DNA of 40,369 bases, from the IMG/VR virus record IMGVR_UViG_3300035698_001287, positions 1 to 40,369 of that record. The stretch is one strand, 5' to 3'. The translations under genes were made by a program, and so were the position numbers. The stretch's first letter is position 1. Each line of letters starts with the position of its first letter. The notes below the pieces were generated by a model. The model did no database searches. It saw only the letters and a list, made by a program, of their open reading frames with translations, and was not told the origin of the DNA. Below, one piece after another: positions 1-40,369 of this stretch. The stretch is from a virus.

Positions 1-155
1 AATCAGAATCGTCCGAATCAGAATCGTCTGAATCAGAATCATCTGAATCATCTGAATCATCTGAATCATCTGAATCTGAATCAGAATCAGAATCGTCCGA
101 ATCAGAATCAGAATCATCTGAATCATCTGAATCAGAATCATCTGAATCATCTGAC
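1..155 (-). repeat. Ser-Asp codon repeat (low-complexity linker)
   Basis: An imperfect tandem repeat of GAT/GAC and TCN codons on the minus strand encodes a Ser-Asp and Ser-Asp-Asp run at the end of the CobT-like frame. It continues out of the window. Each GA(T/C)TC join makes a GANTC site, so the tract is a dense GANTC array with sites every 6-9 bases. Such acidic linkers separate domains in CobT-type proteins; Ser-Asp runs in bacterial surface proteins can be glycosylated. Confidence 0.9.
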
Positions 156-874
156 TTTTTAGAAGTCTTTTTAGTGGATTCTTTTTCGTCTGACTTTTCG
201 CCAGTGTCATCACTAGAACCAGAAGTGTCATCGCCACTGGCGTCGGAAGGATTATCTTCCATAGCCTGCTTTTCGGCGTCAGACAGCATCTTGTAAAGGT
301 CGCGGGCGATTTCTTCAACGTCTTCCCAACTCATCGCGATACCAATCCGCTTGACGTACTTCATTTCGTCAGCAGAAAACTTCACATTGATGAGATTGCC
401 CGCCTTGAAAAAGATATTCAAGCGGTTAGGCAGAGACATGGTGTTGACATCGGCATTTTTGATGCCGAAAAAGTCGTGAGTGAAAACTAACTGTTTGTAG
501 CCAGCGAGAAAGTCCCGCTTGAGCCCTTGATACTTTCGCTGGATGAGCTTTTCAATGCGAGCATCTTCAACGATGTTCAGCAATCCCTGAAAAGCCTTTT
601 TGTTCCCGGCGAATCCTTCAATAGCTCCGGTCCATAAAGGTTCATCGGTCCAGAGTGCGTGAGCCACTTCATGCCCGATGAGCATATCGACCGTTTCCGG
701 TCCCAAGTCTTCAGAATAAGTCGGAAGCGTGAGCGTCCGATTCTTCAGGTGAAAAGATGCGGTTGAAGCCGAAGCGGAAAACTGGACAAAAATGTTTTCG
801 GTCGCCAAAAGCTGTGCGAGCATAGCGGAGCGACCACGGTTCGGCGTCTTGATTGTCGGGGGAGCAAAGGTCAT
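1..874 (-). CDS. CobT-like metallopeptidase-type protein with Ser-Asp linker, partial (C-terminus outside window)
   Basis: The reading frame is open from an ATG at 874 to the window edge, at least 291 codons. Residues 68-72 read HEVAH, an HExxH zinc-protease motif. About 30 residues on, an NIVEDARIE stretch (100-108) could supply the third ligand (E103). This pairing resembles phage CobT-like proteins, in which a metal-binding N-domain, an acidic linker and a C-terminal VWA domain work with a MoxR/CobS-type AAA ATPase. From about residue 241 to the edge the protein is almost only Ser and Asp. A VWA domain, if present, lies outside the window. There is no Shine-Dalgarno sequence, and the best promoter puts transcription start at or next to the ATG. 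The peptidase motif is seen directly; the CobT relation is from memory of the family; the function is unknown. Confidence 0.7.
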   Translation of the reverse strand, partial: MTFAPPTIKTPNRGRSAMLAQLLATENIFVQFSASASTASFHLKNRTLTLPTYSEDLGPETVDMLIGHEVAHALWTDEPLWTGAIEGFAGNKKAFQGLLNIVEDARIEKLIQRKYQGLKRDFLAGYKQLVFTHDFFGIKNADVNTMSLPNRLNIFFKAGNLINVKFSADEMKYVKRIGIAMSWEDVEEIARDLYKMLSDAEKQAMEDNPSDASGDDTSGSSDDTGEKSDEKESTKKTSKKSDDSDDSDSDDSDDSDSDSDDSDSDSDSDDSDDSDDSDDSDSDDSDSDDSD

Positions 875-1210
875 ACATGTATTATGCCATAAATCCACGG
901 AAAGTCAATAGGCACGGACTCATTTTAGCGAAAATAAATCACTTTGTCTATCCCCTTGTCAATACAGGACTTATAAGCGTATTTTGTAATGCTTTGTAAA
1001 CACAGGACTTATGAGAGTGTATGTGGTGATGTCATATCCATATAGAAAGCGGTCCTATTTGGCTCTCAGATGCCCCTAGAATCCATTCTAAGACATCCCG
1101 GCTATTTGCCGGTCCCATTGTACCCCGGCAGACAGCCCCACCTTAGACGCGAAGCTAGGGGCTTGACCCATATGGTTATATAATAACCAACATGGCATCC
1201 TAGATTAGAA
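875..1210 (-). promoter_or_regulatory. Gene-free 336-base regulatory stretch with tandem promoter-like units
   Basis: No credible gene lies here. Read on the minus strand there are four spaced promoter-like units upstream of the CobT-like gene. These are ATGACA (1035-1030) with CATAAG (1013-1008), TTTACA (1000-995) with TATAAG (975-970, long spacer of 19), TAGACA (950-945) with TAAAAT (927-922, spacer 17), and TTGACT (908-903) with CATAAT (886-881, spacer 16). A block reading TAAGTCCTGT recurs at 1011-1002 and 973-964, with a weaker copy near 923-913. Towards the gp46 end there are small hairpins (1098-1112, about 1134-1163, 1174-1188) but no clear T-run terminator. I saw no tRNA. Confidence 0.5.
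881..908 (-). promoter_or_regulatory. Sigma-70-type promoter of the CobT-like gene, leaderless start
   Basis: TTGACT (908-903), a 16-base spacer and CATAAT (886-881) form a good housekeeping-type promoter. The ATG at 874 lies 6 bases past the -10 box, where transcription should begin, so the message would have no leader. No Shine-Dalgarno sequence precedes the ATG. Confidence 0.55.
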
Positions 1211-1220
1211 TCATTCTAAT
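1204..1220. repeat. Perfect 8-1-8 palindrome over the gp46 stop codon
   Basis: ATTAGAAT, one base, then ATTCTAAT. The palindrome covers the TGA stop of gp46 at 1211-1213 and could form an 8-bp stem in the mRNA. No T-run follows, so a terminator role is doubtful. Downstream at 1174-1188 is another small inverted repeat, GGTTAT-ATA-ATAACC. Confidence 0.5.
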
Positions 1221-2935
1221 TCTTTGACCACTGTAAAGTTTCCTTTTTTCTCGGCTTTGAGTACCCGATCAAAAGAATCCATGAGTTGTTCGCTTTTATG
1301 TGATATAAGGATGGTGTTCGTATTTTTGAATGCTGCCATCAAGCCAAGGAAATCTTGAACCCCTTCAGCGTCCAATGATGTATCGAATAGCTCATCGAAG
1401 ATTAGAAGGTTGCAGTTGACGCTATTCTTTTGCCGCGAGATTTCCCGCCATGTCAGAAGCAAGCTCACATCGATCCGCAACTTTTCGCCTTCCGAAAACG
1501 AATCGTAGCTGAACGTGTCCCGGTAGCGAGACTTGATTGTTTCGTTGAACGTTTCGTCAAGCTCAAACTGGATAAAGAAATTCAGGTCTTCGAGAAACGA
1601 GTTGATCAAGACATTCATTGTCGGTAGATACTGGCGGACAATCTCGCTCTTGATCCCGGTGTCTTTCAGGATCACGATGATGAATTCCAGATAGCGAACC
1701 TGATCCTTGAGCCCTTCCAGTTCTTTTTCGAGTGCTTTGTGTTCGTCTTCTAATGTATCAATCTCCGCTTGGATGCCCTTGCCTGTATCTTTTTGACACG
1801 CCGCTTCAATTTCGTCAATCTCTGCGTTCAGCTTCTTCTTGTACTTCATGTCCGAGTTGATGAGTGTGTTGTTTTCGTACTGCTTTGTTTGTAGTGCAGA
1901 AATCTTGGTCTGCACTTTAGATATCTGACCCCGCTTCGCATCGGCTTTGTCTGTGATCCGTTCCACTTCGGCTAGGGCGTCACGGAGAATGCCGATCTGG
2001 TCATCATAGGATTCGACTTTCTCATCCTTGAAGTCTTCGTCGATGTCCTGTTCGCATGTCGGGCAATGGTCGTTGTCTTCGAAAAACTTCTTTTCCTTTA
2101 TGATTCTCTTTTTCTTGGCAGTCAGACCTGTACCGGTAGACTCGACCTTTTCTAGCTTGTCAAGCTCTGACTCAAACTTATCTTGTTTCTTGTCTTCCAC
2201 ATCGATCTTGCCTTGGATGTCTTCTTGTTGTGCCATCAGCGTATCGCATGTAGAATCGATGCCTTCCATTTCTTTCTTCAGAACCTTGATGCGATCTTTT
2301 GTCTTCTTCGCCTCTTGCTTCAGGTAGTTTGTGTGTACGCCGATCTTTTGCTGGACGATGATCTGTTCATGGTCTTTGTCATCGATGTCGATCATAAGGT
2401 CTGCCATCTGGTCGCCCACAACAACATTCATAGACGAAAAGATATTGATGTCAAGAAGATTTTCTACAATCGTCCGACGATCCGCAGCGGGGAGCTTCAT
2501 AAATGATGTGTATTGACCAGACCCAAGGATGACCACCTGTGTGAACGTCTTGTAGTTACACTTCAGGATAGACTTCTCAAGGATAGTCTGATAATCCTTG
2601 GCGGTAGATGTCTGTTCGATCATCTGCCCGTTCTCAAAGATTTCGAAGACGTTTGGTTTCATGCCGCGACGTACAACGTATTCGGAGTTGTCCGCTTCAA
2701 ACTCGATTTCTACCAGAAGATCACGACTGTTGATGCTGTTCACAAGCTCGGGCTTGTTGCACTTGCGGAAGGTCTTATTGAACAGGGCGAAGCAGATAGC
2801 AGAGATGAGTGTAGACTTCCCGCCTCCGTTTGTTCCGATGAACAATGTGGTTGGGTCTTGGTCAAGCTGAATCTCCACGAACGTATCGCCCACGGAAAGA
2901 TAGTTTTTGTATCGGATGGTGTTGAATGTAATCAT
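1211..2935 (-). CDS. 46: gp46-like recombination endonuclease subunit (Rad50/SbcC type)
   Basis: This is the ATPase half of the T4 gp46/gp47 complex, which resects DNA ends for recombination-dependent replication and helps host DNA degradation. The 574 residues show a Walker A at 34-42 (GTNGGGKST), long coiled coils on both sides of a CPTC zinc hook at 291-294, an ABC signature FSEGEK at 480-485, and Walker B LLIFDE at 510-515 with an H-loop (ISHKSEQ) near 544-550. Length matches T4 gp46 (about 560). The start ATG (2935) overlaps the gp47 stop by 4 bases, consistent with translational coupling. Identification is firm. Confidence 0.97.
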   Translation of the reverse strand: MITFNTIRYKNYLSVGDTFVEIQLDQDPTTLFIGTNGGGKSTLISAICFALFNKTFRKCNKPELVNSINSRDLLVEIEFEADNSEYVVRRGMKPNVFEIFENGQMIEQTSTAKDYQTILEKSILKCNYKTFTQVVILGSGQYTSFMKLPAADRRTIVENLLDINIFSSMNVVVGDQMADLMIDIDDKDHEQIIVQQKIGVHTNYLKQEAKKTKDRIKVLKKEMEGIDSTCDTLMAQQEDIQGKIDVEDKKQDKFESELDKLEKVESTGTGLTAKKKRIIKEKKFFEDNDHCPTCEQDIDEDFKDEKVESYDDQIGILRDALAEVERITDKADAKRGQISKVQTKISALQTKQYENNTLINSDMKYKKKLNAEIDEIEAACQKDTGKGIQAEIDTLEDEHKALEKELEGLKDQVRYLEFIIVILKDTGIKSEIVRQYLPTMNVLINSFLEDLNFFIQFELDETFNETIKSRYRDTFSYDSFSEGEKLRIDVSLLLTWREISRQKNSVNCNLLIFDELFDTSLDAEGVQDFLGLMAAFKNTNTILISHKSEQLMDSFDRVLKAEKKGNFTVVKELE

Positions 2936-4032
2936 GTTGACAGGTCTTCCAGTTGCAACGCCTCTGCGTATATCGTCCGGATCGTTTCTTTCATTGTGCT
3001 TGGCTTGAGTGTGTTTAGCTCAAGCGTGTCTACATAGTCATCTAAAATCGACAATGTATTTTTCGACAAGTCGATCCCGCATTCAGATTCGGGACCACCA
3101 TCTTTCTTCAGTAGCTCGATGTTGTCAATGATGTTCAGGTTCAGGACCGGCAGTGCGTTCAATGCAGTGACCAGTTTATCGAACCGGACCACATCGGTTT
3201 TCTCTCCGACGATCAAGCGGATATATTTGTGCTTATATACGTCAAGGTTTTCTTCGTAGTCGATGTCGGTCGTGTCATCGTACATGATCTTGTAGAACAT
3301 AGAAGTTTTGTACGGGAGAAATTTTGCTTGCAATGATTCCGTGTTCAGGACATGGAAGCCCCGGCTCTGCCCGTAGTCTGCCCACGTTAGTTGGTAAGGC
3401 GTCCCGACGTATAGCACGTTCTTTATAGTGTGTCGGTGATGGAAGTGACCAGAGAAGACCTGCTCAAACTCCGCGAAGGTTCCTACAGGCAATCCAGCCT
3501 CAAACTTTCGGTTCGCCATGACAGACCCACCATTGATTTCAAAGTGCCCCATACAAATCGGAGCTTCTGATTCATCGATTGCTTCGATACATTCGTCTTT
3601 GTTTCCACGGTTGATCCACGGCACGAACAGGACGGACGTAGCACCGACACCTAACGTCTGCGGCGTGTGGGCAATCAGATGAAAGTTATCGTATTCTGCC
3701 AAGATTGTTTCGAGACTGTTGACCCGGTTGGTTGACCGATAGTATGTGTCGTGGTTGCCCGCGACGATGATGATTTCTTTGTCGCCGGTCGCCCACTTCG
3801 CAAGGGTATCGAATACGAACCGTTGTACGGCATCAAGCACCTTGTAGTCCACAGTCTTCCGTGAATCGAAGATGTCCCCCAAGATAATCAGGGTCTTGAT
3901 GTTCGGGTGAGCATTGAGATAGGGAATCAGCCGGGATGTAAAAAACATCACAGCCTGTTCTAGAAATCGTGTGTGGTTGTTGCGAGCCCCGAAGTGAAGA
4001 TCGGAGATTATACAGACATCATAATCATTCAT
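2932..4032 (-). CDS. 47: gp47-like recombination endonuclease subunit (Mre11/SbcD type)
   Basis: This is the nuclease partner of gp46. The metallophosphoesterase motifs appear in order in 366 residues: DLH at 11-13, GDIFD at 52-56, GNHD at 92-95, GHFE at 162-165 and GHFHH at 195-199. These are the metal ligands and catalytic His of Mre11-type enzymes. Length is close to T4 gp47 (about 340). The ATG at 4032 lies two bases after the gp55 stop and the end overlaps gp46, so gp55-gp47-gp46 form one tight transcription unit. Confidence 0.97.
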   Translation of the reverse strand: MNDYDVCIISDLHFGARNNHTRFLEQAVMFFTSRLIPYLNAHPNIKTLIILGDIFDSRKTVDYKVLDAVQRFVFDTLAKWATGDKEIIIVAGNHDTYYRSTNRVNSLETILAEYDNFHLIAHTPQTLGVGATSVLFVPWINRGNKDECIEAIDESEAPICMGHFEINGGSVMANRKFEAGLPVGTFAEFEQVFSGHFHHRHTIKNVLYVGTPYQLTWADYGQSRGFHVLNTESLQAKFLPYKTSMFYKIMYDDTTDIDYEENLDVYKHKYIRLIVGEKTDVVRFDKLVTALNALPVLNLNIIDNIELLKKDGGPESECGIDLSKNTLSILDDYVDTLELNTLKPSTMKETIRTIYAEALQLEDLST

Positions 4033-4034
4033 AG

Positions 4035-4637
4035 TTATTTTTCGTCGCTTAGTTTCATAAAGTCTTCAACACTTTTGTCGGTAGTCACTTTCTTCTTTGA
4101 CTTCCGCTTCTTCTTTTTCTTCTTGGCTGTTTTTTCCTTGGGCTTCCGATCTTCTTCGATGTCGTTGACTGACACCTGAAGATGAGACAGAAACTTTTGG
4201 TAGGGATCGGATTCGTGCAAGTTCTCTTTGCCCTTGATTGCCTTATACAATCCGGACACACCCGCAGCTTCGAAAGCCTTGTACTTGATCATGTGTTGTT
4301 TCTTTTCCTTGGCAATCCGTCGTAGGAAAGCAAAGAAGATGATCTGTGTCACATAGGCAAAAGCGTTGTTGGACTTCTCGGTGTTGAAGTTCTTGACGTA
4401 CTGGATGCAGTTTTCCACACCGTCGTATATCATGTCTTCTTTGAACGTGTAGTTGGAAAAGTTAAGCTTTTGTGCTAATCCCTCTGCGATTCGTAGGATC
4501 ATAGCCCCTAATTCGTTCCGCATCTTGGGTCTTCCCTCTGTTTTCTTGCGGTCACAGGCACGTTTGTACCGTTCAATCTCTTTCACTAAAATTTTATTGT
4601 CAACGTAATGTGTTGACTTTGCTTTCTTTACCATCAT
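4035..4637 (-). CDS. 55: gp55-like late-transcription sigma factor
   Basis: This is a phage sigma factor that takes host RNA polymerase to late promoters. Residues about 40-115 contain a sigma region-2-like helix set (KEDMIYDGVENCIQYVKNFN, then the FAYVTQIIFFAFLRRIAKEK part). This matches cyanophage-type gp55. Length is 200 residues against 185 in T4. Residues 165-183 are a strongly basic tract (six Lys in a row at 172-177), which T4 gp55 lacks as far as I recall. The tail KSVEDFMKL has the Phe-containing look of a sliding-clamp contact (inference). Two in-frame ATGs stand at 4637 and 4634 after a GGAAAGG Shine-Dalgarno. TATAAATA motifs elsewhere in the window are its expected targets. Confidence 0.92.
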   Translation of the reverse strand: MMVKKAKSTHYVDNKILVKEIERYKRACDRKKTEGRPKMRNELGAMILRIAEGLAQKLNFSNYTFKEDMIYDGVENCIQYVKNFNTEKSNNAFAYVTQIIFFAFLRRIAKEKKQHMIKYKAFEAAGVSGLYKAIKGKENLHESDPYQKFLSHLQVSVNDIEEDRKPKEKTAKKKKKKRKSKKKVTTDKSVEDFMKLSDEK

Positions 4638-4789
4638 TTTACCTTTCCATTTTCAACAAAATTCAAAATCGTTGTGGATAACTCGGATTATCTCTTATAC
4701 ATATAGGTGTGTTTATCAACCTTAATTATATATTGATATAATATATAGAGGAAAAGGATGAAACCCGTAGGGTGTTGTGCGTAGCACAA
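4638..4789 (-). promoter_or_regulatory. AT-rich leader upstream of gp55, weak promoter candidates
   Basis: This 152-base gap separates the Sm-like gene from gp55. The minus strand has a TTGATA (4719-4714), then TATAAG (4699-4694) and GATAAT (4692-4687), but the spacings (14 and 21) are not ideal. A separate promoter for gp55 is therefore possible, not shown. No gene of useful length is present: a plus-strand ATG after AGGAAAAGG at 4751-4760 stops after 8 codons. Confidence 0.3.
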
Positions 4790-4790
4790 C
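4760..4790 (-). terminator. Possible terminator: two small hairpins after the Sm-like gene
   Basis: Directly at the TAG stop (4792-4790) the transcript can fold GTTGTGC-TAC-GCACAAC (4790-4774, perfect 7-bp stem). A second short stem, ACCC-TAC-GGGT, follows within 4773-4760 and then only a short T-rich stretch. The stems are clear; the lack of a long T-run makes termination uncertain. Confidence 0.4.
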
Positions 4791-5470
4791 TAATCACTAA
4801 AGAATGAATCGGCCGATCCAGACCATGACTTACTAGCGTTAGGTTTTTGTTTGGGCTTGATCACTGAAGGTTCATTCAGGTCTTCATCCAGCATTGACTT
4901 CTCACCCAACATTTCTAAGAAGTCTTCTTCGTCTTCATCCCATTCGTCTTCCATTTCTTCTTCTAAATCTTCCATGGATTTCCCCTCATTGAAGTTTTGG
5001 TGCATCGCCTGTGCTTCTTTGGTGGTCTTCAGGATGATAGGACCGATCTGTTCGAAGTCTTGTTCTTCGACCTGTCTACACGCAGCCACATAGTATATGC
5101 AGAATTCTTCTGAAGGATACGCGATATGTACAATGTTATCGTCAAAGACTTCGATATATTCGGGTCTTGTTCCAGACACAGCGGGTGTGCAGTAGGCAGT
5201 AGAGGCAATCCGACCACCACCCTGAAACATGTTGAACATAACTCGTAGCGGGTTGTGGACCTTGATGCGACCGTGAACCGATGGTCGCCAGAAAGTATCA
5301 TGAACACAATCCCACAGGACGTTTCCGATGATGTCGTTTCCGTTGGACATGCTGATTATAAGTGTTCGTGGTTCTAAAAACATAGGATGATCCGTGGGGA
5401 TTGATGGAGAAGTAAATCCATATTCCACAGGTTTCGTAATACTATCATTGCTTTTTGGGGACTGACTCAT
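4790..5470 (-). CDS. Sm-like (Lsm-type) phage protein with acidic tail, unknown function
   Basis: The 226-residue protein has an N-terminal stretch (about 30-135) with an Sm-fold-like pattern: a short strand on ISMSNGNDIIGNVLWD, then INVHNP-type strands and a final strand IVHIAYPSEEF. Similar small proteins sit near gp55/uvsW in cyanophage-type genomes, usually annotated as hypothetical. Residues about 165-190 are very acidic (Glu/Asp run). The last residues ADSFFSD resemble aromatic C-terminal tails that contact the sliding clamp in T4 proteins; that is a guess. The start has a good Shine-Dalgarno (AAGGGAG, 9 bases before ATG) and a CTAAATA motif just upstream. The role is unknown. Confidence 0.75.
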   Translation of the reverse strand: MSQSPKSNDSITKPVEYGFTSPSIPTDHPMFLEPRTLIISMSNGNDIIGNVLWDCVHDTFWRPSVHGRIKVHNPLRVMFNMFQGGGRIASTAYCTPAVSGTRPEYIEVFDDNIVHIAYPSEEFCIYYVAACRQVEEQDFEQIGPIILKTTKEAQAMHQNFNEGKSMEDLEEEMEDEWDEDEEDFLEMLGEKSMLDEDLNEPSVIKPKQKPNASKSWSGSADSFFSD

Positions 5471-5501
5471 AACATATGCTCCCTTCGTATAATGGTATCT
5501 A

Positions 5502-7004
5502 CTAAGTATTTAGCTTTACGATGCGATAATCAAACTGTTGTTTGTCATAAATCTCACATCTTTTCAAGCCATGCCGTAGTGCGAAGTTGTTTCGCTTATA
5601 CTTTCCCTTGTAGTTATCCACGATATCAAACAGCCGAACATGTTTCTTTCCCTCTGCTAGTCGTAGCCCACGACCTATGCTTTGTAACACACGGATTGCT
5701 GACTTGGACGGAGAGGCAAAGATAATATTGTCCAGCTTCTTGATGTTGATGCCTGTAGAGAATACACCATAGGACGCGACCGTGATACTATTGTCGTAGG
5801 TTTCAATGGCGTTTCTGATTTCTTCTCTTGCTTCTGCATCGGTTGTGTTCCCGAATACGTTATGCACAGGCATATCCGAACCTACATGGTCGAACACCTT
5901 ATTATACAATACTTTACCGTGTTTGTCAACATAATTCACAAGAATTAGTGTATTTCCTTTGAGACTTGCCGCCAAATCTACGATAAAATCGTTACGCTTG
6001 GGGTCTGCGATAAGATAGGCAATCTCTTGTTGGTACTCAAACTTGTTGAATTGCTTACAAATCTCCGCATCTTTTTCTTCACGGAAGATTGTATCGATCT
6101 TCAGCGGAGCGATGTCCCCACGATCCATAAGCTCTTTCGTGCTGATAAGCTCATGGACTTCACCGAACAATCCCTGTAGGACCAGCCGGTGACATTTAGA
6201 TTCATCAGCAGCGAGCGTGCCGGTCAGCCCGAACCGCAGAGAAACATCGGTTGCTTTCTCCATGATGCCGGTGATCGAGGTTGCTTTTGCCTGATGTGCT
6301 TCATCTACAATGATCATATCATACTTGTTGAACCACTCGCTGCCCATGTTATAGACCGATTGCCATGTCGTGACCGTCATGGAACAATCTCCCCGGTCTT
6401 TATCTTTGCCAGAGAAAACAATGTGGATGTCCGAATCATCTTCGGAGCATTCATAGTCCAGAAAGTCAGACTTCATCTGTAGCACAAGGTTGGTAGTCGG
6501 AACAATCAGAAGCGTCTTTGCGTTCCATCGTTCTTTGATGTACCGGTACATGAGATAAATGATCAGGGATTTTCCTGAAGCGGTAGGAGAAAGAAACAGC
6601 TTGCGGTGGTCCGAAGATGTGAATGCGGATTCCAACGCTTCTATCTGGTAGTCACGCGGAACGATCACTTCACCCTTAGAATATACTTCTGTCTTGTCGA
6701 GCCATTCCGTTAGCTCCCCGTCATTTGCTGTCGGGAAGTTATGCTCATCATCGTGAATCACATACTCGTAGTCCATGTCGCTACAAAACTGAATGAGCTT
6801 GGGCAACAGACCGACATACAGTGTTTCAGCATGCTTGCGGAACAGTCGAATGTATCCGTCCCATACCTTGTTCTTGAAAGAAGGGACGTACTGATAGCCC
6901 GGCGGTTGAAAGGCAAAAAAATCATTCAACTCCGCTTGGATCGAAGGTTCACAATAAATCTTATAGTGGACTTCGTTGTGCCGGACTATCTTGATGGGTT
7001 CCAT
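5502..7004 (-). CDS. uvsW: UvsW-like DNA helicase
   Basis: Superfamily 2 helicase that in T4 remodels branched DNA and R-loops and helps switch to recombination-dependent replication. The 500 residues (T4 UvsW 503) start with the small N-domain, then Walker A SPTASGKS at 139-146, DEAH at 234-237, the TGT motif near 261-263, and motif VI QSIGRGLR at 441-448. The start ATG (7004) is one base after the stop of the upstream gene, so it is co-transcribed with uvsY and the two sugar-transfer-type genes. Identification is firm. Confidence 0.96.
   Translation of the reverse strand: MEPIKIVRHNEVHYKIYCEPSIQAELNDFFAFQPPGYQYVPSFKNKVWDGYIRLFRKHAETLYVGLLPKLIQFCSDMDYEYVIHDDEHNFPTANDGELTEWLDKTEVYSKGEVIVPRDYQIEALESAFTSSDHRKLFLSPTASGKSLIIYLMYRYIKERWNAKTLLIVPTTNLVLQMKSDFLDYECSEDDSDIHIVFSGKDKDRGDCSMTVTTWQSVYNMGSEWFNKYDMIIVDEAHQAKATSITGIMEKATDVSLRFGLTGTLAADESKCHRLVLQGLFGEVHELISTKELMDRGDIAPLKIDTIFREEKDAEICKQFNKFEYQQEIAYLIADPKRNDFIVDLAASLKGNTLILVNYVDKHGKVLYNKVFDHVGSDMPVHNVFGNTTDAEAREEIRNAIETYDNSITVASYGVFSTGINIKKLDNIIFASPSKSAIRVLQSIGRGLRLAEGKKHVRLFDIVDNYKGKYKRNNFALRHGLKRCEIYDKQQFDYRIVKLNT
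5507..5513 (-). promoter_or_regulatory. Possible late promoter variant CTAAATA
   Basis: CTAAATA on the minus strand, 37 bases before the ATG of the Sm-like gene and overlapping the last codons of uvsW. It differs from the T4 late consensus TATAAATA in the first bases. The motif also occurs inside genes, so the evidence is mainly position. Confidence 0.3.
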
Positions 7005-7005
7005 T

Positions 7006-7776
7006 TTATGCTTTTAGTCCCATTACGGTATCCCAAAACGCTTGGATGGGAAGGAACACAAGGTTCTTAGGATACGGGCTCCATTCTTGGGGCATCATGC
7101 ATCCGTCATCTTGTACACGGTAGAAAACGATGTGTGGGTTTTCCAGAATGACCGACAGCATCATAGGCGACCATCTCATTGTGGTGATCGGCTGCGACCC
7201 GGTGGCGTGGTAGTTGTATGTGTCTGCGTATAGGTTGTTGAATTTCTGAACCCGTCTGCCCTTTTCGTCTTCTTCCACCTTACCAAACACATCGAAGCCG
7301 AGCATGAAGATTTCCGAGTGTGCCTTTTTCTTTAGCTTTTGTGCAGCCAGATCGAGCAAAACACCACCGGACATGTAGCCACGGTCTACGCCGAGCGTGT
7401 GTTGTACAGATTTGATAGACGCGGGACGCTTTACTTGTCGGTGGTTGCGGAACACCACTTCTTTCCCGGTGTATCCAGACTTGATGATTTCTTTCTGCAT
7501 CGGAGCATCGACAGACACCAGAGCGTCCACCCAAGGATGCGACCGATACACAGCGTTGCATGCGAATACTTTTCCGCACCGGTGAAGGTCATATAGATCG
7601 ATGGGTTTGCGGGACTCGCCGTTGCCAAGCACAAAGATACGGTCATCCCATCCGTTTATCTTGTCGGCAATCGCGGCTTGGTACTTCTTCCGTCCGGACA
7701 GATCGTAGTTTCGATTGTTGTCTGCGAGTCGTGCCTTAGAGTTGTTCTTCCGCTTCTTTTTTCGCTTGCTGCTCAT
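7006..7776 (-). CDS. DUF115 / sialyltransferase-like phage protein
   Basis: The 256-residue protein begins with a Lys/Arg-rich tail (about 1-25). A FVLGNGESRKPIDL segment (about 48-61) and VFACNAVYRSHPWVDALVSVD (about 69-89, shown as two joined patterns) follow. The LGNGxS...CN.xY arrangement is typical of DUF115/GT42-like nucleotide-sugar-binding proteins and of phage orphan proteins of that type. It overlaps the upstream GT8-like gene by 4 bases (ATGA) and precedes uvsW by one base. A sugar-transfer role on surface glycans, virion or DNA is an inference from the motif and neighbour; substrate unknown. Confidence 0.6.
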   Translation of the reverse strand: MSSKRKKKRKNNSKARLADNNRNYDLSGRKKYQAAIADKINGWDDRIFVLGNGESRKPIDLYDLHRCGKVFACNAVYRSHPWVDALVSVDAPMQKEIIKSGYTGKEVVFRNHRQVKRPASIKSVQHTLGVDRGYMSGGVLLDLAAQKLKKKAHSEIFMLGFDVFGKVEEDEKGRRVQKFNNLYADTYNYHATGSQPITTMRWSPMMLSVILENPHIVFYRVQDDGCMMPQEWSPYPKNLVFLPIQAFWDTVMGLKA

Positions 7777-8486
7777 AGTAATAAACCTAACTTTCTCATG
7801 TCATCGTGTATGTGGTCTTTGCCTATTCGTCCTGTCCAATGGTATATATACACATCTTTAGGTGCTTCTCCGTTGATCCGGAGCCATTGATACTTCTGAT
7901 TGATTATTTTGATCTTGGCGGGGGCTATCTTGTCCCGTTGCTTTGCCAGAACCCAATTTATCACTTCTTGGTCGCCCCGCAGGTCTAAATCAGGGTTTTT
8001 ACAGGCATCTTGCCATGTTTTTACTAATTGGTTTCTCACGGAAGACACGATTACGCCTACTGTAATAGGGTTTTTTGTGTACTGAGAGTTGAATTGTGTA
8101 GGAATATCGAAGGTAGTCACAAACTTGTCATCGTCGTTGTCCGCAAGGGCGTACATAGAGCCGATGTCGCGACGTACTTCACAGTCCAAATCCATGTAAA
8201 TATAGCGGGAATAGCAGCATTCTCGTAGCAGCGTAGGCTTCTTGAACCATGCGTCTGTCTTACCGGGAATCGGGTCGGTGATAGAGTGCAACGCTCCCCG
8301 AGCCAAACACCAATCTCTCATCTTTTCTGACATCCCATAATCACCAAAGCAAAAGTGGTGATCAGCCGGGTCATTACAACTGGTGAAGTGATGCCACCAC
8401 CACGGCAACATCCATTCATGGTTGCTGTCACAGCCTAGCAAAATACATTGGTTTCTTTTTCCGTCTTCGCTTCGATGATAGTCCAT
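7773..8486 (-). CDS. Glycosyltransferase, GT8/DXD type
   Basis: The 237 residues contain RYIYMDLDCEVRRDIG (about 93-108), in which DLD is the metal and nucleotide-sugar binding DXD of GT-A enzymes. Upstream is KTDAWFKKPTLLRE, the part that often precedes DXD in GT8 and mannosyltransferase-like proteins. A late HWTGRIGKDHI (about 216-226) resembles the C-terminal His metal ligand region. The ATG (8486) directly follows the uvsY stop. Finding sugar-transfer genes inserted between uvsY and uvsW is unlike T4. The glycosyltransferase call is fairly safe; acceptor unknown. Confidence 0.72.
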   Translation of the reverse strand: MDYHRSEDGKRNQCILLGCDSNHEWMLPWWWHHFTSCNDPADHHFCFGDYGMSEKMRDWCLARGALHSITDPIPGKTDAWFKKPTLLRECCYSRYIYMDLDCEVRRDIGSMYALADNDDDKFVTTFDIPTQFNSQYTKNPITVGVIVSSVRNQLVKTWQDACKNPDLDLRGDQEVINWVLAKQRDKIAPAKIKIINQKYQWLRINGEAPKDVYIYHWTGRIGKDHIHDDMRKLGLLL

Positions 8487-8939
8487 TTAGAAAGCTCCAT
8501 TGGTAAACTTGATGAAATCGAGGATTGTTTTGATTGCATAGCCACGGTGTTGCAAGGTCTTGATAATCTGTTCAAGATAATCTATCCTCTGCATCATATA
8601 CTCATACTTGTTATTGATTTTGATGAAGTCACCGTTCGATTCGATGAACGTATCTAAGTCGCCCTTCAGTACCTTCAGGGCAAAGGGCTTCTTTTTGTAT
8701 ACAGCAGGATCAGCTTTACCAGAGTAGTACAGCCACAGGTCCATACGAATCTTCCGCAGGTCTGACTTGTGCTTTACTGCTAGAAGTTTGTCCCGATTAT
8801 AAATCTTGAGATATTTATTTACGAGATGTGAAGTGTTAGAGGCTTCATCGTCAAGACGGGTCTTGTCGATGGGTTTCATGTCATCTGATGCAATTATTTC
8901 TAACTGCTCAATAGTTACAGGGTATTTATCTATATTCAT
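8487..8939 (-). CDS. uvsY: UvsY-like recombination mediator
   Basis: UvsY loads the UvsX recombinase on gp32-coated single strands. The 150-residue protein matches the T4 UvsY pattern (137 residues): an N-terminal helical part, LWLYYSGKAD in the middle (T4 has LDYYSGRGD), and the C-terminal helix with HRGYAIKTILDFIKF (T4 has SRGFAIKHIQDMRAF). I chose ATG 8939 (MNIDKYP), not the longer frame from 8999, because a near-consensus promoter ends just above 8939 and the extension would overlap the upstream gene. There is no Shine-Dalgarno; the message seems nearly leaderless. Confidence 0.92.
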   Translation of the reverse strand: MNIDKYPVTIEQLEIIASDDMKPIDKTRLDDEASNTSHLVNKYLKIYNRDKLLAVKHKSDLRKIRMDLWLYYSGKADPAVYKKKPFALKVLKGDLDTFIESNGDFIKINNKYEYMMQRIDYLEQIIKTLQHRGYAIKTILDFIKFTNGAF

Positions 8940-8948
8940 TGTATATAC

Positions 8949-8977
8949 ATTATACCATACAAAATGGTAAAAGTCAA
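8949..8977 (-). promoter_or_regulatory. Sigma-70-type promoter of uvsY
   Basis: TTGACT (8977-8972), a 17-base spacer and a perfect TATAAT (8954-8949). This is the best host-type promoter in the window. The -35 box overlaps the stop codon of the upstream tail gene. Expected start of transcription is about 8942, only 2-3 bases before the uvsY ATG. The uvsY-GT-DUF115-uvsW set is probably expressed from here before late genes. Confidence 0.8.
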
Positions 8978-9492
8978 GCCTTAACCGACTCAACATCAAA
9001 AGAATCGTACTTGAAGATAACCGTTGCTACGATAGGCGTAATGTCCGTTACGGTTGAAGAAAATGGAATTTCTGACAAAGAAATCGGGAATGCATCCTTG
9101 ATTTGGATTCGGACGTTGGGGACGAATGAGTTTGTGTAGGTCGATATTGTGATGTCAGATTTACGCTTTGCCTTCTCTGTCTGAAATTCTTTGTGGTCGG
9201 TGGGGAACCCAATCTCATTGATCCAGTTGAATATATCAATCCAGTTCTTTAGGTCTTCGTCCACAATAAACTGTACGGACAGATCATCGAACGTCACGGC
9301 GTCACCCTGTTCATAGACAGGGTTGACCGGGTTGGGCACGACGATGGGAGAGATGTTCAGCCCCGGCACGTTGCAGTTTTGTACAAAGTATGTCGTGTCT
9401 TTGATTTTGGGGATGTTCATCTCAAAGGCTACTTCGCGTAGCTCATTTAGATTTTCTGTCTGTCTCGGTTGCGATGCTACTTCATCTGCCAT
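8974..9492 (-). CDS. Tail-tube-fold structural protein (gp3 or tail-completion position)
   Basis: The 172 residues follow the phage tail-tube pattern: a strand with TYFVQNCNVPGLN (about 34-46), then GDAVTFDDLSVQFIVDEDLKN (about 68-88, two strands), WINEIGFPTDHKEF, and a final KDAFPISLSEIPFSST strand pair. gp19 in this window shows the same order (VKGASLPP..., FEL..., VDAFPSMVAEIPLSF), so this looks like a tube paralogue. In cyanophage-type T4 relatives the gene between gp23 and uvsY is often the tail-completion protein gp3; by position this could be it, but I cannot confirm sequence identity to T4 gp3. Confidence 0.65.
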   Translation of the reverse strand: MADEVASQPRQTENLNELREVAFEMNIPKIKDTTYFVQNCNVPGLNISPIVVPNPVNPVYEQGDAVTFDDLSVQFIVDEDLKNWIDIFNWINEIGFPTDHKEFQTEKAKRKSDITISTYTNSFVPNVRIQIKDAFPISLSEIPFSSTVTDITPIVATVIFKYDSFDVESVKA

Positions 9493-9495
9493 AAT

Positions 9496-10272
9496 TTATT
9501 GTCCTATAGGGTGTGCGTGATTTTCGGGAATATGTGGAGTTTCGATCTGGTGGTTTAGTACTAAATCTTTGATTGTTGTCCAATCTTCATAGAATGTATC
9601 AAACTGAGCCGCGAGCCCGGCGACATCTTTTTCAATTTCCACACCACGCTCATTTGTGAATCGTGTCGTAGAGATGCCACGCTGTATATCTTCCAGTCGG
9701 GTAACATCCTCACTAATCTCATTTATCTTTGTGATGTATCCCGCAGTTTCTTTCATATGGTCTGATTGCCATGTAAGAACATCATAGTTTCGTGTATGTA
9801 GTTTATCAATCTCGATGTTCATATCTTTAGTTTGCTCGCCCCGCAATACATTCCCCACACCGTCGATTTGCTGGACCCAATGTGCATCCCGCTTGGCAAT
9901 GGCAACATCCCGGTTCTGAACCATCGCCCACCCGAACCCACCAGCCAACATCGCCCAAAAGACAGAAGCGATTACGACCGCAGTAATCGGCTTCATCAAT
10001 CCTTGAGATGCGGTTCTCTCTCCCATTGCTGTCATGGCTGTTCGCATTTCTGTTGCGAATAATTGAAAGTCTCGGCTCAAGTTGTTTTGATTCTTGCCGA
10101 GATTTTCCTGACCCTCTTTCAGAGTAGAGATGTCGCCCTCTACTCTGGCAAGGTCGGCTCGGGTTGCGAACATGTTGAATGGATTAGTGGTATCCCCGGT
10201 GGGCGTTGTTGACATACTTATAGCGTCCTGTATTTGCTTGAATGTGGGTTGACTATCATTCTCTTTCGCCAT
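9496..10272 (-). CDS. Single-pass membrane protein with coiled coils, unknown
   Basis: The 258-residue protein has a hydrophilic N-part with a predicted coiled coil (about 35-85). One membrane segment follows at about 94-119 (ITAVVIASVFWAMLAGGFGW core). The rest is a mostly helical C-part of about 135 residues. There is no signal peptide at the N-terminus. It lies between the carbohydrate-active genes and a tail gene, and has its own CTAAATA motif and an AGGA Shine-Dalgarno before ATG 10272. Possible roles are lysis, superinfection exclusion or virion membrane contact; nothing in the sequence decides between them. Confidence 0.65.
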   Translation of the reverse strand: MAKENDSQPTFKQIQDAISMSTTPTGDTTNPFNMFATRADLARVEGDISTLKEGQENLGKNQNNLSRDFQLFATEMRTAMTAMGERTASQGLMKPITAVVIASVFWAMLAGGFGWAMVQNRDVAIAKRDAHWVQQIDGVGNVLRGEQTKDMNIEIDKLHTRNYDVLTWQSDHMKETAGYITKINEISEDVTRLEDIQRGISTTRFTNERGVEIEKDVAGLAAQFDTFYEDWTTIKDLVLNHQIETPHIPENHAHPIGQ

Positions 10273-10349
10273 AATGAATGTCCTTTATTGTATTTAGCAT
10301 GATTGATAGGTCAACAAAGCACAACAATAGCTTATGTAAGATAGGCTAT
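10273..10349 (-). promoter_or_regulatory. Intergenic leader with CTAAATA motif and an inverted repeat
   Basis: This 77-base gap holds a CTAAATA (10297-10291) about 19 bases before the next ATG, a candidate late promoter. Near 10327-10351 an inverted repeat AATAGC...GCTATT could fold in the transcript after the hyaluronidase-like gene, without a T-run. Both are weak. Confidence 0.35.
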
Positions 10350-11141
10350 TTAGGTAGTGTTACTTAGTTGATCGATCTTTGAGACATAACTGTCCCATTC
10401 GGTGACTCTCGCACCATTGCCCCATTCAATAGCATCGGTCACACCCTCATCTTCCATCCATGAAAGATAGGCATCCCAATACTCTTGCTTTATCAACTTG
10501 CCCTTGTCCCTGCCTACGTCATGGTAATACCGCCAGATATACGGCACGACAGGCTTCTTAAATCTCTTTGCCTCTTGAATAATACCACGGACCCACTTCT
10601 CCTGCCTCCCATTTTCAAACCAGTCTTCATAGAAACAATACAACGACGGAGAAATACAATCTACTTTGTGTGCAATAAGGCTGTGAATCCATGCGAACAT
10701 ATCTGCCTGATATGTATTCAGCCGTTCACCCCCTACAATATGGGCGTAGATGTCGCGGTGTGGGCATCCATAGAAACCGTAGGTACAATCAGGACGGTGG
10801 AGATTACAAAAATCAATGATGTCACACATGACGGACTTTGTGTATTCCCATTTACCCACGCCCCAATACGTCGATCCCATCGCAAGCGGCTCTACATCCA
10901 GAGAAACCATTGCGGCATATGGTCTATCGAGTAGCCACGGCAGAAACTTCTTGAACGAAAAGAAAAACTTTCCGTACTTGTCTTCTCTGCCGGGCAGACA
11001 CTCAAGACCGGACGGGTCAGCCTCTTGGGTCAACTCCCGCCATTGATTTCCGTAGGCTACATGGATTTCATTATAGCCATCCATCGTCTTGGCTGGTTTG
11101 TTTAAGAAGTTTACCCGTTCGTCATACAGTCGAATCGTCAT
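10350..11141 (-). CDS. Hyaluronidase-fold-like (GH56-type barrel) protein, putative glycosidase
   Basis: The 263 residues have a TIM-barrel look. An AAMVSLDVEPLAMGS strand (about 76-90) carries a DxE pair (D82, E84) placed as in GH56 hyaluronidases (there FDWE). Next come CTYGFYGCPHRDIY (GH56 has a GxYxFPxCYN segment), CISPSLYCFYEDW (like the ALYPSVY strand), and KPVVPYIWRYYHD and DAIEWGNG as later strands. The order of elements fits, but identity is low, so the family call is tentative. It overlaps the dockerin-bearing gene upstream by 20 bases and so is probably made together with it. Expected role is degradation of a surface polysaccharide. No signal peptide is seen. Confidence 0.5.
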   Translation of the reverse strand: MTIRLYDERVNFLNKPAKTMDGYNEIHVAYGNQWRELTQEADPSGLECLPGREDKYGKFFFSFKKFLPWLLDRPYAAMVSLDVEPLAMGSTYWGVGKWEYTKSVMCDIIDFCNLHRPDCTYGFYGCPHRDIYAHIVGGERLNTYQADMFAWIHSLIAHKVDCISPSLYCFYEDWFENGRQEKWVRGIIQEAKRFKKPVVPYIWRYYHDVGRDKGKLIKQEYWDAYLSWMEDEGVTDAIEWGNGARVTEWDSYVSKIDQLSNTT

Positions 11142-13929
11142 AACTTTTATTCCAGTTTGTTAGTAGTTCGTTCATGTCTTCGATGCCTACGAAGCCATCG
11201 CCCGATAGATCACCCTCTGCCCTTGAACCTACATGCTGATTCCAGTTTGCATTTATGGCGTTCAGGTCTTCGATGCCGACGAAACCATCTTCGTTTACGT
11301 CACCGAGATTGAAGATGTGTACGACCGAATCATCTACTACAGAATCCTGTAGAACAGGGTCGATGATTTCGGCACTCAGGTATTCATCAAGTGTATTGAA
11401 TCCCGCACGATAGACAGCCCCGAGAGCGATTACCGCATGGTCGCCACCTTCGATTACTTCTTTGATTCTTTTCTGTACTTCTCTGTGACATTCTCGGGTC
11501 CATCCACCCAAGTTATTTCCTTCATAACCACGGACGCCATTTTCTACGTCGTCTGCACCCGGCATCAGGAATACAAGAGCATCACCACCGAATTTATCCC
11601 ATGTACCGGCATTCTTTCTGCCCTTGTAGACGCCCCATACAGCACCACCGGAAAGGTCTTGCATGTCGCTATCAACCGGTGGGGATTCTACGCCGTATTG
11701 TCTTCCGTCCAACAACGTCAGTTCGTGATACAATCTGTGCATCGCCCCATACTTCGATTGTGGAAGCACCCGAGCAGAAGCATCGACCATAACATTACAT
11801 TTAGTCTTGTCGAATGGTGTATAGCAATCATCCCATAGATCACGGAACGAGTTGGGACCGCCTTTTTCCCATGCGTTTTCAAGCAACGGATCAGCAGCCC
11901 ACAATTCCCGTTCCCGAGTAACACCTAGGTTTGTGTCGCCACCGGCATGACCAACATACATCCACACATCTACGTCCGGATGTTCTTTTCTCCACTTGTT
12001 GACACCGGAAACAAATGTCTTCCATAGAACAACATTATTGTCTCGTTGTGCCCACACATACCCGGTGAACCACATCGGTACACGACCGGTCACACCCGAA
12101 ACATGCGGAGTAGGGAACGGCTGTCGGATGAAAATCGTCTTCACACCGTACTTCTCTACCCGTTCGTTGTATGTGTCGGAAAGGAAATCATACCATCCAC
12201 CACCATCATTTTTTAGTTGTGGCTTTGCGAGAGGATAGGTAGAGTTGTCGGTAAGGTCGATGATAAGGTCTGTGTTGTATTCCACTGGTGGCATAATATC
12301 TGATACCTTTATGTCGTGTGTGTTCATAATAGAAGGGGTGATCCCTTCACTGATTAGTTGTTTCGCGTAGGCAATAACACCTTCTCTGGCTTCGGGGCTA
12401 TAAGGTCTTTCGAATCCAATTTTCGAATGCCGGATAAAGATAATGTTTTCGTCCGGATGCATTCTCCATGTCGGCGGGTCTAATGACAGATAGCCGGGGC
12501 TGTGCATGTAATCATTTCGTGCTTCGGCTGTGATAGGAACCCATGTGATATGATCGTGCCCCTCTGTAGGAATCGTAGGTTCTACATAGCATTTAACCCC
12601 TTGTTCTGTAAGGTCAGTCATAAGGTCAAAGGTAAGTGTGTCTTTCGCCACATACGAACCAACATCAAATGCGATAGAAGCACCCTCACCCATGAACGGG
12701 CTAAGAGCATCCATCGCTCTTGCGTATGTTGCTTCGGTATTAGTATCGTTGTCGAAGTTGGCATCGGCTCGCATCGTTCCGAGATAGTATATAACTTCCA
12801 TACCTTTGTCGATCCAATACTTTGTAACTTCATGGAGTCTATGAACCGCCAAGATGATATCGAACCGACCATCATCATTTGATTCTCTACAATGGATGTA
12901 CTGGTCAAACTGCATGTCTTCGGGATGAATTGTGCCAAAATAATTGTGTACAATCACACGCCGGTATCCCAAGTCCCATTGTTCTTGGAACAGGTCATCC
13001 AGTGCGTCTGCCCCACGATCTAAAATTGTAGAACGGAGTCTGCGAATGTGGTTGTCGGCTGACGCTCCACCAATTGTGAGCCACGCGATAGGTTGTATCA
13101 TTTTTTCTTCTTTCTTTGTGTATGTTTCTGGTGGGTATTTAGCCCAATCGGTCGTGTTCCCGCCGCCGATTGCCGGGGTGAAGCCATCGGCTACTACCCG
13201 TTTGATATATGCAAGAACGTCGCGTCCCTCTCGGTCCAACTGATCGGGACGGACAATGATAATGTTTTCGTCTGGATGCCACTTCCATATGTTTTCTTTT
13301 CCGTCTGCGAAGTGTTTAGAGATTGTATCATATCCGCGAGTCATCGGAACCCATTCGGAAGGTTCGTCTGTTGTTGTCCGAGACAATGGCTCTTGATAAC
13401 ACTTGATTCCGTCATTTGTCAGGTCGGTCATAATCTTATACGTCGCATCTTCTGGTGTGATTTTATGACACGCATCAAACCCAATACTAATACCGGGCAT
13501 AAGGAACGGAGCGAGACTATCCATACATCGTTTGTATTGTTCGTCGATGGGGCGACCCTCGAAATCTGGATCAAGTCTGCCGGTGTTGATATCGGCTAAG
13601 ACCGTCCCGACATAGTAGATGACTTCCATACCTTTGTCGAGCCAGTATCGCGTGACTTCCCGTAGCCTTGTTACGTCCAGAACCTTATCAAATCTTCCAT
13701 CGGTATTTGACCGCACACAATCAAGGTATTGATCGAAGTGCATATATTCACCCCAAATAATACCGAAGTAGTTATGAACCACGACCCGACGATATCCAAC
13801 ATCCCACGCCTGTTGAATGTAATCATTCAGTGCGTCAGCCCCACGTTCTAAAAACTCTTTTCCAATCACACGAACATTATTGTCATAGCGATTGGTACAT
13901 ATTGCAATCCACGCGATAGGGTTATTCAT
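11122..13929 (-). CDS. Large multi-domain putative carbohydrate-active protein with C-terminal dockerin module
   Basis: The 935-residue protein starts at ATG 13929 after a GAGGAAAAC Shine-Dalgarno; an upstream in-frame ATG (13959) has none. Two copies of a barrel-like domain of about 280 residues follow each other. Both begin PIAW, share GYRRVxVHNYFG, KGMEVIYYxGT and WxxHPDENIIxxR, and include a GxSIxFD strand. A third, different region (about 570-865) is likewise rich in alternating strands and helices and has a MWFTGYVW segment and an LVFLMPGADD segment. The last 60 residues are a dockerin pair (described separately). It follows a terminator after gp23 and has its own CTAAATA motif. Enzyme activity and substrate are not recognisable; glycoside hydrolase or glycan-binding is inferred from fold pattern and dockerin. 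Confidence 0.72.
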   Translation of the reverse strand: MNNPIAWIAICTNRYDNNVRVIGKEFLERGADALNDYIQQAWDVGYRRVVVHNYFGIIWGEYMHFDQYLDCVRSNTDGRFDKVLDVTRLREVTRYWLDKGMEVIYYVGTVLADINTGRLDPDFEGRPIDEQYKRCMDSLAPFLMPGISIGFDACHKITPEDATYKIMTDLTNDGIKCYQEPLSRTTTDEPSEWVPMTRGYDTISKHFADGKENIWKWHPDENIIIVRPDQLDREGRDVLAYIKRVVADGFTPAIGGGNTTDWAKYPPETYTKKEEKMIQPIAWLTIGGASADNHIRRLRSTILDRGADALDDLFQEQWDLGYRRVIVHNYFGTIHPEDMQFDQYIHCRESNDDGRFDIILAVHRLHEVTKYWIDKGMEVIYYLGTMRADANFDNDTNTEATYARAMDALSPFMGEGASIAFDVGSYVAKDTLTFDLMTDLTEQGVKCYVEPTIPTEGHDHITWVPITAEARNDYMHSPGYLSLDPPTWRMHPDENIIFIRHSKIGFERPYSPEAREGVIAYAKQLISEGITPSIMNTHDIKVSDIMPPVEYNTDLIIDLTDNSTYPLAKPQLKNDGGGWYDFLSDTYNERVEKYGVKTIFIRQPFPTPHVSGVTGRVPMWFTGYVWAQRDNNVVLWKTFVSGVNKWRKEHPDVDVWMYVGHAGGDTNLGVTRERELWAADPLLENAWEKGGPNSFRDLWDDCYTPFDKTKCNVMVDASARVLPQSKYGAMHRLYHELTLLDGRQYGVESPPVDSDMQDLSGGAVWGVYKGRKNAGTWDKFGGDALVFLMPGADDVENGVRGYEGNNLGGWTRECHREVQKRIKEVIEGGDHAVIALGAVYRAGFNTLDEYLSAEIIDPVLQDSVVDDSVVHIFNLGDVNEDGFVGIEDLNAINANWNQHVGSRAEGDLSGDGFVGIEDMNELLTNWNKSYDDSTV
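11125..11304 (-). other. Dockerin type I-like module (two calcium-binding repeats)
   Basis: Two repeats, GDVNEDGFVGIEDLN and GDLSGDGFVGIEDMN, lie about 30 residues apart. Each is followed by a helix ending in NW(N). Each carries the Ca2+ loop D-x-N/S-x-D-G-(5)-D of dockerins. The GDGFVGIEDLN wording is the form often seen at the C-termini of planctomycete secreted proteins. Dockerins bind cohesins; no cohesin-like domain was recognised in this window. Confidence 0.85.
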
Positions 13930-13966
13930 TTGGTTTTCCTCGTTTGGCAAGATAGGCATTCTATAC

Positions 13967-13973
13967 TATTTAG
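13967..13973 (-). promoter_or_regulatory. Possible late promoter variant CTAAATA before the dockerin gene
   Basis: CTAAATA on the minus strand between the gp23 terminator and the ATG at 13929, about 38 bases upstream of the start. Since the terminator should stop read-through from gp23, a promoter is needed here, and this is the best candidate. Confidence 0.4.
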
Positions 13974-13979
13974 GGACAT

Positions 13980-14010
13980 AAAAAAACGAGAGTCTGTTAG
14001 GACTCTCGTT
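13980..14010 (-). terminator. Intrinsic terminator after gp23
   Basis: A perfect 10-bp inverted repeat, AACGAGAGTC (13985-13994) and GACTCTCGTT (14001-14010), encloses a 6-base loop. On the minus strand it is followed by a run of seven T (13986-13980). It ends the gp22-gp23 transcript 30 bases after the gp23 stop. Confidence 0.92.
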
Positions 14011-14040
14011 TCATGGTTATTTAGTTTTCGAGACTGATTT

Positions 14041-15387
14041 TTACATCAGGTTCAGTACCCGAACGATTCGGTAATACTTGTTGTTGTTCGGCGTATCAGC
14101 ATTTGTGTCTGCTGTTACGTTCGCGAACGGGTTGTTGACCACACCATACCGAGTCTTGAAGGCAATCTTCGGTTGGAAGTTGGTTTCATCAACCGCACGA
14201 ACCATCTGCAACGGAACGTATGGGCAGTAGAACAGACCAGCATCGATAGCATTCGGTCCCTTGTAGCCAACCGTGAAGTACTCAGTACCAGCAGAAGTGG
14301 AAAAGTAAGGATCGATGTAAACCTTCAAGCGACCGTTGATTGTACCAGCAAACGTGTTGCCAGTGTCATCGACGTTGAGGTTAGTACTCAGAGCAGGAGT
14401 GTAATCCAACACGCCAGCCTGAACGAGAGCCGAAGCTACGTCAGACGAACACATGATGAAGTTACCCTTGCCCCGTCTGGTATCCTTAGCGATTTGGTTA
14501 CAATCGCGTTCGATCTGGAAAAGCATACCCTTGAATTTTTCGACCATCCAACGACCGTTTGAGTCGGTGTCAAGGTTGAATTGACCAGCGTTAGCTGTGT
14601 TTGTTTGGGCTCCGAGTCTAGCACCGTAGTTTACACGACGGACCATTTCTCGGTTGATTTCTGCAACAATTTCTGTTGACAGAATGTTCGCCAGTTCGGT
14701 TTCGGCATTCAAGCCATGGAGAGCCTGAAGGTCTTGAGCCAATTCAAGGCTGTATTCAGCCATCAACTGACGGGTCTTAGCTTGCACAGCAACACGTTCG
14801 ATGCTGAAGCCCATCTGACCTGTGATATCGCCCTGACCGGTTTCGGTACTCATACCGTCATAGAAACCGTATCGTGAACCGGCGGTTGCGCCAGCGGAAT
14901 CTGAGAACGGATCGTAAGCAGCAGAGTCAGCAGACGAATTGCCGATTCGCGTAGAATCACCAGAATGCTGAGTTTCAGCTTCGTTGAACAGAGCTTCAGT
15001 CGCAGTTGACTTGGCACTGTCGTATCGGGCTCGCATAGCGAAGATCAGCCCTGTAGGACCGGTCATCGGCTGAACACCACAAATATCATACGCGATTAGG
15101 TTGGGCATTGCCCGTCTAACCAGCGAGATAAGGATGGGGTTATATGCACGAACGTTCCCGCCAGATGACGGATCGTTGCCGATATAGTTAGTGGGAGTAT
15201 TTTCGGTAAGCATACCGAAGCCACTTGAGTTTTGATTGGCTTCCGTCTTGATGAAAGCCTCTTGGTTTTCAAGAAGCTGTGCGGTCACGGCTCGCTTGTG
15301 ATTGTTTTCAATCTTGCCAAGTGCCCCCACGTTTAGAACGGGAGCCCATTTTTCTTGTAGCTGTTGTGAGTTTTGTCCAGTAAACAT
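14041..15387 (-). CDS. 23: gp23-like major capsid protein
   Basis: Capsid subunit of the T4 type. The 448 residues carry the conserved block YNPILISLVRRAMPNLIAYD and the following GVQPMTGPTGLIFAMRARY part. Further on are ELSLELAQDL-type helix residues and the late FKTRYGVVNNPFA segment. The N-terminal part before ANQNSSGFG is probably a delta peptide removed by gp21. I start at ATG 15387, which has a GGAG Shine-Dalgarno 8 bases upstream. The in-frame TTG at 15402 is part of that site. A TATAAATA promoter and the terminator frame the gene. Confidence 0.97.
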   Translation of the reverse strand: MFTGQNSQQLQEKWAPVLNVGALGKIENNHKRAVTAQLLENQEAFIKTEANQNSSGFGMLTENTPTNYIGNDPSSGGNVRAYNPILISLVRRAMPNLIAYDICGVQPMTGPTGLIFAMRARYDSAKSTATEALFNEAETQHSGDSTRIGNSSADSAAYDPFSDSAGATAGSRYGFYDGMSTETGQGDITGQMGFSIERVAVQAKTRQLMAEYSLELAQDLQALHGLNAETELANILSTEIVAEINREMVRRVNYGARLGAQTNTANAGQFNLDTDSNGRWMVEKFKGMLFQIERDCNQIAKDTRRGKGNFIMCSSDVASALVQAGVLDYTPALSTNLNVDDTGNTFAGTINGRLKVYIDPYFSTSAGTEYFTVGYKGPNAIDAGLFYCPYVPLQMVRAVDETNFQPKIAFKTRYGVVNNPFANVTADTNADTPNNNKYYRIVRVLNLM

Positions 15388-15436
15388 TATTGTATTCTCC
15401 AAAGAATGTCTTTGTATTATGTTGTATAACCAAAGT

Positions 15437-15444
15437 TATTTATA
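15437..15444 (-). promoter_or_regulatory. T4-type late promoter TATAAATA of gp23
   Basis: Exact match to the T4 late -10 element TATAAATA (15444-15437) in the gap between gp22 and gp23, 50 bases before the gp23 ATG. gp55 encoded in this window should recognise it. Confidence 0.85.
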
Positions 15445-15468
15445 AAATTGCGATTCTAAGCCCTTGTA

Positions 15469-16557
15469 TTAGATTCCCGTTAGCGACGTAGCGATATGGT
15501 CAGCGTATCGGTCAATGTCCGATTTCTGTTCGCCAAGTACTTCCTTGATAGCATCGGGGTCTTCGGTTGCTTCACTCAGAAGACCACCCTTAGCCGATGG
15601 TTTATCAGCAACGGTCTTGCCCTTGACAACGGATTCAGCAATCACAGAGGCTTTTTCTGTGAATTCTTCTTCGTCATCAATGTCATAGTCTTCAGTAAGT
15701 GATGCGAGTTTATCACGCTGCGTATCAGTCATTTCAGCACCGAGTTTTTCAAGCAACTCAGCCCGACGATAGCCAGCGATTGTCTTCTGCAATTCGATTA
15801 CAGATTCAGTCTTTTCATTGAGCTTAGTTTCAAGCCCCTTGTTGTCAGAAGCTAGTTCTTCAACAATATCAACAGCCTGTTCAGGCACATCGATGTAGTG
15901 AGCTTCAAACACGTTCTTCAGTTCCTTGATGAAGGATTCGGTCATTTCTGAACGGATACCTTGGTCGATAGCCAGTTCATTTTCCTTGATGAATTCCTTC
16001 GCAAGATAGGTCATGTATGAATCAATCTGTTCAGAAAGCTCATCCATTTGAGTCTTTAGCTCAACCTTGTTTGCTTCGACAAGATCTGCCTGAATTTCTT
16101 CACGGAGAGTTGATGTGCGGTCGGCAATGGTAGCTTCAATAAGCGTAGTCGCCTTGGTAATAAAGTCTTCGGAAAGATCGTCGCCACCAAAGAGAGCCTT
16201 GATGTCAGCCGATTCTACCTTCTTAGATTCACCGGGAGTGGCTTCTTTAGTCGAACCCTGTGTAGGTTTCTTCTTCTTTTCGCCATCGGTGTCTTTTGTT
16301 TCGTTTGCGTTGTCATCCTTGTTAGATGCCTTGTCGCCGGGGCTCTTTACTTCACCACCATGATTTTCATCCTTGGTAGGTGTCGGACCACCAGCATCAG
16401 ACTTGCCAACCTCAACAGGATCGACTACCTTAGTACCGATGTTGCCGGGCTCATCTCTCGTTCCCTGCCCGACGCTATTTACTTCATCAAGAGCAGCATT
16501 GCCCAAGACTTCTTGGATTGCGTCTTGTAGGTTGTCGCTTGTGTTCTTATCAGACAT
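15469..16557 (-). CDS. 22: gp22-like prohead core scaffold protein
   Basis: Internal scaffold for capsid assembly, later degraded by gp21. The 362 residues are highly charged: a disordered N-half rich in Lys, Asp, Gly and Thr (about 45-115), then an alpha-helical, coiled-coil-like C-half. The C-half includes a conserved IQADLVEANKVELKTQMDEL-like helix and a VEYADHIATSLTGI-like end (YADHIATSL seen). The order gp21-gp22-gp23 fixes identity. I start at ATG 16557 (MSDKNTS) after GGAG; the TTG at 16572 lies in the Shine-Dalgarno. Confidence 0.92.
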   Translation of the reverse strand: MSDKNTSDNLQDAIQEVLGNAALDEVNSVGQGTRDEPGNIGTKVVDPVEVGKSDAGGPTPTKDENHGGEVKSPGDKASNKDDNANETKDTDGEKKKKPTQGSTKEATPGESKKVESADIKALFGGDDLSEDFITKATTLIEATIADRTSTLREEIQADLVEANKVELKTQMDELSEQIDSYMTYLAKEFIKENELAIDQGIRSEMTESFIKELKNVFEAHYIDVPEQAVDIVEELASDNKGLETKLNEKTESVIELQKTIAGYRRAELLEKLGAEMTDTQRDKLASLTEDYDIDDEEEFTEKASVIAESVVKGKTVADKPSAKGGLLSEATEDPDAIKEVLGEQKSDIDRYADHIATSLTGI

Positions 16558-16594
16558 ATCTTGTGTCTCCAAAATTAATTTTGTATTTCAGTGT

Positions 16595-16602
16595 TATTTA
16601 TA
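16595..16602 (-). promoter_or_regulatory. T4-type late promoter TATAAATA of gp22
   Basis: Exact TATAAATA (16602-16595) in the gap between gp21 and gp22, 38 bases before the gp22 ATG. Confidence 0.85.
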
Positions 16603-16614
16603 ACTGATTGGGTT

Positions 16615-17271
16615 TTAGTGTCTTGAGAGCAGAAACAGGAGCTTTGCGAACCCTTCTAGTTTGATTCGCTCTGCGTCCTTAGTGCCCTTATTATCCAGTG
16701 CCTTTTTGACGTTTTTGGCATGGACTTCTACGAGTTGATTGTTCTCCCAAATCCATTCCTTTCCTTCATAAATGCCTTCTACGAAAGCATCCGGAGCCGA
16801 TGGGTCTGCCACAATATCAGCGGCAGTTACGAGATAAAAATCCTCGTTTACTATATTTACACCATTTGATTCTGTAAGCGAGCCCAATCCACGGCTGGAA
16901 ACACCGAGTTGAACACCAGATTCTACTAGACCCGTCGCGATTTTACCGCATGGGGTATTGACGATCTTGGCTTTCCCACGCCAGTTATTGTCTTCTCTTG
17001 TGAGAGAGATAATATTATGGGAAACCCTATCAAGACTAATCGATGGGCTGTCGGGGTGGTTTAGTTCGCCCACTGCCCGAGACTTATTTACCGATTCTTT
17101 GATGTACCGATTGACTTCGCGTTCCATGATCTTAGATGGATACACGCGGTTGTTTCGGTTCTTGAGTTCTGACTGAAGGAACACGCCTTCGATAAACAGG
17201 CTCTTGGTCCCGTCTTTTTCTTCTGTCAACACCTGAACGGCATCGAATTCTTCTTCTGTGAATAGCTTCAT
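16615..17271 (-). CDS. 21: gp21-like prohead maturation protease
   Basis: Serine protease inside the prohead that cuts scaffold and capsid proteins before DNA packaging. The 218 residues (T4 gp21 212) show the family motifs GELNHP (catalytic His 72), VSHNI (His 85), GVSSRG (Ser 125/126) and DIVADPSAPDAFVE. The start ATG 17271 is three bases after the stop of the upstream 447-residue gene. Identification is firm. Confidence 0.95.
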   Translation of the reverse strand: MKLFTEEEFDAVQVLTEEKDGTKSLFIEGVFLQSELKNRNNRVYPSKIMEREVNRYIKESVNKSRAVGELNHPDSPSISLDRVSHNIISLTREDNNWRGKAKIVNTPCGKIATGLVESGVQLGVSSRGLGSLTESNGVNIVNEDFYLVTAADIVADPSAPDAFVEGIYEGKEWIWENNQLVEVHAKNVKKALDNKGTKDAERIKLEGFAKLLFLLSRH

Positions 17272-17274
17272 GGC

Positions 17275-18618
17275 TTAGTGTTCCTTTATGATACTCTTGA
17301 CAATACTCTTGACATCGATATGACAAGTGTTGTTTTCTGTCAGAGCAAGTTGATCGTCAGTCTTTGCTTCTTCTGTCGCTAGAGCCATAGCCTTATGGAT
17401 ATCATCCGGTGTCTTGGCATTGGATATAGCGTCTTTCGCTTTCTTGTACGCAGCAGCGGGGAGATGTAGTTGTTTATTCATGTCTTCAAGATTATTGAAC
17501 GCATCTTTCTTGTCTTTGTCCAGAATCTTTCGTTCGGAAAGGATAGACTTGATTTTACTCAGTTCTTCCATCCGAATAGAAGACACATACTCTTGTGCAT
17601 CTGCTTGTGTTTTACCCTTGCCTACAAAATACTCAATGAGATTTGTCTTCAAGGAATTTGTTTCTTGATCTTCGTCCAACTTCTTGATGAAGGTTCCGAA
17701 TCTCTTGACAAATACGGGGGATACAACGGACAATTCTTTTTGGGAGAACGGAAGGGTTCTCTTTATAGTCTCCGTCACTTCTATAATCTGTTCTTCGCCG
17801 ATAGTCTTTTCGGCAGCGGGTGTGTATCGTGGGTTTCTGATGCCCTGTTTGGTCAGCCACGCCTGTAGCTGACTCCCGATCTTACTCCACGCGACCTGTT
17901 CGTTTTTCCCTAGAGTCCCTGTTGTTGTGGTAGCGATATAATAATCCGACACCTTATCAATCATAATATCGACCGCCATGATTCTATTCTGTTTCTTCAG
18001 GTTCCCCCACTTCGTAGCGACCTGTACTACTTCGGGAAGATATTCGATTTCTTCTTTGACCTGTTTCAAAATGGTCAATGTTTTTTGGTCGATTTTATAC
18101 TTATAGGGAAACTTACTTCGTATTGGCTTGATTAGTTGCCCTTCATTACCAACGATTTTGGCTTTGGAAATAGGACCACCCTTACCAGATGAACCATTTC
18201 CAATATAAAATGTTTGTGATTTTTCAGTAGCACCTGATTCGGACGCCCAAACAAATCCAATTTTCATTGTTTCTTCATGGACACGATTCTTGCTTCCCTG
18301 TTGATGAGCCATAAAATCATCGTCATCGAGATACATGTCTGTCCGTGGGTTGTAGTACTTACCAGCCTTGACATCGTAGTAAAGAACAATACCAGATCGG
18401 AAACGGAACGGACCTTCAAGACCTTTTCGTTCCGGATACTTTTCTTTATCCAATGCAGGGAGTGTAACCGAATTGCCCTTCTTAGCCTTATCCCAATGGG
18501 CTTTACGTTCAGCCTTGCTCATCTGTCGAGCTTCGCATAGCTGTAGAAGAAACTCATCTGTAAAGATGTCTTCGGGCAAAGTATATAATTCTTGGGACAT
18601 GTCTGTGAAGGATTTCAT
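17275..18618 (-). CDS. Large protein in the gp68 (prohead core) position, unknown
   Basis: In T4 the small core protein gp68 (141 residues) lies between gp67 and gp21. Here the slot holds a 447-residue, Lys/Glu-rich protein. Its N-part (about 45-95) has a pattern GPFRFRSGIVLYYDVKAGK then YYNPRTDMYLDDDDF, and the C-third is mostly helical and rich in Lys. A short middle region is rich in Gly and Ser. No catalytic motif is recognised. Position between gp67 and gp21, five bases after the gp67-like stop, suggests a head-core or internal head protein; this rests on context only. Confidence 0.65.
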   Translation of the reverse strand: MKSFTDMSQELYTLPEDIFTDEFLLQLCEARQMSKAERKAHWDKAKKGNSVTLPALDKEKYPERKGLEGPFRFRSGIVLYYDVKAGKYYNPRTDMYLDDDDFMAHQQGSKNRVHEETMKIGFVWASESGATEKSQTFYIGNGSSGKGGPISKAKIVGNEGQLIKPIRSKFPYKYKIDQKTLTILKQVKEEIEYLPEVVQVATKWGNLKKQNRIMAVDIMIDKVSDYYIATTTTGTLGKNEQVAWSKIGSQLQAWLTKQGIRNPRYTPAAEKTIGEEQIIEVTETIKRTLPFSQKELSVVSPVFVKRFGTFIKKLDEDQETNSLKTNLIEYFVGKGKTQADAQEYVSSIRMEELSKIKSILSERKILDKDKKDAFNNLEDMNKQLHLPAAAYKKAKDAISNAKTPDDIHKAMALATEEAKTDDQLALTENNTCHIDVKSIVKSIIKEH

Positions 18619-18623
18619 ACGGT

Positions 18624-18830
18624 TTATTCCCCTGATTCTGCTTCTGGTGATTCATCTTTGGCAGGCGTGTTCATGTACTGCCCTGCTACTTCCGCACGAC
18701 GGACACCAATTTCATCACGCACACGGTTCTGAATATCAGCCGTGAATGCTCCCGCAAAATTTGTGGGATTTTCTGCCACTGCTGCTTGCATCATGCTTCT
18801 TACGTTGTCGTTTGTTTCGAGACTACTCAT
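18624..18830 (-). CDS. 67: gp67-like small prohead core protein
   Basis: The 68-residue acidic protein directly follows the portal gene, as gp67 does in T4. A helix with the pattern NDNVRSMMQAAV, FAGAFTADIQNRVRDEIGVR and an acidic tail (PEAESGE) resembles T4 gp67 (80 residues, acidic C-end). A GGAG Shine-Dalgarno precedes ATG 18830. Similarity is modest; the call depends partly on position. Confidence 0.6.
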   Translation of the reverse strand: MSSLETNDNVRSMMQAAVAENPTNFAGAFTADIQNRVRDEIGVRRAEVAGQYMNTPAKDESPEAESGE

Positions 18831-18864
18831 TTTATATTCTCCAAAATATATGTTATGTTACTTA

Positions 18865-18872
18865 TATTTATA
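18865..18872 (-). promoter_or_regulatory. T4-type late promoter TATAAATA of the gp67-gp21 unit
   Basis: Exact TATAAATA (18872-18865) between the portal gene and the gp67-like gene, 35 bases before the ATG at 18830. Confidence 0.85.
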
Positions 18873-18885
18873 AGTTTAGAAAGGC

Positions 18886-20676
18886 TTACTTTGCCTTCTT
18901 TTCTGTTTTCGTCGGACCCGTGCCCTTTGTGACTGGTTTAGTCACCTTGGGTTTCTTTCCATCGTCCCCGCCGCCCTGTTGTATATTGATGTTCACACCG
19001 CCACCGTGAGGATTCTGTGCGGGCATAACTACATCACCCTTGGCATCTCCACCACCCTCACCGTCTGAGGTTGAGTCGGAGCCGGAGTCGGCGTCCCCGG
19101 TAAGCTCATCAATCTCATCACGGATAGGCTGAATCTTCTTCGTAAGCTCTAGTTCTTCCTTGGCTTCATCGAAGTGTTGTTTCTTCATCTGTTCAACTTC
19201 CTTGTCGGAGAAGTGAAGCACGTTGCGATAGACAAATTCTTCTGTGAAGTACTTGCCGATGTATTCGCTCATGTCGTTTAGAGTCGCGACCCGTTCACGC
19301 AAGATTTCTGCATCCTTCAGTTCTTCGAAGAATGTATCCTTGGCAAAGATGTACCGGATGTTGTGTTCGAATTCGTCGGTCCATTCATCCTTGGTGATGA
19401 TCTTCTTCAGCACCAGTTGACGCTTGAGGATTTCATCGAACAGGATAGAAAATCTTGTTCTTAGCTTGAAGATAAACTTACCAAACTTTACTTCGTCCCG
19501 AGTGATTTCAGATGCTCTGCCGATATTGAATCCGCTTCCATTTGATTCGATACGAGACACAGGAACGTTCAGAGACTTGTACATCTTCCGCAAGAAGTAT
19601 TCAACATCATCAAGCTGACCGAGATTTTCTCCACCAGCGAGCGTTGTGATTTCTGTACCTTTTCCGTCGCCCCGCCGTGGCATCCAGAAGTCTTCAAGCA
19701 TGTGCATATGCTTCTTATCATCCTGCATCATACCGGTGTCGGCGTTGTAGGTTAGCCGGTTACGATACTTGTTCATTAGCTGTTGAACGTAGTTTTCTGC
19801 TTGCTGTGTAGGCATATTACCAACATCAACATAAAACACCCGACGTTCAGGAGCCCGAGCGATACGGTAAATGACAATAGAGTTTTCAATCATCCGTAGC
19901 TGATTGATAGGACGGATGGCTTTGTGTAGATATGAAACGATAGAACGTCTGGTACGATCAATCATGCCCGAGTTACAATGACAGATGGCTTCGGGAGCAA
20001 TCCGCGTGAGTGTATTTGTGGTGGGGCTTCCGACCGAGTTCATCTTTGTTCCAGCAGACTTTTCGCTGAACACATAGTATTCTTTGACAGACTTTACATA
20101 TTCCGCACCGGACGCATCGATGTCTTTCTTTACTTCTTTGACCTTCTTGATCTTGACCGCATCGATATATCGTAGCTCCGTAATCCCTTTCTTTGTGTCT
20201 TTGGGATTAACAATCGCATGATAATAGAGTCTTCCATCAACATACCATTGACGAAATAGGTCTTGACCTTCCCTCTCAAAATTGAGCATCCGAAGAATGC
20301 CATCAAATTCTTCCGTGATCTTTTCTTTAACACCGTCGCTTACCTTGATATCTTCCATGTTCAGTGAAACAGGCTGTGCATCACCATCGGTAATAACAGC
20401 CTCATTCACTATGTCTTGGATTGCTTCATCGGGCTCGCTCTGCATCGCCAAGTCCCGATACTTATAGATTAGATCGGCGTCTGATTGAAACGCCCCATGC
20501 ATGTCAACGAATGACGCATTGAAGCCGCCACCCGCCATCATGTTTTCGTGATGTGTTACATCTATAGACCCGTCGTTTTCTTTAGGGGCGACAACCGATT
20601 TGTTATATTTTTCGGGTGTTTTCTCTACTACGGGCTTCAAGCGTGGAGTTATAAATCGAAGCGGATTGAAGTTCAT
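18886..20676 (-). CDS. 20: gp20-like portal protein
   Basis: Dodecameric portal through which DNA is packaged and to which the neck attaches. The 596 residues contain the T4-family segments YRDLAMQSEPDEAIQDIVNE (about 69-88), RRSIVSYLHKAIRPINQLRM, APERRVFYVDVGNMPTQQAE and the MEDFW/GDGKGTEI part. The last 75 residues are an added Gly/Asp/Ser-rich stretch followed by a Lys-rich tail; T4 gp20 is 524 residues. A GAAGGA Shine-Dalgarno precedes ATG 20676. Confidence 0.96.
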   Translation of the reverse strand: MNFNPLRFITPRLKPVVEKTPEKYNKSVVAPKENDGSIDVTHHENMMAGGGFNASFVDMHGAFQSDADLIYKYRDLAMQSEPDEAIQDIVNEAVITDGDAQPVSLNMEDIKVSDGVKEKITEEFDGILRMLNFEREGQDLFRQWYVDGRLYYHAIVNPKDTKKGITELRYIDAVKIKKVKEVKKDIDASGAEYVKSVKEYYVFSEKSAGTKMNSVGSPTTNTLTRIAPEAICHCNSGMIDRTRRSIVSYLHKAIRPINQLRMIENSIVIYRIARAPERRVFYVDVGNMPTQQAENYVQQLMNKYRNRLTYNADTGMMQDDKKHMHMLEDFWMPRRGDGKGTEITTLAGGENLGQLDDVEYFLRKMYKSLNVPVSRIESNGSGFNIGRASEITRDEVKFGKFIFKLRTRFSILFDEILKRQLVLKKIITKDEWTDEFEHNIRYIFAKDTFFEELKDAEILRERVATLNDMSEYIGKYFTEEFVYRNVLHFSDKEVEQMKKQHFDEAKEELELTKKIQPIRDEIDELTGDADSGSDSTSDGEGGGDAKGDVVMPAQNPHGGGVNINIQQGGGDDGKKPKVTKPVTKGTGPTKTEKKAK

Positions 20677-20722
20677 GGATTTCCTTCGCCGTGTGCAAGA
20701 TCAAATAATGTAAAATACGATT

Positions 20723-21253
20723 TTATGTAGTCACGCCTGAGTGACGCCAGTACTGGTACTGCATCGTAACGGAGAATTCTTCGATCACATCAACGTCGTT
20801 GAAGCTCAACGGAATTTCTGCGACCATAGATGGGAACGCATCAACAATATCATAAGAGGCAATGACCTTGCCGTTACGACTTAGTTGTTCAACTTTCCAA
20901 TCTTGGAAGTAGTCAGTCACGTTTGCGGCTGACACGTTTCCTTCGAAAGAGTTGATCTTGTTCTGCCATGATTCGAACGCATTTCGTAGCTCAAAGTTTT
21001 CATCGTTGAAAATTGTGATTGTCCATGCATCAAATGTTCTGTCACCAGCGAGCTTCAGTTGCCGACCCCGATAAGGAACCGTAATTTCCCCTACTTGGGC
21101 AGGGGGAAGCGAAGCACCCTTGACAAGAAACGATGTTCGCTTGTTGTCTCCGACGCCTGATGTTCCCGTGGGAAAGTTTCCGTAAACACGGAATTGGTTA
21201 GGTCGAGCCCCGCCACCACTGAAAACAGCTTTGAATTCTTTGATTGTTGACAT
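20723..21253 (-). CDS. 19: gp19-like tail tube protein
   Basis: Inner tube of the contractile tail. The 176 residues (T4 gp19 163) carry ARPNQFRVYGNFP at the N-end, FLVKGASLPPAQVGEITVPY, RTFDAWTITIFNDENFELRN and the closing VDAFPSMVAEIPLSFNDVD with EFSVTMQYQYW. An AGGA Shine-Dalgarno precedes ATG 21253. It shares its fold pattern with the smaller tail gene at 8974-9492. Confidence 0.96.
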   Translation of the reverse strand: MSTIKEFKAVFSGGGARPNQFRVYGNFPTGTSGVGDNKRTSFLVKGASLPPAQVGEITVPYRGRQLKLAGDRTFDAWTITIFNDENFELRNAFESWQNKINSFEGNVSAANVTDYFQDWKVEQLSRNGKVIASYDIVDAFPSMVAEIPLSFNDVDVIEEFSVTMQYQYWRHSGVTT

Positions 21254-21291
21254 ATATTTATTCCTATGATTCTAAGGTGTTTTTCTCTTAT

Positions 21292-21298
21292 TATTTAG
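21292..21298 (-). promoter_or_regulatory. Likely late promoter variant CTAAATA of gp19
   Basis: CTAAATA in the gap between gp18 and gp19, 39 bases before the gp19 ATG. A spacing like that of the exact TATAAATA sites makes a late promoter plausible. Confidence 0.5.
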
Positions 21299-21305
21299 GG
21301 GGCGA

Positions 21306-23375
21306 TTATCCACCGATTTCATTGAAGTCAACGCCACTACGAGTAGCGATGAAGTTGAGCGTAACGAAGTTGATTGATCGGGCGGGCTTGATGTAGATGT
21401 CTGCAACAAACTCATTCCGGTCGATCACTTCTGGCGTGTTGTTGCTTTCGTCGCAAACAACCTTGTAATCGATGATCCCTCTACGACCCTGAACATCTCT
21501 CAAGTAAGGATCAACCATTGCTACAAACTGTGCCCGAGTGAATTCATCGTTGAATTCAAAGAGTGAGAATTTAGCAGCAGTAGAGATTGCCTTTTCAAGA
21601 ATAATGAACAAACGTCGAACATTGATTCTGTTGAAGGCAGATTCCTTAGCCAAAAGAGTCTTGTCGCCAAGAAGCAGAGTACCAAGCCCCGGTTGTGAAA
21701 CGATGGGGTTGATGCCTTGCTGATACAGATTGTCTCTGTATGCTTTCCGTGGGTTGAACGAAAGTTTTACAACGTTCTTGATCATACCACGATTGTATCC
21801 AGCGGGAGAGAACCAAGGGTCAGCAACATCATCTGTTCTGGCACAAAGACCAGCAAGGTCGGCACATGTGGGAACGTATCGGAACGTATCGTTGTACCGG
21901 TCGTACTGATACTTCTGTCCGGTGTCCATCACTGCGTATGAAGATGATCGGTTCAGACCATTAGTTGTGTAGCTCTTTGTCGATCCAGAGATTGATGTCT
22001 GTGTAACGTATTCACGGATGTTGGCGTCAGCCGCAGACTGTGAAGAAACACCGACAGTTGTTGAAGAAGGCGGCGAAAGAAGTGCGATACAATCCTTTCG
22101 TTTTTCCACAACATTATCGACAATATATCGTTGAACAATAGCCACCTGATCGTCATTAGTAACGCCCAAGTCTCCACCATCTCCGCATGGACCGGCGATG
22201 ATCAAGTTGACATCAACCGTGTCGGCGTCTGCCAGCAGAGTAAATCCACCACCAAGGGAAATCAACTCAGCCGCACCAACAACGCTTCCGTCTGATCCAC
22301 CAACAAGCGGAAGGCTTATGATAGATGCGGGAGTACCGAACGCCGTACCGGCAGCGGTGTCGCCCCAATTTGCCGCCGCATCAATAACCGCATTGATATA
22401 GACATATCGTGAGTTATCGTTCAGAACGGTGACATAGTAGTTCGCAACGCCTTCTTCTGTCTTCGCATCGGAAGCAGCAGAAAGGTTAGAATATGATTCA
22501 AGAACATTATCGGCAACACCGGTCCACTGACCACTATCATCTACAACAACAACATGCATGGCGTCGTTAGAGCCGCCCTTGTCATTAGTATATGCGGTCG
22601 TGTTTTGACCAGCACCGAAGTTACCACCGGGAGGTCCGTCGAACCGACCTGCGTATTCCCATTCTTTCAGGATACCCGTAGCAGTAGAGTCCCAATCCGT
22701 TACCAGACCAGCACCAGCCTTATCGATTCGTTCGAATGTGATCGCAGAATCGTCTACGACAGTAACTTTATATTTTTGTGTGTGGTGAAGCTGTCCAGAG
22801 TCAAGAACAAGCTGGAACACATCGTTTACCTGAATAGCGGTTGTTGAATCCATCTGAAGTGTAGACGCCGATGATCCGCTTTGCTGCATCGGTGAGCTAT
22901 CGTTCACAGCAGCCGAGTCGATGGTCTGTAGCTCTGATCGGTAGTTGGTCGATCCAGCACAGACAGCCAATCGGAGGCTGTTTCCCAACACACCGGGATA
23001 TCTGGCGATGACTTTCATGGTAGTCTTACTACCAAACCCACCGGAATCGTTCCAATCTGTTTCGTTCTTTATCAGAACATTTGTACCTGCGTCACAGGCA
23101 TTGACCCCTGAATCGTCGTTGATTACACGGACAACCTTCAGGTTATTGCTGTAGGACAGAAAGTTTGCGGCAGTGAAGAAGTATCGAGCAGTGACAGCGT
23201 TCGGTTCACCGAACAGGCGAACAAGCTCGTTTTCACTATCGACAGTTGTTACTTCGTCTACCGGTCCCCATCGAAATTGACCAGCGGTTCCTGCTCGCGT
23301 AGTAGCGATTGCGGGAATGATTTGGGTCAAGTCTTTTTCAACAACTTGTACACCGGGACTTACTTGGAATGGCAT
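21306..23375 (-). CDS. 18: gp18-like tail sheath protein
   Basis: Contractile sheath subunit. The 689 residues (T4 gp18 659) begin with the family start PFQVSPGVQVVEKDLTQIIP and the GTAGQFRWGPVDEVTTV block. They end with the conserved SRPARSINFVTLNFIATRSG-like stretch (here KPARSINFVTLNF). The C-domain segment GTLLLGDKTLL with NRINVRRLFIILEKAI is typical. The middle is Ser/Asp-rich. ATG 23375 follows GGAGAATACAT. Confidence 0.96.
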   Translation of the reverse strand: MPFQVSPGVQVVEKDLTQIIPAIATTRAGTAGQFRWGPVDEVTTVDSENELVRLFGEPNAVTARYFFTAANFLSYSNNLKVVRVINDDSGVNACDAGTNVLIKNETDWNDSGGFGSKTTMKVIARYPGVLGNSLRLAVCAGSTNYRSELQTIDSAAVNDSSPMQQSGSSASTLQMDSTTAIQVNDVFQLVLDSGQLHHTQKYKVTVVDDSAITFERIDKAGAGLVTDWDSTATGILKEWEYAGRFDGPPGGNFGAGQNTTAYTNDKGGSNDAMHVVVVDDSGQWTGVADNVLESYSNLSAASDAKTEEGVANYYVTVLNDNSRYVYINAVIDAAANWGDTAAGTAFGTPASIISLPLVGGSDGSVVGAAELISLGGGFTLLADADTVDVNLIIAGPCGDGGDLGVTNDDQVAIVQRYIVDNVVEKRKDCIALLSPPSSTTVGVSSQSAADANIREYVTQTSISGSTKSYTTNGLNRSSSYAVMDTGQKYQYDRYNDTFRYVPTCADLAGLCARTDDVADPWFSPAGYNRGMIKNVVKLSFNPRKAYRDNLYQQGINPIVSQPGLGTLLLGDKTLLAKESAFNRINVRRLFIILEKAISTAAKFSLFEFNDEFTRAQFVAMVDPYLRDVQGRRGIIDYKVVCDESNNTPEVIDRNEFVADIYIKPARSINFVTLNFIATRSGVDFNEIGG

Positions 23376-23440
23376 ATGTATTCTCCATCAATGTTTAGAA
23401 TGTCTTTTTGTCTATGTAAAATAGAGTGTCTTCTATGGAT

Positions 23441-23448
23441 TATTTATG
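23441..23448 (-). promoter_or_regulatory. Likely late promoter variant CATAAATA of gp18
   Basis: CATAAATA (23448-23441), one base from the T4 consensus, at the end of the glycosyltransferase gene and 66 bases before the gp18 ATG. Confidence 0.5.
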
Positions 23449-24214
23449 AAATCTGTTGTTTTACGCCCCACGCCCCTAAAAGCTGCCCTGTGGGTTTGTA
23501 GTTCGAATATTTCGGGTTCGCGTTTAGTTTTTCTTTGTCCATTCCTAGCCGCTTGAATTCAGCGAAATCATCTTTCAGTGTGGTCTGTCTAACAACACCT
23601 TTAGCCTTCCCGGCAAAATGAACCATTGGGGAGTGTGTGGCATAGGCTAAGGTATATCCCATGTCATACATTTTCTCAAACATATAGTCATCCCCGCAGA
23701 AAGTTTTGATCCCTTTAGGAATAACCGTCATGGCTTCTCTGCGGAATGTCGGAGCCCACCCCTCGCGGTATTTGTATGATTCGACAATATCATAGGTCGG
23801 CTTGACCCCGATTGTTCGCCAGTTGGGATGATTGGTTGGATGGCATACACAGCCAACCGTATCATCTTTATCAAATATTTGCTCCGCATGGGCAACAAAG
23901 TTTCGCGGCAACCGCACATCGTTATTCAAGAGGCACACAAACTCCGTATCGACCTTCCGAAAGAACCACGACCATATCTTGTTGATCGCGTAGTTTTGTT
24001 CATTGTAAATGATATTTTTGATCCGGGGATATTTAGCCTGAAGCCCCGAAAACTTCCGTCTTGCATGCTTATCATCTAATGGTCTTGGTCCCTGATCTAT
24101 AATGGTGATGTCACAATCGGCTGAATGCCCCTTGTGTAAATCAGCCACACAGTCTCGCGTGTAGTCAAAGTTATGACAATTGATTATTAGGGCTGATGTT
24201 CGGTTTATGACCAT
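23444..24214 (-). CDS. GT2-type glycosyltransferase between gp17 and gp18
   Basis: The 256 residues have the GT-A family 2 layout. There is a first strand SALIINCHNFDYTRDCV, then DITIIDQG, later TEFVCLLNNDVRLPRNF with the NND metal-binding site, and GDDYMFEKMYDMGYTLAYA as the acceptor-side acid region. I use ATG 24214, which overlaps the gp17 stop by 10 bases; the longer frame from 24244 would overlap gp17 more. T4 has no gene here. The target (virion protein, host glycan or DNA base) is not visible. Confidence 0.75.
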   Translation of the reverse strand: MVINRTSALIINCHNFDYTRDCVADLHKGHSADCDITIIDQGPRPLDDKHARRKFSGLQAKYPRIKNIIYNEQNYAINKIWSWFFRKVDTEFVCLLNNDVRLPRNFVAHAEQIFDKDDTVGCVCHPTNHPNWRTIGVKPTYDIVESYKYREGWAPTFRREAMTVIPKGIKTFCGDDYMFEKMYDMGYTLAYATHSPMVHFAGKAKGVVRQTTLKDDFAEFKRLGMDKEKLNANPKYSNYKPTGQLLGAWGVKQQIS

Positions 24215-26358
24215 CCTGTATACGCATTCCCAAAGTGATCCCATGTCGCCACGATTTGTTCATTTGGATTTCTTTTTGGCAACGGAACATCAGAAAATCC
24301 ATCAGCAAGATCGTCGGGCATGTAGCCAAAAGGTGTGACTTCTGCGCCGTGTTTCTTACTTCTATCCTTATATATGTCCCGTCTAAAGTTGCCTTTTTGC
24401 TGGCTCTTGAAGTATGTCTGGTCGATCATCCATGCGAATAGCACACAACACATCACCAGATCGTCATAGCATCCGATTTCAGCCTCAAAGCTGCCCTTCT
24501 TGTTTGAGATGAACGTAGAAAACTGCCCAATCAGATCGATGTCTTCGACAATCAGCTTGTCCTGTTCGATGAGAGACTTCAGGTTAGAACACCCGACAGC
24601 CTTGACCGGCTTGGACGTAGCGACACCAAGAATGGATCGTCTGCCACCACCGTTCCCCAAGACCTGACCCTTCCGACCCATCGATTGTGTAGAAAGGAGA
24701 TGACCGTATTGATAGTCTGCGTTCATAATATCAAGAACCTGCCCGCCTGCGTCCTTATTTTCTATCAAAACCATACAGTTATTGTATTGTTTTGCGACAG
24801 GATATATGATTGTAGGAAAATACAACGGCGGCACTTCGTTGTCCATAAATGTGCCTACCACTCGGTACGGCATCTCTGTTATATCAAATATCACGAACGC
24901 CGAGCAATCGCCTACACCGTGAGCGTTCCGACCGCGAGCGACATCAGCGACCAGTGCGTATACCTTAGCCGGGTCGGGCTTCTCATACAGACACAGACCA
25001 TCCTTGTCATAGATCGGTTTTCGGTGAGCCATCGTGACAAGTTTCTTGGGATTGATGAGCGTATTAGCCGAGCCCAAAAACTCACAGTTATGTGAAATCA
25101 TCCCGTTAGAGATATAATGTTCACAGTTTAGAGGATCGTACAGGTCATCCGTGTATGTGTGGAATACAGGCACGATAGACGTAATGCCCTGTGCCTCTTT
25201 CTTCCCGGCGATGTTTGTATAGATGTATAGTTCATGGTCGATGTCTTCGACACGCATCCATCCCGCAGACGTATACAACTGGTGATCCGGAGAGCATGTA
25301 AGCTCGCAACCGTTTGCCAGCGTGACCTTCCGTAGCTCCCTCACCGGTCGCTTCTTCAGGATGCCAGAGAACGGACGGAAAATCCCTGTGCCTGTTTCAA
25401 TCTCCCAATCTTCTTTGTTGGGTCTGATTGTAGAGTCACCGTCCCACTCATTCATATATTCATCGTGGGCTTTTTTGATTGTGGTGATATATGTCTTTTC
25501 GGTTCCCGGTCTTTTCAACGTAATGATGGTGGACCCGAGAACACATTCATGTTCCTGTGAAAACTGTTCCGATGATGTATTACGGACCTGTTCACGTTTC
25601 CACGCTTCGTCACGGTCGGGATGGTCCCACCATTTGATAGAGAACGGCTTGAAGTCGTTTGTCTTTTCTTCTGCCCCTCTCCACATCTTGTAGAACCAGT
25701 CACCGATACCATTCGGCGTAGACGTAATGATTACTTTGGTAGTTTTACCAGATGAGATGGTAGGATAGACTGATGTGAAAAACTCTTGTTGGATGTTTCT
25801 CGGCACGAATGCAAATTCGTCCAAGAGAATGTTCGTGAATGAATAACCACGGGCTGCACTGGACGCGACCGCAAACGCGATGATATGTGACCGGTTTTCA
25901 AACTCGATGTCTCCCTTGTTCCATGTAACCACGCCTTGCTGTAGCCACTTGGGAAGGTACTGATACATCAGAGCAACACGCGAAAGGATTTCCCTTGCGG
26001 TGTCGGCTTTGTTGGCAAAGATACCAATGGTCTTGTCTTTATGGAATATCGCTTCCCAAATCAGATACCCGGCGGCACAGGATGTCTTGCCGACCTGTCG
26101 CGGGCATTTGGTGATAGAGAACCGGTTGAAAGAAAACAGGTTCACCATGTCTTCTTGATAGTTGTGTAGGTTGAAGTAGATCAGCCCGTCATCGACGTTC
26201 ACGATCTTACAATACTTGCGGATAAAGTATATGGGGTCAGCCTGACAGACCATAAACTCTTTGATCTGTTCGGGAGTAAAGTTTTGCTTCACACCCTTTG
26301 GCTTCAGGAGCCTATTATTTTGATACCCAATAGGGTCACGGCTGTTTGTTGTTGTCAT
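24205..26358 (-). CDS. 17: gp17-like large terminase with in-frame mini-intein
   Basis: Packaging motor ATPase and nuclease. The N-part has Walker A CPRQVGKT (residues 85-92 from ATG 26358) and Walker B ILLDE (about 177-181), with a TSTPNG coupling motif. The C-part has VADVARGRNAHGVGDCSAF (first acidic ligand), ENKDAGG and YDDLVMCCVLF of the RNase H-like nuclease. Between them, at the conserved QEHECEFLGS block, lies a 153-residue intein (feature 25087-25545). After splicing the protein would be 564 residues (T4 610). ATG 26358 overlaps the gp16 end by 23 bases; the frame from 26415 is longer but lacks family support. Confidence 0.95.
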   Translation of the reverse strand: MTTTNSRDPIGYQNNRLLKPKGVKQNFTPEQIKEFMVCQADPIYFIRKYCKIVNVDDGLIYFNLHNYQEDMVNLFSFNRFSITKCPRQVGKTSCAAGYLIWEAIFHKDKTIGIFANKADTAREILSRVALMYQYLPKWLQQGVVTWNKGDIEFENRSHIIAFAVASSAARGYSFTNILLDEFAFVPRNIQQEFFTSVYPTISSGKTTKVIITSTPNGIGDWFYKMWRGAEEKTNDFKPFSIKWWDHPDRDEAWKREQVRNTSSEQFSQEHECVLGSTIITLKRPGTEKTYITTIKKAHDEYMNEWDGDSTIRPNKEDWEIETGTGIFRPFSGILKKRPVRELRKVTLANGCELTCSPDHQLYTSAGWMRVEDIDHELYIYTNIAGKKEAQGITSIVPVFHTYTDDLYDPLNCEHYISNGMISHNCEFLGSANTLINPKKLVTMAHRKPIYDKDGLCLYEKPDPAKVYALVADVARGRNAHGVGDCSAFVIFDITEMPYRVVGTFMDNEVPPLYFPTIIYPVAKQYNNCMVLIENKDAGGQVLDIMNADYQYGHLLSTQSMGRKGQVLGNGGGRRSILGVATSKPVKAVGCSNLKSLIEQDKLIVEDIDLIGQFSTFISNKKGSFEAEIGCYDDLVMCCVLFAWMIDQTYFKSQQKGNFRRDIYKDRSKKHGAEVTPFGYMPDDLADGFSDVPLPKRNPNEQIVATWDHFGNAYTGWS
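25087..25545 (-). other. Mini-intein in the terminase
   Basis: The insert starts with Cys in CVLGSTII (block A) and has LTCSPDHQLYTSAGW (block B with T..H). It ends YDPLNCEHYISNGMISHN followed by Cys (blocks F and G with the terminal Asn and Cys+1). At 153 residues it has only the splicing domain, with no homing endonuclease. Flanks QEHE and CEFLGS join to the usual gp17 sequence. All residues needed for canonical splicing (C1, block B Thr/His, penultimate His, terminal Asn, Cys+1) are present, so it is probably active. Confidence 0.92.
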
Positions 26359-26971
26359 CTTGTTTCTTCTTTGCGTTTTCGAGCATATCAAGAAGATCGT
26401 TCGTGGTCCCAACATACAAGCTGTTGTTGGTGGTGGTCATCCCGTCGCCACCATCAGTTCCGTTTGCATGGTTTTCGTCCTGTATGATTTCTTGACGCTT
26501 TTTGTGAAGGTCCATAAATCTATCAGAAACTTCCGACATGTTCTTGAGAAGCGTAGCCAACACTTCGTATGCTCTAGGCGATTCTGATGCTCTGGCTAGA
26601 TCGAGCATGTTGTCTATTCCTTCACTTCCCTTTTCCATGATGCGATATAGTTGCGACCGCACATAGGCTTGGTCGTTTAGCATATCAGGAATGCTGACCC
26701 GTTCGGGATCGTCGGGCTTGGGGGAAAGGATTGTAGTGTTACATCCATCAATGACGGTGGTAGACGATGGACTGAGCCGGTGTACTTCGCTCTGTACGCG
26801 GAGAGGTTGTGGGTCTTCGGTTACAGAGTCGGCTTCGACAGGCTTTGATATGTCCATGTCTGCCCTTGCGTTCATAGAATCAAGTATGTCTTTTTCAACC
26901 GGTGTCTGGTCTTCCAACTTGACAGCGGCGTTTCGTTTTTTTGGTTGTTGTGGTGATGTTGAATCGCTCAT
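26336..26971 (-). CDS. 16: gp16-like small terminase
   Basis: DNA-recognition and regulatory subunit of the packaging motor. In 211 residues (T4 164) the conserved helical centre is ARAYVRSQLY-like (here YVRSQLYRIMEKGSEGIDNM), followed by LDLARASESPRAYEVLATLL and SEVSDRFMDLHKKRQEI. The N-third is disordered and T/P-rich. Identity is fixed by overlap with gp17 and by the central region. No clear Shine-Dalgarno precedes ATG 26971. Confidence 0.88.
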   Translation of the reverse strand: MSDSTSPQQPKKRNAAVKLEDQTPVEKDILDSMNARADMDISKPVEADSVTEDPQPLRVQSEVHRLSPSSTTVIDGCNTTILSPKPDDPERVSIPDMLNDQAYVRSQLYRIMEKGSEGIDNMLDLARASESPRAYEVLATLLKNMSEVSDRFMDLHKKRQEIIQDENHANGTDGGDGMTTTNNSLYVGTTNDLLDMLENAKKKQDDNNKQP

Positions 26972-26992
26972 AAAATATTCACTATAATAAAC

Positions 26993-28216
26993 TTATGTTG
27001 TCCATGTACTATCTATATATAACTTGATGTCAACAGAATCCGTGATAGAGAGAAACTCTCCGGTCGATCCTGACTGACTTCCCTTCCATATTTCGCCGAG
27101 ACGCGGGATAGAATTGAGTCTTCGAATGTTCACAACTTCATTGCTGGACCCGGCTTGTGCGACTACTATAGCAGTCTTTGCCGAGTTTTCTTGTTTGTCT
27201 GATACACGATTTCCGAGAGCATCGGTGTAGAGGAAAATGATTTCATCTTTTACGAATGTCCCCACAGCCTTTGATACAATCTGATCGGTCAGTGCAGAAT
27301 CAAAGGTCGAGTCGATAGTAATAGTCGCGTCATCAACGATATTTTTCACGGTATGATCTACCGAGTCTCCCACAATACTGATGCGTGATCCTATCTTCAG
27401 TTGATGGGCAAACGATGTGTTCAATGACCCGGCATTTGTAGAGTCACCTTCCACCGTAGAGATTAGCCCGTCGATGGCTGATGTCGCAAACGTCATAATA
27501 GCAGCGGAAACGGTAATCACTTCAGCCTTGATTGCGGATTCGATTGCGTCTTGACTCCACCCATCAATGTATACATTTGCGATAGAAGTTGTGATTACTT
27601 TCTGTGCCGTGACAGGAGAGTATACAAAAATCTTCATGTCAAACGACAATCCGTACAATATGAAGTCTGTTGTATCAAACCCACCCGAATATTCTCCGTC
27701 CTGTGATACACCCGTCAGCGTAATAGAAACATCGGTGGATTGATTCAATGTCGCCTGTACGTCTTTGATTGTTACGTTTAGCTCTGGCGTGAAGTACGGA
27801 ATAATCTGTTCAAGAATTCTGAACGAATCGTCTGAGTTGCGACATGCGATGCTCAATCCCATAGACAGCGTGTACGGCACTCGCTGATAACTTGAGTACA
27901 ACGTGGTTGAATCATCGGTCGCCTTTGCGTGACGCTTGATGGTCGGGAGCTTGCGTGAAGGATCGTATGCGAGGTTCTCAATCTCAAACGACATCAACGG
28001 GAGAACCTGCTTGACATTTGGTTGGTTGTCGATGCTGTTGCTTTCTTCGATCCGTCTGATAAACTTTTCGCGGGGAGCATACATCAACGGAATTTTCATC
28101 GTCTTGATGAGCGTCCCGTCTGCCTGTTCTCTATCAATAGATAGATTGTTGAACAGGGTTCCGAACCCTACAACTGAGTTTTTGATCGCTTTGTGATAGA
28201 ATGTTGTTCCAAGCAT
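26993..28216 (-). CDS. 15: gp15-like tail terminator (sheath stabiliser), enlarged
   Basis: Ends the tail tube and sheath and joins the tail to the neck. The N-half carries LGTTFYHKAIKNSVVGFGTL, IKTMKIPLMYAPREKFIRRI and SFEIENLAYDPSRKLPTIKR, as in gp15 of cyanophage-type phages. Length is 407 residues against 272 in T4. About 140 residues in the second half (about 235-390) are extra: Ser/Thr/Asp-rich beta-type sequence without known match. ATG 28216 is 8 bases after the previous stop, with only a weak GGA site. Confidence 0.88.
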   Translation of the reverse strand: MLGTTFYHKAIKNSVVGFGTLFNNLSIDREQADGTLIKTMKIPLMYAPREKFIRRIEESNSIDNQPNVKQVLPLMSFEIENLAYDPSRKLPTIKRHAKATDDSTTLYSSYQRVPYTLSMGLSIACRNSDDSFRILEQIIPYFTPELNVTIKDVQATLNQSTDVSITLTGVSQDGEYSGGFDTTDFILYGLSFDMKIFVYSPVTAQKVITTSIANVYIDGWSQDAIESAIKAEVITVSAAIMTFATSAIDGLISTVEGDSTNAGSLNTSFAHQLKIGSRISIVGDSVDHTVKNIVDDATITIDSTFDSALTDQIVSKAVGTFVKDEIIFLYTDALGNRVSDKQENSAKTAIVVAQAGSSNEVVNIRRLNSIPRLGEIWKGSQSGSTGEFLSITDSVDIKLYIDSTWTT

Positions 28217-28224
28217 ATATGTAT

Positions 28225-28689
28225 TTATCCAAAGACTATAGTGGATGTGTTGCCCGCCTCACATCCAACCTCGGCAGCATCCGGACCTGAAGCGATCCTA
28301 ATAAACGTGTCCCATACCGGCATAACAACTCCTTCGACCGCGTTGATAGATTCAATAGAAGAATCCACATACACTACATGATCATCAACATCGAACACCT
28401 CTGCTTTCCAAGAATCGGTCGCCTTGGTATAGGTACACACGAACCGGTTAGGATCATCCGTCCATGTATGGGCAATATAGATGCCGGGAGAAAGAGTCAC
28501 GGAATCATAGGCGTATACTCCGTCCATTTCGCCACATGTTTGATTAATAGTTACGGTTCTGTGTTGCAACGAAGTATTGGTCGCTTCTAATGGGGACCAT
28601 TGTTTTGCCAAGCCACAACCACCGAAACTCTGTAGGACAACTACTGGTCGGATTGCATATGGGATGGATGGTGCTGATATTTCTGGCAT
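28225..28689 (-). CDS. Small beta-rich surface-type protein, unknown
   Basis: This 154-residue protein is rich in Val, Thr and Asp. A segment with HRTVTINQTCGEMDG and GIYIAHTWTDD (about 44-85) resembles part of the C-third of its upstream neighbour (RRTISITNQTL, SRTWRPTS). The two may therefore share a module and act together on the virion. No signal peptide, no enzyme motif. It lies between that neighbour and gp15, with 10 and 8 base gaps. Confidence 0.55.
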   Translation of the reverse strand: MPEISAPSIPYAIRPVVVLQSFGGCGLAKQWSPLEATNTSLQHRTVTINQTCGEMDGVYAYDSVTLSPGIYIAHTWTDDPNRFVCTYTKATDSWKAEVFDVDDHVVYVDSSIESINAVEGVVMPVWDTFIRIASGPDAAEVGCEAGNTSTIVFG

Positions 28690-28699
28690 TACTTATCCT

Positions 28700-30712
28700 T
28701 TACGGAATGGGCACTGAGGCTCCGTTGATACTCACAATGAAAGTTTCTAGGTATTGGTATTGTGGGCTAGGGTACGAATATGTCAAGTCTTGAAACCAGT
28801 TGGATGGATATATATATCCATTGGGTTCGGATGCATCCACCCCCGCAGAACGAGAAATACTAACACCGGCACAATTTGGTTGTTCTGGAATGTTGATCTT
28901 ATAATATGCAGAGGCTCCCACTTCGCCCCCTGTTACCCCGTCCCATATCGGGCAGTGTGAGGCTTCGGAGTCTGGATCATTCAACACCCATTGGTTATTT
29001 TGCCATGTAACAGGATCAACTACAGTTGCATCCCACGATGACGCCCCGAATAATGTAGGAAATTGTAGTTGATTTGTATTACAATCATACACAACTCTAT
29101 GCGATTCGATAGCACCAACAGCAGTAATAGTCCCTAGCGGTGGATCATATGTTGATGTGGGTCGCCATGTTCTGCTCACAGCGATATCCCCCTCAAATAC
29201 ACCGTCTTCTGTTGCAGATGCGGTGAGCGTTTGATTTGTTATAGAAATAGTTCTCCGCACAGTATTACCAATAGCTCCTAAGTGAACCTGTGTATAACTA
29301 TATTCTATGATTTCGATAGTAGAGCTTTCATCAAACACACATATTCCACAGTTTGGATTGATCGATGCCGGTTTTGTCCGGAAGATTACAGAGTCATTTA
29401 GATATGTAGGAAGCGCTCCTGAATCTCCATTACATTCTTTGCCATATATTTGTAGACCATAGAACGTGCCGGGAAGAAGGTCTGTGTTATTTAGCACATA
29501 AGTAAAAGCTGTCGCACTGCCCAATGACTTACGGGTATAACTATTGGGCGTTGGGTTATACGGTGCGCTCGGAGTTCCAAGTGTCAACTCCGTATAATCA
29601 ACTGGACCGTGTGTTCGGTCGTCCCCGCCGACTTTAGGATCACCATCAATAGAATCATATTCAATAAGTCTAAAGTAAAACTGAGGATTGGATGATCCAA
29701 AATCAAACATACCCATGCCTGTTCCCAAACTACTGGTAAAGTCCAACTTATCGAGAGGTGCATACCAGTTCAGACCGGTCGGTGTCCCCAAGGCAGAATC
29801 TTCAACAGAGTCGAATAGCCCGTTCGTCCCCGAATCAAAAACCATTACGATTCCACCATCAGAAGGCGAGTCTAAAACCTGAATCCGGAATGATTTTGAG
29901 ACATCAGATAACCCGCCGAGAGAATGGGCTATAAACTGTATCCTATACACACCCCCGGCGATCACGGGACCGGGAAATTGTAGTGTAAGATAATCTGTTG
30001 AGTTTGATGATTTAAATGCGAGTCCGGAAAACAATCCAAACGTACTCGTACCACCAAACCAGTTGGAGTCGATTGTATAATCGATTTCATCTATTTGACT
30101 TGCACCGGCATCTACCAAACCGGTTAGTGGATGAATCCCTGATGTGATTCGCATAGTAAACTGTGTGCTGTCGGTACATTTCAAGTCCATATCAGGATGG
30201 AAGTCCATGTATATGTAGTCTGCTGTGGTAGTGACAATATTTGTTCCTGAATCTAGATTGCCTCTCCAATCTTCAGAGATTGCCTTGATGATATATTCCC
30301 CAACACCAGACAATAATCCGATGGGGACAGAATCCACACTGTTTGCAACCCAATCTCCGTTAGCACCGGGCTCGACTTCAACGGTTGATGTAAATAGGAC
30401 GGTCCCTGCCACACCCACCAGCCCGGCACTATCGATAATAGACCATTCAATAATTTTCGGAAATGCATCGTGCAGGTCGATTGATGTCCCACCTACTATA
30501 GTATGGGGAATAGAAGCAGCGGCATCGATATCAACCCGACTGACTGTGGCATCGGGAGCAATATTATCAGGAAACGGATCGTTCCATACAATGTCCCAAT
30601 TTCCATACGTTAGCGGGATTGTTGGTAATGGCATATTTTCTGGCGAACCGATCCAATCGGTACACGCAAGACACGATCCAAACTCTTTTGCTACACTAAC
30701 ATTAATTGGCAT
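28700..30712 (-). CDS. Large beta-sandwich adhesin-type protein, unknown
   Basis: The 670 residues are almost wholly Ser/Thr/Asp/Gly-rich beta sequence. Immunoglobulin or PKD-like stretches are visible (for example GGVYRIQFIAHSLGGLSD near 255-275 and FYGLQIYGKE near 425). There are a few Cys residues (N-end CLAC, and NCGICVFDE near 452). No enzyme motif is seen. It overlaps the Cys-rich gene by 11 bases and continues the adhesin island between gp14 and gp15. A virion fibre or decoration role is inferred from composition and position. Confidence 0.6.
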   Translation of the reverse strand: MPINVSVAKEFGSCLACTDWIGSPENMPLPTIPLTYGNWDIVWNDPFPDNIAPDATVSRVDIDAAASIPHTIVGGTSIDLHDAFPKIIEWSIIDSAGLVGVAGTVLFTSTVEVEPGANGDWVANSVDSVPIGLLSGVGEYIIKAISEDWRGNLDSGTNIVTTTADYIYMDFHPDMDLKCTDSTQFTMRITSGIHPLTGLVDAGASQIDEIDYTIDSNWFGGTSTFGLFSGLAFKSSNSTDYLTLQFPGPVIAGGVYRIQFIAHSLGGLSDVSKSFRIQVLDSPSDGGIVMVFDSGTNGLFDSVEDSALGTPTGLNWYAPLDKLDFTSSLGTGMGMFDFGSSNPQFYFRLIEYDSIDGDPKVGGDDRTHGPVDYTELTLGTPSAPYNPTPNSYTRKSLGSATAFTYVLNNTDLLPGTFYGLQIYGKECNGDSGALPTYLNDSVIFRTKPASINPNCGICVFDESSTIEIIEYSYTQVHLGAIGNTVRRTISITNQTLTASATEDGVFEGDIAVSRTWRPTSTYDPPLGTITAVGAIESHRVVYDCNTNQLQFPTLFGASSWDATVVDPVTWQNNQWVLNDPDSEASHCPIWDGVTGGEVGASAYYKINIPEQPNCAGVSISRSAGVDASEPNGYIYPSNWFQDLTYSYPSPQYQYLETFIVSINGASVPIP

Positions 30713-31034
30713 ATGGTTTCTTCTTGTTCAAGTCGGTCTGTCTTCCGTCACAGTTACACGGTCTGCCTGTAACTCTATTTATCCCATGTACAACGGTCTT
30801 GATCCCTGTCTTCCGTGTAAACTTTTCTACCGTGTCTCCGAGCCCCCGAGACTTTTGTTCGGGCTGTTTGCCACATCCCCACGGAACCTTGTGTGGGCAC
30901 TCAAAGCATTCATCTTTTCCGCCGTATTGTTTTATTATACTCAGGCGAAACTTCTTACCCTTGTCTGTGTCGGCTCTACACGCCCGACACATTGCCCTTG
31001 AGTAGCACACGTTTCCATTGAAAAACTTCTCCAT
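30702..31034 (-). CDS. Small Cys-rich (putative zinc-binding) protein
   Basis: The 110 residues (ATG 31034, two bases after the previous stop) hold nine Cys. There is a CRACRAD pair near the start, CFECPHKVPWGCGK in the middle and RPCNCDGRQ near the end. CxxC and CxxxxxxC spacing suggests one or two metal sites. The C-end is Lys-rich. I do not recognise a family. It sits among surface-protein genes and overlaps the next one, so it may help fold or cap those proteins; that is inference. Confidence 0.6.
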   Translation of the reverse strand: MEKFFNGNVCYSRAMCRACRADTDKGKKFRLSIIKQYGGKDECFECPHKVPWGCGKQPEQKSRGLGDTVEKFTRKTGIKTVVHGINRVTGRPCNCDGRQTDLNKKKPYAN

Positions 31035-31036
31035 GA

Positions 31037-32119
31037 TTAGTATTCCGATACATACCACGATCCGGATGTTGAATCGCGATTGCTGCCAGAGTCATCAGCC
31101 AGTGTGATCCATGTTTCAACATAAGCTGAAAGATCGGTCGTTGTAAGAAACGTGATCGATGGTTGTTGTGTGATATCACATCTTGACAACCCATACACAC
31201 CACCAGCAAACACTTCCCAACAATTGAGTAATCCATCTGTCCCTGTCCGTGGTACTTGGTTAGAAACAGAAATCCACTGCCCGACTTGTCCCGACAAATC
31301 AGATGCGGTGCTGAATATGACCGTGGAATCGGCACACTGTTTCAGGTGATATCTCGCGTCTGATTCTCCGGTGTCTGCCCCCGAGTCACAAAGATCAACA
31401 AGACCCGAGCAGCACGATCCTATAATAGTAGGAAGCGATGCCCCGTCTATTGAGATGATGAACCATTTTCCATTTAGAAACTGTAGCGTGACACTCTGAC
31501 CGGCGTTGTTGAATTTTATAAACTGATACCCAACCGGATGATCGGGCATGATCTGTAGAATATGTAATGCGGCATTGGTCCCCGAACCACCGATCTTATT
31601 GTATACAAAGAACGTGACTGTTTGACCTTCCACGCCATCCTTCAGGAATAATGTAGTCGCAGCCGAATCCAATCCCGTATCGAAGTACTGGATAAGATAT
31701 GTTTGGGCTGAAGCAACAAGTGTCGTGTCTTTGGATATCGTGATCCGTTTATTGAAAGAAGACGCGATATACCCACTGTCAACCAGAGCATTCTTTTGTA
31801 TATGGAGCTTTTGGGATGGGATGTCTTCGCCAATGCCGACATAGTTTTCTGATGGGCACGAAGAAAAGAGAATAGAGTTATTCGCACCCTTGACTACCAC
31901 CTTGAGATTACGGAAGCTCGGGTTGAGAATGAGCGTCCCTGAATCTTTGGCTGATACTTCTTCAACAGATGCAACATTATACAACTGTCTGAAGTTATCA
32001 TAGAACAGGTTTACGCCTGTGTCTGACCCAAAAACATCGGTAAGCTCTGGAAGTGTCTGACCATTACGGACAAGCAGTTCCCACCCGTCAAATGTAGATT
32101 TTGTATATGTTGGAGCCAT
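31037..32119 (-). CDS. Fibre-like virion protein, paralogue of the 33665-34336 product
   Basis: The 360 residues share an N-part with the gene on the other side of the hydrolase. Both have an NFRxL segment, a VxxKDSGT segment, a long V/N-rich strand, then VGIGxxxPSQxLHxxxN and a GxIxSS/T repeat unit. The VGIG...PSQ.LH motif is common in phage tail-fibre repeats. The C-third has Cys pairs (CCSGLVDLCDSG) and a repeated STATDLSG / TTTDLSA type unit. Likely a fibre or decoration protein bound to the virion. Confidence 0.65.
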   Translation of the reverse strand: MAPTYTKSTFDGWELLVRNGQTLPELTDVFGSDTGVNLFYDNFRQLYNVASVEEVSAKDSGTLILNPSFRNLKVVVKGANNSILFSSCPSENYVGIGEDIPSQKLHIQKNALVDSGYIASSFNKRITISKDTTLVASAQTYLIQYFDTGLDSAATTLFLKDGVEGQTVTFFVYNKIGGSGTNAALHILQIMPDHPVGYQFIKFNNAGQSVTLQFLNGKWFIISIDGASLPTIIGSCCSGLVDLCDSGADTGESDARYHLKQCADSTVIFSTASDLSGQVGQWISVSNQVPRTGTDGLLNCWEVFAGGVYGLSRCDITQQPSITFLTTTDLSAYVETWITLADDSGSNRDSTSGSWYVSEY

Positions 32120-32122
32120 GTA

Positions 32123-33652
32123 TTATTGGTTTTCTGTAATAAAGTCCATGATCGCACGATACTTCGGAGCATCGTTTTCGTTCTGCCAAGTCTTTGCTCC
32201 CCATGCGTATTCATCTCCCGGTGTATACACATCTTGGAACCACCCAAACTGATCAAAGTATTTATCCGCAAGACGCAACGCCTTCAGCGTAATAGCATAC
32301 GTTCCGATGGCAGCATGAAGCTGTCTGAATGTGCGTCCGCTAGGAACGCCCGCGACACTCTTGGAAAGATGGAACCCTCCTTCGTAGGCAACCAATGGTT
32401 TATTCTGCCCGCGTGCGAACAGGTTCCAATCATCCCACACACCGGCTTCGTTGTCTACGTCTGCGTTCATCTTAGCCAGTGTGGCATCAATACTTCCCTG
32501 CCATTTAGTTTCATGCCCGTTCCAGTATGCGGCACAAGAAAGAATATCAACCTCGCTGATACTCAAATGCTTCAGGACTTGGGATGTGTGCCATATGTTA
32601 TGGGTCTGACCAGCCAGCACAACCTTACATCGATCACCAAGAACAGACTTCCAGATTTCTGAAGTACGACGGACACCATCTGCCCAACGTTCATGGAGTT
32701 TACCGTTCTGGTTTAGCCACTGGTATTGTTTGAAGTCGCCATTCCATATTTCATTAGAGTATTCGACATAGACATACGGAACATGTGCCCCTAGATTGTC
32801 TCTCACTACTTCAGCAAACTTACGGATACAATCATCGTCTGCCATGTGTGGAATACAGAACCATGGAATAGTAGAGGCAAGATTTGCGAGCCGCACCTGT
32901 TGTCGTAATGGGATTGTCGCCCGAGCCTTCAGGTCTGTAAAGGTGACTACCGAAGAATGATTCGTCTTATTGACATCCATGAATCGGATAAACTCCGAGT
33001 TCTTTAGATTTTCAACATAGTCTTTATGGAAGAATCCTTCACCCGCATCTTCGTGTACAAACTGGACACCATCAGCGATAGCGTCTTCGGATGTGAAGAT
33101 GGCGATGCCGACATCGGGGATATGTTTCCACGACCCGTCCGGATCGCCAAGCAACTGGTAGCCTGTTGTTGGATACTTTGCACCTTTTTTGTCAATGTCC
33201 CAAAACAAAAGTGTAGGATACTTATTATCGATTGTGAAGTCTTTGCGATACTTTGCCTGTCTCAATAGATTCCGGAATATCATATTGCCCTGCCAGTACG
33301 CGGGCTCATTTAGGTTGTAGCCCACCTTATACCGCTTGTAAGGCGTCACAGTGCTGTCGGCGGGTGGAACCACCACCGAGTCCACAGGCGGCGTCACAGT
33401 GCTGTCTACGGGCTCTACGACGGAATCAGGAACGCTGTCTACTGGTGGTATTGTTGGGGTCTGATTCATATGGGCGATGATATAATCGACCTTGTTTTCT
33501 ATCCGTCCGTTGACTTCTAATACATCGTCCGTGTTTGCAGAGATAGCCTGAAGCGTAAGCCCAAACTGAACATCAGCCTTGCCATTTATCTCAATTTTGG
33601 TTTGGTCTATTTTTGTAATGACAGAATCTAAGTTTACATTTGCGTTGCCCAT
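32123..33652 (-). CDS. Virion-type glycoside hydrolase-like protein with coiled-coil anchor
   Basis: In 509 residues there are three parts. A helical N-end (about 1-63) looks like a trimeric coiled coil. Next is a Pro/Val/Asp/Ser repeat linker (about 68-104). The third part is a catalytic-looking domain (about 105-509). The domain has YVYVEYSNEIWN with Asn300-Glu301, like the acid/base NE of clan A glycoside hydrolases. PLVAYEGGFHL with Glu424 sits where the nucleophile would be expected. Proteins with EYSNEIWN are typical of putative polysaccharide-active proteins of aquatic bacteria. Family and substrate cannot be named from sequence alone. Confidence 0.68.
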   Translation of the reverse strand: MGNANVNLDSVITKIDQTKIEINGKADVQFGLTLQAISANTDDVLEVNGRIENKVDYIIAHMNQTPTIPPVDSVPDSVVEPVDSTVTPPVDSVVVPPADSTVTPYKRYKVGYNLNEPAYWQGNMIFRNLLRQAKYRKDFTIDNKYPTLLFWDIDKKGAKYPTTGYQLLGDPDGSWKHIPDVGIAIFTSEDAIADGVQFVHEDAGEGFFHKDYVENLKNSEFIRFMDVNKTNHSSVVTFTDLKARATIPLRQQVRLANLASTIPWFCIPHMADDDCIRKFAEVVRDNLGAHVPYVYVEYSNEIWNGDFKQYQWLNQNGKLHERWADGVRRTSEIWKSVLGDRCKVVLAGQTHNIWHTSQVLKHLSISEVDILSCAAYWNGHETKWQGSIDATLAKMNADVDNEAGVWDDWNLFARGQNKPLVAYEGGFHLSKSVAGVPSGRTFRQLHAAIGTYAITLKALRLADKYFDQFGWFQDVYTPGDEYAWGAKTWQNENDAPKYRAIMDFITENQ

Positions 33653-33664
33653 AATCTATTTTCC

Positions 33665-34336
33665 TTATGTTACGGTGGGCACTGTTGCCCCGCCTCTCGC
33701 GATGACCGCCCACTGACCTGCGATATTCTGGAACGTGCATGTCTGACCCTTGGTAGTGAAAGCAACTTCGCTCCATCCAAGTTGTGTTTCCGATGCTGCG
33801 GTGACATCAAACTCATAGCTCGATGTAGAGTCATAGGCAATCGTCAAAATCTGCCCGTTGATCCCGCCCGAGTCGATAGTCAATGCGGCATCCGGTGTGA
33901 GTGTTGGTGTGTGAACAATACATACGCCGTGTGTGATCGGGATAGTAGAATCTTCGGCTGTGACGGTAAGAACCGTGGACAGCGTTCCGATCCATCCGTT
34001 TTCTACAAGCACGTTCCCGACAACATGTAGTCTCTGTGACGGAGCCGAAGTCCCGATGCCGACCCGTCCCGAATCGGCTTTGATAAACACAAGATTTTCA
34101 TCGTTGACCGACCGCACGTTGACATTCATGTTTCCTGTACCGGCATTGACATAGAACGTTCCTGAGTCTTTGCCGACTACCGAATCAAAATCACATGCCC
34201 AAAATAGCTTCCGGAAGTTGTGTTGGATAAGACCACCACCATCACCGGGCAACAGCGTTGGGATCGTTGGAGTTGTGTCATCGGCTGAATCAAATACAAG
34301 TTTCAACCCTCTTAGTTCTTTTGTTACTGTTGCCAT
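33665..34336 (-). CDS. Fibre-like virion protein, paralogue of the 31037-32119 product
   Basis: In 223 residues the order is: N-end with HNFRKLFWACDFDSVVGKDSG, a strand repeat NVNVRSVNDENLVF, the VGIGTSAPSQRLHVVGN motif, then a C-end with WAVIARGGATVPTVT. It matches the 360-residue protein over the first half and is shorter at the C-end. It lies 12 bases before the hydrolase gene and three bases after gp14. Probably a virion fibre component. Confidence 0.65.
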   Translation of the reverse strand: MATVTKELRGLKLVFDSADDTTPTIPTLLPGDGGGLIQHNFRKLFWACDFDSVVGKDSGTFYVNAGTGNMNVNVRSVNDENLVFIKADSGRVGIGTSAPSQRLHVVGNVLVENGWIGTLSTVLTVTAEDSTIPITHGVCIVHTPTLTPDAALTIDSGGINGQILTIAYDSTSSYEFDVTAASETQLGWSEVAFTTKGQTCTFQNIAGQWAVIARGGATVPTVT

Positions 34337-34339
34337 GTT

Positions 34340-35023
34340 TTAGAATGCTCCAAACGGTGAATCTTCTGTAAAGTCTATTAGCCCTGTGCCTCTGCCCGAG
34401 TCTCGTTCGTCATCAAAGTACGAAGCGGAATCACTTCCGTCTGCCGGGGTTTCGAAGTCATCGACCTGATCTGCCCCTGTACCGACAGAATCATAATAGT
34501 TGATCCCGCTATCGATTTCCGATACGCCGGTGTTGAATGTTTCTCCACTGTATTTATATAGCTCGGTTCGAAGCTCCCACACATAGTTTTTGCCGAGTTG
34601 ATAGAAAGGTTGTTCGTGTTCTACAAATGTTATCTCAAAAATAGACTTAGAGAACGGGAAGTACAGCAAATCGCCTTCGCGTGGTCGTGTCAGAACAGTA
34701 GTAGACACACCAATAACAGCAGAGTCAAAGCGTTCCTTGTGTACAACGAATGTAGCCTGATCTTCTATCTCAATACCAAACCGTGAGATGATATCTCCCT
34801 GACCATCGAACGCATCGATAGTCGTGATCATCATTTCTATTGTGTGGGCAGAGTCAAAAGAGGATTGAATGATCGCACCAAGCACATCATCCCGCGAAAC
34901 AATAGTCCGTGGGAGATAATACATATCGATGCCATGTATCTGAATAGCTTCTTTTACAAGATCGCTCGCAAGGTCTTGTTGCTCTGTCTGACTGTGTACT
35001 TTGAAATGTGGATTGAGTGCCAT
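34340..35023 (-). CDS. 14: gp14-like neck protein
   Basis: Neck (head completion) protein that with gp13 joins head and tail. The 227 residues have the family start MALNPHF, the block MYYLPRTIVSRDDVLG, then GQGDIISRFGIEIEDQATFV, RPREGDLLYFPFSKSIFEI and QPFYQLGKNYVWELRTELYKY. I start at ATG 35023; the frame from 35038 begins with TTG. The last 45 residues are Asp/Ser-rich, longer than in relatives I remember. Confidence 0.93.
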   Translation of the reverse strand: MALNPHFKVHSQTEQQDLASDLVKEAIQIHGIDMYYLPRTIVSRDDVLGAIIQSSFDSAHTIEMMITTIDAFDGQGDIISRFGIEIEDQATFVVHKERFDSAVIGVSTTVLTRPREGDLLYFPFSKSIFEITFVEHEQPFYQLGKNYVWELRTELYKYSGETFNTGVSEIDSGINYYDSVGTGADQVDDFETPADGSDSASYFDDERDSGRGTGLIDFTEDSPFGAF

Positions 35024-35030
35024 AACATTG

Positions 35031-35843
35031 TTATCCAATCATAAACATCGGTGGACGAATCCATCGGTTGTCTAGGTCTTCTATTAGTTTATCTATTTCT
35101 TCATTCGCCGCACTCAAGATTTGATCGCCGTTGAAGGTGATCCCGCCGGGCATCGTCACGCCATTGAATTTTGTAAGGTTGATGCCCCATTGCTTTTTCA
35201 CCAATGCGGTCGCGTACTTCTTCAGCCACATATCATTCCACACATCGATGTACGAAGAATCTTCATCGTTTACTAGCATGTATGATTCGATTTGTAGGTA
35301 ATCGCCCGCCGCCACATCATCTGCCCAATTCATATGGATATACAAACGGTTTAGGTGTGGGTTGTAGTCCCACGACTTTTTACCAGACAGCAAAAACTCT
35401 AACAGATTGATGTTACGTTTGTATAGGTCATAGCCTACGATATCTCCCTGTATGATGTTGGAGATATTTTGTAGATAGTATTGGTACTTGATGTTGAAAA
35501 TGCCACGCTGGAAGATACGCCCCGACAAACAGAATAGGCTTGTGATCGATCCAACATACTGCCCCGCATTGTCTGTTGCGAACGCAGAAGTTGTTGAATC
35601 ATAGTTGCCAGATATATTATCCGTTTCGATATATCCGTTTGTCATGTCGGCAGCGGTGATTTGATGCTTCAGATAGACATGGGATGACCCATGCATGTGA
35701 AACTGCTTGTACATGTCGAGAGCTTCATCCACACGATCATCGACCTGTGCGGTTGACACATTGATTTCAATAACAGAGTCGCCCAATGCTCTTAGGCAAT
35801 ACCCCTTGAATTCGGCTCGGCTTACTGGTCGTGAAGCTGACAT
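35031..35843 (-). CDS. 13: gp13-like neck protein
   Basis: Neck partner of gp14. The 270 residues contain EFKGYCLRALGDSVIEINVS, VDDRVDEALDMYKQFHMHGS, the NPHLNRLYIHMNW strand, LKKYATALVKKQWGINL and the terminal NRWIRPPMFMIG, as in gp13 of cyanophage-type phages. T4 gp13 is 309 residues. gp14 begins 8 bases after its stop. Confidence 0.93.
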   Translation of the reverse strand: MSASRPVSRAEFKGYCLRALGDSVIEINVSTAQVDDRVDEALDMYKQFHMHGSSHVYLKHQITAADMTNGYIETDNISGNYDSTTSAFATDNAGQYVGSITSLFCLSGRIFQRGIFNIKYQYYLQNISNIIQGDIVGYDLYKRNINLLEFLLSGKKSWDYNPHLNRLYIHMNWADDVAAGDYLQIESYMLVNDEDSSYIDVWNDMWLKKYATALVKKQWGINLTKFNGVTMPGGITFNGDQILSAANEEIDKLIEDLDNRWIRPPMFMIG

Positions 35844-35846
35844 ATA

Positions 35847-37265
35847 TTATACACCTACTACTTGAATGTTTGTTATCTGTGCAGAGTCATCTAAATCATC
35901 GGTCACATCGTCACCGACACGCTGAACGGACAGCTTGAATTGTACCCCCGCATCTATGTAGGCTGCGGCGGAGTCGTTGAGAGTGATCGTTGTAATCGTG
36001 ATACCACCGGCATCTGTTACGGACGATCCAAGACCCGATGTTGAGTCAAAATAGTTGTCAGAAGTGACATCATAGAATGTAGCATCCGTTGAGTCGGTCC
36101 CGCCCATCGGAGAGATGGACACGTTCCATAAAACATCCCCGGTTACTGCACCAGAACCCCACGCAATTTTTACATCACACCCACTTCCGTTGTATTCGGC
36201 GGGCATAAACCCGATATATTCTGAAGTTTGGATTGCCGATTTGATAAAGCCTTCTGTAACGATGTCGTTGATCGCACCAGCAGCCCGAGCCGTGATCAAA
36301 TTGCTTGATGTTAGGTTACATAGCGTAGGCTTAGAAACAAGAACACCGTTGATTGTCACCGTGTCTGTTGTCCCGGTCGTTCCGGTGATCGTATCGGCGG
36401 CAAGGTTAGAGACATTTGCGATGCTGTTCCCACCAAGGCTGACGTTTCCACCAAGAGTCAATGCGTATGCGGCACTTGCGTTCCCACCGATGCCCATAGC
36501 GTTTCCACTGACCTGAATCATCTCGGCGTATGACGCACCATCCATGACAGACAGAGAGAACACACCCGAGTCGGTGGTTGCTCCGCTTGCCTTAGATACT
36601 ACAATCTTCGCAAGGTTCCGTTCCGTTCCCGCAAGTTCTGTCCCGACAAACTCAATCTGCGATCGGTTCGTGCTGATAATGTCTGAGGCTGTGTTGTTCT
36701 TCAGTGTCACACCATTGACACTATCTGCCTCTTGGACAGTCAGACCACCAAGGGTCAGAACATTCAATACAGAATCTTCGTGCCAGATTTTTGATTCAGC
36801 CACGACATCTTCAGAACCGAAGACGATAGAAGATTTAGAACCAGCAGTGGCAATGATAGATACACCGGCATCGCCGTTGTTCTGTACAACCAACTCATTT
36901 CCGTCTGCGTCTGCGGAAACAACAGCCCCGCCGTTGTATACATGGAACAATCCAGCCGGTGTGGCGATGTCCCCGACATGTACTTTTCCTGTACCGTGTG
37001 GAACAAGCCCGATGTCGCCGTTGGAAGATGATACAATATCGTATCCATTGACATACATATTGTTGTTTAGTACATTTGATGTAGAGTCGCCCGCCGTTGT
37101 AATACCGGCAAAGGTGATCTGACCTGTGTTGACGATAGACGTAGCAAGGGCACTGATCGTCACAGAAACAAAGACTCCGTTTGTACGATCTTCTACCAAC
37201 ATGTAGTCGGTCGAGTCGGCTGTTGCAAGTGCCGTCAGTTCTGATAGTTTTTTATAGGTAGGCAT
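35847..37265 (-). CDS. Tail fibre-like structural protein
   Basis: The 472 residues begin YKKLSELTALATADSTDYML, a start frequent in fibre genes of T4-like marine phages. There is a repetitive Gly/Val/Asn/Thr beta part with a GLVPHGTGKVHVGD segment. A C-end jelly-roll-like domain (VQFKLSVQRVGDD, ITNIQVVGV) could bind receptor or glycan. Very Asp/Ser-rich. Three bases separate it from the next adhesin. Which fibre it forms is not clear. Confidence 0.68.
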   Translation of the reverse strand: MPTYKKLSELTALATADSTDYMLVEDRTNGVFVSVTISALATSIVNTGQITFAGITTAGDSTSNVLNNNMYVNGYDIVSSSNGDIGLVPHGTGKVHVGDIATPAGLFHVYNGGAVVSADADGNELVVQNNGDAGVSIIATAGSKSSIVFGSEDVVAESKIWHEDSVLNVLTLGGLTVQEADSVNGVTLKNNTASDIISTNRSQIEFVGTELAGTERNLAKIVVSKASGATTDSGVFSLSVMDGASYAEMIQVSGNAMGIGGNASAAYALTLGGNVSLGGNSIANVSNLAADTITGTTGTTDTVTINGVLVSKPTLCNLTSSNLITARAAGAINDIVTEGFIKSAIQTSEYIGFMPAEYNGSGCDVKIAWGSGAVTGDVLWNVSISPMGGTDSTDATFYDVTSDNYFDSTSGLGSSVTDAGGITITTITLNDSAAAYIDAGVQFKLSVQRVGDDVTDDLDDSAQITNIQVVGV

Positions 37266-37268
37266 ATC

Positions 37269-39386
37269 TTAGGCTGTTCTTTCCCAAATGGTTATGACTT
37301 GATAGGGCGATAGGTTATTATGAGCAGAGTTTCCACCGGTATTAGATGATTGACCGAGTGTTGGCACAGCCCCTTGGACTTCGACGCCCGATGTTGCAGT
37401 ACTGCTTATTGGTTTACCTAAAATCTGATAGCGTGCGTTGGCGTCGGTCCCCTGTGCCCATGTTCTTGAAAGAGCATAATCATTCGCCCCTAGTCTAGCA
37501 AGGTCTAACTCTCCACCAGACGGTATACCCGGAGCCGATACAGAGAATAGTTTATGGCTATGGCTTGGAAGTTCATCTTTAGTAAGTTTTACCGTTGACG
37601 CCCCACCAGTGTTCCCGACAGTATTGAATGCGGTTGTAGCGGCATCAAGCCCGACAAGCATTCTTCCGACACCGGTTGCTGTCCATCGTACACCGGTCGC
37701 ATAGGCTGATGTCCATGCCGTTCCCCATGTTGAAGGATTGCCTGTTTGTGTAGATTGAATGATCGATCCGATAGGATATATCAATGCGAAAACCTGATTC
37801 AAGAGTGTGCCAAGCTGTGCATACCCGGCGTCTTGTGTCCCGTTTGACGGTTCGTATGGAATCAACCCACCCGAATCGATTGAATCGTATTCGGCTCGCG
37901 TACCGATGAAGTCGCCTTTCAACATGGGACCAGAAATACCTTCTGATTTGATCGTGACAGCACCGGAGCTTACCGAGAAACTTGTAGTACTAAACGAAGC
38001 AGCACCAATCAATGTAGCCGTAGCTTCGCGTACAGCAAGCACGACCGAATCTGCGTTTACTGCGGTGATTGTAATAGTAGAATCACTATCTAAATATAAT
38101 GTTTCGCCATCTTCGAATGTGATAGTCGAATCATCGGAATATGTGTTGACATTGAAATCAGACATCGTTCCTGAACCGCCACCACCAAACGATGCGTTGT
38201 CGGCAAGATCGGATACGGTTACTTTCTTCAGAGCCCCCGCAGTGGCATCATATATCAAAAGGGTATCGGCATCGGCGGGGTCAAGCGGGGAAATCGCTGA
38301 TTGCCCTGTGATTATTGAAGATGCAACTTCTGTAGATGTTACTGCGGCAGCGTCTATCTTGGCGGTAGTAACAGCATCATCAGCCAGCGTTGCGGTATCG
38401 ACAGAACCCGCCAAGTAACTTAGCTTGATTGTGTTTTGACTGTTCTGACCTGTGCCCACCAAAACTTGAGATGTAAACAGAGTAGACACATCGATTTGTT
38501 GATACGTCCACCCGACACCAGCGAATGATTCGTCTTGTGCGGCAAGAGTCATCGTCTTGGCGTATTTTGTAGTCGTGAATCCAATAGAATCGTAGTTTAG
38601 GAATGTCGTGACATTGATATCATCAATGTTTAGTTCAATCATCGCCTTTTCGTCGGTCGTGCCAAAAGGAATATAATTGAAGTGGTCCGAATCAAATCGA
38701 ATCGTCCCGACCGCATTGTTTGGGCTCCCACCACCGGTTGAATCGGCTCCTGCTTCTACACTGACAGTATTACTGCCATCCGGAGATACAGAGAATGCGA
38801 TTCCCTCATTTGTTTCATCGTATTCAATATTGATAAACGAACCGGAAACAAGATTTGTTTTCCCTGTCGAGTCTGGATAGTGGGTAGTGCCTTTGTTGAT
38901 CTGTATTCCAAACACGGCATTATCAATGACCGTGTTCAGAGAGTTGAATACACTAGCCGAATCACCGATAGTCACATCGCTATTCAGCGGGAAGGTTGAC
39001 ACACTATCGCGATTATACAATAGTTCTACATTGCCGAGCGTCAAAATGGTGTGGTCTGTGCCACCCTGCCCCGTTGTGCCTGATACATCTGTGGTGATGC
39101 TCCCGCTTGTAAATGATGCGGGCGTCGAGTCGGCGTTGGCATGACTCAACCATTCGATGTCTTTTAGATAGATGCTATCACTGGATGTTGCTGAATCTTT
39201 GACAATCCCTCTGACTACGTTTCCTGATTGTGATTGATAATAGGCTGTGTCAGCCGGGAAGCTCGCAGCCACGGTGACGGTAATCTGTTGCTGATCACCG
39301 AAGATGTCTTTATTGAGAGTGTTCAACCGGATACGCTGTGTATCGAAGGTGTCTGATAGTTGGGTTGTTCCGCGTTTAAGAGCCAT
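37269..39386 (-). CDS. Tail collar/short-fibre-type adhesin
   Basis: The 705 residues end with a phage tail-collar module: IGSIIQSTQTGNPSTWGTAW, VGRMLVGLDAATTAFNTVG, KLTKDELPSHSHKL and the closing NNLSPYQVITIWERTA. This is the C-terminal fold of T4 gp12-type and many collar proteins, where metal-binding HSH can occur. The first 450 residues are repetitive Asp/Ser/Thr beta sequence with a SIGFTTTKYAKTM-like unit. ATG 39386 overlaps the small gene upstream by 11 bases. Confidence 0.8.
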   Translation of the reverse strand: MALKRGTTQLSDTFDTQRIRLNTLNKDIFGDQQQITVTVAASFPADTAYYQSQSGNVVRGIVKDSATSSDSIYLKDIEWLSHANADSTPASFTSGSITTDVSGTTGQGGTDHTILTLGNVELLYNRDSVSTFPLNSDVTIGDSASVFNSLNTVIDNAVFGIQINKGTTHYPDSTGKTNLVSGSFINIEYDETNEGIAFSVSPDGSNTVSVEAGADSTGGGSPNNAVGTIRFDSDHFNYIPFGTTDEKAMIELNIDDINVTTFLNYDSIGFTTTKYAKTMTLAAQDESFAGVGWTYQQIDVSTLFTSQVLVGTGQNSQNTIKLSYLAGSVDTATLADDAVTTAKIDAAAVTSTEVASSIITGQSAISPLDPADADTLLIYDATAGALKKVTVSDLADNASFGGGGSGTMSDFNVNTYSDDSTITFEDGETLYLDSDSTITITAVNADSVVLAVREATATLIGAASFSTTSFSVSSGAVTIKSEGISGPMLKGDFIGTRAEYDSIDSGGLIPYEPSNGTQDAGYAQLGTLLNQVFALIYPIGSIIQSTQTGNPSTWGTAWTSAYATGVRWTATGVGRMLVGLDAATTAFNTVGNTGGASTVKLTKDELPSHSHKLFSVSAPGIPSGGELDLARLGANDYALSRTWAQGTDANARYQILGKPISSTATSGVEVQGAVPTLGQSSNTGGNSAHNNLSPYQVITIWERTA

Positions 39387-39597
39387 TTTTCAGTATTTCC
39401 TTTAGAAGATGTTTTATTTCAGACATTTCTTCTTTTATATTATTTATGTCTGTCTTCATCGCGTTCATTTCAGTCTGTTTTCTAAACTCTGCGGCGACCC
39501 TAACACAATACGCATTATATCGGGTGGGATTCGATGCCAACAACGCTTTCGAGTCCGTGTCCCGAACCAAGTTCTTATCTTCAGTTTCTACTTTCAT
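39376..39597 (-). CDS. Small coiled-coil phage structural-type protein
   Basis: The 73 residues start with NLVRDTDSKALLASNPTRYN. Comparable short proteins (VRDTNSKAL...) occur beside baseplate genes in T4-like marine phages, usually without named function. The C-half is a heptad-like helix (INNIKEEMSEIKHLLKEILK). It overlaps the collar adhesin by 11 bases. Likely a small structural or assembly protein; unproven. Confidence 0.7.
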   Translation of the reverse strand: MKVETEDKNLVRDTDSKALLASNPTRYNAYCVRVAAEFRKQTEMNAMKTDINNIKEEMSEIKHLLKEILKNGS

Positions 39598-39620
39598 TCT
39601 TACTTGCCACTTTCAATCAT

Positions 39621-40369
39621 TTACAGAGCGACGATTCCGCGTCCACGATCCAGAGCGATAACCCGAAGGTCACTGATCTTGGGAACCTGTGGTGTTGCGG
39701 TTGCGTGAGGCAACCCACCCGTCGAAACGAATGCGGGATCGATACCCATTACAATCTTGATAGAAAACTTCTTGAACGTTTCATACGAATCATACGAAAT
39801 CGATCCGGTGACAGGCTCGTAGGTGTATTCGATTGTGTCGCGGTCGTTTGTACCGGCACTTCGGTTTTCACCAACAGCAGCCATCTTGACCCACGGACGG
39901 TCATCGAAGTCGGCGTTGTCTGAACCAGCCATCACCTTGTAATACACATCAATCAAGGTTCGTTTTGGTTTGTTCGCTGTCATAACAACCCGAAGGTCTT
40001 TGGCATCGAACCCGTCTTCCAGTGTGACACGCCGAGTCATGTACTTAGCCTGTGAATCACCACCAATCGATTTGGTTTCGGTAGAGTCAAGGTTGTATCC
40101 CTCTGTCCCTGTTGAAGACAGACCGTTGATGATATTACCGACACAGATTAGACCGAATCGTTTGATGTCGATCACCGGAGAAACATCAGCCGTACCTGTG
40201 AATCGCGATGCGAGCGTAGTATTTGTACCGGCGTCATCAATCTTCTGCCGACCCAAGATATTTGCTCCGCGTGGAGAATACACAAGGTCATCATTCACGG
40301 GCAGAACAACAGATGCGTTCGTCCCGGCTTCAGATTCAACAGCATCTACAACAGTAGACAATGTATGAG
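39621..40369 (-). CDS. C-terminal part of a large virion (baseplate-type) protein, partial
   Basis: The frame is open to the right edge; a TTG at 40361 is no true start and codons upstream of it stay open. The 246 or more residues visible match the end of large virion structural proteins of cyanophage-type phages. These typically have an IKRFGLICVGNIIN-like strand, a TRRVTLEDGFDAKDLRVVMT strand, KFSIKIVMGIDP and a closing KISDLRVIALD. The beginning of the gene is outside the window. It is probably a baseplate or tail component. Confidence 0.75.
   Translation of the reverse strand, partial: HTLSTVVDAVESEAGTNASVVLPVNDDLVYSPRGANILGRQKIDDAGTNTTLASRFTGTADVSPVIDIKRFGLICVGNIINGLSSTGTEGYNLDSTETKSIGGDSQAKYMTRRVTLEDGFDAKDLRVVMTANKPKRTLIDVYYKVMAGSDNADFDDRPWVKMAAVGENRSAGTNDRDTIEYTYEPVTGSISYDSYETFKKFSIKIVMGIDPAFVSTGGLPHATATPQVPKISDLRVIALDRGRGIVAL

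Follow-up and report, generated by a model that had tools for sequence, protein, structure and literature searches.

The locus and its transcription unit

The stretch of DNA analyzed here (the window) is IMG/VR virus record IMGVR_UViG_3300035698_001287, 40,369 bases long, which is probably a fragment of a much longer genome. T4-type core genes are present on the contig: gp23, uvsY, uvsW, an SbcC-like (gp46-type) gene, and a gp19-type tail tube gene. The main gene, its neighbors, and its internal features are as follows.

14041 to 15402, minus strand: gp23, T4-type major capsid protein, the upstream neighbor (59% to Pelagibacter phage HTVC008M)
13983 to 14012, minus strand: intrinsic terminator between gp23 and the main-gene unit
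13967 to 13973, minus strand: CTAAATA late-promoter-like box, 38 nt before the ATG at 13929
11122 to 13929, minus strand: main gene, 935 amino acids, in the order barrel 1, barrel 2, barrel 3, dockerin
13162 to 13929, minus strand: barrel domain 1 (invariant Asp 13474-13476, Glu 13390-13392)
13136 to 13142, minus strand: second CTAAATA box; the in-frame internal ATG at which barrel 2 starts (13099-13101) follows 35 nt later
12316 to 13101, minus strand: barrel domain 2 (Asp 12664-12666, Glu 12580-12582; AlphaFold2 model, pLDDT 78)
11323 to 12276, minus strand: barrel domain 3, a diverged copy (Asp 11782-11784, Glu 11686-11688)
11170 to 11307, minus strand: C-terminal type I dockerin (calcium loops 11260-11304 and 11170-11214)
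10350 to 11141, minus strand: downstream gene overlapping the main gene, 263 amino acids, GH56 (hyaluronidase)-like barrel with a D82-x-E84 motif

The minus-strand reading frame is open from 11122 to 13959 and would encode 945 amino acids from its first ATG (alternative start, 13959). The ATG at 13929 is the better start because GAGG stands upstream of it, as does the first CTAAATA box. The major capsid gene has TATAAATA 35 nt ahead of its own ATG. T4-type late promoters are the basis of the analogy by which a gene preceded by CTAAATA is called late. The motif was counted 10 times versus 3.9 expected, and 3 of 100 shuffles reached 10; thus, the boxes are suggestive rather than proven. The likeness to T4-type late promoters is likewise suggestive of a late unit, and the original prediction of a late-region protein agrees with a late-type transcription unit that has its own box and terminator. 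The main gene and the gene that follows it (10350-11141) overlap, the stop of the one with the start of the other.

The layout of box and ATG at the junction of barrels 1 and 2 is the same as that at the start of the main gene. This is most simply explained by tandem duplication of an entire gene, promoter included, followed by in-frame fusion of the copies. It is possible that the internal box and ATG give rise to a shorter second product.

The main protein has no signal peptide or other export signal. No family model in Pfam, NCBIfam, or PHROGs matched the whole protein, and a weak match to phrog_34441 (E = 0.004) was set aside. A PDB sequence search gave no credible match, and PHROGs held no structural annotation for the protein or its relatives. 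Direct IMG/VR pattern scans with the main protein and with the neighbor gene found no relative, and the 80 nearest gp23 contigs were without a homologue of the barrel, the neighbor gene, or the dockerin.

Three barrel domains, a dockerin, and a GH56-like neighbor

Two homologous domains of about 280 residues had been noticed previously, and domains 1 and 2 indeed share 46% identity in an alignment of 266 columns (E = 1e-77). The "third region" described with them is a third, diverged barrel. When domain 3 was compared by hhalign with a barrel profile of 18 sequences from which it had been left out, the probability was 92% (E = 5.9e-7, 237 columns), and HMMER found it as a separate domain match to the same profile (E = 8e-6). 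A single-sequence search of 298 genomes with barrel 3 had found no relative, so that its link to the family came later, by profile comparison.

The expectation of a barrel fold was supported by an AlphaFold2 model of domain 2, built with 18 sequences, which is a glycosidase-like TIM barrel with a mean pLDDT of 78 and a poor last third. The model has the (beta/alpha)8 fold of glycoside hydrolase TIM barrels, with that last third weak. The top PDB matches of the model in Foldseek were mostly glycosidases (E = 3e-4, TM about 0.4), and VIA-align gave a Z score of 10.3 to an alpha-amylase, with GH20, GH129, and GH191 enzymes also among the rows.

The barrels have an acidic pair at strand ends, as in glycoside hydrolase TIM barrels. 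When 18 viral copies, 16 bacterial ones, and the 3 of the window were aligned, every one of the 37 domains had Asp where strand 4 ends and Glu where strand 5 ends; one Tyr and two Gly are further invariant positions. In GH13-type retaining enzymes the nucleophile is an Asp at strand 4 and the acid is a Glu at strand 5. Because the placement of the pair in the barrels matches this arrangement, the barrels are read as likely active glycosidases. The barrels have no Pfam, NCBIfam, or PDB sequence match to glycoside hydrolase family 13, and as modeled they resemble GH13 only in fold and in Asp/Glu placement. The family appears to be undescribed in the libraries searched, and by analogy with the GH13-type arrangement its members are likely to be active glycosidases of an undescribed family.

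The C-terminal dockerin has two complete calcium loops, GDVNEDGFVGIEDLN and GDLSGDGFVGIEDMN, 30 residues apart, as had been predicted. The loop pattern matched the main protein twice versus 0.00 times expected in shuffles, and the pair shows the two duplicated calcium loops of a type I dockerin (D1, N/D/S3, D5, and D12; ∼20 residues). Pfam Dockerin_1 (PF00404) gave 19.1 to 19.5 bits (E = 6.6e-5 for the record), just under the curated cutoff of 22.9. Both loops have an I-E pair at putative cohesin-contact positions, which we take to be equivalent to the cohesin-contacting positions of clostridial dockerins.

The protein encoded by the overlapping downstream gene belongs to a family present in 14 of 298 Phycisphaerae genomes and not found among 34 other virus records. 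In GH56 the D-x-E motif holds the catalytic Glu. Compared as a profile, the family gave a match to bee venom hyaluronidase (1fcq, E = 2.3e-7). Pfam GH56 (PF01630) matches 4 of the 15 family members and gives no match to the window protein alone. With a GH56-like neighbor and a main gene made of barrels, two adjacent late genes look glycan active.

Relatives and cohesins in Phycisphaerae and other viruses

When genomes of 84,980 species were scanned for the barrel pattern, two matched, both of them metagenome-assembled genomes (MAGs) of Phycisphaerae, in agreement with the planctomycete link of the original prediction. In both MAGs, the barrel gene lies at a polysaccharide-synthesis locus with a polysaccharide flippase and a GDP-mannose dehydratase. 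By profile search, 7 of 397 Phycisphaerae genomes had the family, with up to five copies in one, as did only two of 392 genomes drawn over the planctomycete phylum, both already known carriers; the profile searches covered planctomycete genomes, and restriction of the family to Phycisphaerae is not claimed. These bacterial proteins (L001 to L018) share the domain and the invariant Asp/Glu pair with the window protein, and one of them (L013) has dockerin-like repeats (Pfam, 21.3 bits, just under the cutoff). They differ from it in that most have one barrel per protein and several have planctomycete export or surface features.

When two viral members were used as the query, an IMG/VR scan found the barrel at 18 loci on 18 viral contigs. 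In two T4-type contigs (L268 and L269), the barrel gene is within the baseplate-wedge operon, in the order gp6-like gene (phrog_219, E = 1.8e-150), another wedge subunit, barrel, and phrog_438 wedge subunit. On a third contig (L281), the barrel is part of a 1,936-amino-acid protein in which it is fused to a heparinase II/III-like domain and which sits between gp19 and uvsY, a neighborhood like that in the window. The 18 viral barrels form one clade (support, 1.00). Window domains 1 and 2 fall outside this clade, with bacterial sequences (support, 0.82 to 0.91), and judging from the tree the window barrels are probably a separate capture. The baseplate synteny is therefore evidence by analogy only, and it may not be transferable to the window protein.

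The main protein was first thought to have no described counterpart in a T4-type phage. This held among 50,697 named phage records, which contained none, but its parts are not unique: the barrel family is on the 18 other viral contigs, and a scan for dockerin loops matched at least 120 viral stretches, so that such loops are not rare in viruses. One recurrent protein, found on 16 viral contigs and also in Phycisphaerae, has a C-terminal dockerin and, in most copies, a signal-peptide-like start. The model of its N-terminal domain (L207) has low confidence (pLDDT 57) and was used only jointly with the Pfam matches of related proteins in two other phages (L273 and L274), which exceed the cohesin cutoff (31 to 32 bits versus 24.1). 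In Foldseek, 30 of the 31 matches of the L207 model under an E value of 1e-3 were cohesin or cohesin-like chains or complexes, as were 49 of 50 VIA rows (Z score up to 12.1). A cohesin and a barrel occur together on 6 of the 18 barrel contigs, two of which reach the Pfam threshold; in L274, the end of the cohesin gene and the barrel gene downstream of it are 10 nt apart.

A search for cohesins in the rest of the phage genome and in likely hosts had been proposed at the outset. None was found in the 40-kb window, whereas a cohesin-like family was present in 51 of 397 Phycisphaerae genomes. The Pfam cohesin model (PF00963) found none in eight Phycisphaerae genomes with barrel family members, and in eight Phycisphaerae genomes 22 to 105 dockerin matches per genome were counted. 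The Pfam cohesin result had been read to mean that the dockerin has no partner there, a reading that was withdrawn because the divergent cohesin-like family, which the Pfam model misses, was found with the A9 profile.

A probable virion-associated glycan degrader and known systems

Taken together, the main gene probably encodes a late, virion-associated, dockerin-tagged, glycan-degrading protein of a Phycisphaerae phage; we infer its activity, host, location, and partner. The host of this T4-type phage is probably a planctomycete of the Phycisphaerae, to judge only from shared genes. Since the main protein has no signal peptide, it would stay in the cytoplasm until assembly or lysis. Most likely, it would be packed onto the virion or joined to it via a cohesin-bearing protein, the barrels would then clear host surface polysaccharide during attachment, and the GH56-like product of the overlapping gene would act together with it. 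We consider this the likeliest reading, with evenly balanced chances that the protein is part of the virion, or plugs into it, and removes polysaccharide from the surface of a Phycisphaerae host.

The main alternative, which is rather unlikely but the strongest of those considered, is that the protein is a soluble enzyme freed at lysis and acting outside the virion. The dockerin would hold the enzyme on cohesins of neighboring host cells or debris, where, with the same rather low probability, it would strip glycan that otherwise traps progeny phage. The lack of a signal peptide together with late-type expression fits such a role, as do the cohesin-like proteins and numerous dockerin matches of Phycisphaerae and the grouping of the window barrels with bacterial rather than viral ones. 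However, the relatives within the baseplate operon point to virions.

It is unlikely that the barrels have lost activity and serve only to bind sugars from the capsid or tail, for example as a head decoration that keeps the phage near its hosts. The gene does directly follow the major capsid gene, and duplicated domains are common in binding proteins, but loss of activity would not be expected to leave the Asp/Glu pair intact in each of the three copies and throughout the relatives. Slightly less likely again is a combination of enzyme-like barrels with a dockerin that binds no cohesin and acts as a calcium-stabilized tail or oligomerization module. Dockerin-like loops are scattered over many viral tail-like proteins, in which single loops may act likewise, and the null result with the Pfam cohesin model would fit; this is countered by the cohesin genes beside the barrel gene in other phages and by the failure of that model to detect the Phycisphaerae cohesin-like family. 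That a misassembly fused host and phage DNA, or that the gene is a captured one in decay, is very improbable, although barrels 1 and 2 have their nearest relatives in bacterial chromosomes: the GC content is even along the main gene and the contig, the frame is open for 935 codons, late-type signals flank the gene, and there is an overlap with the gene that follows.

For the preferred reading of a virion-associated glycan degrader, the two closest parallels, cohesin-dockerin systems and virion depolymerases, are already known; no phage described as combining both was found. The open literature (subscription papers and preprints were outside the scope) gave no phage cohesin-dockerin system and no planctomycete T4-type phage, and almost nothing was found on planctomycete phages. 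We suggest, tentatively, that T4-type Phycisphaerae phages build their own cohesin-dockerin assemblies with multibarrel glycan degraders. Just as tentatively, such assemblies might plug together on the virion or the infected cell as a counterpart of the cellulosome or of the "planctosome."

Freshwater Planctomycetes are the group for which a planctosome was proposed (PMC6461901). As in such cohesin-dockerin systems, a presumed hydrolase of the window carries a type I dockerin built from a duplicated pair of calcium loops, and cohesin-dockerin adaptor proteins occur in related phages and Phycisphaerae. In contrast, the window dockerin belongs to a late protein of a phage and has no export signal with it, and no scaffoldin or cohesin was seen in the fragment. 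Dockerin-cohesin pairs are widely used protein assembly tools, for which a phage-evolved set could be useful.

The family of the neighbor gene resembles GH56 hyaluronidases in its profile match to 1fcq and in the Pfam matches of some members, whereas the phage protein itself falls below the Pfam model. The barrel family, with its conserved Asp/Glu pair, is open to direct biochemical test.

Phage depolymerases are usually tail-fiber fusions or the spikes themselves. The main protein is similar to such virion depolymerases (tailspikes and fibers) in being a late protein with domains of a polysaccharide-degrading type and in having relatives among baseplate genes, but it has TIM barrels rather than the usual beta-helix and a dockerin-type attachment module. 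If this is correct, plug-and-socket glycan degraders would offer a molecular handle on planctomycete phages and would be a different way of arming a virion.

Cohesins and dockerins of viruses and Phycisphaerae

Dockerin-like loops were common in viral proteins, tail-like and others (L125-L244), with C-terminal dockerins of the planctomycete type in several lineages among these loci (L157, L162, L164, L189, and L204). Cohesins were encoded in viral sequences as follows.

L207:2886-3653 (also L247-L262), cohesin-dockerin protein, ∼250 aa, predicted to be exported
L274:4686-5885, phage cohesin without signal peptide, above the Pfam cohesin cut-off
L273:10937-12151, the same description

The cohesin-dockerin protein, found in 16 viral contigs and also encoded by Phycisphaerae (L263), was undetected by the Pfam cohesin model. 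In L274, the cohesin gene is immediately 5' of the barrel gene.

Barrel proteins and a possible internal start

The barrel also occurred in larger phage proteins.

L265:2130-11870 (also L283), 3246 aa, barrel close to the N-terminus, then a long remainder
L281:1915-7725, 1936 aa, barrel and C-terminal heparinase II/III-like domain

The 3246-aa protein, which had no PHROG match, is possibly a giant fibre. Within the main barrel gene of the window, a CTAAATA box and an in-frame ATG at the opening of barrel 2 (13099-13142) might yield a second, shorter product.

Other genes of the window

The gene at 9496-10272, directly after the GH56-like gene and preceded by CTAAATA at 10291-10297, encodes a protein with a single central hydrophobic segment, possibly a membrane or lysis protein. 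A glycosyltransferase family 2 gene (23444-24244) lies within the late region, and uvsY and uvsW flank two genes (7006-7776 and 7773-8486), one with a weak sialyltransferase-like PHROG match. These three genes may function in modification of phage or host glycans.
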